From Singulisphaera sp. GP187 (lineage in GTDB: Bacteria; Planctomycetota; Phycisphaerae; Phycisphaerales; SM1A02): a stretch of 64,000 nt of DNA. Position numbers and translations under genes: made by a program. The notes under the pieces are model-generated. The model ran no database searches, was not told the origin of the DNA, and worked only from the letters and a program-made list of their open reading frames with translations. This document shows positions 1 through 64,000 of the stretch, one piece after another (the stretch's first letter is position 1; the number at the start of each line of letters is the position of its first letter). Where the stretch lies: positions 1 through 64,000 of the forward strand of contig CAMBWI010000003.1 of the NCBI GenBank assembly GCA_945871445.1, in the 5' to 3' direction.

Positions 1-60
1 ATGGCGGCGAAAATCAAACGCGTTTTTAATCGGGGAGACATGTGGGTGCAGTATCGCATT

Positions 61-69
61 TGCTAGACT
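61..69 (+). promoter_or_regulatory. Extended -10 promoter of the UDP-xylose synthase gene
   Basis: TG-n-TAGACT lies 9 nt before the ATG at 79. There is no Shine-Dalgarno sequence, so transcription would start only a few bases before the ATG. The same hexamer and spacing occur before hflX. No convincing -35 is visible. Confidence 0.45.
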
Positions 70-78
70 GATGCGCCA

Positions 79-1050
79 ATGAACAAACGAATTCTTGTCA
101 CAGGTGGTGCTGGTTTTCTTGGGTCGCATTTGTGTGATCGATTGGTTGAGCAGGGGTGTGAAGTCACTTGCTTAGACAACCTGTTTTCGAGCCAAATATT
201 GAATATCGAACACTTGTTGAAGAAGCCGAACTTTCAATTCGTCCTGCACGATGTCACCCAACCATTCAAATTCGAGGCCGATGAGATTTACAATCTTGCG
301 TGTCCTGCCGCGCCTGGTCACTATCAATACAACCCGATCAAGACGTTGAAAACAAGCGTGCTTGGAACGATGCACGCGCTTGGATTGGGACGGCGATTGA
401 ATGCGCGCGTGCTGCAAGCTTCGACAAGCGAGGTCTATGGCGATCCGGATGTGCACCCGCAACCTGAAAGTTATCGTGGCAATGTGAATCCGATCGGTCC
501 TCGATCGTGTTATGACGAAGGGAAGCGCGCAGCTGAAACGCTGATGTTTGATTATCGCCGCGTGCACAAAATGCGCATCAAAGTGGTGCGAATTTTTAAC
601 ACATACGGGCCAAGAATGCATCCATTCGATGGGCGCGTCGTCAGTAATTTTATTCGACAAGCAGTCGCAGGCGAGCCATTGACAATTTATGGTGATGGCA
701 ATCAGACTCGATCATTCTGTTATGTCGACGATCTGCTCGACGGACTGATGAGTGCGATGAATACTCCAGATGATTTCACAGGGCCAGTGAACATCGGCAA
801 TCCCGTCGAGTTTACAATTCGCGAATTGGCCGAGCATGTTGTGCGATTGGTCGGAGGTGCTGCGAAGATTGAAGTTGCGCGACCTTTTCCGCAGGATGAT
901 CCCAAGCAGCGTTGCCCAGATATTTCACTTGCACGGAGTGTGTTGAAGTGGGAGCCAAAGGTTCCGCTGGAAGTTGGGCTGAAGCGAACGATCGAGTGGT
1001 TTCGATCAGTCGATATGTCTCAGTTCAAAGCACCAACGCCAAATTATTGA
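79..1050 (+). CDS. UDP-glucuronate decarboxylase (UDP-xylose synthase)
   Basis: This 323-residue short-chain dehydrogenase/epimerase is expected to convert UDP-glucuronate to UDP-xylose with bound NAD, feeding surface polysaccharide synthesis in the cytosol. The Rossmann motif [14 protein letters not shown] is at residues 9-22, and the catalytic Tyr-x-x-x-Lys is in [12 protein letters not shown] near residue 150. The family-typical stretches [13 protein letters not shown] and [10 protein letters not shown] are both present, and they separate this enzyme from dTDP-glucose dehydratases. Length is normal for the soluble bacterial form. The start is set by a -10 hexamer 9 nt upstream; no ribosome-binding site is visible. 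It stands alone, with the next gene convergent. A close epimerase with another sugar substrate cannot be excluded. Confidence 0.9.
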
Positions 1051-1064
1051 TTCAAAGTATTGAT

Positions 1065-1307
1065 TCAAAGTTTTCGCCACTTGCTGCTTGTGGAAAGTTT
1101 CGCGCGATTTTCTGTTGGGGTGAACAATTGCGTCAGCCCACACTTTTCGCAAACGACCACATCGAATTTGGGTGTATCCCACCATTTTGTGCCGAGTTGT
1201 GGCAAGTAATTTGGTGCGTAGCCTCCGCCGCTACTGACTTGAGTCGTAAACATTTGTGACGATTTGCAACGATCGCATGTGCGCGGGAGTTCGTTTGAGT
1301 CGTTCAT
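1065..1307 (-). CDS. Small zinc-ribbon protein
   Basis: This 80-residue protein has two knuckles, CDRC near residue 11 and CEKC near residue 53. Together they form a plausible four-cysteine zinc ribbon. The intervening part is rich in Gly, Tyr and Trp. Such short ribbons are usually called nucleic-acid-binding proteins or zinc-ribbon domain proteins, and no specific role can be read from the sequence. It is convergent with the UDP-xylose synthase gene and 14 bp from it. No strong ribosome-binding site precedes the ATG. The paired Cys motifs argue that the frame is coding. Confidence 0.65.
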   Translation of the reverse strand: MNDSNELPRTCDRCKSSQMFTTQVSSGGGYAPNYLPQLGTKWWDTPKFDVVVCEKCGLTQLFTPTENRAKLSTSSKWRKL

Positions 1308-1522
1308 AGAGGTTTACTTTCGAATTCGCAAAGGCTGAGCAAGATGGGGGATATTCTTCCAAGTGTAAAATCTATATGGGGAATGGGTGGTGTAGATTGA
1401 CGTATTATCGGACTTTTCTACCAAGAAAAAAGGGAGTGAATCAAATTGGACCCTTTGCGGGTGGTTATAGTGTTGGTTGAACGGTATCGCATAAATAGAC
1501 CCTAAAAAAATCCGAACAAACC

Positions 1523-1549
1523 TTGACACCAACCGATACTATCTATACC
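1523..1549 (+). promoter_or_regulatory. Probable recA promoter
   Basis: A perfect TTGACA is at 1523-1528. A -10-like TATACC is at 1544-1549 with a short 15-nt spacer; other registers are possible. It lies about 85 bp before the recA start, so the transcript would include the hairpin at 1589-1608. Confidence 0.45.
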
Positions 1550-1588
1550 GTACAAATACCAAACGAAGCAAGGATGCCTCAATCAGTG

Positions 1589-1608
1589 CTTATCCAGCGT
1601 TGGATAAG
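1589..1608 (+). promoter_or_regulatory. Perfect 8-bp hairpin in the recA leader
   Basis: CTTATCCA, the 4-nt loop GCGT, then TGGATAAG form a perfect inverted repeat. It ends 12 nt before the recA Shine-Dalgarno sequence AAAGGA (1621-1626). Each arm resembles the first seven bases of a DnaA box (TTATCCA). It could act as an RNA hairpin in the leader or as a DNA site for a dimeric protein. Confidence 0.6.
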
Positions 1609-1632
1609 TGAAAGAGGCGGAAAGGAATCCAA

Positions 1633-2994
1633 ATGATTTCAAACGGAAGCATCGCAACAAAGTCCCCCGTCAGCACCTCGAACCCAGCAACGATCGCCGC
1701 AACAACGACGACTCAAGCAAGGACAGTGTCTATCACGCCAGCTGTAGCCACGTCAAGGCTAGCAGATGGAAAATTAGACAAGTCAGAAGGGAGGAGCTCA
1801 GATACAAATACACCTATGAATACAAATGCTCAGAACGGATCTCAGGCCGCGGCGTCTGGTGGAGGCTCTGGTGGGAAGGCAAATACCAGCGAAGTGAAGC
1901 CACAAGCAGGTACGAAGCCTACTGCCGCAGCAGTTGCTGCAGCGAAAGCAACCGCAGCTGAATCAGCTGGTCGAACGCGCGCACTTGAGGCAGCAGTTGG
2001 ACAGATTGAGAAGGCATTCGGCAAGGGATCGATCATGCGATTCGTCGGTGACAATATTCCAGACATTCAGGGAATCAGCACCGGGACATTGAGTCTCGAT
2101 CTTGCTTTGGGCGGTCGTGGACTTCCAAAGGGACGCATCATCGAAATCTTTGGCCCAGAATCTTCGGGAAAGACCACCCTTGCGCTGACCGTGATTGCCA
2201 ACGCTCAGAAGAATGGTGGCAACGCTGCATTCATCGATGCAGAACACGCCCTCGATCCATCGTGGGCAAAGCGTCTAGGAGTTAATTTGGAAGAGATGCT
2301 CATTTCGCAACCAGATACTGGGGAACAGGCTTTGGAAATCTGCGAACTTCTTGTTCGATCAAATGCAGTTGACGTGATCGTGATTGATTCGGTTGCTGCG
2401 CTGATTCCACGCGCGGAAATCGAAGGCGAAATGGGTGATAGTCACGTTGGATTGCAGGCTCGTTTGATGAGTCAGGCGATGCGAAAGTTGACGGGTGCTA
2501 TTGCGAAGAGCGAAGTGATCGTGATCTTCATCAATCAGTTGCGTGAAAAGATTGGCGTCATGTTCGGCAGTCCAGAGACGACGACGGGTGGACGAGCGCT
2601 CAAGTTTTATTCGACGATTCGCATCGATATTCGTCGCATTGGTGCGATCAAAGATGGTGAGAACAATGTTGGAAATCGTGTGCGCGCAAAGGTGGTCAAG
2701 AATAAAATCGCGCCGCCATTCCGCGAAGCCGAATTTGACATTATGTTCAACGAAGGAATTAGCGTCTCAGGCGATCTCATCGATCTCGCTGTGAATCACG
2801 GAGTTGTTGAAAAGGCTGGATCTTGGTTCAGTTATGGCGATGTTCGCTTGGGACAAGGTCGCGAAGCATCGAAGCAGTTCATTCGAGAAAATCCAGATCT
2901 CGCTGCTGAGATTCGCAGTGGAATTATTGCCAAGCGCGCCTTGAATCCAGATGCGGCGATCACACCTCGGACGCCTCGCGCTGGCGGCGAGTGA
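1633..2994 (+). CDS. recA: Recombinase RecA with long N-terminal extension
   Basis: RecA is the strand-exchange ATPase for recombinational repair, and it promotes LexA cleavage where an SOS system exists. The Walker A motif GPESSGKTT is near residue 174. The [14 protein letters not shown], [16 protein letters not shown] and [10 protein letters not shown] segments are all conserved. Translation from 1633 is supported by AAAGGA 6 nt upstream. It gives 453 residues with about 115 low-complexity Ala/Thr/Ser/Gly residues before the core, which begins at [22 protein letters not shown] second ATG at 1816 would leave a 54-residue extension, but GGAGGAG is 19 nt away from it. The acidic C-terminal tail of E. 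coli RecA is absent; the protein ends in TPRAGGE. A hairpin and a true terminator follow. Confidence 0.97.
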
Positions 2995-3032
2995 TTCGCT
3001 GAAGAGTGATTCGCTGAAAAGGGCTTTGCTTG

Positions 3033-3072
3033 GGAGGCCACGCGTTGTTCATCATGAACACGTGCGGCCTCC
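3033..3072 (+). repeat. 40-nt near-perfect inverted repeat downstream of recA
   Basis: The arms start GGAGGCC and end GGCCTCC. The inner part TGTTCAT-C-ATGAACA is also perfectly paired. Overall there are about 17 pairs with one mismatch, one G-U pair and one bulged T. No T-run follows, so it is not a standard terminator. It could protect the recA mRNA 3' end, or be a protein-binding palindrome. Confidence 0.7.
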
Positions 3073-3101
3073 GAGGCAGGATCTCGCAATTTGAATGTGA
3101 A

Positions 3102-3150
3102 GTCGGTCGACGCAAGAAGAAAACGGGCCAGGGCGTCGGCCGACTTTTTT
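3102..3150 (+). terminator. Rho-independent terminator of recA
   Basis: GTCGGTCGACGC pairs with GCGTCGGCCGAC through 12 bp (one G-U), with a 19-nt loop, directly followed by TTTTTT. This is the clearest terminator in the window. It separates recA from the tRNA-Leu gene. Confidence 0.85.
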
Positions 3151-3232
3151 ATTATTTGAACTCACTCTCAACTATTTTGCTTCATGAACGATCATTCCCA
3201 AAATTGAGAGAGTGCTACAATGCCCAACCGTC

Positions 3233-3316
3233 GCGGGCGTGGCGGAATTGGCAGACGCGCAAGATTCAGGTTCTTGTGGGGTAAAACCCGTGGAGGTTCG
3301 ATTCCTCTCGCCCGCA
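3233..3316 (+). tRNA. tRNA-Leu (anticodon CAG)
   Basis: An 84-nt cloverleaf with acceptor arms GCGGGCG and CGCCCGC. The anticodon stem CAAGA/TCTTG encloses loop TTCAGGT, giving anticodon CAG (reads CUG). It has the long variable arm of tRNA-Leu and T-loop GGTTCGATTCC. The discriminator is A, and CCA is not encoded. Confidence 0.97.
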
Positions 3317-3412
3317 TTGCTTGCTTTCGCACGAGAAGATTTTGATGCAGAAATCAAACCGCTTTCAATATCGAGCCGGTCGAGATGGCGAAGACCAAGT
3401 GCAGGGTTTGCT

Positions 3413-4603
3413 TTGATCTATCTCGACAATAATGCCACCACTCAACCTGCTGAAGAGGTTGTCTCTGCAATAGATGAATCATTGCGTGAGAATTGGGGGA
3501 ATCCGTCGAGCATCTCTGCGGGTGGATTGCGTGCACGGCAGGCAGTCGAACAAGCACGCGAACAAGTTGCGCAACTGATTGGCTGTTCACCTCGCGAGAT
3601 CATTTTTACATCTGGTGGAACAGAATCATGCAATCTTGCGCTTTCTGGATCGCTTGGAGGATCGCTCGGTACAGAAGCCGCTGGGCGCAAGGTCATCGTG
3701 ACAACTCGATTTGAACACAGTGCGGTTCGCGAATGCGCGCAAGAATTGGCAAATCGACTCGTCAATCAAGAAGCAGAAGTTCTATGGCTTGAAGGTGGCA
3801 GCGATGGGGTGATAGATCCGAAGAGACTCGAGGATTTACTCCAAAGACGCGCAAGCGAGATCGCAATTGTTTCTGTGATGTGGGCGAACAATGAGAGTGG
3901 CGTTTTGCAGCCGATTGCAGAATTAGGTTCGATTTGTCGACAGTACGGAGTGCGTTTTCACACAGATGCAACGCAGTGGGTTGGAAGAATGCCAACGGAT
4001 GTGTCGTCGATGGAAGTTGATTTGCTCACAATGTCTGCGCATAAATTCCACGGACCAAAGGGAGTTGGCGCGTTGTACTGCCGTCGCGGAACTGTGCTTC
4101 GATCGGCAATCATCGGCGGGCCGCAAGAACGAAATCGCCGTGGTGGCACTGAAAATGTCACTGGAATTATCGGGATGGGAGTCGCAGCAGAATTATCGCA
4201 ATCATGGCTGTCTTTGTCGCCGAATCCGTGGACGCATTTCGAGGCACTTCGAAACCAATTCGAAGAGTTGGTCTGCGCTGGAATTCCAAATGCGATTGTT
4301 CTTGCAAGTCAGAATCGTCGAGTTTGGAATACAAGCAACATTGCATTTACAAATCTTGAAGCCGAAGCAGTGCTGATCAATCTTGCAAAGCACGATGTCG
4401 CAGCGTCAGCTGGAGCGGCGTGTTCTTCTGGATCGCTCGATCCATCGCCAGTTCTGTTGGCGATGGGAATCGCGCCAGAAATCGCTCATGGAGCAGTGCG
4501 ATTTTCGATTTCGCGTAACACAACCAAATCAGAAATCATCTCGGCGGCAAAAGCAGTCATCGAATCCGTTGAACTTCTTTTGCGCTCGATGCCTTCGGTG
4601 TGA
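3413..4603 (+). CDS. Cysteine desulfurase (NifS/IscS family)
   Basis: A PLP enzyme that releases sulfur from cysteine for Fe-S cluster or thio-cofactor assembly. The N-terminal IYLDNNATTQP is the family start signature. The PLP Lys is in SAHKFHGPKGVGALY, and the active Cys is in AGAACSSGS. Residues RRGGTENVTGIIGMG complete the profile. The frame is open back to 3212, but that region holds the tRNA-Leu. The TTG at 3413, with AGGG a few bases before it, places LDNNATT at the usual N-terminal position and gives 396 residues. No iscU, iscA or suf partner is adjacent, so the exact role (IscS- or NifS-like) is open. Convergent with pgi. Confidence 0.92.
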   Translation: MIYLDNNATTQPAEEVVSAIDESLRENWGNPSSISAGGLRARQAVEQAREQVAQLIGCSPREIIFTSGGTESCNLALSGSLGGSLGTEAAGRKVIVTTRFEHSAVRECAQELANRLVNQEAEVLWLEGGSDGVIDPKRLEDLLQRRASEIAIVSVMWANNESGVLQPIAELGSICRQYGVRFHTDATQWVGRMPTDVSSMEVDLLTMSAHKFHGPKGVGALYCRRGTVLRSAIIGGPQERNRRGGTENVTGIIGMGVAAELSQSWLSLSPNPWTHFEALRNQFEELVCAGIPNAIVLASQNRRVWNTSNIAFTNLEAEAVLINLAKHDVAASAGAACSSGSLDPSPVLLAMGIAPEIAHGAVRFSISRNTTKSEIISAAKAVIESVELLLRSMPSV

Positions 4604-4614
4604 ATCCAAAGTGA

Positions 4615-6282
4615 TCACGAACGGCTACGACTCGAGCGATATCGTCCAATCAACTGTTGAGTGCTCGAATCATGCGCAGGCTTTGGCGCAGCGCCAGAAA
4701 GTTCTGGGATTATTCGCTGTGCCAAGACTTTGCCCAGTTCGACTCCCCATTGATCAAATGAATTGATTCCCCAAATTGTTCCTTGCACGAAAACCTTGTG
4801 CTCGTACAGCGCAATGAGTCTTCCCAAAGTTGCTGGTGTCAACTTGGGGCACATGATTGTGGTCGATGGTCGGTTGCCATCAAATTCTCGGTGCAGAGCA
4901 AGCCACGGCGCGGAACCTTCGGCCTCGACTTCGCTCAATTTTTTTCCAAAAGCCAACGCTTCAGCCTGAGCAAGCACATTGGCGATCAGTAAATCTTGAT
5001 GTATGCCGATGGGATTGAGCGATTCGCAGAAGGCGATAAAGTCGCATGGAACAAGTGGCGTCCCTTGATGAATCATTTGATAAAACGCATGCTGGCCATT
5101 TGTCCCTGGTTGACCCCAAACAGCAGGGCAGGTGGACCACTGCACGCGCGTCCCATCGAGAGTGACATGCTTTCCGTTTGATTCCATTTCAAGTTGTTGT
5201 AGATAGGAACTGAATCGATCGAGATATTGATCGTATGGAAGAACTGCAAGAGTCTGCGCCCCAAGAAAATTCGTGTTCCAAATTCCAACAAGCGCCATCA
5301 GAACTGGCAGATTCTTTGAAAACGGTGCGGTTCTGAAGTGTTCATCCATTTCGTGGAAACCTGCGAGCATTTCCTTAAAAGCTGCAGGTCCTACTGCAAC
5401 CATTGTCGATAGTCCGATGGCAGAATCCATTGAATATCTCCCACCAACCCAGTCCCAGAAACCAAACATATTTGCAGTGTCGATTCCAAATGCTTTCACC
5501 TTTTCTGCATTGGTGGAAACCGCGACGAAATGCTTTGCGACAGCGGCAACATTGCCGCCGAGTGCCTTGAGCGCCCAATCGCGCGCAGTGTTTGCATTGG
5601 TCATTGTCTCGAGTGTGGTGAACGTTTTCGAGCAAACAATAAAGAGAGTCTCTGCAGGATCGCAGTCTCGTGTCTTCTCTGCGAAATCCGTTGCATCAAC
5701 ATTGGATACAAAGCGAAATGAAATATCACGTGCGGTGTAAGCGGACAGCGCGTCATACGCCATCGCGGGTCCGAGATCGCTGCCGCCGATGCCGATGTTG
5801 ATGACATTTCGAATTCGCTTTCCAGTGTGACCCTTCCACGCGCCACTGCGGATGGAATCTGCGAATGCACTCATTCGATCGAGAACTTCGTGGACAGCTG
5901 GAACCACATCGACACCATCAACCAGAATGCGACTTGTCCGCGGAGCACGCAGCGCAACATGAAGCACCGCACGATCCTCAGTGACATTGATCTTGTCTCC
6001 ACGAAACATCGCATCGATGTGTGCGCGCAGTCCACTTGCCTCTGCGAGACTGATCAGAAGTTCCATCGTCTGCGATGTGACACGCTGTTTGGAATAATCC
6101 ATAAACATATTGCCAGGCCCTTCGATGCTGAGCGCTTGTGCGCGCGCGGTATCGGCTTTGAACATGTCACGCAAATGAGCATTCGACTGCTGCGAACAAT
6201 GCGATTGCAACGCTTTCCATTGTGCAAGGCTGTTCAGTGGAGCGCGGACGGCGTGGGTATGGGCTGTTGGTGCAGTTGTCAT
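4615..6282 (-). CDS. pgi: Glucose-6-phosphate isomerase
   Basis: It interconverts glucose-6-phosphate and fructose-6-phosphate in glycolysis and gluconeogenesis. The motif [20 protein letters not shown] is followed by [12 protein letters not shown]. The first PGI signature region [18 protein letters not shown] and the second, which contains [14 protein letters not shown] with the active Lys, are both present. At 555 residues it matches the E. coli-type enzyme. The ATG at 6282 was chosen because a TACATT hexamer sits 6 nt upstream and the preceding in-frame residues do not look like the family. Transaldolase is divergent 133 bp away, so two sugar-phosphate enzymes share an upstream region. Confidence 0.95.
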
Positions 6283-6288
6283 AGCAGG

Positions 6289-6294
6289 AATGTA
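6289..6294 (-). promoter_or_regulatory. -10 hexamer of pgi (leaderless type)
   Basis: TACATT on the minus strand ends 6 nt before the ATG at 6282. There is no Shine-Dalgarno sequence in between. Confidence 0.35.
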
Positions 6295-6415
6295 GCAGTG
6301 TCGGATTGTCACGATGCGCGCCATCGAGAAATTGACGAGTTCTTGATTTTTACAAAGAGACTTTTCGATATGCTTGTGCATTCGATCCGTTTACCAACTT
6401 AAGGAGATTCTTGAT

Positions 6416-7498
6416 ATGCGCTCAACTGCTTTACTCGCTATGACCGGCCAATCCATTTGGCTTGACAACATCACACGAAAATTGCTTGATTCAGGTCAGT
6501 TGGCTACTTGGATCAAAGATCTTTCAGTGGTTGGTCTGACATCCAATCCGTCGATCTTTGAGAAGGCGATTGTTGGCAGTAGCGATTATGACGCTCAGAT
6601 TCGTCCATTGATGGCAAAGGGGATGAAGTCCGAACAGATTTTCTTCGAGTGTGCTCTTGCAGATTTGAGCCGAGCGTGCGACCTTTTCAAACCAATCTAT
6701 GACCGCACTGGCGGAATCGATGGATGGGTCTCGCTTGAAGTTTCTCCACTCTTGGCAAACGATACGAAATCCACTGTCGCACAAGCGCGCGATCTTCACG
6801 CTCGAGCGAAGCGTCCAAACTTGTTCATCAAGGTTCCAGGAACTCCAGAAGGAATTCCTGCGATTGAAGATTTGATCGCGGGTGGAATCTCGGTCAATGT
6901 CACGCTGCTCTTTTCCAAGGCACACTTCGACGCTGCAGCAGACGCATATCTGCGCGGTCTTGAACGACGCGCTGCGGCGGGACTTCCCCTCGGTGTTGTT
7001 TCCAGTGTTGCAAGTCTTTTCGTTTCGCGATGGGATCGCAAGACTGCACCAAAGTTGCCAGCGGAATTGAAGAACACCGTTGGAATCGCTGTGAGTCGCC
7101 AGTGCTACAACGCATATTGTGCGCTCTATTCATCAGATCGATGGATTGCGCTTGAAGCGAAGGGCGCACGGCCTCAGCGCTTGCTCTATGCAAGTACGAG
7201 CACGAAAGATCCAGCACTTCCTCAGACTCTGTATGTCGAAGGTCTTGCTTCGCCCCGCACAGTCAACACGATGCCAGAAGAAACTCTTATTGCTTTAAGC
7301 AAGGGAGCAGCAATCAAGAATGTTCTTGCTCCAGGTGATACTTCTTGGCAGAACACGCTCGATGCAGTCAATAAAGCTGGCGTGGACTTAGATGTATGTG
7401 GCAAGGAACTTCAGATCGAAGGTCGAGATTCGTTCGATGCAAGTTGGAACGAACTCATTGCCAAGATCGAAGCGAAGGCAACTGTCTTGTCGAAGTGA
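6416..7498 (+). CDS. tal: Transaldolase
   Basis: This enzyme moves a dihydroxyacetone unit between sugar phosphates in the non-oxidative pentose phosphate pathway. The N-terminal GLTSNPSIFEKAI signature is present. The Schiff-base Lys is in NLFIKVPGTPEGIPAI, followed by GISVNVTLLFS. At 360 residues it fits the larger transaldolase subfamily that is often encoded beside pgi. The start is fixed by AAGGAG (6401-6406) 9 nt before the ATG, one of the few good ribosome-binding sites in the window. It is divergent from pgi, so both may respond to the same carbon signals, though no operator is visible. Confidence 0.95.
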   Translation: MRSTALLAMTGQSIWLDNITRKLLDSGQLATWIKDLSVVGLTSNPSIFEKAIVGSSDYDAQIRPLMAKGMKSEQIFFECALADLSRACDLFKPIYDRTGGIDGWVSLEVSPLLANDTKSTVAQARDLHARAKRPNLFIKVPGTPEGIPAIEDLIAGGISVNVTLLFSKAHFDAAADAYLRGLERRAAAGLPLGVVSSVASLFVSRWDRKTAPKLPAELKNTVGIAVSRQCYNAYCALYSSDRWIALEAKGARPQRLLYASTSTKDPALPQTLYVEGLASPRTVNTMPEETLIALSKGAAIKNVLAPGDTSWQNTLDAVNKAGVDLDVCGKELQIEGRDSFDASWNELIAKIEAKATVLSK

Positions 7499-7532
7499 TC
7501 TTTAGAAAATCTTTCGCTTTTTTAAGCGCGGT

Positions 7533-9797
7533 TCAATTCGACCAAGCAGCGAGCAAGGCTGTCATATCGCCTCCATTGACGAATCCGTCCTGGTTGATAT
7601 CTGCATTGGCATTGTTCGATTCCCATGCGGATAAGAGCATTGCCAGATCGAGACCATTGACACTTCCATCACGATTAATGTCAGCACGATTGACTGTGCC
7701 ACCACTGCTCAGCGACGCTGCAGGGATGAGAGCCTTGGAAATATTTGGTCCAGACCAAGAGACGAGCAATCCTGCGCCGCCACCATTTTCGAAGAACTCG
7801 ACACGCACAGCATGTTTTCCAGGTGCAAGATCGATTGTTCCGCTTTTTTCAACCATTCCATGCAGGCCATCGTTCGCTACAACTTGAGTTGTTCCGATGA
7901 GTAGGCGTGATCCATCATCCGAATTCGTATAGAGCGTCCAAGTTCCTGCGGTGGGAACATTCAACCACCCTGTAAAAACTGCTCCGACTTCATCCGCACG
8001 ATTGCTCGTCGCAAAGTTTCCGCCCGTGCTATTAAAATTCATTTGCGGAACGGTTGTTGTGCTGTACGGAGTGAGCGCAGAAAAATTGGGCAGGACAGCG
8101 GGTGCGGTCAAGGCGTAGTACTGGGTAGTCATTCCAGGCGTATCGCCAGTTGGATTTTCCGGCAAGCGCATCGGTGTGAGATCGATGGTGACGGTTGCAG
8201 TTGCCTGCGATCCGCTCAATTCAGCAATTGTGTAGTTGAAAGAAACAGTCGTCGCTGAAAGAATTGGGGAAGTGAATCGAACGATGTTTCGTTCACTTGG
8301 ACCTGCGCCCTCAACGATCACTGCGGAGCAGCCTTGAGTGGGCTGAGTGATTGACAACAATGAAAGAGTCTCGCAGTTGAATTTGACATCGTTTCCCATG
8401 ACATCAATATCGATCGTCGTTCCAGGAATAGCGCTCATCCTTTCTGGCACAGCGACAGCGGGTTGCAGTGCAGCAGAGAAGGGGCACGCAGCGGATTGCA
8501 AATAAGCCTGAATCGATCCAACATTCAGGGAATGAAAATAGAGATTCACATTCGCCATTCCGCCAGGGCAGATATGGCAGTAACTCATAATTGTTCCTAA
8601 GTCATTTGTTGCCGCAGAACAATCTTGTGGGTTCGATCCGCAGCCATCAGCTGGTGGCGTGTAGTTGTGCGTATGTGGTGCCCCATAGTTGTGTCCGAGT
8701 TCGTGCGCGACCACCATGATGTCCCAATTCGAGTTGTTATTGTCGAGCAATGGATATGGAAAAGAACCTGCCAGATTTGCAGAGACCGAATATGCATACG
8801 ACCCACATCCCGCGTTCAGCCAGGCGACACCTCCGCCAAGTCCACGGCCAGAAAGCATTGCCGCAGATTCTCGAGGGAAAGTTTTCGGCTGTGCTTCCCA
8901 AAAATCTCGAAATTCATAAAGTTGATTTGAAGTGCTTGTCGCAGTCCATGGGTCAGTTCCCTCCGTCCACAGTCGTAAGAATGCCAAGCCAGGCCGCAAC
9001 TGTGTGTCGCGAGGATAAATATCTGAGAGCGCCGCAAAGAGTGTCCCGACATATCCAATTGCTGCTATCTGATTATTTCCAAAGAGTGCAAGAAACTCAA
9101 CATCGGTATCGACTGCAATTCGCGATTGCCAGCATGGTTGCATCGATTCAGCGATTCCACCTTCGGATTCGCCTCCCGCACCTTGATCTGGTGGCAGAAG
9201 AGTTTCGCAACTCCAGTTTGGGATATTGAATGTTCCTGGTGGCACATCATCCATTGCATAGGAAACGATTGGACCGTCGCCACCCGCGCGCTCGTTAGAA
9301 ACGATCCAGGTTTTTCCATTCGATTGCACATACCCAACAAGAAAACCATCGCCGCGCGAAAGCAACACGCGAGAGTTTGGGTCGTCGAGTATCGATCCGA
9401 CATAGCAATCGATCGAAGGAATCGCGATTGGAGTTTCGATGACAGAGCCATCGGCTGCGATCGTTGCGCGAACGATTTGAGGTTGATTCTCGAATGGGTC
9501 TGCTTTGTGCACAACCAAAGAATGATTTTGAGAAGGTCCCAATGGGACAGCTTCGATCAGCACATCACGATGAGTGGTGAGTTTTTCCCAAAGTGTTTCG
9601 TCGATGGTGATCGCAATGACAGATTCACGAAGGTGTTTTGGAATGATCGATTGATCTTGACTGCGCACGATTGGCGAATCGACACGAACAACCGATCGGA
9701 TTTCGGTTGGAACGGGAACCTCGGGCTGCGATTGATCGACTGCAGATGAAACTGAGACGACAAACAAAGAAGCGCAAGTCAATATAAGTATGTTCAT
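7533..9797 (-). CDS. Secreted reprolysin-like zinc metalloprotease with PA14 and dockerin-like tail
   Basis: A 754-residue exported protein with an N-terminal signal peptide (MNILILTCASLFVVSVSS). The extended zinc site HELGHNYGAPHTH, near residue 365, is the metzincin HExxHxxGxxH pattern. A Met-turn-like IMSYCH lies about 40 residues later. After a linker with an Ig-like stretch, a PA14-type module (TGWLNVPTAGTWTLYTNSDDGS) precedes the end. The last 50 residues hold two dockerin-like Ca-binding loops, DINRDGSVNGLDLAMLL and DINQDGFVNGGDMTALL. The tail ends in AAWSN, nearly the same as in the surface protein at 25732. It probably degrades extracellular protein. The ATG at 9797 is preferred to an upstream TTG. 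No ribosome-binding site is evident. Confidence 0.88.
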   Translation of the reverse strand: MNILILTCASLFVVSVSSAVDQSQPEVPVPTEIRSVVRVDSPIVRSQDQSIIPKHLRESVIAITIDETLWEKLTTHRDVLIEAVPLGPSQNHSLVVHKADPFENQPQIVRATIAADGSVIETPIAIPSIDCYVGSILDDPNSRVLLSRGDGFLVGYVQSNGKTWIVSNERAGGDGPIVSYAMDDVPPGTFNIPNWSCETLLPPDQGAGGESEGGIAESMQPCWQSRIAVDTDVEFLALFGNNQIAAIGYVGTLFAALSDIYPRDTQLRPGLAFLRLWTEGTDPWTATSTSNQLYEFRDFWEAQPKTFPRESAAMLSGRGLGGGVAWLNAGCGSYAYSVSANLAGSFPYPLLDNNNSNWDIMVVAHELGHNYGAPHTHNYTPPADGCGSNPQDCSAATNDLGTIMSYCHICPGGMANVNLYFHSLNVGSIQAYLQSAACPFSAALQPAVAVPERMSAIPGTTIDIDVMGNDVKFNCETLSLLSITQPTQGCSAVIVEGAGPSERNIVRFTSPILSATTVSFNYTIAELSGSQATATVTIDLTPMRLPENPTGDTPGMTTQYYALTAPAVLPNFSALTPYSTTTVPQMNFNSTGGNFATSNRADEVGAVFTGWLNVPTAGTWTLYTNSDDGSRLLIGTTQVVANDGLHGMVEKSGTIDLAPGKHAVRVEFFENGGGAGLLVSWSGPNISKALIPAASLSSGGTVNRADINRDGSVNGLDLAMLLSAWESNNANADINQDGFVNGGDMTALLAAWSN

Positions 9798-9890
9798 ATT
9801 GTTACGCAAAGGTTTGGGGTCTTGTTTGGGATTGAATCAGTTTTCTATGTTAAATTAGACCACGAAAAGTGAGAAATCCAAATAAAATCC

Positions 9891-11084
9891 TCAAGATTGC
9901 AAAAGTGCCACTCTGCAAAAGGCCTCAATACCTGTTGCAATGGCCTGATCGTTGAAATCAAATGATGGATGGTGGAGCGCTGGCATACTTGGGAGTGTTG
10001 GATCTTGAATACCAAGCAGAAAAAAGCTTGCTGGAATCTCTTTGCCATAAAAGGCGAAATCTTCGCCGCCCATGAATGGATTTTCCACTTCGACAAGTCG
10101 CACAGCCGAGATTTGCTGCGCAGCACGGCGAACGGTATCAGTTGCAGTTGGATGATTAATGGTTGGCGGGCATCCAGAGGAAATTTTTACATTCGCTGTG
10201 CACCCATGCATCTTTGCTGCATGATTCGCAATCTCTTCGATTCTCTTGATGGTGTTTGCTCGGACCTGCCCGTTGAGTGTTCGAATTGTTCCCTCGAGCG
10301 TGCCATCTTGCGGAATGACATTAAATGCATGTCCTGCTGTGGCGACGCAGACCGAGACCACGACTGCGTCACTGGGATCAGTATTGCGGCTGACGATTGT
10401 CTGCAACGCAGTGATGATTGCGGCCATGGCGATGATTGGATCGTGCGACAAATGCGGCCACGCTGCGTGAGAACCGCATCCATGCACAGTGATAGAAAAA
10501 TAATCAGTGGATGCAAGAAGTGGTCCATTTCGAACTCCAATGGAATTCACGGGAAGCCAAGGCCAACAATGCAATCCGTAAATCTCACTGATCGAAGGTC
10601 CAAGCCTGCCTGTCAAGCAACCATCGTCAATCATGCGCGTCGCGCCGCCAAGATTTTCTTCTGCAGGTTGAAAGAGCAATGTCACAGGACGCGGGAGGGG
10701 AGAGATCGCTGTCAACTTTGCAAGCACACGAGCGACGCCTATGAGAATAGTTGTGTGCCCGTCGTGACCACACGCATGCATGAATCCAGGATTTTGCGAT
10801 GCGTATGCGAGCCCCGTCTCTTCAATGATCGGCAGTGCATCAATATCCGCACGCAAACCAATTGATTTTTCGCCAACACCAGGCAGATGAGCAAGCACAC
10901 CTGTTCCTCCACCGAGTCCGCTTTGGAAATCTATCCCTGCAGCAAGTAATTCTCGTTGAATCACTTGCGACGTTCTCTTTTCGCAGAGACCGATCTCAGG
11001 ATGTGAGTGCAAGTCGTGCCGCAACGCAATCAAAGAGGGAAGCTCGTTCTGAATCAGTTGCGAAAGTTGTGCGCTGTGAGTCAT
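9891..11084 (-). CDS. M20-family amidohydrolase (hippurate/N-acyl-amino acid hydrolase type)
   Basis: A cytosolic di-metal amidase of the M20D group that removes acyl groups from amino acids or related amides. RHDLHSHPEIG, LRADIDALPI and HACGHDGHTTILIG carry the expected metal-site His and Asp residues. FQPAEENLGGA holds the catalytic Glu, and MGGEDFAFY is the C-terminal metal-site region. At 397 residues it is the normal size. The ATG at 11084 is the natural start; the open frame runs further up to 11183 into sequence with no family similarity. The substrate cannot be told from the sequence. It lies 55 bp after the GGQ protein gene and on the same strand, so cotranscription is possible. Confidence 0.88.
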   Translation of the reverse strand: MTHSAQLSQLIQNELPSLIALRHDLHSHPEIGLCEKRTSQVIQRELLAAGIDFQSGLGGGTGVLAHLPGVGEKSIGLRADIDALPIIEETGLAYASQNPGFMHACGHDGHTTILIGVARVLAKLTAISPLPRPVTLLFQPAEENLGGATRMIDDGCLTGRLGPSISEIYGLHCWPWLPVNSIGVRNGPLLASTDYFSITVHGCGSHAAWPHLSHDPIIAMAAIITALQTIVSRNTDPSDAVVVSVCVATAGHAFNVIPQDGTLEGTIRTLNGQVRANTIKRIEEIANHAAKMHGCTANVKISSGCPPTINHPTATDTVRRAAQQISAVRLVEVENPFMGGEDFAFYGKEIPASFFLLGIQDPTLPSMPALHHPSFDFNDQAIATGIEAFCRVALLQS

Positions 11085-11139
11085 GCAAAGGAAGGTTAGC
11101 GCATGATCAAATGTGCGATCTTCTTTCGCTTGCCGAAAT

Positions 11140-11691
11140 TCAATCGCGAAGAGGTCGCAGTCCCACTGATTTTCTTCCGGCATTTAATTGCGCGGCCGCC
11201 AATTTGTCTTGTCGAATCAGTCGAGTCAATTGGCTCATCGAAACACCAAGTGCAGTCGCAGCTTCAGAGACATCGAAATGCAACACAGTGACAACATCGA
11301 GTGCTTCAGCAAGCAAAATTGCATAGTCCCAATGATCAATGCTGACTTGAATTTTTCGATCTCGTCGTCGACTTTGCCAAAGCGCACTTGGTTGATGTTC
11401 AGCGGCGACTTTGGTTGTCCGCACGCGAACTGCAAGTCGAATGCGCAGGCGCCGAATGGCAACGCGTCGATTTTCGATTTGACTTCGACGCTCGGTTCCT
11501 TGCGCTTCAACCTGTGTCGGGATGTGCGTGACGAAAACCGCTGTTTCAACTCGGTTGCGATGTTGTCCTCCTGGACCTGAGACGCGTCCACTCTTGAATT
11601 CGCACTCGCGAACAAGTTTTTCTTCTTCAAGAGAAACTGGATGGCGACCTGTAATAAAAATAAAATCCGAAGCAGGAGGGATTTCGCTCAA
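11140..11691 (-). CDS. Peptide-chain-release-factor-like GGQ protein
   Basis: This 183-residue protein contains the peptidyl-tRNA hydrolysis domain of class I release factors: SGPGGQHRNRVETAVFVTH, followed by basic ERRSQIENRRVAIRRLRIRLA. The codon-recognition domains of RF1 and RF2 are missing. The C-terminal third (VSEAATALGVSMSQLTRLIRQD) looks like a helix-turn-helix. Family knowledge suggests ribosome rescue or another ester-hydrolysis role on stalled ribosomes. TTG at 11691 was chosen because it overlaps the tsaD stop as TTGA and GGAGA stands 8 nt before it. The longer ATG-started frame would overlap tsaD by 82 nt. Related stand-alone proteins are common in planctomycetes. Confidence 0.82.
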   Translation of the reverse strand: MSEIPPASDFIFITGRHPVSLEEEKLVRECEFKSGRVSGPGGQHRNRVETAVFVTHIPTQVEAQGTERRSQIENRRVAIRRLRIRLAVRVRTTKVAAEHQPSALWQSRRRDRKIQVSIDHWDYAILLAEALDVVTVLHFDVSEAATALGVSMSQLTRLIRQDKLAAAQLNAGRKSVGLRPLRD

Positions 11692-12728
11692 CTGCTTCGT
11701 CTCCGTGCGCCACGATCTCCCCGTGCGACTTGCGAGAGTGGATGTGCAGCGAGATCCCATCCATCGCATTCACCGCGAGCAATTCTCAGTGCTCCGGCGC
11801 CAGCGATCATCGCCGCATTATCGGTGCACCATCGAAGTTCGGCGATTCGAAGTGCCACTCCACGCTCTGCGCAGACGCTCGCAACTTCGCGCCGCAAATG
11901 CGAATTCGCGGCAACGCCACCACCGATCAAACAAGAAGGTGCGGAATGTTCATCAAGAGCGAGCGTTAAATTGCGAATGATTTGTGCGACCACAACCTTG
12001 CGAAATGACGCAGCCAAATCTGCAAATCTTCCAGCATTCTTCGGATCTCTCGCAGCAAGTGCAAGCGCAGTCTTGATTCCGCTAAAAGAAAAATCGCCAC
12101 CTTTCAGTCGTGTCATCGGCAGTGCAATCAAGTTCGCATCGCCAGTTTCCGCAAGCGCGTCGAGTTTTGCGCCGCCTGGATATCCAAGTTGCAAGATGGA
12201 CGCAGCTTTGTCGAATGCTTCTCCAGCAGCATCATCGATTGTTGCGCCGATCAATTGCGCTTCCAAAGGAGACTGCATACGGAAAAGACTTGTATGACCA
12301 CCTGATGCGACAAGTCCGATCGCCGGCCATTCAAGGGCAGTTTGATCGAGTAATCCTGCGATGAGATGCGCCATCACGTGATCGACTCCGACGAAAGGAA
12401 TGTCGAGCGACCACGCCAATGCTTTTGCAGTACTCGTTCCAACGAGCAATGAACCGATCAGGCCCGGACGATGGCTCGCGGCGATTCCGTTGATTTCTTT
12501 TAGTGTGATGCCTGCATCTGCACACGCACCTCGAATAACGGGAATGATTCTGTCCAAGTGCGCACGACTTGCAATTTCGGGAACAACGCCGCGATATTCC
12601 GCGTGTAAATCATCTTGGCCGGCAGTACGACAAGAGAGAACGCGCAACTGATCACTATCGATGCTGACAATTGCTGCGGACGTTTCGTCGCAACTGCTTT
12701 CGATCCCAAGGATGATTCGAGCCGTCAT
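11688..12728 (-). CDS. tsaD: tRNA N6-adenosine threonylcarbamoyltransferase TsaD
   Basis: TsaD transfers the threonylcarbamoyl group to A37 of ANN-reading tRNAs, working with TsaB, TsaC and TsaE, none of which is in the window. The N-terminal ILGIESSCDETSAAIV is the actin-fold phosphate loop. HVMAH in FVGVDHVMAHLIAGLL is the metal-binding HxxxH, and LVASGGHTSL and LIGGGVAANSHLR are conserved. At 346 residues the length is normal. ATG 12728 starts right before ARIILGIESS; an upstream in-frame ATG at 12752 is possible. It is divergent from hflX by only 18-42 bp. Its stop overlaps the TTG start of the GGQ protein, pairing two translation-related functions. Confidence 0.95.
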   Translation of the reverse strand: MTARIILGIESSCDETSAAIVSIDSDQLRVLSCRTAGQDDLHAEYRGVVPEIASRAHLDRIIPVIRGACADAGITLKEINGIAASHRPGLIGSLLVGTSTAKALAWSLDIPFVGVDHVMAHLIAGLLDQTALEWPAIGLVASGGHTSLFRMQSPLEAQLIGATIDDAAGEAFDKAASILQLGYPGGAKLDALAETGDANLIALPMTRLKGGDFSFSGIKTALALAARDPKNAGRFADLAASFRKVVVAQIIRNLTLALDEHSAPSCLIGGGVAANSHLRREVASVCAERGVALRIAELRWCTDNAAMIAGAGALRIARGECDGWDLAAHPLSQVARGDRGARRRSS

Positions 12729-12755
12729 GCGTGTCAGAGTATCGCCGTTCATGCG

Positions 12756-12761
12756 TAGACT
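12756..12761 (+). promoter_or_regulatory. -10 hexamer of hflX
   Basis: TAGACT lies 9 nt before the hflX ATG, the same hexamer and spacing as before the gene at 79. It lies inside or just next to the possible longer tsaD start, so the divergent promoters must be extremely compact. Confidence 0.45.
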
Positions 12762-12770
12762 TGTTGTTCT

Positions 12771-14198
12771 ATGGAGACAGGTCTGCGAAGTGCGTCAATT
12801 CAGGCGGAGCGAGCCATTCTGGCTGCTGTGATCTTGAGTTCTGATGATGACGCGCTCAACAATCCAGATCCGCTGAGCGAACTTCGCGCACTCGCCGAAA
12901 CCGCAGGGGTGCAGACGGTCGGGCAACTGATCCAAAATCGCCACGGGATGGATGGCCGAACTTGTTTGGGTAAAGGCAAGATTCAGGAGTTGAACGCCGC
13001 AGTGAAGGAGTTGCGTGCGGGAGTTGTTGTTTTTGATCACGATCTGAGTCCGAGCCAACTTCGAAATATTGAGAAGGAACTTTGCTGCAAGGTGATCGAT
13101 CGAAGCGAATTGATCTTGGATATTTTTGCCAATCGAGCCACATCTCGCGCAGCGCAATTACAAGTCGAGATCGCGCAACTCGAATACACAGCGCCACGAT
13201 TGCGTGCGATGTGGTCGCATTTAGGGCAAGTGACTGGCGGATCGCCCATGGGAGTTGGAACGCGCGGTCCAGGTGAGCAGCAATTGGAAATCGATCGTCG
13301 CCTGGTTTCGCGGCGCATTGTCGCTCTCAAGCGCGAACTCTCGGAAGTCCAAGCGCGCAAGACACGCGAAGTGCAGACTCGACGTGCAGAGCATTTCACG
13401 ATTGGGATCGTTGGTTATACGAATGCTGGAAAGAGCACGCTCTTTAATGCGCTGACAAATGGTGGCGCATTTGCAAACGACCAACTTTTCGCAACTCTTC
13501 AGACTCGCACAGAATCTTGGAATCTTGGTGGTGGCAATGTTGTGATGCTCTCGGATACGGTTGGATTTATTCAGCGTCTTCCGCATCATCTTGTTGCAAG
13601 TTTTAGAGCAACGCTCGAAGAAACCGTCCATTCACATTTGCTATTGCTTGTCGTCGATGCTGCAGATCCAAATGCTCCTGCTCAACTCGCAACAGTTCGC
13701 GAAGTTCTCAACAACATTGGGGCAACGAATCAACCTCGATTGGTAGTTCTGAACAAGATTGACAAGATGGGCGCTGCAGTCGGTCCCGTTGGAGAGCGTC
13801 CGCGAACGGTTGAAGATTGGCGCAAGCAAGAGCCAACCGCCATTGCAGTCTCGGCGCTGACATTGATTGGGTTTGACGAACTTCGCGCAATGGTTCGAGG
13901 CAATGTGCTTGGGGAAATGCGCGAGGCTGTTCTGCGTATTCCGCTGCGTGATGGTCGCGCAGTCGATTTTTTGGAGTCACGAGCGACCGTCACCAACCGT
14001 GATTATGACGAAATGAACTGCATCATCACTGTTACTTTGGGGCGGAGGCATATTGAACAACTTATCGCGATGGGCTCTCGGTTCACGGTGAATGGTTTGC
14101 CAGTTCACGAAGGTCTTCTTGCACTTTGGCCACCACCGAAAGAAAGTTTTGTGGTGAGAATTCCGCCACATGAACGCCTCGTCGGCGACGGCGCATAG
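12771..14198 (+). CDS. hflX: Ribosome-associated GTPase HflX
   Basis: HflX is a GTPase that binds the 50S subunit and splits stalled or heat-damaged ribosomes. The N-terminal domain has GRTCLGKGKIQELNAAV and the family signature FDHDLSPSQLRNIE. A basic coiled linker follows (GGSPMGVGTRGPGEQQLEIDRR), then the G domain. The P-loop is GYTNAGKSTLFNAL, the G3 motif is DTVGFIQRLPHHLV, and NKIDKM is the G4 motif. At 475 residues it is slightly long, with a C-terminal extension after the G domain. The start at 12771 is supported by the -10 hexamer 9 nt upstream, suggesting a nearly leaderless mRNA. Confidence 0.95.
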   Translation: METGLRSASIQAERAILAAVILSSDDDALNNPDPLSELRALAETAGVQTVGQLIQNRHGMDGRTCLGKGKIQELNAAVKELRAGVVVFDHDLSPSQLRNIEKELCCKVIDRSELILDIFANRATSRAAQLQVEIAQLEYTAPRLRAMWSHLGQVTGGSPMGVGTRGPGEQQLEIDRRLVSRRIVALKRELSEVQARKTREVQTRRAEHFTIGIVGYTNAGKSTLFNALTNGGAFANDQLFATLQTRTESWNLGGGNVVMLSDTVGFIQRLPHHLVASFRATLEETVHSHLLLLVVDAADPNAPAQLATVREVLNNIGATNQPRLVVLNKIDKMGAAVGPVGERPRTVEDWRKQEPTAIAVSALTLIGFDELRAMVRGNVLGEMREAVLRIPLRDGRAVDFLESRATVTNRDYDEMNCIITVTLGRRHIEQLIAMGSRFTVNGLPVHEGLLALWPPPKESFVVRIPPHERLVGDGA

Positions 14199-14205
14199 AT
14201 TTGAC

Positions 14206-15153
14206 TTATCGGTTTCTGGTCAGAACCTGCCGAAAAAGTTCGGTACATGCACTGCGAATGACTGGGCTGACTCCACATCGAATCCACGCAGAAGAATCAT
14301 CGCGAACAGAGTCGAGTGATGCCCACACTGCGATTCGACTGAGGGTGCCGCTCGCGCATCCACCCTTTCCTTCGCCCGACCAGAATCCATCATCTGCATT
14401 GCCCAAAGCAACACGCTCTCCACGGCGTGGATATTCATCCCATCGTTCGACGGGTGTACCCAGAAGTGCTTGCGTAAAAATCCATTTCGCGCTCTTTGGA
14501 CCAAAGAGAACAATTATATTTTCTCCGCCCGCTAGAAATTGATCTCGAGCTCTTCTCAATAGTCGACGTACGCGATCAACTGCAAGTCGATGATCGTCGG
14601 TGATGCCGCTGGTCAATGACACGCCGCCTGCTTCGCCAGGTGAACGCACTCGACATCGTCCGCGAATTTCTCCTTTGCGGCTTTGTACAACGCATTCATC
14701 TCCAACAGACGCTCGGCGAAGGAATGTTCGCATTTCATCAGCAGTTGTTCGTAGTGCGCTTGAACTGAGTCCGTTTTTCCACTCGACTTCTATCAAGAGT
14801 CGCCGATCGACATTCTCGAGTGTTCGAATTGCAGATGGAATGCGCGGCGATCGAGGTTGTAAGAGAGCATCATCCGCATCCATGCACTTCACATGCAAGT
14901 GCAGAATGAGCGACCCGCGAACTGCAACAAGATCGCAGGATCGACCAGCTTGCGTGGCAATTTCGCTGCGCACGGTGAATCCCGCTTTGCTGAGTCGCTT
15001 GGCAAGCAAGACTTCACGCAGAAGCGATGTGTGCAATCGCGAATTGGGTATCGAGCGAGTCAGTCGCTTGGACATTTGCCCCATTCCAGCAGCAGCGGGG
15101 GACTTGAGCCAACTTTGAGCGTGATTTGAAAGCGTGTTGATTCGCATGTTCAT
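14206..15153 (-). CDS. Hypothetical protein, possible nuclease-like fold
   Basis: I do not recognise this 315-residue protein. The N-terminal half contains LLREVLLAKRLSKAGFTVRSEI, then GRSCDLVAVRGSLILHLHVKCMD. A leading helix with Glu, an Asp before a short strand, and a strand ending in x-V-K resembles the PD-(D/E)xK nuclease core. That assignment is only a suggestion from pattern. The C-terminal half (ENIIVLFGPKSAKWIFTQALLG, then WDEYPRRGERVALGNADDGFW) has no clear match. No signal peptide or membrane segment is seen. Convergent with hflX, 7 bp apart. The ATG at 15153 or 15147 could start it. Confidence 0.6.
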   Translation of the reverse strand: MNMRINTLSNHAQSWLKSPAAAGMGQMSKRLTRSIPNSRLHTSLLREVLLAKRLSKAGFTVRSEIATQAGRSCDLVAVRGSLILHLHVKCMDADDALLQPRSPRIPSAIRTLENVDRRLLIEVEWKNGLSSSALRTTADEMRTFLRRASVGDECVVQSRKGEIRGRCRVRSPGEAGGVSLTSGITDDHRLAVDRVRRLLRRARDQFLAGGENIIVLFGPKSAKWIFTQALLGTPVERWDEYPRRGERVALGNADDGFWSGEGKGGCASGTLSRIAVWASLDSVRDDSSAWIRCGVSPVIRSACTELFRQVLTRNR

Positions 15154-15275
15154 GGGTTTTTATGTCGGAATCGAGTGTATTCGCTCAAAAATATTCCAAA
15201 GGCAACAAATTTTAAAACTTGCAAAAGTCGCCCCTCAACTCATCCGATGAGCCTTACGACAAAGAAACCTGACCT

Positions 15276-15788
15276 ATGACAAACATTCACATTCATCCGC
15301 GGATCCCACGACTTGGAGAACTTCTTGTTGCGCAGGGATTGTTGCGACAAAGCGAAGTTGATGCGGTCTTGGCTCGCCAAGCGCAAATCGGCAGACCATT
15401 TGGAGTTCTCTGCGAAGAAATGTTTGGTATCGATCCAGAATTTATCGAAGCAGCGTGGGTCGATCAATATCGAGCTCTTTCTGCATCATTTGATGGAGAT
15501 TTTACACTTGTGAATCCGGCAGCGACCGCACTCGTCACTGCTCGACAGGCGTGGCAGTTTCGAATCTTTCCGCTTCGAATCGAAAATGCCACATTGATCG
15601 CAGCAACAACACCAGGGCACCTTGCACGGGCATCGAGATTTTGTAGCAGTGTCTTGGGTATGCCAGCACTGTTCGTGGTTGTTGACGCACACGAACTTTC
15701 CAACGCTTTGGAGTCACATTATCCCATCGACGGGATGGGGATCGAAACTGTCCGTTCCATTCACAAGCGTTACGCAAATCCTGCGTAA
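15276..15788 (+). CDS. Stand-alone MshEN/GspE N-terminal domain protein
   Basis: At 170 residues, this resembles only the N-terminal domain of type II secretion/type IV pilus ATPases. PRLGELLVAQGLLRQSEVDAVLARQAQIGRPFGVLCEEMFGIDPEFIEAAWVDQY is the helical bundle, followed by an alpha/beta half. In family members this region can bind cyclic di-GMP or partner proteins. There is no Walker motif, so it is not the ATPase. No pilus gene is adjacent, though a pseudopilin is at 24928. The start has no good ribosome-binding site. A role as a c-di-GMP receptor or adaptor is inference. Confidence 0.75.
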   Translation: MTNIHIHPRIPRLGELLVAQGLLRQSEVDAVLARQAQIGRPFGVLCEEMFGIDPEFIEAAWVDQYRALSASFDGDFTLVNPAATALVTARQAWQFRIFPLRIENATLIAATTPGHLARASRFCSSVLGMPALFVVVDAHELSNALESHYPIDGMGIETVRSIHKRYANPA

Positions 15789-15818
15789 ACATTTGCGCAA
15801 AATCGAACCCAAGGTCAA

Positions 15819-15891
15819 TGGCAACACCCGGACTTGAACCGGGGACACCCGCATTTTCAATGCGGTGCTCTACCAACTGAGCTATGTTGCC
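15819..15891 (-). tRNA. tRNA-Phe (anticodon GAA)
   Basis: A 73-nt cloverleaf with acceptor GGCAACA/TGTTGCC and discriminator A. The anticodon stem CCGCA/TGCGG holds loop TTGAAAA, giving anticodon GAA. The T-loop is GGTTCAAGTCC. CCA is not encoded. The end of the next minus-strand frame overlaps its 5' end by 10 nt. Confidence 0.97.
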
Positions 15892-16487
15892 TGCGGCACC
15901 CGTTCGGAAACGGAAGCTTCACAACCGAGAGTACGCAATTGGGGCATTGTGTCAAGAATGGCGTCAACGGTTGACCCAAGGACAGTTGAACCAAGCGGTA
16001 ACGATTCGATCTGAGCCAGAATCTTCGAGAGCAGCCACCGAGTGAGCAATTGTCCGCCACGGTAATTCTGCATTCGCAGTTCGCTCAGCCCTTCGCTCTG
16101 ATTTCCGTTCTTTGCAGCACAGGAATTGGAGCGCAATTGACGCCAGAAACGCTCGACCAAGATGCTCGCTTGCTCTGGGCTCAGCCGCAATTCTGCGGCT
16201 TCGCGCAGTCGCCATGTGTTGGCAAATTGCACGTAATGCCACGCTTGCTGTTCGCCACGAATGCATGCGCATGCAACCACGACATCTTCGATCCATTGTT
16301 CGGGTTGGGAATCACTCTTGCAATCATTCCAATTCACTTGGGATATTGCGCATTCCACACTGACATTCCAGCGTGAGTGTGAAATGGAACTTGCAAAGTA
16401 TGCACGACGAAGAGAGTTGGTTCGATCAACGATAGTGATCATGTTGCGCTTCTTCAGTTTTGCGGATGGCAATAGGATTGTCTTCAT
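15882..16487 (-). CDS. Hypothetical protein with weak sigma-factor-like segment
   Basis: I do not recognise this protein with confidence. The middle WIEDVVVACACIRGEQQAWHYV resembles the start of ECF sigma region 2, where an acidic helix is followed by a G-[DE]-x-x-AW pattern. RLREAAELRLSPEQASILVERFWRQL follows. No region 4 helix-turn-helix is obvious. The frame is open from a TTG at 16598; ATG 16487 gives 201 residues and ATG 16442 gives 186. None has a ribosome-binding site. The stop falls inside the tRNA-Phe gene, which is unusual and lowers confidence. It sits between the nitrilase gene and tRNA-Phe on the same strand. Confidence 0.45.
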   Translation of the reverse strand: MKTILLPSAKLKKRNMITIVDRTNSLRRAYFASSISHSRWNVSVECAISQVNWNDCKSDSQPEQWIEDVVVACACIRGEQQAWHYVQFANTWRLREAAELRLSPEQASILVERFWRQLRSNSCAAKNGNQSEGLSELRMQNYRGGQLLTRWLLSKILAQIESLPLGSTVLGSTVDAILDTMPQLRTLGCEASVSERVPQAT

Positions 16488-16587
16488 TTCGTTGTTAAAA
16501 ATTTGCGATACATCTTTCTCGACCGACCAAATACTTGTGGGGAGTTTACGAATTCCAATGCGCCCGTCAATGCGATAAGGCGAAATT

Positions 16588-17358
16588 TTATGATCCAAGA
16601 AATTTTCGTTGGATGTCCGATATCACTTTGAATTTTTCGCGGAATGCACGAAGTTCTTGGAAGTCGATCTCGTGACTGATAAAACTTGGATCGCTGCCAC
16701 AAAAGGCCTTGGTTTCTCCGACAAAGTCAACAATTCTCGAGCCACCACTGTATTGCGTTGTGGGTTCGTTGCCTGTTCTATTCGTGGCGATAACCCATGC
16801 TTGATTTTCAATTGCACGCGATGCAACCATGGCGTGTTTTTGGTGCAATCGCAAGGCGGGCCAGCACGCACTCATCGTAAAAATTTCTGCGCCACCAAGC
16901 AGGGCGTGGCGCCATAACTCGGGGAACCGCAAGTCATAACAGATCATCGGCGCAACTCTTACACCGCCGCAATCAAAGACCTTTGGACCTGAACCAGCGA
17001 CATAGGAACGATCTTCGCCTGCGGGAGTAAAAAGAAAAGTTTTGCAATAGTGCCCAACTTCTGAACCATTAGGCGAAAAAATTGTCGCAGTATTTGCGAT
17101 TCCTCCGTTTGGTTGCCGTCTAGCAAGTCCACACTGCAGCCATATTTTGTGGAATTTTGCGACTTGAGATCCCCATTGGACTGAATCCGCAGTCGCAGCG
17201 ATATCGCTGCGCATTGTGAATCCAGTTTCGCAGAGTTCTGGAAGAACAACAAAATCTCCCTCATGCGCAGAGCATTGCTGCAAAGCAAGCTCGATTTCCG
17301 CACGATTTGGGAGTGGTTGCTCCCAAATGGGGTTTGTTTGAATCGCATGAAAACGCAT
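16588..17358 (-). CDS. Carbon-nitrogen hydrolase (omega-amidase/nitrilase family)
   Basis: A 256-residue cytosolic amidase. The nitrilase triad is complete: Glu in VVLPELCETGF, Lys in GHYCKTFLF, and Cys in APMICYDLRFPELWR. This pattern matches the omega-amidase (YafV/NIT2-like) branch, which hydrolyses alpha-ketoglutaramate or alpha-ketosuccinamate, a metabolite repair reaction. The substrate assignment is inference from the CYDLRFPE wording. ATG 17358 is used; the frame extends to a TTG at 17373 near the tRNA-His 3' end. It lies just downstream of tRNA-His on the same strand. Confidence 0.88.
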   Translation of the reverse strand: MRFHAIQTNPIWEQPLPNRAEIELALQQCSAHEGDFVVLPELCETGFTMRSDIAATADSVQWGSQVAKFHKIWLQCGLARRQPNGGIANTATIFSPNGSEVGHYCKTFLFTPAGEDRSYVAGSGPKVFDCGGVRVAPMICYDLRFPELWRHALLGGAEIFTMSACWPALRLHQKHAMVASRAIENQAWVIATNRTGNEPTTQYSGGSRIVDFVGETKAFCGSDPSFISHEIDFQELRAFREKFKVISDIQRKFLGS

Positions 17359-17374
17359 AGTGAAACTTGACAAG

Positions 17375-17448
17375 GGCGACCGACGGGACTTGAACCCGCG
17401 ACATCCAGGATCACAACCCGGCGCTCTACCGACTGAGCTACGGCCGCC
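17375..17448 (-). tRNA. tRNA-His (anticodon GTG)
   Basis: The anticodon stem CCGGG/CCTGG (one G-U pair) encloses TTGTGAT, giving anticodon GTG. The acceptor GCGGCCG pairs with CGGTCGC. An extra G at -1 faces C73, the identity pair of bacterial tRNA-His, and it is encoded in the gene. CCA is not encoded. Confidence 0.96.
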
Positions 17449-17549
17449 AACTGATGAAGGAAGATAGTAGAAAACTTATGCTGACTGCGCAAAGGAGCGA
17501 GTGGCGATCCTTTGCTAACCTATATGGCTCTACCCAGAAGGAGTCCAAT

Positions 17550-19145
17550 ATGAGCACTATGACAGCAGTTTCGTCATCTCAACGCCACACATTTGGCACT
17601 GCCAAGATTCTCAGCAATCTTTCCGCAGCAATTCTTGTCGAGCACGCTCTTGATCGAGGCGAAGGGACCCTCGCAGCCAACGGAGCGCTCGCTTGCGACA
17701 CAGGAGATCGAACTGGCCGCAGCCCAAACGACAAATTCTTGGAAGATTCGGCAGGCATTCACGACAACATCGACTGGGGCAAAGTGAATCAGCCGATGAC
17801 TCCAGCGAATTTCGACGCGCTTGAAAAATTAGTCTTGGCAACTCTCGGTCGTCGTGAACATCTCTATCGATTTGATGGATATGCCGGTGCGGATCCTGCG
17901 TTTCGTCTGAAAGTTTCTGTTTTCACTGAAGAAGCGTGGCACAGTCTCTTTGCGAAGACACTCTTCATCAATGCTTCTGCAACAGACTTGAATAATTGGA
18001 AGCAAGACTGGACGATCATCGATGCTGGAAGTTTGCGACTTGATGATCCTGCGAAGTATGGGGCGAAGGGTCCCGTCTGTATTGCGCAAAGTCTTGAGAA
18101 GCGAACTGTGTTGATCATCGGAACGCGATATGCAGGCGAAATCAAGAAGTCGATTTTCTATGCGATGAATTATGACTTGCCTGATATGAAGGTTTTTCCG
18201 ATGCACTGTTCATGCAATGTTGATCGCAAAGATCCTTCAAATGTTGCGCTTTTCTTTGGACTTTCTGGAACGGGAAAGACCACGCTCTCCGCTGATCCAA
18301 ATCGAGATCTTGTCGGAGACGACGAGCATGGCTGGAGCGAAAAAGGTGTCTTCAATATGGAAGGCGGTTGCTATGCCAAGTGCATCAAGTTATCGCGCGA
18401 AGGAGAGCCAGAGATTTGGGACGCAATTCGATTTGGAAGCGTGCTGGAAAATACGGTCATTGATCCCGCAACTCGAATTCCAGATTACGACAGTTCTGCA
18501 AAGACTGAAAATACTCGTGTCACGTATCCCGTTTCATACATCAAGAATGCTCGAATGCCTAGCGTCGCATCGCATCCACGCAATGTGATCTTCTTGACGG
18601 CCGATGCATTCGGTGTATTGCCGCCAGTTTCGCGGCTCACTCCCGAGCAGGCGATGTATTACTTCCTCAACGGATACACATCAAAGCTTGCAGGTACTGA
18701 AGCGGGAGTGACAGAGCCTCAGCCGAATTTCTCTGCATGCTTTGGTGGTCCATTTATGCCACGGCCTCCGATGCGATATGCGGAAATGCTTCGCGACCGA
18801 ATCGCAACGCACAAATCAGATGTGTGGTTGTTAAATACAGGTTGGACCGGCGGCCCATACGGAACAGGATCGAGATTCAAATTGGCTTATACAAGAGCAT
18901 TTGTCACGGCAATCTTGGATGGATCGCTTCGGAATGCGACATTTGTGAAGCATCCAATTTTCGCATTGCAGATGCCGACGGCTGTTGCAGGTGTTCCAAA
19001 GGAAGTTCTTGATCCTCGAAATACATGGGCAGATAAAGCTGCGTATGACGTGAAGGCAAATGACTTGGCAGCTCGATTCCGAGCAAATGATGCAAAGTTC
19101 GCAATCACGAACGAGGTTCGTGCTGCAGGACCGATCATCGCATAG
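17550..19145 (+). CDS. pckA: Phosphoenolpyruvate carboxykinase (ATP)
   Basis: It converts oxaloacetate and ATP to phosphoenolpyruvate, CO2 and ADP in gluconeogenesis. FFGLSGTGKTTLSADPNRDL is the kinase-1a P-loop, GDDEHGW is kinase-2, and NMEGGCYAKCI follows. FGVLPPVSRLTPEQAMYYFLNGYTSKLAGTE is the typical PckA region, and the GTP-type enzyme lacks these features. At 531 residues the length is normal. The start is fixed by AAGGAG (17538-17543) 6 nt before the ATG. The open frame extends upstream to 17454, but that part is not family sequence. It leads a likely operon with ilvA and nadE. Confidence 0.97.
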   Translation: MSTMTAVSSSQRHTFGTAKILSNLSAAILVEHALDRGEGTLAANGALACDTGDRTGRSPNDKFLEDSAGIHDNIDWGKVNQPMTPANFDALEKLVLATLGRREHLYRFDGYAGADPAFRLKVSVFTEEAWHSLFAKTLFINASATDLNNWKQDWTIIDAGSLRLDDPAKYGAKGPVCIAQSLEKRTVLIIGTRYAGEIKKSIFYAMNYDLPDMKVFPMHCSCNVDRKDPSNVALFFGLSGTGKTTLSADPNRDLVGDDEHGWSEKGVFNMEGGCYAKCIKLSREGEPEIWDAIRFGSVLENTVIDPATRIPDYDSSAKTENTRVTYPVSYIKNARMPSVASHPRNVIFLTADAFGVLPPVSRLTPEQAMYYFLNGYTSKLAGTEAGVTEPQPNFSACFGGPFMPRPPMRYAEMLRDRIATHKSDVWLLNTGWTGGPYGTGSRFKLAYTRAFVTAILDGSLRNATFVKHPIFALQMPTAVAGVPKEVLDPRNTWADKAAYDVKANDLAARFRANDAKFAITNEVRAAGPIIA

Positions 19146-19153
19146 GAGATCGA

Positions 19154-20410
19154 ATGTCCGTCATCATGACTGCGACCCCAACATTTGATCAAATCGTCGA
19201 AGCTGCGAGGCGGATTGAAGGTGGAATCATTCGCACACCCTGTGTACGAAGTGCCGCGCTTTCAGAGTTATGCCATGCGGATATTTGGTGCAAGTTGGAT
19301 TATCAACAGTCAACGGGTTCCTTCAAAGAACGCGGCGGACGAAATGCGTTGATGCAGTTGGATGCAGCGACTCGCGCAAAGGGAGTCATCGCAGCAAGCG
19401 CTGGCAATCACGCACTTGCGCTTGCATATCACGGTCGCGCACTTGGAATTCCAGTCACAGTTGTGATGCCGCGATTCGCGCCACTTGTGAAGCAAGTCCG
19501 CTGCCGCCAATTTGGTGCGCATGTCTTGGTGCATGGCGAAAACATCGCCGATGCGCGCCAACGAGCGGATGAACTTGTTGCGACCGAAGCCCTGACATAC
19601 ATCAACGGGTTCAATGATTCGCCAATTATCGCAGGCGCAGGAACATGCGGTCTAGAAATCTTTGAACAGTGCCCAGAGCCTGATGCGATTGTCGTTCCTG
19701 TAGGTGGCGGTGGATTGATTGCCGGCATCAGTCTTGTTGCGAAAACTTTGCGTCCTTCGACCAAGGTGATCGGCGTGGAATCCGCGCGCTGTCCAAGCAT
19801 GTCTGCTGCGTTGGCCGCTGGCCATCCTGTGCGCGTGACATCCGAATCTTCTCTCGCCGATGGTTTGGCTGTTCCAGAAGTTGGCTCGCTGGCGTTTGAA
19901 GTTGCTCGCAGCAGAATTGAGCAAGTTGTGACTGTTTCTGAGGAAGCAATCACCCGCGCTATTTTGCGCCTCGCTGAATTGGAAAAAGGAGTTGTTGAAG
20001 GCGCAGGTGCGACTCCGCTTGCAGCACTTCTTGAAGGGAAATTGCAGCAACTCGCCGGACGCAAGGTTGTGCTTGTTCTGTGCGGCGGGAATATCGATCC
20101 CACAACATTGTCTCGAGTCATCGAGCACGGTTTGATGCTTGATGGACGCCTGGTGCAATTCCTCGCAGTCATTCGTGATCGTCCAGGAGGATTGGCAGAT
20201 TTGGCGACTGGAATTGCTTCAACTGGAGCAAGCATCAAGCAGGTTTCGCACGAACGTGCGTTTGGAGAGGCAGATGTTTCGAAAGTTCAAGTGCTTTGCC
20301 AGATTGAAGTGCGAGGTCCGGAACACTGTGAAGAAGTCTTTCACGCGCTCCGCGCCCGCGACATAGAAGTTGTCGCACATGGTGGCTTGCGCAATATCGC
20401 AACGGTCTAA
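19154..20410 (+). CDS. ilvA: Threonine ammonia-lyase (threonine dehydratase) with ACT domain
   Basis: A PLP enzyme that deaminates threonine to 2-oxobutyrate, for isoleucine synthesis or catabolism. The PLP Lys is in STGSFKERGGRNAL and the glycine-rich phosphate loop is PVGGGGLIAGISL. ASAGNHALALAYHGR is also conserved. After residue 330 an ACT-like domain begins (FLAVIRDRPGGLADLATGIASTGASIKQVSHER). At 418 residues with one ACT domain it matches the shorter catabolic/clostridial-type enzyme more than the long two-ACT E. coli IlvA. AGGAG precedes the ATG. It is 8 nt after pckA and directly abuts nadE. Confidence 0.92.
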   Translation: MSVIMTATPTFDQIVEAARRIEGGIIRTPCVRSAALSELCHADIWCKLDYQQSTGSFKERGGRNALMQLDAATRAKGVIAASAGNHALALAYHGRALGIPVTVVMPRFAPLVKQVRCRQFGAHVLVHGENIADARQRADELVATEALTYINGFNDSPIIAGAGTCGLEIFEQCPEPDAIVVPVGGGGLIAGISLVAKTLRPSTKVIGVESARCPSMSAALAAGHPVRVTSESSLADGLAVPEVGSLAFEVARSRIEQVVTVSEEAITRAILRLAELEKGVVEGAGATPLAALLEGKLQQLAGRKVVLVLCGGNIDPTTLSRVIEHGLMLDGRLVQFLAVIRDRPGGLADLATGIASTGASIKQVSHERAFGEADVSKVQVLCQIEVRGPEHCEEVFHALRARDIEVVAHGGLRNIATV

Positions 20411-22099
20411 ATGCTTATGCGCATCGCGCTCATTCAAATGGATTCGGTCGTCGGAGATCTTGCGCAGAATGCCAAGACGATCTTTACTCATGCGATCGAA
20501 GCTGCAAAGCGTGGCGCTCAAATCGCTGTGACTCCTGAACTGTCGCTTGTTGGATATCCGCCACGTGATCTCCTGCTTCGAAATGGATTCACGAATGCGT
20601 GTTCGACTGTCGCAAATCAATTGGCTAAGAAACTTGCGCGAGATGGAGCTGGCGATCTCGCTGTTGTGGTGGGCTTGCCTTGGCATGTCGATAATCAATC
20701 GTTGCCGATAGCCAATGCTTGCGCTGTGCTACGAGGGGGAAAGATCGAGCGCGTCTACACGAAGCGGCTTCTCCCACATTATGACGTGTTTGATGAAGGA
20801 AGATATTTCGCGCACGGATCCGAATCCGCAATCATCGATGTTGCTGGGGTAAAAGTGGGAATTCTTGTTTGCGAGGACTTTTGGCAGGGGGCTGATGTCG
20901 GCGAAAGTTGCGGCTATCAAACAGATCCGCTGACTCAGACTGTTCAAGCCGGTGCGAAGGTGATTATCGTTCCAAGCGCATCTCCTTTTTTTCTTGGAAA
21001 ACAAAGTCGGCGAATCGATTTGATCGCACGCGCTGCGGCAAGACATTCAGTTTCGATTGCAAGCATCAATGCAGTTGGTGCGAACGATGATTTCGTCTTT
21101 GATGGTGGCTCGTGCATCATTCATCCAGATGGAACTGGAGCATTCTCGAAGCGATTTGTCGAAGATGTGCTTCTTGTCGACAGCGCTGCAACATCTGTGC
21201 GTCCTGCAGATATGCACAGCGATGAAGAACTTGCGCATGCAATGACCAGTGCAATTCGTGGATATGTACGCAAGACTGGTCATCACGGTGTGCTCCTTGG
21301 ACTTTCTGGCGGAATCGACAGCGCACTCGTCGCAGCACTTGCTGTTGCTGCGCTTGGACCCAAGAATGTGCGCGGTGTTTCGATGCCTGGCCCATTTTCT
21401 TCGGATGAATCGCGAACTGATGCGATGGATACTGCGAAACGACTTGGAATGAATCCTCCGGATGTCTTGTCAATCAATGATGCGTACAAGTTGATTGGGT
21501 CAAACATCTCTCCAGTTGCCAAGATCGTTGGTGTGACCGACGAAAATCTACAAAGTCGCTTGCGAGGTTTGACTTTGATGACACTCTCCAACGCAACAGG
21601 TGCGTTGGTTCTCTCGACGGGAAATAAAAGCGAATTTGCTGTTGGATATGCGACTCTCTATGGAGATATGTGTGGTGGGATGGCTCCGCTTGGCGATCTC
21701 TTAAAGTCGCAGGTTTTTTCTGTTGCGCGATGGCTGAATGCAAATCCGAGTGCGCTTGGTTTTTCTTCGCCACCGATTCCGCCGTCAAGTTTGACAAAAC
21801 CGCCATCAGCGGAACTTCGCCCGAATCAGACTGATCAAGATTCGTTACCTGAATATTCCGTACTCGACCAAATTATTTCGGGATGGGTCGATGACGAAAA
21901 GTCCGTCGAAGAGATTGTGCGAACGACAGGTTTGGATCAAGCCTTGGTTGCTCGTTGGACAACTTCAATTGACCGTGCTCAATTCAAACGAAATCAAGCT
22001 CCGATGATTCCCAAACTCAGCGCAAGAGCTTTCGGGCCGGGACGAAGGATGCCGCTTGCCATGCGCTTTCGGCTGGTCGACGACTCGTCCGCCGTTTGA
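20411..22099 (+). CDS. nadE: Glutamine-dependent NAD+ synthetase
   Basis: It makes NAD+ from deamido-NAD+, ATP and glutamine-derived ammonia. The N-terminal half is a nitrilase-type glutaminase domain: VTPELSLVGYPPRDLLLR carries the Glu and GILVCEDFW the catalytic Cys. The C-terminal half is the synthetase, with the PP-loop LLGLSGGIDSALVAALAV and LSTGNKSEFAVGYATLYGDMCGG. At 562 residues it is the fused two-domain form. The ATG immediately follows the ilvA TAA, which implies coupled translation; ATG 20417 is an alternative start. Its last 83 nt overlap the antisense end of the phosphoesterase gene. Confidence 0.96.
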   Translation: MLMRIALIQMDSVVGDLAQNAKTIFTHAIEAAKRGAQIAVTPELSLVGYPPRDLLLRNGFTNACSTVANQLAKKLARDGAGDLAVVVGLPWHVDNQSLPIANACAVLRGGKIERVYTKRLLPHYDVFDEGRYFAHGSESAIIDVAGVKVGILVCEDFWQGADVGESCGYQTDPLTQTVQAGAKVIIVPSASPFFLGKQSRRIDLIARAAARHSVSIASINAVGANDDFVFDGGSCIIHPDGTGAFSKRFVEDVLLVDSAATSVRPADMHSDEELAHAMTSAIRGYVRKTGHHGVLLGLSGGIDSALVAALAVAALGPKNVRGVSMPGPFSSDESRTDAMDTAKRLGMNPPDVLSINDAYKLIGSNISPVAKIVGVTDENLQSRLRGLTLMTLSNATGALVLSTGNKSEFAVGYATLYGDMCGGMAPLGDLLKSQVFSVARWLNANPSALGFSSPPIPPSSLTKPPSAELRPNQTDQDSLPEYSVLDQIISGWVDDEKSVEEIVRTTGLDQALVARWTTSIDRAQFKRNQAPMIPKLSARAFGPGRRMPLAMRFRLVDDSSAV

Positions 22100-22793
22100 A
22101 ATTGAATTGACGCCGCTGCTTACTTGGAATCATCAGTAGCCGATCCGCACCGATGCGATATGCGGTCAAAAATCCTCCGTACACACATCCCGTATCGATT
22201 ACTGCAACTACAGCGCGCCCATCAGGTCTGCGAAGAATCAGCGGACGAGAAAGCGGCTTGTGTCCAACAATCAGAAGCCCATCTTTGCCGTCATACTTCC
22301 ACCACCAATCATCCTCTCCCTGTGCGGACTTGATCGTCATGCGCACGCGCTGTGATGTGCGTTTCAATCCAAGCGCAGGATCAACACCTGCATGCACCGC
22401 AGTCCAAAATGGATTGCGCCCTCGCAGAAATGGCGTGCGCATTGCACGCCGCAGAAGTTCCTGTGCATCTTCCAGCAAGTCTGCATCGGCAAGAATGTCA
22501 ACCATTTCCGCAAGCCTTGGCGGGAGTTCGCTCGTTCGTCCATCTGGACCAGCGCGTCGTAATGCGGCAAGCGCACGAGGTTCATGATTGCCGCAGACAA
22601 GATCGATCTGCCAACCACTTCTTTGCCGCGCAAGTATTTCTTCAACTACAAGGTCGGGACGCGGTCCTTTGGTCAGTAAATCTCCAATGAGAATGATGCG
22701 CGATTGTCTCGCCCATGTTCGAAGCCGATCAAACATTGCGCGAAGTTCTTCGCCACAGCCGTGGATATCTCCGATCACGACCGTGTCACGCAT
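22017..22793 (-). CDS. Serine/threonine-phosphatase-like metallophosphoesterase
   Basis: A 258-residue phosphoesterase. The start VVIGDIHGCGEELRAMFDRL has the D-x-H metal motif, ILIGDLLTKGPRPDLVVEEIL supplies GD...(R/K)GP, and LVCGNHEPRAL is the GNHE motif. HAGVDP is the later conserved His. This resembles ApaH/PrpA-like enzymes, which act on dinucleoside polyphosphates or phosphoproteins; the substrate is not fixed by the sequence. ATG 22793 sits directly before RDTVVIGDIHG. The last 28 codons (basic, Arg-rich) run antisense into the nadE end. It is divergent from mutL with only 20 bp between start codons. Confidence 0.85.
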   Translation of the reverse strand: MRDTVVIGDIHGCGEELRAMFDRLRTWARQSRIILIGDLLTKGPRPDLVVEEILARQRSGWQIDLVCGNHEPRALAALRRAGPDGRTSELPPRLAEMVDILADADLLEDAQELLRRAMRTPFLRGRNPFWTAVHAGVDPALGLKRTSQRVRMTIKSAQGEDDWWWKYDGKDGLLIVGHKPLSRPLILRRPDGRAVVAVIDTGCVYGGFLTAYRIGADRLLMIPSKQRRQFNFKRRTSRRPAESAWQAASFVPARKLLR

Positions 22794-22798
22794 CGCCG

Positions 22799-22804
22799 TA
22801 CAAT
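22799..22804 (+). promoter_or_regulatory. -10 hexamer of mutL
   Basis: TACAAT (5 of 6 to consensus) lies 9 nt before the mutL ATG at 22814. It is inside the 20-bp gap to the divergent phosphoesterase start, so any -35 element would be inside that coding region. Confidence 0.5.
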
Positions 22805-22813
22805 ACTTTGACA

Positions 22814-24658
22814 ATGACGATTCGGATTCTCCCAACCGCGCTTGTCAATCAAATTGCCGCCGGCGAAGTTGTCGAGCGTCCAGCGAGCGTGGCGAAGGAA
22901 CTGATCGAAAACTCCCTTGATGCTGGGGCGACCAAGGTGATCGTGCGAATTGAAGGCGGTGGGCGGGAGAGGTTGGAAATTATTGACGATGGCGGGGGGA
23001 TTCCTCGGGAAGAGCTTGCGCTCGCACTCGCCCCGCACGCAACAAGCAAGATCAGCACAAGCGAAGATCTGAACCGAATCAACACATTTGGATTTCGTGG
23101 CGAAGCACTCTGCGCAATTTCGTCCGTTGCTCATGTGCGGATCACCTCTGCTGTCAAGAATGCACCGCAAGCTTGGATGATTGAATCTCGATTCGCTCAG
23201 TTGAGCGAACCCAAACCTGCCGCAGGCACAGTTGGAACGACTATCGAAGTCTTAGGGCTTTTCAATAATGTTCCTGCGCGGCGAAAGTTTTTGCGTGGCG
23301 ATCCTGCCGAAGCGGCGCGTGTCACGGAAGTTGTTTGCAATGCCGCACTCGCGCATCCATCAGTTTCATTTCGTTTGGAAAGCGGTGGGAGAAAAGTCTT
23401 GGACTTTGCCGCTGCGAAAGATGTCTTTGGTCGAGTCGCCGATGTCTTCGGCGATGCGCTTGGCGAAAGTCCTTTGACAATTGCAGGTGAAGCAGATGGT
23501 GACGGCATGAAGAGTCGAATCATCGGCGTGACATGTCGTCCCGAAAATATGCGGTCGGTCAGTCGAACCCAGCGCATCATGGTGAACGGCCGCCCCATCG
23601 TTGATCGATCGCTTATTCACGCTGTACGCGAGGCATATCGCGGGCTTGCTGAACCTTCATTGCAGCCAGTATTCGCTATTTTTCTGCATGTTGATCCAGA
23701 GATGGTCGATGTCAATGTTCATCCTCAAAAGAGCGAAGTTCGGTGGCGCAATCCTGCGTGGATGCACAGGTTGGTCTATCGATCAGTTCAAGATGCGTTG
23801 CGAGGTGCAGATCTGGTTGCGGGTGGTTCGAGTTTGCTATCAAACATTGAGAGCGACCCAGCGAAGACGATCGACATGGCTTCGACGCAGCATGTGCGCC
23901 AAAGCAACTGGTCGGCTCGTGCGACGCGGTCCATGCCAAGCATCTCAAGAGATTCCAGCGCGCCGAGCACAGTGCGAACTCAATCGATTCCTTCATTTGT
24001 TCGAGAGCCAAGCGCATTCGAAAATTCACCGCACGAGAGACTTCTTCCAACTCCCGCAGTCGCTGTTCGTGAAGTGCTCCAAGTAGACAACACTTGGTTG
24101 ATTCTTGCTGAAGATGATGCACTCGTCATTGTTGATCAGCATGCGCTTCATGAACGCATCATGTTTGAAGAAATTCGCACGCGCATTGGCAGTGGGGATC
24201 TGATGTCTCAGCGACTTTTGGTTCCTGCAATGGCTGATGTTCCTCCAGAAGCGCTTGCGAATCTTGAAGTATTCGCTCCACTTTTTGCTCGCTTGGGAAT
24301 CGAAGCAACAGCTGCCGGTCCACGAACTGTTGCAGTGCACGCATTTCCAGGTTTTCTGACAGGTCGCAAAGTTGATGCAGCAACATTTGTAGCCCGTGTT
24401 CTGACAAGCGACGCACTTGCAAGCGCCAGCGAATCCACGGAGGATTCTGCGTTACGCGAAGGCGCACTCGCCGATGTTCTTGACATGATGGCATGTAAAG
24501 CTGCTGTGAAGGGGGGCGATCGACTCTCTGTTGCAGAGATCACGCGATTACTCGACGATCGCGCTACGACTGATCGTTCGACCAATTGTCCTCACGGGAG
24601 ACCAACATCCATACGAATTCCAATGAGTGATATCGAACGCAGATTCGGTCGACGCTGA
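22814..24658 (+). CDS. mutL: DNA mismatch repair protein MutL
   Basis: MutL links mismatch recognition by MutS to strand removal. The GHKL ATPase core is complete: IAAGEVVERPASVAKELIENSLDAGA, then IIDDGGGIPREEL, and TFGFRGEALCAISSVAHV. The NVHPQKSEVRW segment closes the N-terminal lobe. A low-complexity linker follows, and then the C-terminal dimerisation domain (VVDQHALHERIMFEEIR, MACKAAVKGGDRLS, NCPHGRPTSIRI). At 614 residues it is normal. I do not see the DQHAx2Ex4E endonuclease motif in full form (here DQHALHERIMFEE), but it is close. ATG 22814 is supported by the -10 hexamer and the start of family similarity (TIRILPTALVNQIAAGE). Confidence 0.96.
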   Translation: MTIRILPTALVNQIAAGEVVERPASVAKELIENSLDAGATKVIVRIEGGGRERLEIIDDGGGIPREELALALAPHATSKISTSEDLNRINTFGFRGEALCAISSVAHVRITSAVKNAPQAWMIESRFAQLSEPKPAAGTVGTTIEVLGLFNNVPARRKFLRGDPAEAARVTEVVCNAALAHPSVSFRLESGGRKVLDFAAAKDVFGRVADVFGDALGESPLTIAGEADGDGMKSRIIGVTCRPENMRSVSRTQRIMVNGRPIVDRSLIHAVREAYRGLAEPSLQPVFAIFLHVDPEMVDVNVHPQKSEVRWRNPAWMHRLVYRSVQDALRGADLVAGGSSLLSNIESDPAKTIDMASTQHVRQSNWSARATRSMPSISRDSSAPSTVRTQSIPSFVREPSAFENSPHERLLPTPAVAVREVLQVDNTWLILAEDDALVIVDQHALHERIMFEEIRTRIGSGDLMSQRLLVPAMADVPPEALANLEVFAPLFARLGIEATAAGPRTVAVHAFPGFLTGRKVDAATFVARVLTSDALASASESTEDSALREGALADVLDMMACKAAVKGGDRLSVAEITRLLDDRATTDRSTNCPHGRPTSIRIPMSDIERRFGRR

Positions 24659-24676
24659 GGCTGCCCCACTCGGATT

Positions 24677-24898
24677 TCAGCCACTCTCCTCTTCGAATCG
24701 AATTTCCTCAAAGACAACTTGCCCTGTTCGCAGTGTGCATGCGATATACGGCTGACAAAGTTTGCAACCTCCGCCACATCCGAATTCTCTATGTACATCT
24801 TCTTTGGTGACGACTCCTGACTGCACACGCGCCCAAGCTTCGATTGCAGCGAAGGTCGTGTCGTAGCAGACGCATCGATCAATGTGTATGGGTGGCAT
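24677..24898 (-). CDS. BFD-like [2Fe-2S]-binding protein
   Basis: This 73-residue protein has the bacterioferritin-associated-ferredoxin cysteine pattern. CVC is near residue 9, and FGCGGGCKLCQPYI supplies C-x3-C-x2-C near residues 40-48. BFD proteins hold a [2Fe-2S] cluster and pass electrons to, or sense iron for, partner proteins such as bacterioferritin. It is the last gene of the leftward B12-riboswitch operon, 29 nt after the pseudopilin gene. Its link to cobalamin is not obvious; cobalamin reduction or iron handling are possible. A second, different BFD protein is at 55653. Confidence 0.8.
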   Translation of the reverse strand: MPPIHIDRCVCYDTTFAAIEAWARVQSGVVTKEDVHREFGCGGGCKLCQPYIACTLRTGQVVFEEIRFEEESG

Positions 24899-24927
24899 AA
24901 ATGATTCGCTTTCGCGTGAAAGAACGT

Positions 24928-25731
24928 CTATCTCGGGTCATATGCAGAATCGTCATTGCTGAGAAAGCCGTTCGACGGCCATGCAAGTGGCGTCTGCAAG
25001 TATGCGAATGGTTCGTTGATACTTGTCGATGCATGCATTCCTTTGCATTGTTGGCAAACGCCTCGAACATGTCCATCAAGCCATGCAACATTCGTACAAC
25101 CTTGATGGCGGAACGCTTGTGCACCCGAATACACAATGCCCAAGTCCATCTCGATCGACGCACTTGGTGCGCGCATAAATTTATTCGCACCACCTTGCCA
25201 ACCGCCGTCGCCAAAGAGCGCGGTTTCCGCAGGTCGATTGTGCTGACTGACAGTCAAGCCGTGCCGAGCATTTTTCCAACCGCTCAACACTTGACCGTTT
25301 TCTCCCATCGATGGCCATGAACCTTCTGCGCCGATGAATGTGGTGTTGTAATTGAACCCTGTGTATGGATCCGCACCGAACGTGCTTGATCCAATAAATG
25401 AGGGACATTGCTGAACTTGAAACGGATGATCGGTGAAAGACCATAATGGTCCTGGACGCACTTCGCCATTTGGTTCTTGCACGAAGTCCCACGCAACAGT
25501 GCGAACACCTGATGGTGTCATTTCAAAAAGTATCGCTGGCGGAAAGACTCCTCGAAAAACATTTGAGTATGACTGCGCTGCAATTGAAAGTTGTCGAAGC
25601 CTTGTCGCACATTCGATACTTCGACTGCTCTCGCGCACACTCTTCAATCCAGGCATAGCAAGCGAAATGAGAAGTGTCAGTACGCCCATCGTGACCAACA
25701 CTTCAACAAGTGTGAATGCTCGCCGCAACAT
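24928..25731 (-). CDS. Pseudopilin (type II secretion-like, H-X9-DG type)
   Basis: At 267 residues, the N-terminus RRAFTLVEVLVTMGVLTLLISLAMP is a class III prepilin signal: short basic leader, cleavage before F, Glu at +5, and a hydrophobic helix. The rest is the large beta-rich domain found in PVC pseudopilins, with TALFGDGGWQGGAN and a late HQGCTNVAWLDGHVRG segment matching the H-X9-DG idea. In these organisms such proteins are numerous and of unknown function. The start codon directly follows the stop of the upstream surface-protein gene, which implies coupling. So it is expected to be under the same cobalamin riboswitch. Confidence 0.85.
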   Translation of the reverse strand: MLRRAFTLVEVLVTMGVLTLLISLAMPGLKSVRESSRSIECATRLRQLSIAAQSYSNVFRGVFPPAILFEMTPSGVRTVAWDFVQEPNGEVRPGPLWSFTDHPFQVQQCPSFIGSSTFGADPYTGFNYNTTFIGAEGSWPSMGENGQVLSGWKNARHGLTVSQHNRPAETALFGDGGWQGGANKFMRAPSASIEMDLGIVYSGAQAFRHQGCTNVAWLDGHVRGVCQQCKGMHASTSINEPFAYLQTPLAWPSNGFLSNDDSAYDPR

Positions 25732-26652
25732 TCAGCCGTTCCATCCAGCCAAGACGGCGGCAAGATCCGAACCATTGACGATCCCATTCCCATCGATATC
25801 AGCCCCAGAAGATGCCGTGCCAAATGCGGAAAGAACAATCGCAAGATCCGCGCCATTGATAAGACCATTTCCATCGATATCTGCTGGATTTCCAGTGGTG
25901 TGAACGCGTGCGACAGCATCGATTTCCACATTCGGATGAAAACCCGTAGGCACCAGAATCCGAACCGCAATTGCTTGCGTCAATCCGACACTTGCAAGAT
26001 CAACACCTGCGCCTCCAGCTGAGCCGTCATAGATATCCACAAGTTCGTCGTAAGTTTTTCCTGAGAGGGACGCTGCGGTCCAAGCGGGATCTACGGGAGT
26101 ATTGGGATCAGTCGCAATCACGCCGTTTGTTTGAGAATATGGGGGCGCATCGACCCAACCCATCGTGGGGCAGAGTCCATCGGCCAATACATTTTCAATC
26201 GTGATCCACGTCACTCCATCTGCAGTGACTTGAATCCTTCCACCATCAGCAGCGAGCGCACCAACAACTCCGCTTGGAAATGCGGCATCAGTAAAAAACG
26301 AATTCCCAAACACGATGAAGTCAATTCCAAATGGGTTCATCGCGTCATCGCGCAGCGGTGGATCGAAACCGAGAGTGAGTTGCCCACCAGCTCCAATCGA
26401 AACGATTTCATTTGTGCCGAAACACGGATGAAATGGAGTGACGACTCCTGGAGCAATTCCCTCTCCCGTAAATCTTTCAGGAGGTCCAAGAGCGACAAGC
26501 GGATTTGTAAAACCATTCGCAGGATTCGAACCTGCGACATACGAAAGAACGGTCGTTGCAAAGTCGTTCGCGAGTGCGGGCAAAGTGAAGAATACGATTA
26601 TGACAGCCATCGCAATTGCGATACGAGAGAAGGCACGATGCATGGTTGACAT
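25732..26652 (-). CDS. Exported surface protein with dockerin-like tail, under a cobalamin riboswitch
   Basis: This 306-residue protein begins with a signal peptide (RIAIAMAVIIVFFTLPALA). The body has FGIDFIVFGNSFFTD, GGRIQVTADGVTWITIEN, and ILVPTGFHPNVEIDAVARV, suggesting a secreted beta-sandwich. The C-terminal 50 residues hold two dockerin-like loops, DIDGNGLINGADLAIVL and DIDGNGIVNGSDLAAVL, and end in AGWNG. No enzyme motif is visible. A clear cobalamin aptamer about 60 nt upstream on the same strand indicates it is made when B12 is scarce, so a role in capturing or uptake of corrinoids at the cell surface is the best inference. The first ATG (26652) or the third codon after it (26643) starts it; there is no Shine-Dalgarno sequence. 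Confidence 0.8.
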   Translation of the reverse strand: MSTMHRAFSRIAIAMAVIIVFFTLPALANDFATTVLSYVAGSNPANGFTNPLVALGPPERFTGEGIAPGVVTPFHPCFGTNEIVSIGAGGQLTLGFDPPLRDDAMNPFGIDFIVFGNSFFTDAAFPSGVVGALAADGGRIQVTADGVTWITIENVLADGLCPTMGWVDAPPYSQTNGVIATDPNTPVDPAWTAASLSGKTYDELVDIYDGSAGGAGVDLASVGLTQAIAVRILVPTGFHPNVEIDAVARVHTTGNPADIDGNGLINGADLAIVLSAFGTASSGADIDGNGIVNGSDLAAVLAGWNG

Positions 26653-26714
26653 GTTGAATTGTTTGGATCAGGCGTGACGCACTGTGATCCCTAATCGCGA
26701 GGGGACAGCGCAAA

Positions 26715-26895
26715 GTGAATGCAGGTCTTCCGGCTTCGGGCACTCGAACCAGCCTTCCCAGATAATTGCAAGTGCAATATCCAGTGGCGTCTCTGGTTCG
26801 GGCTGGGGAGGAAGATCCTCCACCCGTTACGGCGGCGCGTCCGTGGCGGATTTTCACCGCCTTCCCTCGCAGAATGGGTGGCGCCAGCCATCCAC
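26715..26895 (-). ncRNA. Cobalamin riboswitch
   Basis: Read on the minus strand, the classic order is present: GGCGCCACCC, then GAGGGAAGGCGGTGAAAATC, CCGCCACGGACGCGCCGCC, and GTAACGG. Next come GACGCCACTG, CTGGGAAGGC, and finally AGTGCCCGAAGCCGGAAGAC. These are the core segments of the adenosylcobalamin-type aptamer. A short hairpin (GGATCA/TGATCC arms) lies between the aptamer and the ATG of the surface-protein gene, without a U-run. Control is therefore more likely at translation than by termination. Expected effect: the genes 25732-26652, 24928-25731 and 24677-24898 are off when cobalamin is plentiful. Confidence 0.92.
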
Positions 26896-27062
26896 TTTGC
26901 GCCTCGGCTCACGAGTGCCGAGAATCATTCACAGTTACAAGATACCAAATTTAGAGTCTGTGATCATTGCACGGAGTGGGCGAATGCGCTACTTTTACCC
27001 ATTCCCATGTTTCGATCGAGCCGTAGGCTCGTTTCATCAAGAATGTCAGGAGCAGAATTCAA

Positions 27063-29408
27063 TTGTTTGACTACTTACTTCGTTCCTTCTCGATCTTTTC
27101 AGTTCTTCTCGCCGTCACTTTGACGGCGACGTCAGCGCTGGCAAGCTACACAATTGGTGCCGATGATCCGACGGACCCTCCAGCAGAGGAACCAACAGAT
27201 CCTCCAGCAGAGGAACCAACAGATCCATCAGCAGAGGAACCAACAGATCCATCAGCAGAGCCAATGCCAGAAGCTGCGAGTGGTGCATCGGCCGAAACCG
27301 ACCCCTTGGCTCCATTTGTAGCAACCGCTGCCCAGGCACGCGATCTTGATCTGGCATTGCATTACGTCTTGATTGGAAATGCGGATATGGCGAAGGCTTC
27401 AATTCAAGCACTCTTTAATTCTGGAATCACCGATGAACAGATCGCTCAATTGGTCGATGAGAAGGGGATTCGCGAGAAGTTAGAACGATCATTAACCCGT
27501 GGTCGAGGAATGGATGGCGCCGCCGAATTGATCGCTGAACTCGAATCTCGATTTCTTGCGGGAACTCGTTTAACAAGTCGCAATGCACTGCGCATTGAGG
27601 AAGCAGTTCAAGGTCTTGGTGGGTCTATGCGACAAGAGATGGTTTCGCGACAGCGTCTCTTGGCAGCTGGAGCGTTTGCAGTTCCCGCTTTGCTCAAGGC
27701 GCTCGAAGATGCAAAGAATCTCAAGCTCGCAAATGCAGCGCGCTCTATGCTGATTGAAATCAAACGGCTTGCTGTTGATCCTCTTTGTGCTGCGTTGCCA
27801 GAACTCGATCCAAGCAACCAACGAAAAGTATGTGATGTTTTAGCCGAGATTGGCTACCCAAGCAGTCAGGCGTGCATCTTTGGGCTTGCAACCGATCCTA
27901 AAACTACTCCAGATGTTCGAGCGGCTGCTCTGCGTGCATATGCTCGACTTGGTGGAACTTCTCAAGATGCAGCGAGTCAATACACAGCCTTGGCAAGGCG
28001 TTACTTTGACCAATCTCCATCGCTCATTCCATATCCAAGTGATCCTGAAAATGTGGTGTGGAGTTACGACAATCGAAATGGACTGGCAGGAGTTGGGATT
28101 CCCACAGCCGTCTACTGCGAGACAATGGCGATTCACTCTGCGACGGAAGCTCTTCGCCGCGACGCTACTTCTGAATTAGCGCTTGCGATTTATGTCGCAG
28201 CAGATCTTCGTCGGTCGGTGTTTATGCGTTTGTTGAACATCGGTGATTCATCAGAATCAAACGAAGGTTCTCTTCTATCAAGTCGATACAGCGCTGAATT
28301 CTTTGCAACAGCCAGTGGAGCACGCATCGCACAAATGGCTTTAGGATTTGCGATTGACGCAAATGATGTCTTGCTTGCTCGCGAATGCATTCGCGTTCTC
28401 GCGGCGAATGGAAATGCGTCAGCATTGGTCTCACCGATGAGTGGTCGTTCGCCACTTGTTGAATGTCTCCTCTTTGCCGATCGTCGAGTTCGCTTTGAGG
28501 CGGCAGTTGTCTTGGCGAAATCCCTTCCAAATACTACGTTTCAACAAGACATCCTTGTCGTTCCTGTACTCGCTTCCATGCTTCAATCGGTGGGAATGAC
28601 TGGCGCGGTCATCGCTACAACAGAGGAAGACCGCCAATCACTCGCAATGCGAATGAATAGCGCGGGAGTGGGCAAGGTAGTGACTGGATCATCTCTCAGC
28701 GAGATCGACGGAAAGTTGCCGCCGGGCCAAATACTCGACCTCGTCGTTGTTCAAGGGGCGCGTTCTTCTGTAGGTGATGCAATTCAAGCAATTCGCCTTT
28801 CACGATCATCAGCAACATCACCGATTGTGGTGATGACCAACGGAACCGACGCGGCGACATTCTCTCTTGAATATGAAAATGATTCCCGCATTTCTGTCTT
28901 CTTGTCAAGCGCAACTGACGAGCAATTCCTCGCAGCGCTCGAATCCGCCAGTGGCGCAGCAGGAGGCATCGCAATTTCCACAGATGAATCAGCACAATAC
29001 ATTGATGAATCACTCGCAGTGCTTCGAATGATCGCAGAGTCATCAAGCCCAATCTTTGATATTCGGGATGCAGAAGCAAGTTTGGTTGCTGCGCTCTCAA
29101 CTTCAAGCGGATCGGTCAAGGCATCGGTTGCAGGTGTTCTGGCTCTTTTGCTGAGTGAAACTGCGCAACGCGTTCTGATGGATTCCGCTTTGTCAGCAAC
29201 AAGCGAAGATCAGGCGATGCTCTTCATGAGTGTCGCAACAAGTGCACGAAAGTTTGGCAATTTGTTGCAGCCACACCAGATCGAATCACTTCGATCTCTG
29301 ATTCAGACTACTTCTGGTTCAACGGCAAATGCAGCGGGACAAGCCTTTGGTGCGCTTGGCCTTCCAACATCCGAGGTTATAAAGTTGATTCTTGCTCCGA
29401 AGGAGTAA
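27063..29408 (+). CDS. Exported HEAT-repeat-like protein with Pro-Thr-Asp linker
   Basis: A 781-residue protein with a signal peptide (LLRSFSIFSVLLAVTLTATSALA). A linker of four near-identical 8-residue units built on EEPTDPPA follows. The middle consists of alpha-helical HEAT/Armadillo-like repeats (AAGAFAVPALLKALEDAKNLKLANAARSMLIEI, then ALPELDPSNQRKVCDVLAEIG and further). Near residue 560 a segment (LDLVVVQGARSSVGDAIQAIRLSRSSATSPIVVMTNG) reads like a CheY-type receiver strand-helix pattern, but the phospho-Asp is not clear. No enzyme motif is found. The TTG start at 27063 is supported by AGGAG 10 nt upstream. It probably acts as an envelope scaffold. Confidence 0.7.
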   Translation: MFDYLLRSFSIFSVLLAVTLTATSALASYTIGADDPTDPPAEEPTDPPAEEPTDPSAEEPTDPSAEPMPEAASGASAETDPLAPFVATAAQARDLDLALHYVLIGNADMAKASIQALFNSGITDEQIAQLVDEKGIREKLERSLTRGRGMDGAAELIAELESRFLAGTRLTSRNALRIEEAVQGLGGSMRQEMVSRQRLLAAGAFAVPALLKALEDAKNLKLANAARSMLIEIKRLAVDPLCAALPELDPSNQRKVCDVLAEIGYPSSQACIFGLATDPKTTPDVRAAALRAYARLGGTSQDAASQYTALARRYFDQSPSLIPYPSDPENVVWSYDNRNGLAGVGIPTAVYCETMAIHSATEALRRDATSELALAIYVAADLRRSVFMRLLNIGDSSESNEGSLLSSRYSAEFFATASGARIAQMALGFAIDANDVLLARECIRVLAANGNASALVSPMSGRSPLVECLLFADRRVRFEAAVVLAKSLPNTTFQQDILVVPVLASMLQSVGMTGAVIATTEEDRQSLAMRMNSAGVGKVVTGSSLSEIDGKLPPGQILDLVVVQGARSSVGDAIQAIRLSRSSATSPIVVMTNGTDAATFSLEYENDSRISVFLSSATDEQFLAALESASGAAGGIAISTDESAQYIDESLAVLRMIAESSSPIFDIRDAEASLVAALSTSSGSVKASVAGVLALLLSETAQRVLMDSALSATSEDQAMLFMSVATSARKFGNLLQPHQIESLRSLIQTTSGSTANAAGQAFGALGLPTSEVIKLILAPKE

Positions 29409-29455
29409 TAAGTCTTGCGCATGCAAGCAGTGAAAACTTCTCAGGTATAGCAATC

Positions 29456-29491
29456 TGTGTAACGCAATCGACTTCGTTACACTTCGTTTTG
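29456..29491 (+). terminator. Possible terminator after the HEAT-repeat gene
   Basis: Arms around GTAACG and CGTTAC form a stem of about 7-8 bp with a 10-nt loop, followed by a T-rich stretch containing TTTT. It lies between the HEAT-repeat gene and tRNA-Thr. The T-run is weak and the ends are approximate. Confidence 0.4.
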
Positions 29492-29508
29492 GTTTGCATC
29501 GCAGTTAC

Positions 29509-29580
29509 GCCACCCTAGCTCAGTGGTAGAGCAATGCTTTCGTAAAGCATAGGTCGTGGGTTCGAGTCCCATGGGTGGCT
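29509..29580 (+). tRNA. tRNA-Thr (anticodon CGT)
   Basis: A 72-nt cloverleaf with acceptor GCCACCC/GGGTGGC and discriminator T. The anticodon stem ATGCT/AGCAT encloses TTCGTAA, giving anticodon CGT (reads ACG). The T-loop is GGTTCGAGTCC. CCA is not encoded. Confidence 0.96.
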
Positions 29581-29628
29581 TTTCCATTTGTCCCTGCGCT
29601 TTGAACGCAACCAGCTCGCTCTGCAAGC

Positions 29629-30804
29629 TTATGAAGAGGATCGTTCGATACCAGCGCGCGCGAGAACGATTTCAAGTGCTTGACAGACTTGCCCGACTTC
29701 GCGTGCGCGCATGGATGTATACATCGGCAGAGTCAGCATGCGATCACCGATTGATTCTGCAGTTGGGCAATCTCCAATCTTGGTACCGAACATTTTCTGT
29801 ACATGTGGCAGCAAATGTGATGGGGGATAGTGATTCGCAGCGCCGATGTCGTGTCGATGCAATCCGTCAATAAGCGCATCGCGGTCGTGAGCACCAAATC
29901 GATCAGAAAGTCGAACCCAAAAAAGTGGCCAGCATATTTGCGAATTTTCCAGCACATTTGGCAGGATTAAATCTGGATGTCCGCCCAGGGCACGCGTGTA
30001 TGCCGCTGCAATTTCCAGTCGCTGCGAACGAATTTCGTCCAAGCGTCGCAACTGGCTCGAAGCGAGTGCGGCCAATGGTTCGGCGAGCCGAGCGTCATAT
30101 CCCATACCCGAAAATGCCATAAGCATTCCAAGATCCTGCGACTGATTCGGAAAACTCTGACGATCCACACGCCCTTGATTCCGAAGTGCGCGACACGCTG
30201 CAGCAAGCCGATCGTCATGAGTCACAATCGCTCCACCTTCGCCGGAGGCGATCGGTCGATTGGGTCCAAATCCAAAGACACTCAGTCTGCCAAATTTTCC
30301 AACATTATCACTGCCAATTGTTGATCCAAGCCCTTCAGCTGCATGTTCGACCATTGGAATTTCAAAGCGTGAGCAAAATGCGATGAGTTCTGGCAATCCA
30401 GCTGGATTGCCCAAAACTGGAACGCCGATGACAGCGCGTGTCTTGGCCGAAACTTTCGATTCAGCATGCACAACATTCATATTCAATGTTCGAGCATCGC
30501 AGTCGACGAAGATTGGAGTTGCTCCCACCGAGATAACAGAATTCACATTCGAAGAAAATGAAAGTGATGGCACGAGCACTTCATCGCCAATGCCAATTCC
30601 AAGCGCACGAAGGCAGATTTCCATTCCAGCTCCTGCACTCGATACACCGATGGCGAATGGCCGTCGAACAACAGATGCCAAATGAGCTTCGAATTCCAAA
30701 AGTGCGCTGCCCATAGTCAGGCGTGCTCCTTGGAGCGTCGCAAGTACGGCTTCACGGTCTGCGTCAGTCAGGTCTGGTTTTCCAAGTGGGATGTCGTATT
30801 TCAT
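29629..30804 (-). CDS. DegT/DnrJ/EryC1-family protein lacking the PLP lysine
   Basis: This 391-residue protein has the full-length fold of sugar aminotransferases: IPLGKPDLTDADREAVLATL at the start, then VPSLSFSSNVNSVISVGATPIFVDCD, and GEGGAIVTHDDRLA. In active members an Asp in V-E-D-A-A contacts the PLP ring nitrogen and a Lys in P-x-K-x(5-7)-G-E-G-G forms the Schiff base. Here the first reads VEHAAEGLGS with His at residue 154. The second reads GPNRPIASGEGG with Arg at residue 183. Both changes are clear in the DNA. It may be a non-PLP or regulatory homologue. Its ATG overlaps the stop of the upstream HEAT gene as ATGA. Confidence 0.85.
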   Translation of the reverse strand: MKYDIPLGKPDLTDADREAVLATLQGARLTMGSALLEFEAHLASVVRRPFAIGVSSAGAGMEICLRALGIGIGDEVLVPSLSFSSNVNSVISVGATPIFVDCDARTLNMNVVHAESKVSAKTRAVIGVPVLGNPAGLPELIAFCSRFEIPMVEHAAEGLGSTIGSDNVGKFGRLSVFGFGPNRPIASGEGGAIVTHDDRLAAACRALRNQGRVDRQSFPNQSQDLGMLMAFSGMGYDARLAEPLAALASSQLRRLDEIRSQRLEIAAAYTRALGGHPDLILPNVLENSQICWPLFWVRLSDRFGAHDRDALIDGLHRHDIGAANHYPPSHLLPHVQKMFGTKIGDCPTAESIGDRMLTLPMYTSMRAREVGQVCQALEIVLARAGIERSSS

Positions 30805-32351
30805 TTGCCTTCAATTTGTGTAAGTGCTTGGTCTGCTTTGCCGCTGTGTCGAGCAAAGAGCCAAGCCGCTTGCACAAGGAGTGTTGGGTCCAGATCACCG
30901 CCGCCCGCAGCAACAATCCCGAGTTCTCGCAAAAGGTTTGGATCCAAAGTTGGTTTTCCGCGAGCGATTGCGAGGATCGCCAATGCATCACCTCGGCGAG
31001 AGAGCGATCCGCGAACGCGTTCGGCGACAGCTGCTGCTTCGGGTGTCGCAGCATTGCAAAGAGCAAGAATCAAAATTTCCTGAAGTTGTCGCTCACTCTC
31101 GGACAACTGGATGAGATTTTCAATCGCTCCAGTATCGGACAATGCCAGTCGACTTGCGCAGTCGAGTATGACGCCTGAAAGTGCATTTGTGTTTGGTGGA
31201 GCAGTCAGAAACCAGACGATCAAGTGTTTCCAAACTTGTGACGCAAGCGCAGGGGGGAGAAATGCTGCGCGCTTGATGGCCCATTCGGCACTTGATCGAT
31301 TTGCTCGATCGATCACAACCTCTAATGCAGAGGCAAGTGCGTTTGGATCTCCAGAAGCATTCGCCTCGATCGCGTCGGCGATCGCTTCAACGAGTGGTTC
31401 GCCGTTTCTCAGCGAAGAACCCATGCCGGCCTCAACACCCTTTTCTTGAGACATCAATTGCAGTCCAGCACGAACGAGAGCTGACTGGCTTCGCTCTTGC
31501 GAAGTGTATTTACGCCACTCGACCTGCCCAATTGCTGGGTTTAATGCCAAGGCAGTTCCATTGGCGATCATCTTGGTTGGGGGTGTGTATGAAGGATCCT
31601 GCACAATCTTGACGACAGGAGCAACCGCCGCTCGAATGCAATACAACTGAATAGCTTTGGACAATTCCTGAATAGCCACGTTGCGTATCTCTGGAGATCG
31701 GGTCGCAAGTTGTGCTGCAAAAGTTTTCCAAGCCTCATCGTTGCCAGTTTCAAGCATCAATGCTGCAGCAAGTCCTGCGATCTCATCTGAGGGATCTTTG
31801 ACTGCGTCATCCAGTCTTTTTTTCGAAAACTTTTCTCCTTGGCGGTGCAATTCTGCGTTGAGAACGACCAAATCCAGAATTGGCAATTCTTGTATTTCCA
31901 AAATTTCTCGAATGGTCTCAGGTCGAATGAGTCGAAAGCCAACAGCGTTGCGAATCACAGTTGACTGATCTTCAGCAGAAAGTTGTTTGAGAAGCGCAAG
32001 ATCAATATCGCGTTGTGTGGAGAGTTCTGCCAGCCCAAGAATTCCATCCACTCTCGAACTCCAATTCGAAGAGTTGGTGAGCGACTGAAAGAATGGCCGT
32101 AATGATTGGTCGTTGAGAGTTCGAAGGGAGACAATCAGTGCGTGTTGTTCGCCAGTTTGTGAAGGGGTTATGCAACGCCGCAGCGTCAATACTGCTCCGT
32201 CAAAGTGATCGGTTCGGGTGTACTGTGCAAATGCCGTCGAGCCGCTCAAGCACATTCCAAGCAATATCGGCACGATAAAGAACGGCCGAAAAATTCTGCG
32301 GGATGTTGAACAATCAAATGGCACAACACGAAGTGTAACGAATGAATGCAA
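30801..32351 (-). CDS. Exported alpha-helical (HEAT-like) protein
   Basis: At 516 residues, an N-terminal signal peptide is likely (RRIFRPFFIVPILLGMCLSGSTAFAQ). The rest is predicted to be mostly helical, with repeated 30-40 residue units such as WSSRVDGILGLAELSTQRDIDLALLKQL and EIAGLAAALMLETGNDEAWKTFAAQLA. No catalytic motif is evident. It overlaps the downstream DegT-family gene by ATGA and lies 8 nt after dnaA on the same strand, so the three may be cotranscribed. The frame begins at a TTG (32351); a GTG at 32324 is a good alternative just before the signal peptide. Confidence 0.65.
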   Translation of the reverse strand: MHSFVTLRVVPFDCSTSRRIFRPFFIVPILLGMCLSGSTAFAQYTRTDHFDGAVLTLRRCITPSQTGEQHALIVSLRTLNDQSLRPFFQSLTNSSNWSSRVDGILGLAELSTQRDIDLALLKQLSAEDQSTVIRNAVGFRLIRPETIREILEIQELPILDLVVLNAELHRQGEKFSKKRLDDAVKDPSDEIAGLAAALMLETGNDEAWKTFAAQLATRSPEIRNVAIQELSKAIQLYCIRAAVAPVVKIVQDPSYTPPTKMIANGTALALNPAIGQVEWRKYTSQERSQSALVRAGLQLMSQEKGVEAGMGSSLRNGEPLVEAIADAIEANASGDPNALASALEVVIDRANRSSAEWAIKRAAFLPPALASQVWKHLIVWFLTAPPNTNALSGVILDCASRLALSDTGAIENLIQLSESERQLQEILILALCNAATPEAAAVAERVRGSLSRRGDALAILAIARGKPTLDPNLLRELGIVAAGGGDLDPTLLVQAAWLFARHSGKADQALTQIEGK

Positions 32352-32359
32352 TAACCTGA

Positions 32360-33841
32360 TCAGGCTCGGCCGCGCAGTACTTCGCGCCGAGTTCGTTCAC
32401 TCAGGTCTGCAGCGGTCAGTTGGTCGTTTCGTGTCGAGAGCAACTCTGATCGTTCGATCATGTTTCGAAAGCGAGCGGCAGCGGCGTGAATTGTGGAGTG
32501 ACTCGATCGACCGAGAGCCGTCGCAATTTCTGGGAATGACAATGTGGTCATTTCCCGTGCGAGATGGGCTGCAAGACCGCGAGCGGTCACAACTTTGCGG
32601 TGCCGCCCTATTCCGACGAGGTCCTCGCGTTCAATCCCAGTTGTCGTGCAAACCGCTTGCAAAATCTCAGCGACTCGCACTGGTCGTCCAACGTGGGAAG
32701 TCGTCACTCGTCCCAGTGCGCGTTCGACCAAAATTTGTCCATTTCCCATTTCGATTCCGCCTAAAGAATGCACTGCTGCAATAGTCATCACAGCACCTTC
32801 GATTTCTCGAACACTTGCCCCAGCGCGATCCACCAATGTTTCGATTGCCGCAGGTGGTAATGCAAGTCCACGGCGTAGCGCAAACTGCGTCGCCAAGGCA
32901 ACGCGTGTCGCACGATCTGGATCATCGACTTTCACAACCATCCCAGATAAAAATCTGCTGACGAGCGCAGCACTGAACTTTGCGATCTGTCGAGGATGCG
33001 CATCAGAAGCAAGCACCATTCGCGATCCGTGAAATCCAATCGCATCGATGGTGTGGAGGCACTCGGACTGGGTCGCTGTCTTATTGCCTAAGAAATGAAC
33101 ATCATCAATGACAAGAAGGTCGAGCCTTCGTGTCTTGCGGCGAAATTGTTCGATGTTGTCTTCGCGAATAGCTGCAATAAATTCGTTTGTGAATTGTTCT
33201 CCGGTTGCATATCGCACCTTTGCTTGTGGATTCCGCTCTCGAAAGCGCCTGCAAATGGATTGCAAGAGATGAGACTTTCCCACCCCGCACGATCCATGCA
33301 GGAACAAAAGTCGTAGTGGGTCACCTTCGACTTCGGCAACTTGCCGCGCACTCTCGTATGCCAATCGGTTTGGTGCGGCGACAAGAAAATCGTCGAATCG
33401 CTTCCAGCCAACGCCAGAATCCTCTCGCCGTATGAATTGCGATGTGTTTCGTGCAGTCGTTGTTGGCATTTTGCGATGAGTTTGGCTTTTGAAAGTCTCT
33501 GCGCATTGGACATCTTCGGTCTCCGCGGCGACAGGCTGCTGCTTGGCATTCTGCAGAGTGCTGGGTTGGACGTGCATAACCAACTTTGGTTCATCGGTCA
33601 TCAGTGTTCGAGAAATCTCGAGCAAGTCGAGTCGAAAGTGACGATCGATCCAATCGGCTGCGAATTGTGTTTGAGCCGTTACGCGAATCGCTCCCGAACA
33701 GAGATCGATTTGTGCATTGTCTTGAAACCATAATTCGTATTTTCTCGCTCCGAGTCGTTTTTTCAGTGCGCTACACAGAGCCTGCTTTATGGTGCTGGTC
33801 GAGTCTGGACCGCAATCGACGAAGGCAGAAGTATGGTGCAT
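32360..33841 (-). CDS. dnaA: Chromosomal replication initiator DnaA
   Basis: DnaA binds DnaA boxes and opens the origin. The N-terminal domain (ALCSALKKRLGARKYELWFQDNAQI) is followed by a linker of about 60 residues. The AAA+ domain has Walker A HGSCGVGKSHLLQSI and Walker B LDLLVIDDVHFLGNK. The sensor regions follow, with LVSRFLSGMVVKVDDPD. The C-terminal domain ends with the DnaA signature region ALGRSSHSTIHAAAARF, where the usual D-H-S/T-T-V is replaced by S-H-S-T-I. Walker A has Ser-Cys instead of Gly-Val/Leu. ATG 33841 is preferred, with GGAG 5 nt upstream; the TTG at 33856 is less likely. No dnaN is next to it. Confidence 0.95.
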   Translation of the reverse strand: MHHTSAFVDCGPDSTSTIKQALCSALKKRLGARKYELWFQDNAQIDLCSGAIRVTAQTQFAADWIDRHFRLDLLEISRTLMTDEPKLVMHVQPSTLQNAKQQPVAAETEDVQCAETFKSQTHRKMPTTTARNTSQFIRREDSGVGWKRFDDFLVAAPNRLAYESARQVAEVEGDPLRLLFLHGSCGVGKSHLLQSICRRFRERNPQAKVRYATGEQFTNEFIAAIREDNIEQFRRKTRRLDLLVIDDVHFLGNKTATQSECLHTIDAIGFHGSRMVLASDAHPRQIAKFSAALVSRFLSGMVVKVDDPDRATRVALATQFALRRGLALPPAAIETLVDRAGASVREIEGAVMTIAAVHSLGGIEMGNGQILVERALGRVTTSHVGRPVRVAEILQAVCTTTGIEREDLVGIGRHRKVVTARGLAAHLAREMTTLSFPEIATALGRSSHSTIHAAAARFRNMIERSELLSTRNDQLTAADLSERTRREVLRGRA

Positions 33842-34195
33842 GAAGACTCCAGACAAGGAGATCGCCCGAGTCGATAGGTTCGACTAGTGATCCCAGTTCA
33901 CCGAAATTTATGACGAATCCTTTCACGCCAGCGTTCCTCGCAATTCGCTCCAGTCAGAGTCAGGACTCTTTGGGAGAAGCAAATTGCTTCGGACCATTCG
34001 CACACTCTTCCGTGAGGCGCGGCGGGAGAAATATATCTCAGTTCAAGACCTTTTCGGCTGACTCGGCGCGAAGTTTTTCGCTACGAAATGCTAAATCCCG
34101 ATATTGAATGGCGATATGAACGCAAAAAAAATATTTCACCCTCTCCCAAAAAGACTTGTCCACGGAGGGTGGATAAGTGGTGGGAATCTCACTTT
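33842..34195. other. Intergenic region upstream of dnaA, possible origin
   Basis: This 354-bp region has no gene. It contains an AT-rich run (eight A then TATTT, around 34124-34136). At the right end are two DnaA-box-like sequences: TTGTCCACG near 34157 (7 of 9) and, on the other strand, TTATCCACC near 34170-34178 (8 of 9). Origins often lie beside dnaA, but only two boxes are present and dnaN is absent. It may instead be a DnaA-autoregulated promoter. Confidence 0.4.
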
Positions 34196-35113
34196 TTAAC
34201 TCTCCACCCGACCGATCAATGCCGATCTTCGCAATCTCACAGCGAATCCACGAGATTGATAGAGGCGCATCGCAGGAAGATTCACTTCATCACACGCAAG
34301 AGCGACAGATTGATTTGAGCAATCTTGCACAATCCCTAATGCATAATCGAGCAAAAATCTTCCAACACCGCGTCCGCGAGCATTTGGCGCAAGTCCGAAA
34401 TAAACAACTTCAATGCATTTGGAAAGTGGAATCTCACTCATCAAAGAAACGCCAGATGCAACACCATCGACTTCTACAATCAGCCATTTTTTTGGATCAA
34501 CGATTCCCGTGTTGATGTGTCCATCAAGAATGTCCGAAGTTTTTCGCATCTGCGCAAGCCCAGGGCAATCGAGCGAATCGACATAAGTCGCTTCGAGTAA
34601 TTCTTCAAGCGATCTCCGATCATTTGTCTTCCAAGGCCGAATGGTCACCCCAGTAGGTACTGCGCTTCGTACATCTTGCTTGAGCCGAAGATGTGAGAGT
34701 TCGAGGTATGCAAGAATTCCAATGGGGTTCATTCCGCCGGCAGCAAACATGCAGAGTTCATCGCTTCGCATCGGTTCGACAAGCGCTTGCACGAGTGCCG
34801 CATCCAGTTCTTTTGCAGTTGCAATTGCTCTGCGAATCAGTGCTGCGCCTCGATCTTGATCCGTCTTGTTCTGTGGCGGAGTGACAAAGATCATGGCGGT
34901 TCGTCCAGGAGAACGAGTCAAAAGAGCAGCATTCGAAATGTTTCCGCTACTGTCGCAGATTGCAAAGAGGAGTTCCTCATTTCGATCTGCCGCCCGACTT
35001 GTATAGCGTGTCGCTCGTTGCTGTGATCCTGCAAAGACTGCGGCAATCGCTCTTGATCGCAGATCTGCCTTGGGTGAAAAAATTTCAAATGGTTCGCTTG
35101 TTGGCAGGTTCAC
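34196..35113 (-). CDS. GNAT-family N-acetyltransferase
   Basis: This 305-residue protein ends in a canonical GNAT domain. VVYFGLAPNARGRGVGRFLLDYAL is motif A, which binds the acetyl-CoA pyrophosphate (R/Q-x-x-G-x-G/A form). LACDEVNLPAMRLYQSRGFAV is motif B. The N-terminal 150 residues (AALIRRAIATAKELDAALVQALVEP) may be a degenerate second GNAT fold, as in tandem-domain acetyltransferases. The substrate is unknown. The GTG at 35113 is chosen because TAACCT lies 7 nt upstream and no ATG is available. The frame is open to a TTG at 35152, only 3 bp from the divergent gene. It is upstream of dnaA on the same strand. Confidence 0.8.
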   Translation of the reverse strand: MNLPTSEPFEIFSPKADLRSRAIAAVFAGSQQRATRYTSRAADRNEELLFAICDSSGNISNAALLTRSPGRTAMIFVTPPQNKTDQDRGAALIRRAIATAKELDAALVQALVEPMRSDELCMFAAGGMNPIGILAYLELSHLRLKQDVRSAVPTGVTIRPWKTNDRRSLEELLEATYVDSLDCPGLAQMRKTSDILDGHINTGIVDPKKWLIVEVDGVASGVSLMSEIPLSKCIEVVYFGLAPNARGRGVGRFLLDYALGIVQDCSNQSVALACDEVNLPAMRLYQSRGFAVRLRRSALIGRVES

Positions 35114-35143
35114 TTCGATGAGGTTAGCAACTGCAATTGACGC

Positions 35144-35149
35144 TATAAT
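35144..35149 (+). promoter_or_regulatory. Consensus -10 box of a leaderless gene
   Basis: A perfect TATAAT is followed by 6 nt and then the ATG at 35156. A normal start 6-7 nt downstream of the -10 falls exactly on the A of the ATG. No ribosome-binding site can exist. Confidence 0.65.
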
Positions 35150-35155
35150 CAAACT

Positions 35156-35869
35156 ATGCGATCTTGGAAGCGATCTTGGAAATCGAACCTCTCTTGCCTG
35201 CTAGTCGTCACATCTTCGGCGTTGATGTTGGCGGGCTCACAAGATTCTGGCGACGGAGGTGCCTCGACACCAAAGGCGCCCAAGAAAAGCGAACCTCAAC
35301 CAGCCACTCCAATGCCGACTGATTCGGCGTTGACACTTTCTCCAGAGCCTAGCGAAGGAAATTGGCAACTTGATTTTCAGCCCGGCGAATTTCGGCTCTA
35401 TACCGATCCAGAGACTCGTCAAAATTATTGGTACTTCACATACAAAGTTGTCAATCGAACTGGGCAAGATCGTTGGTGGGCTCCGAAGATGGAACTTCTT
35501 GAAGACCACGGGCGTCTTCGTCGATCTGGAAAAGATGTCTCTCCAATCACAGTGAAGCGAATTGAAGCATTGATTGGCAACCGGTTGATTGAAGGTCAAT
35601 ATCAAATCATTGGCGAGATTCGTCAAGGCGAAGCAAACGCAAAGGAAGGCTTCGTTGTGTGGAGTTCGGATTCATTGCTTGCAACAGAACTTCACCTCTT
35701 TATTCGCGGCATGTCGAGCGAGTTTAAGAAAATGCCCAATCCGATTGAAGGTGGTGAAGAGATCACCATGCACAAGACCATGAAACTGGATTACAGAGTT
35801 CCAGGGAATCCTCAGACTCGTGGTTCGACAGTAGTTGATTGCGAGCAAACCGAGTGGATTCTTCGCTGA
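35156..35869 (+). CDS. Exported hypothetical protein
   Basis: At 237 residues, a basic n-region (MRSWKRSWK) and hydrophobic core (LSCLLVVTSSALMLAGS) form a signal peptide. A Pro/Ser-rich linker follows, then a beta-rich domain with FRLYTDPETRQNYWYFTYKVVNRTGQDRWWAPKMELLED and a final VVDCEQTEWIL. The Y-W-Y-F-x-Y-x-V-x-N-x-T-G pattern suggests a small periplasmic immunoglobulin-like fold. No function can be given. Its ATG is 6 nt from a perfect TATAAT. It precedes rpmA, which has its own promoter. Confidence 0.7.
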   Translation: MRSWKRSWKSNLSCLLVVTSSALMLAGSQDSGDGGASTPKAPKKSEPQPATPMPTDSALTLSPEPSEGNWQLDFQPGEFRLYTDPETRQNYWYFTYKVVNRTGQDRWWAPKMELLEDHGRLRRSGKDVSPITVKRIEALIGNRLIEGQYQIIGEIRQGEANAKEGFVVWSSDSLLATELHLFIRGMSSEFKKMPNPIEGGEEITMHKTMKLDYRVPGNPQTRGSTVVDCEQTEWILR

Positions 35870-35920
35870 AGACGCGCTTCAAAGGTTTTCGATGCTCTAA
35901 GAATCTTGATTGCAAGGGGG

Positions 35921-35949
35921 TTGCTCGATCAGCCAATTAGCTTTATGAT
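35921..35949 (+). promoter_or_regulatory. Sigma-70-type promoter of rpmA-obg
   Basis: TTGCTC at 35921-35926, a 17-nt spacer, then TATGAT at 35944-35949 (5 of 6). It gives a leader of about 31 nt that includes GGAG before the rpmA ATG. Confidence 0.55.
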
Positions 35950-35986
35950 GTTTGGCTCGATCGGATCACCAGCGGAGCATCAAACT

Positions 35987-36259
35987 ATGGCACATAAAAA
36001 AGGACAGGGTTCAACTCAAAACGGCCGCGACTCAAATGCGCAGTTCCGTGGAATTAAACTGTTTGGAGGGCAACTTGCGCAAGCGGGTTCCGTCCTTGTG
36101 AGTCAATGTGGGACCAAGTGGAAGGCTGGCTATCTTGTTCATCAAGGTCGGGATTACACGCTGACAGCTCTCGTCGAAGGAAAGGTTCGCTTTCGAGGTC
36201 GCTCGGTTGACATCATTCCTGCTGATCCATCCACGCCGCGTATGGCGATCGATCGCTGA
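35987..36259 (+). CDS. rpmA: 50S ribosomal protein L27
   Basis: A 90-residue ribosomal protein whose N-terminus reaches the peptidyl-transferase centre. [22 protein letters not shown] is close to the usual start. [43 protein letters not shown] is the conserved body. The start at 35987 is certain from this similarity; the frame is open upstream to 35906. It lacks the N-terminal extension that Firmicutes cleave off. The usual partner rplU (L21) is not adjacent, which is unusual. It precedes obg by 93 bp, the common bacterial order. Confidence 0.95.
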
Positions 36260-36352
36260 CGATTATCTTCAGGCATTGCTTGAAGCAAGTTTTGATTTGC
36301 TTCAACTCGCATCAGATCGATTTGATGCTGAGAAGCAGAGGACTTTTCACTC

Positions 36353-37420
36353 ATGTTCATTGATACCGCACTTATCTTGATCCGCTCTGGAAAGGGTGGT
36401 AATGGTTGTATGCATATGCTCCGTTTGAAGGGCAACCCAAAGGGCGGCCCTGATGGTGGTGATGGCGGTAAGGGCGGCGATATCGTTCTGAACGCAAATG
36501 CACACATCGACACTTTGGTCGAATTTGGTTTTCGCCCTCACTGGTTTGCCCAAGATGGTGAAGCTGGTTCGGGTAAGAAATGCGCCGGAAAAGCTGGGCA
36601 GGATTGCATCTTGCAGGTTCCGCTGGGAACGCAAATCTTTGACGCAGAAACGAACGAATTGATTGTCGATATCACTTTGCCAAATCAGTCCGTAATTCTT
36701 GCGCCTGGCGGTCATGGTGGAATTGGTAATGATCGATTCAAGAGTGCTGTGCATCAGGCTCCAACCGAATCCACTCCAGGCGGAGAAGCGATCGAGCGAC
36801 AATTGAGGCTGGAGCTTCGGCTCATTGCGGATGTTGGGTTCGTCGGTCTCCCAAATGCCGGGAAGAGCACTTTTCTGCGGGCGACAACGCGCGCTCAGCC
36901 CAAGATTGCTGCGTATCCGTTCACCACACTTGCGCCACAACTTGGGATTGCAGAACTTTCCGACGAACGCCGCCTCGTGCTTGCAGATCTTCCTGGATTG
37001 ATCGAAGGTGCATCGCAAGGTGTTGGACTTGGACATGACTTTCTCAAGCACATTGAACGCACGCGAGTCATCTTGCATTTGTTGGATTGCGCGCCTCCTG
37101 ATGGAAGCGATCCACTAGAAAATCATCGCACAATCCGCCGCGAACTTGCGGACTTCAGCGAACAGCTTGCGCGAACGCCTGAGATCGTGGTGCTCAATAA
37201 GGTCGATCTCATCCCTGAAGAAGATCGAAAGATTGTGATTGAAGAACTCGTTTCACGCTTCGAGCATGAGAGAGGCGTTCGTCCTCTTCTTGCCAGTGGC
37301 GCGAGCCGCGAAGGTGTTCCGTCAGTCTTAGAGTCCGTGTGGGAATTGGCCCGTCATGCTCGTGAGCAATCGCCGATCACTTCACGAAAAGCATCCGATC
37401 ATTCTTCGTCGAATTTTTGA
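36353..37420 (+). CDS. obgE: GTPase Obg/CgtA
   Basis: Obg is an essential GTPase in 50S assembly and stress control. The glycine-rich Obg fold is clear at the start (ILIRSGKGGNGCMHMLRLK, GGPDGGDGGKGGDIV, LAPGGHGGIGND). The G domain has the P-loop GLPNAGKSTFLRA, G2 region YPFTTLAPQLGI, DLPGLIEGASQGVGLGHDFL, and NKVDLI. At 355 residues it is the short form without the C-terminal OCT domain. The last 22 nt overlap the 3' end of the minus-strand ptsH. Confidence 0.96.
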   Translation: MFIDTALILIRSGKGGNGCMHMLRLKGNPKGGPDGGDGGKGGDIVLNANAHIDTLVEFGFRPHWFAQDGEAGSGKKCAGKAGQDCILQVPLGTQIFDAETNELIVDITLPNQSVILAPGGHGGIGNDRFKSAVHQAPTESTPGGEAIERQLRLELRLIADVGFVGLPNAGKSTFLRATTRAQPKIAAYPFTTLAPQLGIAELSDERRLVLADLPGLIEGASQGVGLGHDFLKHIERTRVILHLLDCAPPDGSDPLENHRTIRRELADFSEQLARTPEIVVLNKVDLIPEEDRKIVIEELVSRFEHERGVRPLLASGASREGVPSVLESVWELARHAREQSPITSRKASDHSSSNF

Positions 37421-37671
37421 TTGATCAGTTTGAGAATCTCTTCGAGTGCGCGCGTTTCATCAGTGCCTTCGCATGAAATTTCAAGAACCGTCCCTGCGGT
37501 TGCCGCAAGCAACAGCATCTGCATAATGCTCTTGCCGTCGACCCACTCCGAAGAATTTGCCCGCCGAACTCGCACGGTCGATGCAAATCCATTTGCCAAT
37601 TGTACGAACGCCATCGCTGGTCGAGCATGAAGCCCCAGTTGATTGATAATTGTTGATTCTCCGTTGACCAC
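37399..37671 (-). CDS. HPr-type phosphocarrier (NPr-like)
   Basis: This 90-residue phosphocarrier has the phospho-His site NQLGLHARPAMAF, with His near residue 15. The conserved KSIMQMLLLAATAG helix has Ser at the HPr kinase position. The GTG at 37671 is chosen because GAGGA stands 7 nt upstream and the product then aligns with the normal HPr start. Longer frames begin at 37716 or 37743 and overlap ptsN. The SD overlaps the ptsN stop, so the two genes are coupled. Beside ptsN and hpf, it is most likely the NPr of a regulatory nitrogen-type PTS, although no EI (ptsP/ptsI) or HPr kinase is in the window. Confidence 0.88.
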   Translation of the reverse strand: MVNGESTIINQLGLHARPAMAFVQLANGFASTVRVRRANSSEWVDGKSIMQMLLLAATAGTVLEISCEGTDETRALEEILKLINQKFDEE

Positions 37672-37681
37672 GGGATCGTCC

Positions 37682-38161
37682 TCAACTCGTGGAAGGCGTG
37701 GTGCCGTCGGTTTCATCGAGAAGAAGTGTGACATCATCAACATTGCGCGCTTGACGCAAGAAGCGCCGGAAAACTTCTTGACTCAACGCTCCAAAGACAG
37801 TTTCCATCGCGTTCAAATGAGATTCTGGGTCGGTCAGAGGACTCAGCATAAAAACAATCGCATAAACTGGTTGACGATCGAGCGAGTTGAAGTCCACTCC
37901 GCTCGCGGAAACTCCAATTGCCGCATGAGGCTTTGAAACCAAGGTTGTCTTTGCGTGCGGAACTGCAACCCCATGACCAAATCCCGTCGACCCTTTGCGT
38001 TCGCGTGCGAACGTTTCCTTCAAGAGTGTTGCGCGAGAATCTGCTGACACCACACCACAGGCAATGAGAGCGTCAAGCAATTCTCCAATCGCAAGATCTC
38101 GCTTTGTATTTACAAGCGAAGGAAGAATAGCATTGGAAACGACGATGTCACGGAGTTTCAT
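37682..38161 (-). CDS. ptsN: PTS EIIA(Ntr)-type protein
   Basis: A 159-residue regulatory phosphoprotein of the fructose/mannitol EIIA fold. The phosphorylated His is in GVAVPHAKT near residue 68, preceded by KGSTGFGHG. The later FMLSPLTDPESHLNAMETVFGAL region is typical of PtsN. No sugar EIIB or EIIC domain is attached, so it is likely regulatory (K+, nitrogen or carbon signalling) rather than a transporter part. It lies between hpf and ptsH, 35 nt after hpf, as in the proteobacterial rpoN-hpf-ptsN-npr region. rpoN itself is not seen here. Confidence 0.9.
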   Translation of the reverse strand: MKLRDIVVSNAILPSLVNTKRDLAIGELLDALIACGVVSADSRATLLKETFARERKGSTGFGHGVAVPHAKTTLVSKPHAAIGVSASGVDFNSLDRQPVYAIVFMLSPLTDPESHLNAMETVFGALSQEVFRRFLRQARNVDDVTLLLDETDGTTPSTS

Positions 38162-38196
38162 CTCAATCGATCATAACCGCTTTGATCGAAGAGCGT

Positions 38197-38496
38197 TCAG
38201 GAACGGTGATGATGTCGAATTCGATCCTTGTAATGTGACAATTGTCGTGCTCCGCGGTCAACTGCGAGATCGACGCAGGCATAGAGATCGCGGTGTCGAT
38301 AGTTGCAAACGAAGTCCGTATGTTTCTCGACATCAGATCGAATTTCAACGTGGTACCCCCTGGGTGCTCTTTCGACTGTGACCGCAAGTTGTTGCAGCCC
38401 GTTGAAGAAGCGCGGAAGTTTGCCAACCTTCGACTTGATGTAATTGGTCAGAGCTTCGGTCAGTTCCATGTGTTTAGCGCAAATTGTGATGAGCAC
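38197..38496 (-). CDS. hpf: Ribosome hibernation promoting factor
   Basis: A 99-residue short-form HPF/RaiA protein that binds the 30S decoding region in slow growth. LITICAKHMELTEALTNYIKSKVGKLPRFF is the conserved helix-strand start. Later come AVTVERAPRGYHVEIRSDV and DLYACVDLAVDRGARQLSHYKDRI. The GTG at 38496 is chosen because GAGGA lies 7 nt upstream and it matches the family start; the frame is open to 38604. It heads the hpf-ptsN-ptsH group. The long-form C-terminal dimerisation domain is absent. Confidence 0.92.
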   Translation of the reverse strand: MLITICAKHMELTEALTNYIKSKVGKLPRFFNGLQQLAVTVERAPRGYHVEIRSDVEKHTDFVCNYRHRDLYACVDLAVDRGARQLSHYKDRIRHHHRS

Positions 38497-38500
38497 GTTT

Positions 38501-38737
38501 CTATCCTCCAATTCTGGCGGACAATCGGTCATGCATCGGCAACCGCTGCCGCAGGGATATCGCCGTCTTGCGCCCATTTTCGGCGCGGTAGACAGTGAGA
38601 TCACGCACGACCTTCACTGGAAATGTTAGCCCTGTTCGGCGATTTACAAGCGCTTTCATAGGCGAAAAACCAACAAAATGTGCCGGAAGGCTTTTGCTTG
38701 AATTTCTGCTTGCGAATTTGCTTGAAGTCGTTTTCAC
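38501..38737 (-). CDS. Possible small basic protein
   Basis: A 78-codon frame starts with a GTG that overlaps the stop of the peptidase gene as GTGA and ends 4 nt before hpf. The product is basic (NRRTGLTFPVKVVRDLTVYRAENGR). It has no recognised domain. The position and the overlap pattern used elsewhere in this window are the only support. Confidence 0.3.
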   Translation of the reverse strand: MKTTSSKFASRNSSKSLPAHFVGFSPMKALVNRRTGLTFPVKVVRDLTVYRAENGRKTAISLRQRLPMHDRLSARIGG

Positions 38738-40227
38738 GGGGGAGTTGCAATTCCTGATGCCAGGTACACCTCTACTATCGAATACAAATTGCTTCTGCGA
38801 AAGCGAACTTTGATATTTTCTCCAGATCGTCGTTCTGACATTGCAAGCAAATAGTCTCCAACGGATCGAATTTCCGTTGGCCCAATATCCGTAATGACGT
38901 CTCCGACTCGAATTCCTGCCTTTGCAGCAGGTCCACCAGGTTGCACAGCGTCAATTCGCACTCCATCGGGAAGATTGGAAATCGTGGTTCCCATCACCCC
39001 GTCACCAGGGTCGATGGTCGAATCCTGCCGACCGGCATCGTGAACCCATGCCTTCCATTGGGCTTCGATTCGACCGATTGGCACGCCAAATGCTGCTTCG
39101 AGGGCGCGGCGACCAGACGGGTCTACATCCCAACTTGCGGTGTAGATCTGATACCAGCTTGTCAATTTTCCTTGCGAAGCGATGTACATCAACATGGATC
39201 TTGCTTGGGCATAATTCCATTTTGCTTGAGCCATAAAAGATTTGGAATCGAGCAGGAAGAAGTCGGCCCACGGCATTGAATTGTGCTGTCGAATTCGATC
39301 GAATGCATCGTTGGTTCGAAGATTGGGAAGAATGATGAGTTCGCCGCTTGGACCCAATTGCCAATCTTCAAAGAGAGTGGCAAGTCCCTCTTGAATCCAG
39401 ACTGGATGCCGCTGCTGCAAGCGTTGCATCTGTCCATAGTGTCGCAGGTGCGTGTACTCATGCCGAAGAGTTGCCCCCGTATCACGCGAGACGAGTCGCC
39501 GATCTTCGTGAACATACAGGCCTCCCTGCTGAGCATCTTCAAGAAACTTATCCGCATCTGCAGGAGTTGCGATCACCATCAAGACACTTTCTGTTTGAAT
39601 TTCTCCAAAGAGAGTCTTGGAAAGTGTCGTCGATAATTTTTCAATCGTCTTCATTGTTCGACGAAATCCTTCAGGTTCGACCGCGTACGCCAAGATGAGA
39701 TTGAGAGATGGTTTTTCTTCGATGCGATATCGCCCACCACCAAACTGTCCAAGCCACGCTTGCAGCGAACGCCGTGCGATTGCGTCAGATCCGGTTGCTT
39801 TTTCATTGGTATTGGATTCAGGCGAATTATTCGATTGCTGTTGATTCTTCGCAGTATCACGCAATTCATTTCGAACCGTGCGTACTTGTTCCCAAGATTC
39901 GTGTGATCGCAGACGAATGAAATCTGGATGTTCATCGAGTGCTTTGTCATCCACCCATCCTGCACGCAAAGATCTGATTGCATAAATCGCTGCGCCACGT
40001 GAATCGCCGATTCGTGATGCAACCTTTGCTGCATCGAGAAGGACTTGGGCATCGTCAGGATGAATCGAAAGATACGAGTCGATCATCTCAAGAGCTTCGC
40101 TTCCACGATCGCTTGCGAGGAGTCGTGGCACGGCAAGTTCGAGTTGTTCTTTCGATGGGGGAATTGTGCTTCCCATTGGGCGCATCGCAAGCGATCCGAG
40201 TGCGATCAATATCAACCATTGTTGCAT
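38734..40227 (-). CDS. Exported TPR, gluzincin-like peptidase and PDZ protein
   Basis: A 497-residue protein with a short hydrophobic N-terminus (WLILIALGSLAM). A TPR-like helical region follows (ALEMIDSYLSIHPDDAQVLLDAAKVASRIGDSRGAA). Around residue 260 is ATLRHEYTHLRHYG, then WIQEGLATLFEDW, a gluzincin arrangement of HExxH plus a downstream Glu. The last 90 residues form a PDZ domain (VRIDAVQPGGPAAKAGIRVGDVITDIG). It is therefore a probable periplasmic or surface peptidase. The ATG at 40227 is supported by TAACAT 6 nt upstream, which lies in the 3' end of purN. The substrate is unknown. Confidence 0.8.
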   Translation of the reverse strand: MQQWLILIALGSLAMRPMGSTIPPSKEQLELAVPRLLASDRGSEALEMIDSYLSIHPDDAQVLLDAAKVASRIGDSRGAAIYAIRSLRAGWVDDKALDEHPDFIRLRSHESWEQVRTVRNELRDTAKNQQQSNNSPESNTNEKATGSDAIARRSLQAWLGQFGGGRYRIEEKPSLNLILAYAVEPEGFRRTMKTIEKLSTTLSKTLFGEIQTESVLMVIATPADADKFLEDAQQGGLYVHEDRRLVSRDTGATLRHEYTHLRHYGQMQRLQQRHPVWIQEGLATLFEDWQLGPSGELIILPNLRTNDAFDRIRQHNSMPWADFFLLDSKSFMAQAKWNYAQARSMLMYIASQGKLTSWYQIYTASWDVDPSGRRALEAAFGVPIGRIEAQWKAWVHDAGRQDSTIDPGDGVMGTTISNLPDGVRIDAVQPGGPAAKAGIRVGDVITDIGPTEIRSVGDYLLAMSERRSGENIKVRFRRSNLYSIVEVYLASGIATPP

Positions 40228-40233
40228 CGCAAT

Positions 40234-40239
40234 ATGTTA
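40234..40239 (-). promoter_or_regulatory. -10 hexamer of the TPR/peptidase/PDZ gene
   Basis: TAACAT on the minus strand is 6 nt before the ATG at 40227. It lies at the very end of purN. No Shine-Dalgarno sequence is present. Confidence 0.4.
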
Positions 40240-40824
40240 GTGCTGTCGCGCAGCCCAGATTCGAATCGCTTCAGGAAAGGCGATTCGTTCTTCGACACCG
40301 ATGCGCTTTGCAAGCGATTGCGCATCATCGCTTGGCAAGACTGAAACTCGCCGCTGCACGATTGTTTCGCCGTGGTCATATCGATCATCCACAAGATGCA
40401 CGGTGCATCCAGATTCGCGCGCACCGCTGGCGATCACCGCTTCATGCACATGATCCCCATACATTCCTTGTCCACCGAAAGCAGGCAACAAAGCAGGGTG
40501 AATGTTGAGCGCGCGACCCGTCCACGGTCCGACACGCAGTGGTCGCAAATATCCACCTAAAACGACCAATTCTATTTTGTGCGCGCGGAGTAAATCATCC
40601 AATTGATCACTCGCCTGCGCAGAAGATTTGCCAGGAAGAACCACAACTTGCCGATCAGAACCAGCGCATCGAGTGATCGCCGGAATATCCTCACGATGAG
40701 CGACGATCAGAGCAATATGAATTGGAATCTCCCCGCGCTGCGAGCATTCAATCAGGTTGAGAGCAGTCGTGCCACCACCAGAAACAAGAACCGCGGTGAC
40801 GAATCTCCGACCAGATTCGCTCAA
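40237..40824 (-). CDS. purN: Phosphoribosylglycinamide formyltransferase
   Basis: A 195-residue enzyme that transfers formyl from 10-formyl-tetrahydrofolate to GAR in purine synthesis. VLVSGGGTTALNLIE is the phosphate-binding start. LNIHPALLPAF holds the catalytic Asn and His, and TVHLVDDRYDHGETIVQRRV the catalytic Asp with the D-x-G segment. GGYLRPL corresponds to the folate-binding AGFMRIL. Length is normal. The TTG at 40824 overlaps the stop of the thioesterase gene as TTGA, with GGGAG 9 nt before it. No other pur gene is adjacent. Confidence 0.9.
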   Translation of the reverse strand: MSESGRRFVTAVLVSGGGTTALNLIECSQRGEIPIHIALIVAHREDIPAITRCAGSDRQVVVLPGKSSAQASDQLDDLLRAHKIELVVLGGYLRPLRVGPWTGRALNIHPALLPAFGGQGMYGDHVHEAVIASGARESGCTVHLVDDRYDHGETIVQRRVSVLPSDDAQSLAKRIGVEERIAFPEAIRIWAARQH

Positions 40825-41234
40825 GTGATCGAACTCCCATCGTCGGAGTTCAGCGTAGGAGGATTCGTAAACGGAATCGGTTTGTGATTCGCATCCAGAG
40901 CGACCATCTTGACGATGGAATCAGTGACACGCACATTTTCCCTTGTGGCATAGCGCTCCGACTCAACAAGAATTCGTATCGTGACGGAAGAACGACCTGT
41001 TGAGATTGTCTTTGCCCGGAGCGTGACCAATTCTCCAACAAAAACCGGAGCAACAAATTCAATTCGTTCAACCATGACAGTGACCCAGCGGTGCAGTCCC
41101 ATTGATCTCGCATGGACATACGCCGCCTGATCGATATAGCTCATGATGACACCGCCGAAGACCGTCCCGCTGTGATTTGTGTCACGCGGCATGGTCATTA
41201 CTCGAAGCACAAGTTCACCATCTGGATGCGGCAT
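40821..41234 (-). CDS. Acyl-CoA thioesterase (hotdog fold, YciA-like)
   Basis: A 137-residue hotdog-fold thioesterase. DTNHSGTVFGGVIMSYIDQAAYVHA contains the helix with the Asp of the YciA/BFIT group, and VTVMVERIEFVAPVFVGELVTL is the central strand pair. It should hydrolyse acyl-CoAs; the chain length preferred cannot be read. TAGGAT lies 7 nt before the ATG at 41234. Its stop overlaps purN. There is no evident metabolic link with purN. Confidence 0.88.
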   Translation of the reverse strand: MPHPDGELVLRVMTMPRDTNHSGTVFGGVIMSYIDQAAYVHARSMGLHRWVTVMVERIEFVAPVFVGELVTLRAKTISTGRSSVTIRILVESERYATRENVRVTDSIVKMVALDANHKPIPFTNPPTLNSDDGSSIT

Positions 41235-41241
41235 AGTTGCG

Positions 41242-41247
41242 ATCCTA
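41242..41247 (-). promoter_or_regulatory. -10 hexamer of the thioesterase-purN operon
   Basis: TAGGAT on the minus strand, 7 nt before the ATG at 41234, lies in the short gap after uvrA. Confidence 0.35.
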
Positions 41248-41266
41248 ACCGCTGCAGATCAGGAAG

Positions 41267-44239
41267 TCAGGTTGAGCGCAGTGAAGCTTTTTTTACCAGT
41301 TTGCGAAGTGATTTTTCGGCGACGGCTGAGGCCTTTTTGCGCGGCATGCCAAGCATGCGACGCAGATAGTGTCCAGTACTACTTGTTGGATGCGCTGCGA
41401 CATCTTCTGGCGTGCCGACAGTGATGAGTGTTCCACCTGCATCTCCACCTTCAGGTCCAAGATCGATAATCCAATCGGCTGATTTGACGACATCCAAATT
41501 ATGTTCGATGACAACGAGCGTGTGTCCAGAATCTCGCAAGCGTTGCAGGACAGTCATTAGTCGAGCCACATCTGCGAAATGCAACCCAGTTGTGGGTTCG
41601 TCAAGAACATAAAGTGTGTGTCCATTCGCTTGACTGCCAAGTTCAGTTGCCAACTTTATGCGCTGTGCTTCACCGCCCGACATTGTGGTCGAAGCTTGTC
41701 CGAGTTGCAGATATCCCAATCCGACATCACGCAGGCATGCAAGCATGCGTGAGATCTTGGTGTTCGCTTCGAAGAACAAACATGCGTCATCAACTGTCAT
41801 GTTCAGCACATCTGCAATTGATTTGCCCCGATATCGAATTTCAAGTGTCTCGCGATTGAATCGAGTGCCGCGGCACGCCTCGCATTCCACAAAGACATCT
41901 GGAAGAAAATGCATTTCGATTCTGCGAACACCTTGCCCTTGGCAAGTCTCGCATCGGCCGCCTTTGACATTGAAAGAAAAACGACCAATTGGATACCCGC
42001 GAATCTTCGCTTCTGGCACGCGGGTATACACTTGTCGGATATGGTCAAAAATACCTGTATATGTAGCTGGATTGGACCTTGGAGTTCGCCCGATAGGGGA
42101 CTGGTCCACTTCGATCACTCGATCGACTTGATCAAATCCGTGAACGGAAGTGTGCTTTCCAGGAACGACGCGCATTCCAGAGACATCTCGTTGTGCAACG
42201 CGCAAAAGAATGTCACCAACTAATGTGCTCTTGCCACTGCCGGAAACTCCAGTCACGCAAATGAAACCGCCGAGTGGAAACGAGACATCAATTTGTTTCA
42301 GATTATTCTCACTCGCTCCTTTGATGGTGATTGAACGTTTCGCTTTCAGTGGCGTGCGTTGGATCGGAACTGGAATAGAGAGCGCTCCGCTGAGATATTT
42401 GCCAGTGATGCTTTCAGGTGTCGAACAGATATCGTTGAAAGAACCTTGCGCAACGATCAATCCACCGTGGCGACCTGGTCCTGGTCCCACATCGATCAAA
42501 TGATCCGCTGCACGAATCGTGTCTTCATCATGCTCGACCACGAGAACGGTGTTGCCGAGGGTGGTCAGCCTGCGAAGCGTCGCAACCAAACGGTCGTTAT
42601 CGCGTTGATGCAATCCGATTGTTGGTTCATCCAAGACATAACAAACGCCAACAAGGCCAGAGCCCACCTGAGTTGCCAATCGAATGCGCTGCGCCTCGCC
42701 TCCAGAAAGAGTGGAAGATGTGCGATCGAGAGTCAGATAGTTCAGTCCAACAGAGTTCAAGAATCCCAAGCGAGCGTCGATCTCTTTTAGAATTGGTTCT
42801 GAGATTGTTTTCTGCGCTGGAGTCAAAGTGAGTGTTGCCAGGAATTGGCGCGCAAATTCGATCGAAAGGCCAGAAATTTGGGCGATATTCATCGGTTGTT
42901 TCTTGCCGTGCAGCAGAACCGAACGCGCTTCTGGGCGCAGTCGACTTCCGCCACAAGAATCGCATGGTCGATTGCCGGTGTACGCATGAAGTCGTTCTCG
43001 AACAAATGCGCTTTCCGTTTCGATGTATCGCCTGCGCAAGTTGGGAAGTACGCCTTCGAAGGAGAATCCCAATTTCGCCTCGTCTTCTTCAGTGATTCCA
43101 TGCATAAGCATCTGTCGAATGCGTGCTGGAAGTTTTGCGTAAGGAGTCGAAGGGTCTGTTTGTGTATCCGCGCAGAATCTTTTCAGCGTTCTCGAATACC
43201 AAATGTTCATTCTGCGTCCATTTTTGCGCCACGGTTCGATTGCTCCTTCTGCAACTCCGCGTGAAGGGTCTGCGACCACAAGCGCTTCGTCAAATTCATT
43301 GACACATCCCAACCCTGCGCACGCAGTGCACGCGCCATGGGGAGAATTGAAGGAGAACAATCGAGGTTCCATCTCTTCAAGAGAACATTCTGGATGATCT
43401 GGGCAAGCAAACTTTTCGCTATAGCGAACTTCCTTCCATGCATCGCCATTCTCGACGAGAATCATGAGCGCTCCCGATCCACTGCGCAAAGCAGTCTCGA
43501 CACTTTCAGAAAGTCGTTGGCGCTCGGCTGCAATTGGCGCCAATCGATCGACAACTGCTTCAATGTCGTGCATCTCATAACGCTTCAATTTCAGCGGATT
43601 TTCGCCACCCGACTTCAGCGCATCGCGCAGATCAATGATGGTTCCATCGACACGAATTCGTACAAAGCCGCTGCGCTGCAATTCCTCTGCGACATCCTTG
43701 TGATATCCCTTCTTCGAGCGAATGATTGGAGCGCAGACCATGATCTTTTTCCCATCGAAGGTCGACAAAATATTTTCAACAATCTGTGTTGCGGTTGTCG
43801 CTGAGATCGGCTTGCCGCATTGCTTTCCATTTTGATCGCGGTGCCAACAACGCGGATCTCCGCAACGAGCGAGGAGAAGTCGCAAATAGTCATAGATCTC
43901 GGTGGTCGTGGCAACAGTTGATCGAGGCGTATGACCTCCAGATCGTTGCTCGATCGCAATGGTGGGGGGCAGTCCATCGACTGACTCCACATTCGGCTTC
44001 TTCATCTGATCGAGAAACTGCCGCGCATATGCGCTGAGGCTCTCCATGTACTTCCGTTGCCCCTCGGCAAAGATCGTGTCGAATGCCAAAGAGCTCTTTC
44101 CGCTGCCAGAAACCCCTGTAATTACAACAAATTGATCTCGAGGTACATGAACATCGATACCTCGTAGGTTGTGCTCGCGCGCACCTTTGACACGAATAAA
44201 TCGCCCTTGGTCGGCATCAATGTGAGTTTTTTGGTTCAT
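41267..44239 (-). CDS. uvrA: UvrABC excinuclease subunit A
   Basis: UvrA dimers find bulky DNA damage and load UvrB. Both ABC ATPase modules are present. Walker A 1 is TGVSGSGKSSLAFDTIFAEGQ, and Walker A 2 is TGVSGSGKSTLVGDIL. ABC signatures are RTSSTLSGGEAQRIRLATQ and QASTTMSGGEAQRIKLATE. The main zinc finger CETCQGQGVRRIEMHFLPDVFVECEACRG is intact. The first zinc site has CGDPRCWHRDQNGKQCG, where a His is near a Cys. A further CPDHPEC...CTACAG pair follows. At 990 residues it is slightly longer than E. coli UvrA (940), partly by a basic tail. No uvrB is adjacent. Confidence 0.97.
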   Translation of the reverse strand: MNQKTHIDADQGRFIRVKGAREHNLRGIDVHVPRDQFVVITGVSGSGKSSLAFDTIFAEGQRKYMESLSAYARQFLDQMKKPNVESVDGLPPTIAIEQRSGGHTPRSTVATTTEIYDYLRLLLARCGDPRCWHRDQNGKQCGKPISATTATQIVENILSTFDGKKIMVCAPIIRSKKGYHKDVAEELQRSGFVRIRVDGTIIDLRDALKSGGENPLKLKRYEMHDIEAVVDRLAPIAAERQRLSESVETALRSGSGALMILVENGDAWKEVRYSEKFACPDHPECSLEEMEPRLFSFNSPHGACTACAGLGCVNEFDEALVVADPSRGVAEGAIEPWRKNGRRMNIWYSRTLKRFCADTQTDPSTPYAKLPARIRQMLMHGITEEDEAKLGFSFEGVLPNLRRRYIETESAFVRERLHAYTGNRPCDSCGGSRLRPEARSVLLHGKKQPMNIAQISGLSIEFARQFLATLTLTPAQKTISEPILKEIDARLGFLNSVGLNYLTLDRTSSTLSGGEAQRIRLATQVGSGLVGVCYVLDEPTIGLHQRDNDRLVATLRRLTTLGNTVLVVEHDEDTIRAADHLIDVGPGPGRHGGLIVAQGSFNDICSTPESITGKYLSGALSIPVPIQRTPLKAKRSITIKGASENNLKQIDVSFPLGGFICVTGVSGSGKSTLVGDILLRVAQRDVSGMRVVPGKHTSVHGFDQVDRVIEVDQSPIGRTPRSNPATYTGIFDHIRQVYTRVPEAKIRGYPIGRFSFNVKGGRCETCQGQGVRRIEMHFLPDVFVECEACRGTRFNRETLEIRYRGKSIADVLNMTVDDACLFFEANTKISRMLACLRDVGLGYLQLGQASTTMSGGEAQRIKLATELGSQANGHTLYVLDEPTTGLHFADVARLMTVLQRLRDSGHTLVVIEHNLDVVKSADWIIDLGPEGGDAGGTLITVGTPEDVAAHPTSSTGHYLRRMLGMPRKKASAVAEKSLRKLVKKASLRST

Positions 44240-44820
44240 TGTGTGGGTCTGTAATAACTGACAAATTCAAAAAAGAACAAAGAAAAGTGGAAATGTTGCG
44301 CAGTCGGGGTATAGTAGTTCAGCGAATTGTGCATCTCTCGGTTCAATTTGACCGAATGGCTGTACACGAAAGCAGTTCCCCGTGTCCATGTCAACCACCC
44401 AATCTTCACTCTTCAGCCCTTCGGTGGCAACTGTGGCCACAGCAGAGAAGAATGATGCAATTTCCGCAGGAACTTCAGCGCGAATTCGTCCTTCGAAGAG
44501 TGCTTCAATGCCACGACCCGTAGTGAAAGATATGGACTTGGATGGCGGCTTGGAAGTCGGTTTGGATAACGGCCCTGGATTTGGACATGATCTTGGCGCA
44601 TTGCGGGGAACTCGGATTCGTCTGAGAGGTTCTATCGCTTCGAAGCCAGTCTGACGGTGTCAGACTCATTCACCTTGCAAATTTTAGAATAAGTATCTCA
44701 GTTTTTCTACGCTCGCAATAAAGCGCGACACGATCTGATGAGTCCGAGTGTGTTGTGGGAATCTCCCATACAAGTTTGCCCCACGAGATTGCTCGGGATA
44801 AAACAATCGAAAGAAAATAC
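44240..44820. other. Intergenic region with structured segments
   Basis: This 581-bp stretch has at most one small gene (44388-44654). A perfect 7-bp hairpin, GTCTGAC-GGT-GTCAGAC, is at 44649-44665 and overlaps that frame's stop. Near 44740-44800 several alternative hairpins are possible: TGGGA/TCCCA, CCGAG/CTCGG, and CGAG/CTCG. No known RNA family is recognised. Confidence 0.5.
44388..44654 (+). CDS. Possible small hypothetical protein
   Basis: A frame of 88 codons begins MSTTQSSLFSPSVATV and is rich in Ser, Ala, Asp and Gly, with DMDLDGGLEVGLDNGPGFGHD. Codon use looks like that of neighbouring genes. No ribosome-binding site, -10 hexamer or domain is evident. It ends in a perfect 7-bp hairpin. 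This could be a real small protein or chance. Confidence 0.35.
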   Translation: MSTTQSSLFSPSVATVATAEKNDAISAGTSARIRPSKSASMPRPVVKDMDLDGGLEVGLDNGPGFGHDLGALRGTRIRLRGSIASKPV

Positions 44821-45723
44821 TCAGCGCCGAATTGAGCGCAGGAACTGCATGGCAGCTTGCGATAGTGCGCTGTTTGGATTGGAATTCAAATGTGCTCCAA
44901 GGTCGTCGTGTGTGCAGTTCGTTTCGACGGTCATCGCGACTCCAGCACGATCGGCCATCCCACGCACATGATCGAGCGGAACAACTTGGTCAAGCTGTGA
45001 GCCGACAATCAAGAGTGGAACATTATTCGCCTGGATTTTTTTGAGCGCAGCAGTCGTGCTTGATTCTCTTCCGCAGATCAAATGCAGGCATATCTCTGCA
45101 AGTTTGGCGAATGGAATTGCAGGCAATGCTCTTGCTTTGAGTCGATTTCCCAGTGGTTCTTTCAGCGATTCATAAGGCGCAAATGCAACGACCCCTTCCA
45201 GCGAAGAGGTCGGTAACAGAGATGCAACGCGCAGAGCGATACTTGCGCCTAGAGAATGACCAACCAACAACACGCGTTTGTTTCGTTGTGATTCGCTTTT
45301 CGCACCGGCGATGAGATCGTGAACCAAGGCGACGATCGCTGGGATGTCGGCAGATCCAAGAGTCGTTGGCCCTTGGGGCGATTCTCCATGACCATCAAGA
45401 TCAATCAGCCATAGTTCAGAACTTGCTTTGAGCCACGGATCGATCCGACGAAGCGAGTCGATACGCGATCTTCGCCAACCATGAATGATGATGGTGATGG
45501 CACCACCGGCATCGCCACCGCATACTCGCCAAGCCATTTTATCTTTTGCCCATTTTTCCTCGGTGAATGTCAGACCCATCTCCGAGGGATCGACTGGAAT
45601 GCCTCGGCCAAGCGCCCAACCAATCGTTGCGCGTGATGGAAATCGTGCATCGGCCACAACTCCAAATAGAAAAATCACTCCCACAAGAAAACCGCCAATG
45701 AGAAATAAAAGTGCGAGGCCCAC
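44821..45723 (-). CDS. Membrane-anchored alpha/beta hydrolase
   Basis: A hydrolase of about 300 residues. A hydrophobic segment (GLALLFLIGGFLVGVIFLFGVV) near the N-terminus anchors or exports it. ITIIIHGWRRSR is the HG-x oxyanion region, VLLVGHSLGASIALRVA is the nucleophile elbow with Ser, and LLIVGSQLDQVVP holds the acid Asp region. A His is available in NCTHDDLGAH. The substrate is unknown. The start is uncertain: GTG 45723 avoids overlap with the upstream gene, while ATG 45807 would overlap it by 73 nt and add a basic leader. It follows the cyclodeaminase gene on the same strand. Confidence 0.75.
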   Translation of the reverse strand: MGLALLFLIGGFLVGVIFLFGVVADARFPSRATIGWALGRGIPVDPSEMGLTFTEEKWAKDKMAWRVCGGDAGGAITIIIHGWRRSRIDSLRRIDPWLKASSELWLIDLDGHGESPQGPTTLGSADIPAIVALVHDLIAGAKSESQRNKRVLLVGHSLGASIALRVASLLPTSSLEGVVAFAPYESLKEPLGNRLKARALPAIPFAKLAEICLHLICGRESSTTAALKKIQANNVPLLIVGSQLDQVVPLDHVRGMADRAGVAMTVETNCTHDDLGAHLNSNPNSALSQAAMQFLRSIRR

Positions 45724-45734
45724 GGGCGTGATCT

Positions 45735-46346
45735 TTATGGATTCGTTCTTGGTGCTTCGACCAATCGAGCGCCTTCGCTGCGTCGTGAGGTGAGAAATGC
45801 CTCGCATGCGGTGCGAGCGGCGGTGTCGCAAAGTTGTGGAAGGTTGACTTGAACATTCAAGAGAGCACTTTCCATTGCGGTATGTGCGAAGAGTTGGGCA
45901 ATGCGAAGATCGCTTGCGAGTTGTGCCGAAGTGATCTTTGACATCGAAGCGAGCGCGGCAAGCACAGCCATAGAAAGATCGGCAATTGCACTTGGAGCTG
46001 CGATTGCCTCATTCACGGTGGCGTGCCATTCAGGGAGCGCAGTTCTCTCAGCTGGGGGAATTTTCCAGAGCGAATTTAATTTCAAATATGCGCTGGCATC
46101 TCGATCTGCGAGTTGGAGCGCATCGATGCGGGCGCTACTGAAGATCAAGTCAAGTTTTTCTAGCCGAAGTTGATGTTCAGCAAATTTTGGTTTTCCAAGT
46201 GTGTATGCGATGACCATTGATCCCAACGCAGAAGCTTGTGCAAGAATGCACGCCGCCGCTGCGCCACCGCCTGGAACTGGTTGCTTTGCAGCAAGAGCAG
46301 TGACGAATGCATCGACTGTCATCTTTGCGATTGGAGTGTGAGTCAT
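45735..46346 (-). CDS. Cyclodeaminase/cyclohydrolase family protein (FchA-like)
   Basis: This 203-residue helical protein resembles formimidoyltetrahydrofolate cyclodeaminase or the short FchA methenyl-THF cyclohydrolase. KPVPGGGAAAACILAQASALGSMV (here beginning QPVPGGG) is the signature. DLIFSSARIDALQLADRDASAYLKL continues it, and a long helical body follows. As a single-domain protein it would act in one-carbon folate metabolism. Its ATG overlaps the pheT stop as ATGA. purN, another folate enzyme, is nearby but on a different transcript. Confidence 0.85.
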   Translation of the reverse strand: MTHTPIAKMTVDAFVTALAAKQPVPGGGAAAACILAQASALGSMVIAYTLGKPKFAEHQLRLEKLDLIFSSARIDALQLADRDASAYLKLNSLWKIPPAERTALPEWHATVNEAIAAPSAIADLSMAVLAALASMSKITSAQLASDLRIAQLFAHTAMESALLNVQVNLPQLCDTAARTACEAFLTSRRSEGARLVEAPRTNP

Positions 46347-48394
46347 ACTCGGATTTCTCCCGCGAGTTGCGTGGTAAGAATTGTGACAAGGCGCGCAATA
46401 TGTGGGTCAATTTCCTCACGCCGTAAAGTTCGGTCAGCTGCGCGAAAGTTCAATCGAAAAGTCACTGATTTGCGGTCATCACCAATCTTTTTTCCTCGCC
46501 AGTTCCCGACAAATGAAATCGATTCGAGGTGTGGTAACTCGGCGCAACGCACGGTGGCTTCGAGTTGCGCCCAGGTGACAGTGTTGGCAAGAATCACAGA
46601 AAGATCACGATCTAAAGTTGGGCTATTTGCCAGAGGTTGCGCACGCGGAGTCGGTGGATATCCCTGTGCAAGTAGAGCCCAATCAAGTTCAGCTCCAGCG
46701 ATTGGCGCATCAAGTCCAGCATTCTCGAGCGCTTTCGAGTTGAACACTCCCAACACGCCCACGGTGATCCCGTCAATGACAAGATATCCCACAGGATCGA
46801 GCGCATTCATAGCAACCGATTCGAACTCGCCGATTGGAGCTGTCCGCACTTCGATGCAAGCGTGCGCGCCACGCAATTCTCGTGCGACGCGCTCCACTGA
46901 TCCACGCACAAGTCGATACAGCAATTGGGCATCTCCAATTTCGCCGATGACCATGCCCATCATTCGTCGCTCTTGATGACTTTGAGATGCGATCCAAAAA
47001 GTGGCGGCATATTCGAAGAGCCGTACATTCGCATTGCCACGATCTCTGTTCAATTTGAGAGATTGCAAGAGGCTTGCAAGCAAAGAAGGTCGCAGAATGG
47101 GTTCTCCCAACGCACGTTCGTCTTCGATGCGCAGCGTTGCAATCGCGCTCGTCGTGAAAGCACTTGCGGCGCGTTCAGAAATGAGAGTTGGTGAAACTGT
47201 TTCAACATAGCCAAGTCCTGAGAGGCAATTCTTTGCAGTTCGTACAGATTCGACTGCGGGTTGAGGTCCGACTGGTCGAATGCTGACACGATCGTTCATT
47301 GGAATATGTTCGAGTCCTACAAGTCGTACGACTTCTTCGATCAAGTCGATTTCGCGAGTGATGTCGATTCTCCTTGGAGGAATCTTGCAGGCGATCATTT
47401 TGCCTGTGACACGTGGCTCGAATCCAAGAACGCTCAAAATCCGCACGATTTCACTTTGAGCAATATCAAAGCCTGCGATGGATTGAAGTCTTTCGATTCG
47501 CAAGTTGACCGAATTGACAGGAGGAAGTGGCGATCCAGCGGAGATTGATCCACCAAGCGCAATTCCGCCAGCAGTTTCGAGAATCAATGAAACCAATCGC
47601 TCCGCAGCTTCGTCGACTTCAGCAGGGTGAACGCCACGCTCGAAGCGGTAACTGGAATCACTCGAAATTCGGGTACTTCGTCCAGTACGACGAACCGCAA
47701 CTGGATCGAAGGATGCAGCTTCGATGACCAGATCAGTTGTTTTTTCAGTGACAGCAGTCAGTGCACCACCTTTGACTCCCGCAAGTGCAATGGGTCGTTC
47801 GCTGTCAGCGATCACCAATTCTCCCCCAGCAAGTTTTATGGATTTCGCACCTTCGCCGATTGGTAGAAATTCTTCGCCAGCATTCGCGCTGCGAACATTG
47901 ATCGCACTACCTCGAAGAGTTGCAAGATCGAAGACATGCGAAGGCTGTCCATATTCGAAGAGGACAAAGTTGGTGCAGTCCACCACATTGTTGCGTGGAA
48001 TTTGTCCGATAGCGATGAGGCGTTGCTGCAACCACGCTGGACTTGGTCCTATCTTCACTCCGCGAATGACACGCGCGGTATATCGCGGACAGCGAAGTGG
48101 TTCATGATTCTCAACCTTCATCGCGCTTGAAGCCAATTCCTTTGACCGAGGCGGATTGGCGAGTGGCAACTTGATCGTTCGATTTGTCGCCGCAGCAATT
48201 TCGCGTGCAAGTCCAAGGTGCGAGAGGCAATCTCCACGATTGCTCGTTGTTTCGACTTCCTGCGCAATGTCATCACCCGCAACTGGTTCGGATGATTCGC
48301 AAGGGAAACCGACCGAAGTGAGAACTTCCGCTTGCTCCTGCGCCGAGGCGGGGGAGGACAGATATTCGTTGATCCATTTCACGCTCGTTCGCAT
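46343..48394 (-). CDS. pheT: Phenylalanine-tRNA ligase beta subunit, lacking the OB-fold domain
   Basis: PheT is the beta subunit of the alpha2-beta2 PheRS that charges tRNA-Phe. It begins MRTSVKWINEYLSSP, but by residue 45 it is already in EVETTSNRGDCLSHLGLAREIAAATN. The tRNA-binding (EMAPII-like) OB-fold domain of about 110 residues that normally lies between is absent. The B3/B4 editing domain (VVDCTNFVLFEYGQPSHVFDLATLRG) and B5 (FERGVHPAEVDEAAERL) are present. The anticodon-binding domain (SPTLDRDLSVILANTVTWAQLE) is also present. At 683 residues it is about 110 short of the E. coli subunit. pheS is not adjacent. TAGTCT is 10 nt before the ATG. Confidence 0.94.
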   Translation of the reverse strand: MRTSVKWINEYLSSPASAQEQAEVLTSVGFPCESSEPVAGDDIAQEVETTSNRGDCLSHLGLAREIAAATNRTIKLPLANPPRSKELASSAMKVENHEPLRCPRYTARVIRGVKIGPSPAWLQQRLIAIGQIPRNNVVDCTNFVLFEYGQPSHVFDLATLRGSAINVRSANAGEEFLPIGEGAKSIKLAGGELVIADSERPIALAGVKGGALTAVTEKTTDLVIEAASFDPVAVRRTGRSTRISSDSSYRFERGVHPAEVDEAAERLVSLILETAGGIALGGSISAGSPLPPVNSVNLRIERLQSIAGFDIAQSEIVRILSVLGFEPRVTGKMIACKIPPRRIDITREIDLIEEVVRLVGLEHIPMNDRVSIRPVGPQPAVESVRTAKNCLSGLGYVETVSPTLISERAASAFTTSAIATLRIEDERALGEPILRPSLLASLLQSLKLNRDRGNANVRLFEYAATFWIASQSHQERRMMGMVIGEIGDAQLLYRLVRGSVERVARELRGAHACIEVRTAPIGEFESVAMNALDPVGYLVIDGITVGVLGVFNSKALENAGLDAPIAGAELDWALLAQGYPPTPRAQPLANSPTLDRDLSVILANTVTWAQLEATVRCAELPHLESISFVGNWRGKKIGDDRKSVTFRLNFRAADRTLRREEIDPHIARLVTILTTQLAGEIRV

Positions 48395-48404
48395 GTGAGG
48401 CGTA

Positions 48405-48410
48405 AGACTA
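48405..48410 (-). promoter_or_regulatory. -10 hexamer of pheT
   Basis: TAGTCT on the minus strand, 10 nt before the pheT ATG. It is in the 46-bp divergent gap shared with the lipoprotein gene. Confidence 0.35.
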
Positions 48411-48428
48411 CCGAATGCATCGCCGTGT

Positions 48429-48434
48429 TACTCT
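48429..48434 (+). promoter_or_regulatory. Extended -10 of the first lipoprotein gene
   Basis: TG-T-TACTCT ends 6 nt before the ATG at 48441, which predicts a leaderless mRNA. Confidence 0.4.
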
Positions 48435-48440
48435 GTCGCC

Positions 48441-49097
48441 ATGACGAGTTGGTTTGGTCGATCTGCGGTGCCCGTTCTATTGTCCAGTGTCGTTGCGCTC
48501 ACTTGCATCTTTCTGGGATGCACCGATGTGCGAACGATGCGCGTTGATTCTCCAAAGACCCCCGAAGATTTTTCAGTCGATGTCACGATTCTGACTGGTC
48601 TTGCGGCGAAGGATTTGCCCCAAGCGCATCTTCGTCAGGGAAAGTTCACCGTCCTTGCCGATGGAAGTTTGTGTAGCGATTATGGCGACAGCTTGAACTT
48701 TCTCACTCGTCCAGCACCAACCCGCTGGCTGTATCGAAATCAAGTCGATGAACTTTGGAAATTAGCCGCAGATGAAGGGTGGCTCGAAACATCCGCATCA
48801 AGTATTGACGTGTGGCCTGGATCTTTACGCCCCGCAAAGAATGAAATTGTCTACATCATCTTCTTTCATGCGGATGGAGTGGATTGGTGGTTTGTTCGAC
48901 GATTTCAAACTTCTGATATTCCAGATCCAAAGGCTGTCGCATTCATTCGTAGCCTTTGTGCTTTGGCTTGGTCCAGCGATCGGAGCCCAGATCGAAATCT
49001 TCCGCGCAGATATGACTTTGGCCCAAATCCATACGAAGGATTCACAAAGGCGCCACCTTGGTCTTTCGCAACATCAACACCTGCCAAGTCACAATGA
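48441..49097 (+). CDS. Probable lipoprotein (first of a tandem pair)
   Basis: This 218-residue protein starts with a signal peptide ending in ALTCIFLGC, a plausible lipobox with Cys at residue 27. The mature part has no known domain. WLYRNQVDELWKLAADEGWLE resembles DLSPEQCQKIRQCALDGGWLG in the next gene, and IIFFHADGVDWWFVRRFQ parallels a later strand there. So the two are probably paralogues. It starts 46 bp from the divergent pheT and 11 bp before its paralogue. Confidence 0.65.
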   Translation: MTSWFGRSAVPVLLSSVVALTCIFLGCTDVRTMRVDSPKTPEDFSVDVTILTGLAAKDLPQAHLRQGKFTVLADGSLCSDYGDSLNFLTRPAPTRWLYRNQVDELWKLAADEGWLETSASSIDVWPGSLRPAKNEIVYIIFFHADGVDWWFVRRFQTSDIPDPKAVAFIRSLCALAWSSDRSPDRNLPRRYDFGPNPYEGFTKAPPWSFATSTPAKSQ

Positions 49098-49107
49098 GTT
49101 CATCTTG

Positions 49108-49617
49108 ATGCGCATTGGCAATGATCGATTTGTATTTGTAGGAATTGTTGCGATTTCTGTCTCCATATTTTTCACATCATGCAACACGCTGCCGACGCAG
49201 GAGCGCAAAATTGGTGATTGTGGAATTGCGCTCGTCATTTGGTTGCGCCAACCAAAGACTGCGCAATATCAATATTACACCGTCGATGGAGGTGTTTTTG
49301 CATATGGAGCAGGCGTGACAGCGCTGAATATGAAAACATTTTGGCAGACGGATCTCAGCCCAGAGCAATGCCAGAAAATCCGCCAGTGCGCACTCGACGG
49401 CGGGTGGTTGGGCGAAACACCGCCTTCGAGCACCCCAGAAAAGGGTGAGTCAGTGGCGGATATCGCTGTGAATTGGGATGGGGGTCGACAGCAGTTCACG
49501 GCTAGCGGTGATCAGTCTTCTGTCAAAATTTTGACTGATTTTTTAACGCAGATATCAGATGTTCGATTTGAGCGTGCGCTCGACAGATTGCCGACTGCTG
49601 GAAAGCAACCAAAATAA
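49108..49617 (+). CDS. Probable lipoprotein (second of a tandem pair)
   Basis: This 169-residue protein has signal peptide FVFVGIVAISVSIFFTSC, with the lipobox Cys near residue 24. The domain after it includes the ALDGGWLGETPPSS segment shared with the upstream gene. The ATG at 49108 is the natural start because the signal peptide follows immediately; the frame is open much further upstream in overlap with the first gene. Function unknown. Confidence 0.65.
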   Translation: MRIGNDRFVFVGIVAISVSIFFTSCNTLPTQERKIGDCGIALVIWLRQPKTAQYQYYTVDGGVFAYGAGVTALNMKTFWQTDLSPEQCQKIRQCALDGGWLGETPPSSTPEKGESVADIAVNWDGGRQQFTASGDQSSVKILTDFLTQISDVRFERALDRLPTAGKQPK

Positions 49618-49736
49618 TCTATTGTGTTTGAGCGGTGGATTCTCGGGGGATAAGTCAAAAATTAAAAAGTAGCTGAATTTTAACTCAGTGTTTCTTGTCT
49701 CATACGCTTACTTGGGCAACATAGAAAGAAAATCCG

Positions 49737-50384
49737 ATGATCGATAAAGACGGTTCTCTAGTTGCAGAGCAATGGTGCAGACGGCTTGAAACTGCGTATC
49801 TTGAAAACCGAGAGCGCATTGTGGGATTGCTGCGTGCAAAGTATGCAATGGTTGCTGTCGAAGATGCGATGCAAGAAATTTTCGCTCAGTTGCTTCACAG
49901 GATGCCGAAGTCCGCTGTTGCTCGAGAAATTGCATTGAGTCCTGCATATCTCTTCGTGTGCGTTCGCAGGCGACTTTTACGCACCATTGGGATCGATCAG
50001 CGTCGACTCGAATCGACACGAAATGCCTGTCGAAGAGGAGCGATCGAATCCTCGGAGAGCACAGATCAAAAGAGCGATCCAGTTCACTGCGGCGAACCTG
50101 ATTTTGACGAACAACAACTCGCTGCTGCGCTTGAAAAGTTGTCGCCCAAACAGCAGGAAGTGCTGCGACTTCTTTGTGCAGAGAATGTTCGGCGTCATGA
50201 TGGGGCAAAGTCACTTGGCTGTGAGGAGAATTGCTTTGGTGTTCGCAGGCATCGTGCGTTGCTTGCGCTGCGCGCACTCTTGATCCGTGATGAAGATCGC
50301 GTCGCACGATCTGATCACAATAAAAAGACGCCGAGCGACCCACCTTCTCAAAGGCGTATGGATGCCACGGCGGGGGCGATATAG
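49737..50384 (+). CDS. ECF-like RNA polymerase sigma factor
   Basis: This 215-residue protein has the two ECF regions. VGLLRAKYAMVAVEDAMQEIFAQLLHRM corresponds to region 2 (the usual D-x-x-Q-E-V-F form). LEKLSPKQQEVLRLLCAENVRRHDGAKSLGCEENCFGVRRHRALLALRALL corresponds to region 4 with its helix-turn-helix. The linker is longer than usual. No anti-sigma factor is next to it; instead an Hsp70 gene follows after 18 bp. A heat or envelope stress role is possible but unproven. Confidence 0.82.
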   Translation: MIDKDGSLVAEQWCRRLETAYLENRERIVGLLRAKYAMVAVEDAMQEIFAQLLHRMPKSAVAREIALSPAYLFVCVRRRLLRTIGIDQRRLESTRNACRRGAIESSESTDQKSDPVHCGEPDFDEQQLAAALEKLSPKQQEVLRLLCAENVRRHDGAKSLGCEENCFGVRRHRALLALRALLIRDEDRVARSDHNKKTPSDPPSQRRMDATAGAI

Positions 50385-50402
50385 AACTAGAATCGTCTTG
50401 GA

Positions 50403-52316
50403 ATGTCTGACGCTGCTCTAATTCTTGATCCGATCGTTGGTATCGATTTGGGAACGACTCATTCGCTCGTTGCGTTCTGCGATGCCGCGGGTCCAAGGAT
50501 TTTGCAAAGTGAATCTGGCCAGCGCTTGTTGCCATCCGTGGTGAGATATCGCGAAGGATTCGCGGTGGAAGTGGGCAGCGATGCTCGACGACAGGCCGTG
50601 GAATTCCCACTCGATACGGTTCTGAGCGCCAAGCGATTGATGGGACGATCGTTCGACGAATCGAAGTTGCTTCGCAGTGGATTTCAGTTTGAAGTTGTGG
50701 AGGGAACACGCGGTCTTGCTGCGATTTCTGCTGGAGGCGCTTTCGTTTTGCCGCAAGAAGTTGCCGCAGTGATCTTGGGTGAATTGCGAAGAATTGCGGA
50801 ATTGCAATTGGGATGCGAAGTTCGGCGTGCAGTCATCACCGTCCCTGCGTATTTCGATGATGGTCAAAGACAAGCAACGCGCGACGCCGCTCGATTGGCT
50901 GGAATTGATGCTGTACGAATCGTCAATGAACCGACTGCTGCAGCGTTGGCATATGGCATCGGTCGACGCGGTCAAGCGCAGACTATTGCGGTCTATGACT
51001 TCGGTGGGGGAACATTCGATGTTTCCATATTGCAAGTCATTCCCGAGAGCGCTTCAGGTGATGGCGATTTGTTTCGAGTAATTGCAACTGCAGGAGATAC
51101 ACAGTTGGGTGGCGATGATTTGGACAACGCACTCGCACAGCAATTGCTCCGTGATGCTGGACTGGCATCTCGTGCAGGCACAGAAGTGCAAGTTGCTGCT
51201 GGTTCTCGGCAAGCGCTCCGTGACTTTGCGGAGTCGACGAAGATCGCATTGTCTCAGCGAGAGCGCGCGCAGATTGATATCGACCTAGGCAGTGGCATGA
51301 AGCTTCAAAGGACGATCACCCGATTGGAATTTGAATCGTTGGCAAGTCCATTTATCGAGCGAACGATTTTAGCTTGTGAGAGTGCGCTTCGTGATGCAGG
51401 AGGAATTGCAATCGACCGTGTCATTCTTGTCGGAGGTTCGACCAGAATTCCCCTTGTTCGCAAGCGTGTTGGCGAGTTTTTCGCAATGGAACCATATACG
51501 GCGCTGGACCCGGATTGCGTTGTGGCTCTTGGAGCCGCAGTGCAAGCGTCGGTACTGCAAGGCATTCGAGGCGATGTGTTGTTGCTTGATGTGATCCCAC
51601 TTTCGCTTGGAATCGAGACCGTTGGTGGAGCGGTTGCGAAGTTACTGACGCGCAATGCGACGATCCCCGCACGTGCGAAGGAAATGTTTTCGACGAGCGT
51701 GGATAATCAAAGTCATGTGCAATTGCATGTTCTGCAAGGTGAGCGTGAGATGGTCAGTGATTGCCGATCTTTGGCGCACTTCGAATTGCGCGATATACCA
51801 CCGATGCCAGCAGGTATTCCACAAATTGAGGTCGAATTCTTGGTCGATGCAAACGGTGTCTTGCATGTAACGGCGGGAGAAAGACGCAGTGGACGACGCG
51901 CGACTGTTCAAGTCGTTCCAAGTTTCGGTTTGACCAATCAAGAAATCGAACGAATCGAGCGTGAGAGCGTCGTTCATGCGCGATCGGATATGCATCATCA
52001 CCGTGTCGTCGATCTCGCGGTCAATTCTTTGCTTGACATCAAATGGATCGGCGATGCGTTGTCAAGAATTCGCGATGATCTTTCTGCCGAATATGTCGAC
52101 TCGCTGGAATCGCTGATCACTCGCCTGAAGGGTTTCGTGTCGCTTGCACAAACTTCGCCTCATGAGGTCGATGCAAATGCGTTTCTGCAAGCGAAGGAAG
52201 AACTCGACCGAGCAAGCGTGGCTATGCACGAAAAATCGATCTCGAAAAGTTTGCGCGCGATTCCTGCTTCTCTCTCCACAACCATTTCCACCCCAAATAC
52301 CCTGAGGAAAACATGA
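50403..52316 (+). CDS. Hsp70-family chaperone (DnaK/HscA-like)
   Basis: A 637-residue chaperone. PIVGIDLGTTHSLVAFCD is the actin-type phosphate 1 loop. AVITVPAYFDDGQRQATRDAARLAGIDAVRIVNEPTAAALAYG and VYDFGGGTFDVSILQV follow, and VILVGGSTRIPLVRKRV closes the ATPase domain. The substrate-binding domain has DVIPLSLGIETVGG, then ARSDMHHHRVVDLAVNSL. It is shorter in the lid than housekeeping DnaK and has no acidic EEVD-like end. The IPLSLGIETVGG wording is close to HscA, but no isc genes are nearby. TAGAAT is 9 nt upstream. Its TGA overlaps the ispD ATG. Confidence 0.9.
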   Translation: MSDAALILDPIVGIDLGTTHSLVAFCDAAGPRILQSESGQRLLPSVVRYREGFAVEVGSDARRQAVEFPLDTVLSAKRLMGRSFDESKLLRSGFQFEVVEGTRGLAAISAGGAFVLPQEVAAVILGELRRIAELQLGCEVRRAVITVPAYFDDGQRQATRDAARLAGIDAVRIVNEPTAAALAYGIGRRGQAQTIAVYDFGGGTFDVSILQVIPESASGDGDLFRVIATAGDTQLGGDDLDNALAQQLLRDAGLASRAGTEVQVAAGSRQALRDFAESTKIALSQRERAQIDIDLGSGMKLQRTITRLEFESLASPFIERTILACESALRDAGGIAIDRVILVGGSTRIPLVRKRVGEFFAMEPYTALDPDCVVALGAAVQASVLQGIRGDVLLLDVIPLSLGIETVGGAVAKLLTRNATIPARAKEMFSTSVDNQSHVQLHVLQGEREMVSDCRSLAHFELRDIPPMPAGIPQIEVEFLVDANGVLHVTAGERRSGRRATVQVVPSFGLTNQEIERIERESVVHARSDMHHHRVVDLAVNSLLDIKWIGDALSRIRDDLSAEYVDSLESLITRLKGFVSLAQTSPHEVDANAFLQAKEELDRASVAMHEKSISKSLRAIPASLSTTISTPNTLRKT

Positions 52317-53104
52317 GCGATTTGAAAGTAGCGGTAATCATTCCAGCAGCTGGTCAAGCGACGCGCTTCGGAGGAGACAAACTTGGTCAGGATCTCGGTG
52401 GTCGGCCACTTTTGCTTCGTACGGTGGAATTGTTTACGAAGCGGGAGGAAGTCACTGCAATCGTGGTCGCAGCACCACCAGAATCGATTGATGATTTTCG
52501 CAGTCGATACGGTGCTCAACTTGGCTTTCATGGTGTCATCATTGTTGCAGGTGGGAGTACTGAACGCTGGGAGAGTGTGCGAAATGCATTGACTGCTGTG
52601 CCAACTGATTGCACACATATCGCAGTGCATGATGCGGCGCGACCTGGTGTAAATGATGCGCTTCTCACTCGAATCTTCGATGCCGCGCGTGTTGCGGTCG
52701 CGGTGGTTCCTGGCGTTCCAGTCAGTTCGACACTCAAGAAAGTGAGTATCGAAACTTTCGCTGCCGCGCCAGATGAAGCAGTCGCAGATGCGATTCTCGG
52801 CGATGCTGGTCGCGAATCTGTTCGAGGTCGGCGGGTGGAATCCACTGTGGATCGAACTCGTTTGATGGCAATCCAAACTCCGCAAATTTTTTCTGCGGAT
52901 GTTTTGCGACGCGCTTATGCGCAGTCAGACCTTTCTGGTGCGACAGATGACGCAATGTTGGTTGAGCGCATGGGTGAAAATGTTTTGGTTGTCGAAGGTG
53001 ATCCCCGCAATATTAAAGTGACAACAACTGCGGACTTGGCGATTGTTCGAGCCATTTTGGGTCATCGCGCTCCTGAAGAAAGGCCCGTTCATAAGCGTTT
53101 TTGA
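52313..53104 (+). CDS. ispD: 2-C-methyl-D-erythritol 4-phosphate cytidylyltransferase
   Basis: The third step of the MEP isoprenoid pathway, using CTP. The start VAVIIPAAGQATRFGGDK is the nucleotide-binding loop (A-A-G-x-G-x-R form, here AAGQATRFGG). GGSTERWESVRNAL holds the ribose/CTP contacts, and IAVHDAARPGV is the IspD signature. LMAIQTPQIFSADVLRRAY and TDDAMLVE are also conserved. At 263 residues it is slightly long, with an inserted segment around residues 150-180. It overlaps the Hsp70 gene by ATGA. ispF is not adjacent. Confidence 0.92.
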   Translation: MSDLKVAVIIPAAGQATRFGGDKLGQDLGGRPLLLRTVELFTKREEVTAIVVAAPPESIDDFRSRYGAQLGFHGVIIVAGGSTERWESVRNALTAVPTDCTHIAVHDAARPGVNDALLTRIFDAARVAVAVVPGVPVSSTLKKVSIETFAAAPDEAVADAILGDAGRESVRGRRVESTVDRTRLMAIQTPQIFSADVLRRAYAQSDLSGATDDAMLVERMGENVLVVEGDPRNIKVTTTADLAIVRAILGHRAPEERPVHKRF

Positions 53105-53117
53105 AAGAGATTCGTGA

Positions 53118-53327
53118 CTAGGAATGCGGGCGAATCTTCGTTCCTTCCATCGTCAATTCAGTTCGCTTTGGTTCGGTATTGCCTTTCACAGAATCGGTTG
53201 GGCAGTTGGGGCATGCAGGGCTTTTCCCGCGGCGGGGCAACAGAGGTCGAATCACGAATGTAAGAGCGATGATCACGACAATCGTCGCAATCCAGAATTG
53301 CCAGTCATTGATTGGGAATGCGCTCAT
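53118..53327 (-). CDS. FeoB-associated Cys-containing membrane protein
   Basis: A 69-residue protein starting MSAFPINDWQFWIATIVVIIALTFVI, a single membrane helix. Then comes a basic LLPRRGK, and CPNC in SPACPNCPTDSV. This agrees with the small Cys-rich proteins encoded after feoB in many bacteria. Its ATG overlaps the feoB stop as ATGA. It may help FeoB iron import as a metal-binding or regulatory subunit; that role is not proven in the family. Confidence 0.75.
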   Translation of the reverse strand: MSAFPINDWQFWIATIVVIIALTFVIRPLLPRRGKSPACPNCPTDSVKGNTEPKRTELTMEGTKIRPHS

Positions 53328-55279
53328 GACATGAGAAGATATGCGAAGAGAGCAGCGACGTATGCAATGACAGTCATATACGAAAATTGTAGCAGTGGCC
53401 AACGCCACGATCCAGTTTCGCGTGCGACGACAACAAGAGTCGGTAGGCACTGCATCGCGAGTACAAAGAAGACTAAGAGCGATGCAGATGTTGCCATCGT
53501 AAAGAGTGGTAGTCCATCATCGCGTGTGGCAGTGCGCACGGTCGCAAGCGTGCCTTGATCTTCTCCATCAGCATCAGATCCTGCTCCAGCAAGTACGAAA
53601 ACGGTTGTTGTAAAAACTTCGCGTGCGAGAAAACTTGTCAGGACAGCGACAGTCAGTTGTCGGTCGAGTCCGATGGGTGCAAACACAGGTTGACAGAATG
53701 CGCCAATTTGCCCAGCAAATGAGCCACTTTGTTGATTTCTTTCGTCCAATCGTGCTGCCTGAGATCGCAGTATCTCAGCAGCATTGGAATCCGTTGGCGC
53801 TACTTCGACTGCGCGTATTTCCATCGCAACACTTTCTGGACTCGGTGGCGATTTTGGATATGCACTCAGCCACCACATCACGATGGCGATCGACAGAATC
53901 ACACTGCCAGCGTTTTTCAGAAAGAGCATTCCGCGGTCGATGGCAATTGCGAGCGCGTTGCGAATGCTCGGCACGCGATAGTCGGGAAGTTCGAGCATCA
54001 TTGGGGTGCTTGGGCCACGCAAGATCGTCTTTCGCAGGAGGGCTGCTGTCGCGAGTGCGACAATTGCGCCAAGGACATAGCATCCAGTGAATGCGATTCC
54101 CGCAGCGAGAGGGCGGCCTTCGAAAAGCACTCCAGTCAGCAGTGCGTAAACGGGTACGCGTGCGCTACAACTCATAAATGGAGCGACCAGAATTGTTGCA
54201 AGACGATCGCGGTGATTTGGAATCAGCCGAGTTGCCATGATTCCCGGCAGAGCGCATGCATGCGAAGAGAGCAAAGGCATGAACGCTTGACCAGGCAACC
54301 CAAATCTTCGCATCGTTCTGTCGACTGCGAATGCGGCTCGTGCGAGATATCCAGAATCTTCCAACAACGCGAGTAGAAAAAAGAGCAGCAGGATCTGCGG
54401 CAGAAAGATAACGGTTGCTGAAACTCCACCGACGATTCCATTGACCATCAAGTCACGCAGCGTTCCCGCAGGCATTATGGATTCAACGCCGCTACCGAGC
54501 CAACCAAAAATTCCATCAACCGCATCCATTGGAAATTGTGCAAGCCAATAAATAGATGCAAAGAGCAGCGACATCATGAGCAAAAAGAAGACGATTCCTA
54601 AGAGTGGATGTGTAAATGCAGCATCGAGGCGATCGTGGATCGTCATTCGATCATCGTTCATGTTCTTCGGTTGAGCTGCGATTGCACTGAAAACTTCTGC
54701 AGCCCAGATTGCGCTTGTTGTCGAACCAGGTTCGGTATTGGGCAAAGGAAGATTTCGTGTGTGAGTTGCATCGCTCGTCGATGTCATTGTGAGTTGTTCA
54801 ATCAATCGATCGATTCCTTGACCGCTGCGAGCTGAAACTGCGACAACGGGAACACCAAGAGCTTGCGATGCGGCGCGTTCATCAATCACCAACCCGCGTC
54901 GGAGTGCAAGGTCGACCATATTGATTGCAATAACAGTTGGAATTCCACGTCGCAGAGCACTTGCTGCAAATTGCAAATTTCGTGAAAGATTATTTGCGTC
55001 GAGTACAAGCAGTGCGGCGTCAGGTCGGCCATCGCCCAATCGTCCATCAAGACAATCCGCGCAGAGTTTGCTTTCAGGCATCTCGAGCATCAAGCTATAA
55101 ATCCCAGGCAAATCAATCAGATCCATTTCTTGACCAGACTTGGTGATGCATCGCCCAACTTGATGCTCGACTGTGCTGCCAGGAAAGTTTGCAGTCTTGG
55201 AACGAAGACCACAGAGACGATTAAAGAGCGTGCTCTTCCCCGTATTTGGATTTCCAATCAGTGCGATGCGGGGGATCAC
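53324..55279 (-). CDS. feoB: Ferrous iron transporter FeoB
   Basis: A 651-residue inner-membrane Fe2+ importer. The cytosolic G domain has P-loop ALIGNPNTGKSTLFNRLCG, G2/G3 PGSTVEHQVGRC and DLPGIYSL, and G4 AINMVDLA. The membrane part has the two Gate motifs, e.g. PLLSSHACALPGIMATR and later APIGLDRQLTVAVLTSFLAREVFTTT. About 8-10 hydrophobic segments follow. It is about 100 residues shorter than E. coli FeoB. It overlaps feoA and the Cys-rich gene by 4 nt on both sides, so the three are translated as a unit. Confidence 0.95.
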   Translation of the reverse strand: MIPRIALIGNPNTGKSTLFNRLCGLRSKTANFPGSTVEHQVGRCITKSGQEMDLIDLPGIYSLMLEMPESKLCADCLDGRLGDGRPDAALLVLDANNLSRNLQFAASALRRGIPTVIAINMVDLALRRGLVIDERAASQALGVPVVAVSARSGQGIDRLIEQLTMTSTSDATHTRNLPLPNTEPGSTTSAIWAAEVFSAIAAQPKNMNDDRMTIHDRLDAAFTHPLLGIVFFLLMMSLLFASIYWLAQFPMDAVDGIFGWLGSGVESIMPAGTLRDLMVNGIVGGVSATVIFLPQILLLFFLLALLEDSGYLARAAFAVDRTMRRFGLPGQAFMPLLSSHACALPGIMATRLIPNHRDRLATILVAPFMSCSARVPVYALLTGVLFEGRPLAAGIAFTGCYVLGAIVALATAALLRKTILRGPSTPMMLELPDYRVPSIRNALAIAIDRGMLFLKNAGSVILSIAIVMWWLSAYPKSPPSPESVAMEIRAVEVAPTDSNAAEILRSQAARLDERNQQSGSFAGQIGAFCQPVFAPIGLDRQLTVAVLTSFLAREVFTTTVFVLAGAGSDADGEDQGTLATVRTATRDDGLPLFTMATSASLLVFFVLAMQCLPTLVVVARETGSWRWPLLQFSYMTVIAYVAALFAYLLMS

Positions 55280-55536
55280 GGGGATGCTGGCTCGATCGGA
55301 GTCACCATAATTTGATCCGCAATACCATGTGGTAGGCCCAAACGAGTACGATCAATTTGCACGATGCATGGCGTACCTGGTCGACAAACGCGCACTTCGC
55401 ATTGTTCGCCCATTCCCATTGCTTCAAGCAAGCAACGATGTTCGTTCGGCAGAAAATCAAGTGCCGAACATTCAATCGTCGCACGTTGACCTCGTGCGAG
55501 TTGGCTGAGTGGAATTCGTATCGGGGGTTGCGCCAT
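55276..55536 (-). CDS. feoA: Iron transport protein FeoA
   Basis: An 86-residue SH3-like protein of the FeoA/DtxR-C type that supports FeoB. IPLSQLARGQRATIECSALDFLPNEHRCLLEAMGMGEQCEVRVCRPGTPCIVQIDRTRLGLPHGIADQIMV is the whole domain. The ATG at 55536 is preceded by TACTAT at 6 nt, so the feo operon has its own promoter and does not depend on the upstream BFD gene. No Fur box was recognised. Confidence 0.92.
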   Translation of the reverse strand: MAQPPIRIPLSQLARGQRATIECSALDFLPNEHRCLLEAMGMGEQCEVRVCRPGTPCIVQIDRTRLGLPHGIADQIMVTPIEPASP

Positions 55537-55542
55537 CGGTCA

Positions 55543-55548
55543 ATAGTA
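55543..55548 (-). promoter_or_regulatory. -10 hexamer of the feo operon
   Basis: TACTAT on the minus strand, 6 nt before the feoA ATG. It predicts a leaderless feoA message starting in the gap after the BFD gene. Confidence 0.4.
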
Positions 55549-55652
55549 TTGAGACTCAGACGCAATATCAACTCTGTGTATGCAAAGTTTGGAAAGAAGC
55601 CAATTTCTGCGAGTCAAGAGTTGTTTTTGTCTTGGTTGAAACAAAAATCAGT

Positions 55653-55910
55653 TCACTGCTTCTCTTCGCGATAGATTTTTCGGCGAGAAGCGTAATCCTC
55701 GGGGGATTCGTCCAGTATTGGGTTTTGTCCATCTTGCCATTGCTGATGGAGACGCTTGAGAAATGGAACGCACCAATGGCAACCTGTTCCTGCGCCAAAG
55801 CACTCGGAGAGTTGACTTGCGACGCGGGGCTTTTCGCATTCGAGAAATGTATTGAGCTTGCGAAGGCTCACTCGAAAACACAAACAGACATGGTCGTCAG
55901 GTTCCATCAC
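55653..55910 (-). CDS. BFD-like [2Fe-2S]-binding protein
   Basis: At 85 residues, CLCF is near residue 9 and CFGAGTGCHWCVPFLKRL supplies C-x6-C-x2-C, the BFD arrangement of four cysteines. It lies between a repeat-rich exported protein gene (ATGA overlap) and feoA, on the same strand. In other bacteria BFD works with bacterioferritin to release iron. Here the neighbour FeoAB suggests a role in iron handling after uptake. It differs in sequence from the BFD protein at 24677. Confidence 0.8.
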   Translation of the reverse strand: MMEPDDHVCLCFRVSLRKLNTFLECEKPRVASQLSECFGAGTGCHWCVPFLKRLHQQWQDGQNPILDESPEDYASRRKIYREEKQ

Positions 55911-57226
55911 TCAATGCTTGAATCAGTTTTAGAAGTCAGTTGCTTACCAACAACGATCCAATGCGAAACGCAATATGGTGCGACGAAAGTTCCATCACGT
56001 GACCAAGAGTTCGCCTTTGCATGCTCGGCAGAGAATTGAAGTCGAGGATCTATGTTGCCAACGAGTCGAAAAACAGTTCTATTTGGTGACGATTGAACGA
56101 GTTCAAGAGTTGGTGATCGATCGATCTCGGCGTGAAATGGATTGCCGATAGAAGCCCCATTGGCATCAACTGCTTGGCATTTCAATACGATTTTATCTGA
56201 GGATTTCTTTGATGGTTCTGTTCGCAGTACTTGGACGGACCAATCAATGGGTTGACAAAGAATTCGATTTTGGACCACCGCCCACCGCTGCAGATTGATA
56301 GAAAAATCGTCAAAATCCAAAGTGTTGCTAGGCATCAAACTTGGGTTCGCTCCAAAGCGTTGCGTATACCTCTGTGTCATTTCCAAGATGAATGTTTCTG
56401 GATTCTGCGTTGGGCCTGAAGTGATCGCAGAAATCGATTGAATGTCTGAATCTGCAGCATCAGTCATCGCGGGTTCATCAGTCATCGCGGGTTCATTGCC
56501 TAGCTCAACTGCTGGCGTGGTTTCCCGAAGAGTCTTCTGAGTCCTAGCTTTCAATAATTCATTGTTTTGCTTTTCAACCAAAGCCGCGAATGATTTCGCT
56601 TGTTCCTCGAGCACTTTTGATTGAGCTCTAATTTCTGCAAGGAGCTGGTGTTGTTCAATCAAACTAGAAGCTGATTCATCAGTCGGCGCAGGTTCATCAG
56701 TCGGCGCAGGTTCACTAGCTGGAGCAGGTTCACTAGCTGGCGCAGGTTCATCAGTCGGCGCAGGTTCATCAGTCGGCGCAGGTTCACTAGCTGGCGCAGG
56801 TTCACTAGCTGGCGCAGGTTCATCAGTCGGCGCAGGTTCACTAGCTGGCGCAGGTTCATCAGTCGGCGCAGGTTCACTAGCTGGCACAGGTTCATCAGTC
56901 GGCGCAGGTTCTTGTTGCTTTGGTTCGATCGGTTTGGAATCAGGGGCGTTCGTCGATTCCTTGGTCTTGTTCGCACTTTCTTGTTGTTTCGCTTTTGTTG
57001 CTTGGAGTGCTTTGCTGCTCTCTTGTAATGCCTTTGCTTGTTTCTTCAGGTTGGCAATACTTTGTGCTTGCGTTTGAACTTGTTGCGTATTTGATGCGGG
57101 GTCTGTGGCTCTCGCAGGTTGCTCGCCACCATTCTTTGATGGTTCCTGAGCAAACGAGTGAGCCGCTAAAAAAATCACGCCAGTTGCGATGAAAAATCGC
57201 AGCGAAAGTATTATGGAAATTGACAT
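55907..57226 (-). CDS. Exported coiled-coil protein with EPAPTD/EPAPAS repeats
   Basis: A 439-residue protein with a signal peptide (MSISIILSLRFFIATGVIFLAAHSFAQ). A Gln/Lys/Ala-rich coiled coil follows, then a Pro-rich run of about 13 hexapeptides (EPAPTD and EPAPAS), a second short coiled coil, and a C-terminal domain (VDANGASIGNPFHAEIDRSPTLELV and ending SHWIVVGKQLT). The C-terminal domain looks beta-rich and has no known name. The ATG at 57226 is chosen because TATGCT is 7 nt upstream and a signal peptide follows; the frame stays open into the divergent gene. Its stop overlaps the BFD gene as ATGA. Confidence 0.75.
   Translation of the reverse strand: MSISIILSLRFFIATGVIFLAAHSFAQEPSKNGGEQPARATDPASNTQQVQTQAQSIANLKKQAKALQESSKALQATKAKQQESANKTKESTNAPDSKPIEPKQQEPAPTDEPVPASEPAPTDEPAPASEPAPTDEPAPASEPAPASEPAPTDEPAPTDEPAPASEPAPASEPAPTDEPAPTDESASSLIEQHQLLAEIRAQSKVLEEQAKSFAALVEKQNNELLKARTQKTLRETTPAVELGNEPAMTDEPAMTDAADSDIQSISAITSGPTQNPETFILEMTQRYTQRFGANPSLMPSNTLDFDDFSINLQRWAVVQNRILCQPIDWSVQVLRTEPSKKSSDKIVLKCQAVDANGASIGNPFHAEIDRSPTLELVQSSPNRTVFRLVGNIDPRLQFSAEHAKANSWSRDGTFVAPYCVSHWIVVGKQLTSKTDSSIE
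56680..56914 (-). repeat. 18-nt tandem repeats coding EPAPTD and EPAPAS
   Basis: About 13 units of 18 nt alternate between two versions, one reading EPAPTD and one EPAPAS (once EPVPAS). The near-identity of the units at DNA level suggests recent slippage. The number is expected to vary between strains. Confidence 0.85.
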
Positions 57227-57233
57227 TGTGACT

Positions 57234-57239
57234 AGCATA
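57234..57239 (-). promoter_or_regulatory. -10 hexamer of the repeat-protein gene
   Basis: TATGCT on the minus strand, 7 nt before the ATG at 57226. It is in the 40-bp gap to the divergent membrane-protein gene. Confidence 0.4.
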
Positions 57240-57266
57240 AACGAAGACTGCTTCGCAGACGAATCT

Positions 57267-59111
57267 ATGGCAAACATCGATCCCATCCTGACAATTGTCG
57301 CACGCGTTCGAAGGCGTATGCTTCTTGGACAGTTTTTGAGCTGGATGGGGCGTGCCACATTCTGGGCCGGCATATTTCTGGTCGTAGTTTCTGTGCTGGC
57401 AAAGCTTGTTGCAGTTTGGTGGTCGCCTGCTGGTGAGCGTGGAATGTGGTTTGTCATCCTTTGCGCAGTCCTCTTGGCGTCACTTGGAGGTTGGGCATTC
57501 CTAACTCGACTTCGCGGCGAAGGAGATGTTGCAGTTGCATCCGTGATTGATGTGAGGCTGAAATTGCACGACCGTCTCTCGACCGCAGTTGCAGTAGCAG
57601 ATCGAACTGATCCATTCGCGCAAGCGGCGATTGAAGATGGCATAAAGATTGCCAGCGACAAACGATTGGTGGAATCGCTCGGTCGAGCAATTCCACTCGA
57701 AACACCACGGAATTGGTGGGCAGGTCCATCATTCATTGTGATGGCATGCGCAGTGTGGTGGTTTGTGCCAGGGCTTTCTCTTGGAAATGCTCAACCAACT
57801 GAAAGCTTGAGTGCTGCTGAATTGCAAGCGGCACGCGATGCGGCGAAGGTTCAAATCGAAACGCTGCAAGCAAAGATTGAAACGAATTCAGAATTGAGCA
57901 AAGCGCTTGGAGAAGAAGCAGGCAAGAAAAATCTTGCCGGCGAACTGACGGACGAGAAACTTCAAACCCCTGATTCTGTTCGACGCGAGACGACTCGACA
58001 GGTGAACGAACTCTCAAAAAAGCTTGACGAACTTCTCAGTGGAGAGAAGGCGCAACAACTCGAGGCGATGAAAGATGCGCTCAGTCGCATTGAGCCATCA
58101 AAATCTGGTCCACTGAAGGAACTTGGCGAAGCGCTCAAGCGTGGCGATGGTGCTGCGGCGAAGTCCGCTCTTGACAAACTTCAGGATCAGGTCAAAGAAG
58201 GCAAGATGGATGAGAAGAGTCGCGAAGAATTAGCTGCGAAACTGAGCGAAATGGCTTCGCAATTGAAAGACGCCGCGAAAGCAAACGAAACGCTCAAAAA
58301 AGCACTCGAAAATTCAGGGCTTGACGGAGCGCTTGCAAAAAATCCGCAGGCAGCGAAGGCAGCAATCGATGCCGCGAAGAATCTCAACGATGCTCAGAAG
58401 AAGGCGTTAAAGGAAGCGTTGCAGTCTCAATCAAAGGCAGGGGAGAAACTCGAAAAAATTGCCAAGGCGTGTGAGTCAATGTGTTCGCAGTGTAAAAACG
58501 GAAGTAAAAGTGGAAGTAAATCTTCGGATAGTTCTGACGGAAAGTCTTCCAAGAGTGGGGAGTCGTCCCAAGAATCTGCTGAAAGTTCCGCTGCATGTTC
58601 AAAGGACGCTGGAGATGTTCTCAGCGAAATGGAGATGCTGAGTGAAATGTTGAAAGATGCTGAATCTGCACGTTCACAATGCCAAGGAGGTGCGCAGCCA
58701 TCCGAGAAGCCAGGGGAGTCAAGAATGAATGCTGGTCCAGGAAGAGGGACAGGGGGCGAGCGCACCAAAGAAAAAACCGAAACCGCAACGCGCACGCGAA
58801 AAGAAAAAGTGAAATCGACTGGTGGAGATGTTATTGCGCGTCAATTGGTCGAAGCGCCGCCAGTTGTCGGCGAGAGTCGCGCCACTCTGCAGCAGTTGTC
58901 CGGAGAAATTGGCCGTGGATACGAAGAGGGGACTGAAGAAGATCCTGTCCCAGCGAATCTGCGCGATTTGCATAAGCATTACTTTGGAGATCTCAAAAAG
59001 AAAATTGATGCAAAGAGCGGGCAAGTTGCACCTGCTTCGACTGATGCACCCAATCCATCTCAAGATCCAGTTGAGAGTGCCTCGCCTGCAGTGCCTCCAG
59101 CCAAGAAATGA
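57267..59111 (+). CDS. Membrane protein with long coiled coil
   Basis: This protein of about 614 residues has two membrane helices near the N-terminus (ATFWAGIFLVVVSVLAKLVAVWW and MWFVILCAVLLASLGGWAFL). A third follows near residue 160 (WAGPSFIVMACAVWWFVPGLSLG), then about 300 residues of Lys/Glu/Ala/Leu-rich coiled coil. A Ser/Lys/Gly-rich stretch with a CESMCSQC pair comes next. ATG 57267 is chosen because upstream ATGs (57189, 57213) overlap the divergent gene. No function is known. It starts an operon that ends beyond the window; its stop overlaps the next gene as ATGA. Confidence 0.7.
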   Translation: MANIDPILTIVARVRRRMLLGQFLSWMGRATFWAGIFLVVVSVLAKLVAVWWSPAGERGMWFVILCAVLLASLGGWAFLTRLRGEGDVAVASVIDVRLKLHDRLSTAVAVADRTDPFAQAAIEDGIKIASDKRLVESLGRAIPLETPRNWWAGPSFIVMACAVWWFVPGLSLGNAQPTESLSAAELQAARDAAKVQIETLQAKIETNSELSKALGEEAGKKNLAGELTDEKLQTPDSVRRETTRQVNELSKKLDELLSGEKAQQLEAMKDALSRIEPSKSGPLKELGEALKRGDGAAAKSALDKLQDQVKEGKMDEKSREELAAKLSEMASQLKDAAKANETLKKALENSGLDGALAKNPQAAKAAIDAAKNLNDAQKKALKEALQSQSKAGEKLEKIAKACESMCSQCKNGSKSGSKSSDSSDGKSSKSGESSQESAESSAACSKDAGDVLSEMEMLSEMLKDAESARSQCQGGAQPSEKPGESRMNAGPGRGTGGERTKEKTETATRTRKEKVKSTGGDVIARQLVEAPPVVGESRATLQQLSGEIGRGYEEGTEEDPVPANLRDLHKHYFGDLKKKIDAKSGQVAPASTDAPNPSQDPVESASPAVPPAKK

Positions 59112-60328
59112 TTCAAGTCAAATTGAAACTGATTGCAAAGCGAATGAACCATTCTCTCTTTGCGATGATCTTTGGGATTTCTATGATCAGTTGCGATCGC
59201 ACTGCGCCATTGCAAGATGAAACAAACAGTTTGCCGAATCTCCCACCGCGAGAAGTGGTTGTCTATGTCAGTACAGATGAAGCGATTGCACGCCCCATTC
59301 TTGAAGCCTTTTCGCAAGAAAGTGGCATCACTGTTCGGGCCCGATACGACAGCGAAAATTCAAAAACAACTGCGCTCGCCGCAATGTTGCGCACGGAACG
59401 CAAAGCCCCGCGCGCAGATGTTTTCTGGTCTGGCGAGTGCTTTGCAGCATCTCAACTCGGTCGTGAAGGTGTGATTGCGCCATGGCGCTTCATGCGTAGC
59501 GGTGAACTTCCAGATTCTTTTCGAGGTGAATCAGGATGGTGGCATGGTTTCGCGCCACGAATGCGTGTGCTGGTATACGACCCAAGCCGAATCACTGCTG
59601 ATCAATTACCGCAGTCAATGTTGGACTTGGCTACAACCGTTTTGAGTAAGCGAGTCGCAATAGCGGATCCAAGATTTGGAACGACGCGTTGTCACATTGG
59701 TGCATTCGCCTCTCAAATGGAGTGGCGCGAAGTTGGTTCGTTCCAAAAATGGGTTGATGGATTTGTAGTGAACAAGCCACTTCTATTGGCTGGTGGCAAT
59801 GCAGCTGTGGTTGATGCAGTCATTCATAAGGAAGTCGACTTTGGCCTCACTGATTCAGATGATGTCTATGCAGCTGTCGCCAATGGTGCTGTGCTGGCGA
59901 TGATTCCACTTCGTCAGTTTCCAAATGGCGAATCAGGCGGTGGACCAATGCTTATACCCAACACGATCTCTCTCGTGGATGGCGCTCCGCATCCAGAGGA
60001 AGCAAATGCATTAATGATCTTTCTCTTGCAGCCGAAAGTAACAGCGTGGCTGAATGCGTCGAGGTCAGGAAATTTCATAGTTCAAATGAATTCTCCAACA
60101 AATGTCGCGACGAATACGGCCCCAAATTCCACGCCAAACGCAGCAATTTCTACGCTCGTCTCTTCTCCACCTCCCGCTGGACTTGCACTGATGCCAGAGA
60201 ATGTGGAACTCATTCGCATCAAGAGTGTGGAAGATCCATTCCAATACGAGCAAACAATTGTCGTTCAATCGATTGATACATCTGTCGGCATATTGCGTAC
60301 AGCTTGCGCCAAACAGGGTGCGAATTGA
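59108..60328 (+). CDS. Iron-type ABC transporter substrate-binding lipoprotein
   Basis: A 406-residue protein with lipobox-like LFAMIFGISMISC. The mature part matches type 2 periplasmic binding proteins of the Fe(III) family. VVVYVSTDEAIARPILEAFSQESGITVRARYD is followed by ADVFWSGECFAASQLGREGVIAPW and a later VDFGLTDSDDVYAA with GGPMLIPNTISLVDGAPHPEEANALMIFLLQPKVTAWL. The usual double Tyr for iron is not obvious. The ligand might be Fe3+, or another oxyanion or metal. The first ATG overlaps the upstream stop; ATG 59144 is nearer the signal peptide. The permease is next. Confidence 0.85.
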   Translation: MIQVKLKLIAKRMNHSLFAMIFGISMISCDRTAPLQDETNSLPNLPPREVVVYVSTDEAIARPILEAFSQESGITVRARYDSENSKTTALAAMLRTERKAPRADVFWSGECFAASQLGREGVIAPWRFMRSGELPDSFRGESGWWHGFAPRMRVLVYDPSRITADQLPQSMLDLATTVLSKRVAIADPRFGTTRCHIGAFASQMEWREVGSFQKWVDGFVVNKPLLLAGGNAAVVDAVIHKEVDFGLTDSDDVYAAVANGAVLAMIPLRQFPNGESGGGPMLIPNTISLVDGAPHPEEANALMIFLLQPKVTAWLNASRSGNFIVQMNSPTNVATNTAPNSTPNAAISTLVSSPPPAGLALMPENVELIRIKSVEDPFQYEQTIVVQSIDTSVGILRTACAKQGAN

Positions 60329-62892
60329 AGAGGGCAGGCATTCCTCGAGCCGCACTCTTTGTTGCGGCACCTGGAATTGCAGCGATCGTTCTGTTTGTTT
60401 TGATCCCACTGATCACGCTTATTTTACGCTGCGCATCAGAGTCTTCGAGTGGAGTTGATGACGCAATCGCAAATCCTGCATCACTGCTTGTTCGCTCCAT
60501 CGCATGGGCGATTGGTATTGGCGTGGTCGCCACTGCGATTGGTTGGATTCCAGGTCGCGCACTTCGCAACAGCGGATGGTGGCTTCGATCGCTCTGCTTT
60601 GCTGCTGCATTGATCCCGGCGTATGCAATCTTTTATTGTTGGTGGTGCATTCTTCGACCTGGTCATCCAATCGCCGATTATGCAATCACGCACGATTTCA
60701 TTTCTTCGCTTCGCGCAACAACGCTTGCATGTGCGTTGTTGACATGGAATTGGCCAATTGCTGCATGCTTTGTCGGACTGCGTGCATCGGCGTCGGAGCG
60801 ATTGACCGCAGTGATGCTGACACTTGACGGTGGATCTTGGCGCGATCGATTGGCAGCATGTTGGCGTGCGGACCGTGGTGCATTGGCTCTCTCGGTGGTC
60901 GCAATTTCATTGATCACATTTGGGGAAACAACCGCATTCGATGCGGCGCAAGTCGCGACATTTACCTCTGAATTACGGGCATTCGACGCCGCAGGAGCCA
61001 CGCCACGACAAGTGCTCATCGCCGCAATCCCTGCGCTAGTGACTGCACTACTTGTCAGTTTTGGAGCGGCAACAATTCTCATTCGTGGCATTGCGAACGC
61101 GCGATCGGTGGGTGATGAAGACTTGGCCGATCTTGGACGCAAGCATCAATCTGCTTTTCGATTCATTGGACCAACTCTGGCAATTCTTTTCTTGATCATT
61201 GGCACTGCGCTGCCAATTGCTCTGCTTGCTGCGAAGGTGAATACTGTTGGCGCAAGCGCAACTTTCACAACGCTGCACGCTCGTGGTTCGGCGAATGCGC
61301 TGATCATGGCCTCCTTCAGCGGTATCGCAGGTGGATTCATTGCGCTGACAGGCGCAACCTTGATGATGTGCGATGCAAGATTGACTCTCTGTCGCCTTTT
61401 CAGCATCGCGCTTCTTGCGCTTGCAATGCCGGCAACTCTCTTGGCACTTGCAACGGCTTCACTTTGGAGATCAACGGAACTGATGCGAAATGTGTATGAC
61501 TCGGCAGCCGTTGTTTCATTTGCCGAAGCAGGAAGATTTAGCGCAGTTGCACTTGTTATTGGCGTCTGGTGTGGAGCAGGATTTGCGCGCAGTGAGCGTG
61601 AGTCGTGGATGGTTCACGGTAGAACATTGGGTGATTTTCTTCGAATCGGTCGACAAATTTTGACGGCATCATTTGCTGGAGGTTTTTTGGTGATGGCCGC
61701 ACTTGCTGCGACAGAAACTGCCGTTGTAGCGCGGTTGGAGCCACCTGGTATGGACTGGATCGCAACAACACTCTTGAATGCGATTCACTATCAAGATCCA
61801 TCCGCAGTCAGCGCAGCACTTCCTTGGATGGCACTGATCGCATTGCTATGCGCGTCTGTCACACTTTTACTTTTTGTAGGAATTTCTCGGCGAGATCTTG
61901 CGAAGGTCTTGATGATTGTTTTGGTATTTGTGGCATCCTTTGGATGTGGATCGAGCGAAGTGGAAACCGAGAGAGATGATGGTGTTGATTCAACAACGCC
62001 ACGACTGGCGACCGATGTTGTCATCGGAAGATTTGGTCGCACCGAAGGCCGATTCCAAGCTCCACGCGCAGTCGCTATCGAACCTGCGACAAGTACAAAT
62101 CTAGGATCAGTTTTCGTCATCGACAAAAGTGGACGCGTGCAACGATTTGCAAAGGATGGAACATTCGAATTGTCGTGGTTTATGCCAAAGTTCAGCAATG
62201 GAAAACCAACAGGCATCACAATTGCGCCGAATGGTTTGATCTATGTAGCAGATACGCACGAACACCAAGTGATGATCTTCAATCGAGATGGTGGCATTGT
62301 TGGATCATTTGGGTCGTATGGTTACGGTGCAAGCCAGTTTGTTTTTCCATCCGATGTGGCATTCGCCCCAGATGGCAAAATATTTGTCAGCGAATATGGG
62401 GGCAACGACCGCATTCAAGTTTTCGACGCAAGCGGAAAATTCATCAGCCAATTTGGCAAGCCAGGCGAGGAGCCTGGAATGTTCTCGCGACCGCAATCCA
62501 TCGCATTTTCCAAGGATGGATCCGAACTCTTCGTTGCGGATTCTTGCAATCACCGTATTCAAGTTTTTTCTCAAACGGGGGAATTGAAGCGCATTCTGTG
62601 CACAACTGGTCGCGATGCAGGTCAGCTTGCTTATCCGTTTGGAATTTGCACTTTGGATGACAGCACTCTTTTGGTCGTGGAGTTTGGCAATTGCAGATTG
62701 CAACGACTTGATTCGAACAACGGCGGATCGCTTGGAACTTGGGGCGGCGCTGGTCTTGCAAAAGGAAGATTGAACGCGCCGTGGTCCGTTGAATGCGTCG
62801 ACGATCGTGTTTATCTGATGGATACTGGAAATGGTTATGTGCAATCGATGCTGCTCAATTCTCTGGCGGATATGATCGGGGGCGAACCATGA
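60325..62892 (+). CDS. ABC transporter permease fused to an NHL-repeat propeller
   Basis: An 855-residue single frame. Residues 1 to about 525 are a two-lobed ABC permease of the FbpB/ThiP type with about 12 hydrophobic segments, including EAA-loop regions such as LTLDGGSWRDRLAACWRADRGALAL. At M530 begins MIVLVFVASFGCGSS, which reads like a lipoprotein signal with Cys 541. After it come six or so NHL/beta-propeller repeats (GKFISQFGKPGEEPGMFSRPQSIAFS, ELFVADSCNHRIQVFS, LYVADTHEHQVMIFN-like). No stop or frame break separates the halves. The TTG at 60325 overlaps the upstream stop as TTGA, with AGGG 6 nt before. It likely moves the ligand of the upstream binding protein. No ATPase gene is in view. 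Confidence 0.85.
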   Translation: MKRAGIPRAALFVAAPGIAAIVLFVLIPLITLILRCASESSSGVDDAIANPASLLVRSIAWAIGIGVVATAIGWIPGRALRNSGWWLRSLCFAAALIPAYAIFYCWWCILRPGHPIADYAITHDFISSLRATTLACALLTWNWPIAACFVGLRASASERLTAVMLTLDGGSWRDRLAACWRADRGALALSVVAISLITFGETTAFDAAQVATFTSELRAFDAAGATPRQVLIAAIPALVTALLVSFGAATILIRGIANARSVGDEDLADLGRKHQSAFRFIGPTLAILFLIIGTALPIALLAAKVNTVGASATFTTLHARGSANALIMASFSGIAGGFIALTGATLMMCDARLTLCRLFSIALLALAMPATLLALATASLWRSTELMRNVYDSAAVVSFAEAGRFSAVALVIGVWCGAGFARSERESWMVHGRTLGDFLRIGRQILTASFAGGFLVMAALAATETAVVARLEPPGMDWIATTLLNAIHYQDPSAVSAALPWMALIALLCASVTLLLFVGISRRDLAKVLMIVLVFVASFGCGSSEVETERDDGVDSTTPRLATDVVIGRFGRTEGRFQAPRAVAIEPATSTNLGSVFVIDKSGRVQRFAKDGTFELSWFMPKFSNGKPTGITIAPNGLIYVADTHEHQVMIFNRDGGIVGSFGSYGYGASQFVFPSDVAFAPDGKIFVSEYGGNDRIQVFDASGKFISQFGKPGEEPGMFSRPQSIAFSKDGSELFVADSCNHRIQVFSQTGELKRILCTTGRDAGQLAYPFGICTLDDSTLLVVEFGNCRLQRLDSNNGGSLGTWGGAGLAKGRLNAPWSVECVDDRVYLMDTGNGYVQSMLLNSLADMIGGEP

Positions 62893-64000
62893 TTCCAATT
62901 GGATTTGAACGACCGATCGCACTTTTTCTATTGCTCATTTTGCCTGTAATTTGGTGGATGAGTTGGAAGCGCCGTCACGCCGTTGGATCGACGCGAACTT
63001 GGGTGAGTGCAATTACGCGAAGCGTTCTGTTGACATTGCTCGCGTTCAGTTTGGCGCAGCCTTCGCTTGTTCGCAAGGGCGAAGGTGTAACAGTGCTTGT
63101 TGTTGCCGATGTCAGTCGATCAATTCCAATTGAATTACTGGCTCGTGCCGAAACAGAATTACAGAAGGCAACAAAGTCTCCGACAAATCGGGAGGATCGT
63201 GTTGGTGTTGTGAAAGTGGCTCGTGATGCGATCGTGGCGCAGATTCCATCAGTCGGCGGTGAAGTTTCATTCGGTGGTCACGGTGGCGAATTAGATGGGT
63301 CGAACCTTGCTCTTGGAGTTCGTCGAGGACTTGCGCTTCTGCCTGCGGACACAATGAATCGGATGCTCTTGGTTTCTGATGGCAACGAGACTTCGGGAAG
63401 TCTCCGCGAAGCAGCAGCGCTTGCAAAGGCGAATCGGATTCCAATCGATGTCTTTCCGATTGAATACAACAAGTCTGGCGTGACAATCTTCGAAGGCATT
63501 CGTGCGCCGACGCGTGCGAGACTTGGACAAACAGCAGACTTGAAATTATTCATTCGCAGTCAAGGTGGCGCGACTGGGAAGATATACGTGAAAGAGAACG
63601 GAAAGCCAGTTGATTTGGATTCAAAGACTCCTGGCGAAGGCCTTGACGTCGAACTGAAGCCTGGTCCAAATACATTTGAAGTGCCAATGAGTTTGGATTC
63701 CAGTGGTGCACAGCGATACGAGGCAGTCTTCGAACCAGACGCCGCAAGCGCGGATGGTGTTTCTGAAAACAAGAAGGGCGCAACTTCTGTTTTTGTTTCT
63801 GGAGAAGGCCGCATTCTGATTGTTGACCAAGATGGGCGCGAAGGTGCAGGATTGGTCAACGCTCTCAAGAGTGGCGGTCTTGCGGTGGATGTTGTGAATC
63901 CAGATCGTCTCGATGAAGGAATATCTTTGCTTGCTGGATATGACGCTGTGGTGCTGGTCAATATGCCAAGGGCAGCGATCAGTAATGAGACCGATCGAAT
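62889..64000 (+). CDS. VWA-domain membrane protein (BatA-like), 3' end cut
   Basis: The frame starts at the ATG overlapping the previous stop (ATGA) and runs off the window after about 370 codons. IGFERPIALFLLLILPVIWWMSW and AITRSVLLTLLAFSLAQPSLV are two membrane helices. VTVLVVADVSRSIP carries the MIDAS D-x-S-x-S, and a long VWA fold with MLLVSDGNETSGSLREA follows. After residue 230 a beta domain begins (VTIFEGIRAPTRARLGQTADL), then RILIVDQDGREGAGLVNALKSGGL. It looks like a BatA/aerotolerance-type protein with an added ThuA/GATase-like end. The role in a transporter operon is unexplained. Confidence 0.82.
   Translation, partial: MIPIGFERPIALFLLLILPVIWWMSWKRRHAVGSTRTWVSAITRSVLLTLLAFSLAQPSLVRKGEGVTVLVVADVSRSIPIELLARAETELQKATKSPTNREDRVGVVKVARDAIVAQIPSVGGEVSFGGHGGELDGSNLALGVRRGLALLPADTMNRMLLVSDGNETSGSLREAAALAKANRIPIDVFPIEYNKSGVTIFEGIRAPTRARLGQTADLKLFIRSQGGATGKIYVKENGKPVDLDSKTPGEGLDVELKPGPNTFEVPMSLDSSGAQRYEAVFEPDAASADGVSENKKGATSVFVSGEGRILIVDQDGREGAGLVNALKSGGLAVDVVNPDRLDEGISLLAGYDAVVLVNMPRAAISNETDR

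Follow-up and report, generated by a model that had tools for sequence, protein, structure and literature searches.

We describe here an operon of Singulisphaera sp. GP187, a freshwater planctomycete probably belonging to the Phycisphaerales, that is headed by a cobalamin riboswitch and is likely to be a B12-repressed operon for the acquisition of vitamin B12 (cobamides). It lies in a stretch of 64,000 nucleotides, referred to below as the window, and codes for an exported protein (P1) whose predicted fold is that of a known B12-binding domain, a pilin-like protein (P2) and a small Fe-S protein (P3). The first-pass annotation, made from the sequence only, had proposed that these genes form a surface module for the capture or uptake of corrinoids. 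For the operon and P1 this proposal is now well supported, i.e., by the BtuH-like fold of P1, by a linkage with the riboswitch that holds in both directions of search, and by sister operons with DUF4465 and BtuFCD genes. The gene content of the GP187 genome (B12-binding-domain proteins, one of them of MetH length, and no CobB/CobQ detected) also backs it.

Riboswitch and layout of the operon

The cobalamin aptamer noticed earlier on the minus strand was borne out when the Rfam check was run. The cmscan match to RF00174 (26703..26908, minus strand, read from 26908 to 26703) reached 69.2 bits (E 5.5e-15; gathering score 31.5 bits) over the full model (1–189), and it is the sole cobalamin riboswitch match in the GP187 assembly (2.26 Mb, 96 contigs, 82% complete). 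Directly 3' of the aptamer there is a hairpin, CCCT-CGCGATT-AGGG (26689..26703, minus strand), kept in relatives of the genus, that is the probable L13 loop. Its loop can pair with the aptamer loop L5 (GACGCGCC), and presumably it has the role of the L13 kissing loop with L5 that such hairpins have in cobalamin riboswitches generally. At two loci (L188 and L190) a change of L5 from CGCG to CGCA is accompanied by a change of L13 from CGCG to TGCG, a compensatory pair that is probably one inherited event. The downstream arm of the riboswitch looks intact. Since no poly-U run is evident between the hairpin and the ATG of P1, our guess is that the riboswitch controls translation of the operon.

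The gene coding for P1 (25732..26652, minus strand, 306 aa) starts ca. 50 nt after the aptamer. The ATG of P2 (24928..25731, minus strand, 267 aa), a prepilin/DUF1559-related protein, directly abuts the TGA stop of P1, and P3 (24677..24898, minus strand, 73 aa) begins 29 nt beyond P2; the open reading frames thus agree with the tight packing and the spacing first described. The operon is bounded on both sides by genes of the opposite strand, downstream by a convergent mutL-like gene 18 nt away and upstream by a divergent one. The product of this divergent neighbor (27063-29408, plus strand) has a signal sequence followed by an acidic (E)EPTDPxAE repeat.

An exported protein with a predicted BtuH-like fold

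P1 is composed of a signal peptide (by reading of the translation), a globular domain (residues 28–252) and a dockerin-like tail (residues 253–306). The globular domain, the proposed corrinoid-binding part (25897..26571, minus strand; fold comparison, alignments A1 and A2), is BtuH-like, and no Pfam or NCBIfam family was found for P1 outside the tail. The AlphaFold2 model built from 30 homologues had a mean pLDDT of 89.8 and was compared by VIA-align with 984 PDB chains. The best chain was 7biz_B (Z 13.1, rmsd 3.2, 143 residues), i.e., the C-terminal B12-binding domain of BtuH2 (residues 317–593), and the second 8blw_B (Z 12.7), whose matching part corresponds to residues 388–660 of BtuG1. PAPP-A came third (Z 10.2) and the carbohydrate-binding modules reached 9.5 at most (CBM32-like, Z 8–9.5). 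Foldseek alone also placed 8blw_B at the top (E 5e-7). The BtuH2 domain of Bacteroides thetaiotaomicron binds B12, and no structural homologues of it were known when it was described (PMC8941943); BtuG1 carries a BtuH domain as its C-terminal extension (PMC10404256).

As modeled, the globular domain of P1 shares the fold of the BtuH B12-binding domain. A PDB sequence search with the domain-only profile A2 gave no BtuH chain and nothing credible, and the profile of the full P1 alignment matched only calmodulin, dockerin and other EF-hand proteins. Since profile A2 does not reach BtuH, the kinship between both proteins rests on the predicted fold and should not be read as proven family membership. 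In BtuH2, B12 is contacted by Gln333, Asn399, His476, Tyr510, Trp511 and Trp577. Asn117 of P1 is invariant among the aligned relatives and, as a possible B12-contact residue, is only a lead from the alignment. P1 is likely to bind corrinoids.

P1 resembles BtuH and the H-domain of BtuG1 (7BIZ, 8BLW) in its globular fold, surface-directed export, B12-riboswitch operon setting and likely capture role. However, BtuH is a lipoprotein with a lipid anchor, whereas no lipobox cysteine is seen in the translated signal sequence of P1 and the protein carries a dockerin-like tail instead (some P1-type proteins elsewhere have a PEP-CTERM tail in its place). The P1 operon also differs in having a pilin gene after P1 and no BtuB, and the sequence of P1 is too distant from BtuH for a PDB profile search. 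The dockerin-like character of the tail, claimed from the letters, was recovered in the model, in which residues 253–306 superpose on the solved dockerin 2y3n (Z 9.4), but the scores of the family profiles (NF041540, 22.6 bits with a cut-off of 29; PF00404, 19.0 bits) are below the curated cut-offs. The members of the DUF4465/BtuJ family (PF14717) are likewise exported jelly-roll capture proteins of B12 loci and DUF4465 appears in sister operons together with P2, but neither P1 nor the 29 relatives aligned with it had a PF14717 match. No relatives of P1 were found among plasmids.

A dedicated pilin and an optional Fe-S protein

That the second gene codes for a prepilin-type protein, as first supposed, was confirmed by a prepilin signal above cut-off (TIGR02532, 19.9 bits vs. 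16.3) and by the pilin fold of the model. The N-terminal 39 residues match PF07596 with 29.4 bits and there is an H-X9-DG-like motif. The model (pLDDT 93.0) has the long N-terminal helix of pilins, and the only PDB chains that aligned to it with Z ≥ 2 were type IV pilins (best 6xxd_A, Z 6.1). By its predicted structure P2 is therefore a type IV pilin; the fold comparison against the PDB gave no likeness to any B12-binding protein, and the role of P2 could be structural. The prepilin signal, the N-terminal DUF1559 match and the H-X9-DG-like motif are shared with the DUF1559/H-X9-DG prepilin-type proteins of planctomycetes, but P2 represents a distinct, riboswitch-linked group. Within the GP187 genome the profile of this group matched only P2 over the full length (276 bits), and the 19 other pilin-like matches were partial and did not exceed 87 bits. 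The same genome has seven T2SSE-type ATPase matches and three secretin matches, products that could form a pilus or a type II system.

P3 had been annotated as a BFD-like [2Fe-2S] protein. Its four cysteines in a CxC-x33-CxxC arrangement (C9, C11, C45 and C48) are kept in 36–37 of 37 relatives, which favors this assignment, but the PF04324 match (21.1 bits) is below the cut-off of 26. The gene is optional, being present in 36 of 72 P1 loci. P3 has no export signal and would thus act in the cytoplasm.

Linkage of riboswitch, P1 and P2 across the class

Among the 298 genomes of the class Phycisphaerae that were searched, RF00174 was found in 275, usually in one copy, and P1 in 175. Going from P1 to the riboswitch, we fetched 80 loci from public genomes, mostly titled Phycisphaerales or Planctomycetota. 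RF00174 was immediately upstream of P1 in 29 of the 32 loci scanned, so that the homologues in relatives are indeed linked with B12 riboswitches, and P2 came after P1 in 71 of the 72 loci with room downstream. In the opposite direction we took 85 riboswitch loci from a score-ranked list, a non-random set since part of it was hand-picked to widen its variety, and found P2 downstream in 70, the P1-type domain in 57 and DUF4465 in 10. The profiles of P2, P1-type and DUF4465 had no match in 836 kb of control strand (upstream plus antisense). With this result, and with P2 as the only full-length match in its genome, chance or paralogy is excluded as the origin of the P2 linkage.

Ten of the 85 loci hold neither P1 nor P2. 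One of them ends after 209 nt, two gave no clear reading, and most contain ordinary genes of the B12 regulon as read from translations, i.e., NrdD (alone or accompanied by NrdG and MetE), CobC/U/T/S, or a TonB receptor/BtuB. At L129, L135, L142 (genomes G049, G042 and G218) and L134 (G135) the riboswitch precedes an NrdD-like gene, with a MetE-like gene next in three of them. To judge from their gene sequences, these NrdD/MetE loci are the classic B12-off regulon within the class.

The P1 domain is rare outside the class. Two such loci (L270 and L272) combine it with a riboswitch. In the few outside loci checked, some of which are cut short by contig ends, the P1 domain had no P2-like pilin as a neighbor. 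Three public contigs (L201, L202 and L245), labeled as Bacteroidia, Limnohabitans and Caulobacteraceae, carry a P1 gene followed by a pilin and are probably misbinned planctomycete DNA.

Sister operons: the capture protein varies and the pilin stays

Between the riboswitch and P2 we found at least five kinds of exported protein: the P1 type, DUF4465, quinoprotein-like propellers and two kinds without a Pfam name. The DUF4465 proteins of the sister operons are clear members of the family (PF14717, E 2e-56), for which binding of B12 has been established in experiments, including one protein from Mucisphaera calidilacus (PMC13398666). The exported families that have no Pfam name for their main part (L102, L119, L124, L131, L146, L157; L079, L080, L084, L115, L128, L140) are candidates for two new B12-binding families. 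In genome G008 a single operon runs in the order riboswitch, DUF4465, P1-type, P2, BtuF, BtuD and BtuC, and those of G262 and G235 likewise run on into BtuFCD. At L116 (G191) a BtuR-like (cob(I)alamin adenosyltransferase) gene directly follows the P1-type gene under the cobalamin riboswitch. At L075 and L083 no other gene separates P2 from the riboswitch. Genome G037 carries three cobalamin riboswitches (L073, L074 and L075), and the capture, propeller and pilin genes that follow differ from one riboswitch to the next. That P2 is kept while the capture protein changes, and that it is sometimes the first gene, argues most strongly for its being a working part of the system.

B12 dependence, transporters and TonB receptors

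The GP187 genome codes for three proteins with a B12-binding domain, one of them in a frame of 1,202 residues as for MetH, and the search of this 82% complete genome for the CobB/CobQ domain, a single marker of B12 synthesis, gave no match. Apparently, this microbe uses B12 and cannot make it. A single full FecCD permease is present, adjoined by a binding protein and an ATPase, on another contig (L174, 6417-9129, contig C18 of G000). This ABC transporter is likely BtuFCD; no riboswitch was found at these genes, and they could serve another ligand.

No Plug domain of TonB receptors was detected in the GP187 genome at its 82% completeness. The near-complete relatives G003 and G013, both with the riboswitch and P1, likewise gave no Plug match. 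Over the class, Plug was found in 122 of the 298 genomes. Within the subset of 230 good genomes, the riboswitch is present in 219 and Plug in 98, so that at least 121 contain the first without a detectable second. Compared with the BtuBFCD system, a likely BtuFCD is coded elsewhere in the GP187 genome and in a few sister operons is part of the operon itself, but BtuB/Plug goes undetected here and in many members of the class, and the riboswitch operon contains a pilin. None of the 85 riboswitch operons holds both P2 and a TonB receptor. Still, a simple rule by which P2 replaces BtuB would be too strong, since P2 and a TonB receptor coexist in G008, each under a riboswitch. Weak Plug matches in frames of ca. 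1,000–1,090 aa occur in several members of the genus and in none of the GP187 frames. The one case examined (L181, 2955-6215, genome G228) is a TonB-Xanth-Caul-type receptor of 1,086 aa with a carboxypeptidase-regulatory-like domain, located away from the B12 genes.

Proposed mechanism and alternatives

When B12 is scarce, the riboswitch would permit expression of the operon. P1 would be exported; its dockerin-like tail would keep it on the cell surface or outside it, and its BtuH-like domain would capture corrinoids. P2, as a dedicated type IV pilin or pseudopilin, would be assembled by the pilus or type II machinery of the cell into a fibre or pseudopilus that may display or collect the captured corrinoid or hand it towards the periplasm, from where the one BtuFCD-like ABC transporter, whose genes lie at another site, would move it into the cytoplasm. 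There P3 would perhaps reduce the imported corrinoid, which is a doubtful guess.

The part assigned to P2 is speculative. The fibres of other planctomycetes, which are pili-like, bind dextran (PMC5394234), and this makes the reading of P2 as a fibre or carrier a reasonable one. The same idea, advanced for the pseudopilin at the outset, holds up in part: P2 has the fold of a type IV pilin and its gene is the most constant of the operon and sometimes the first, while B12 binding or fibre formation by P2 is a supposition. We hold tentatively to P2 as forming a fibre or pseudopilus by which corrinoid is presented or carried, and favor about equally, and as tentatively, that P2 is an export or display helper, i.e., a minor pseudopilin for the type II secretion of P1, or a scaffold, that does not move B12, the vitamin entering through a porin or through some outer-membrane protein that has escaped recognition. 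Minor pseudopilins are general components of type II secretion, the T2SSE ATPases and secretins are at hand in the genome, the fold of P2 is that of a plain pilin, and its gene directly follows that of an exported protein. Against a helper of P1 stands that P2 persists across at least five kinds of capture protein and comes first behind the riboswitch at L075 and L083.

Two further explanations concern the binding of the vitamin itself. B12-starved cells might build an adhesive surface, made of a dockerin protein and a fibre, for attachment to B12-producing partners or particles, and the dextran-binding fibres already mentioned, like the suitability of dockerin and pilin parts for surface display, would agree with this. 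We consider it quite improbable, given that P1 is closer to a B12-binding domain than to any other solved fold aligned and that DUF4465 and BtuFCD genes are found in sister operons. It is also conceivable, if highly improbable, that P1 is a jelly roll of the carbohydrate-binding type, under riboswitch control for some other reason, whose likeness to BtuH reflects merely a common fold. CBM32-like domains do follow lower down in the structural comparison and the profile search gave no link of P1 to BtuH at the sequence level, but no other structure ranks as high as the two BtuH-domain ones, and the linkage with the riboswitch holds in both directions and throughout the class. Returning to the preferred reading, a B12 acquisition operon, its boldest extension would be that many members of the class import B12 through the outer membrane without a TonB receptor, by means of a B12-repressed, dedicated type IV pilin that takes corrinoid from exchangeable surface capture proteins; we regard this as rather unlikely.

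Implications for planctomycete B12 uptake

In Bacteroidota, B12 capture proteins under riboswitch control are already known, and B12 uptake by Gram-negative bacteria has been described with a TonB-dependent receptor at its center. Our search of open-access papers, which leaves out many journals, gave none in which a B12 riboswitch is connected with a pilin, or planctomycetes with BtuH. Three aspects look new: planctomycetes have a predicted BtuH-like fold that comes with a tail of the dockerin-like or PEP-CTERM type, the gene kept most constantly in the operon is that of a dedicated pilin, and a TonB receptor frequently goes undetected. Most members of the class have a B12-switched operon organized around exported capture proteins and a pilin, in contrast to receptor-centered uptake, and the BtuH-like fold would extend beyond the gut bacteria in which it was originally described. 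To our knowledge the prepilin family of planctomycetes, a very large one, is uncharacterised, and one of its branches now has a testable function. The finding also bears on the uptake of large molecules by planctomycetes, whose fibres bind dextran.
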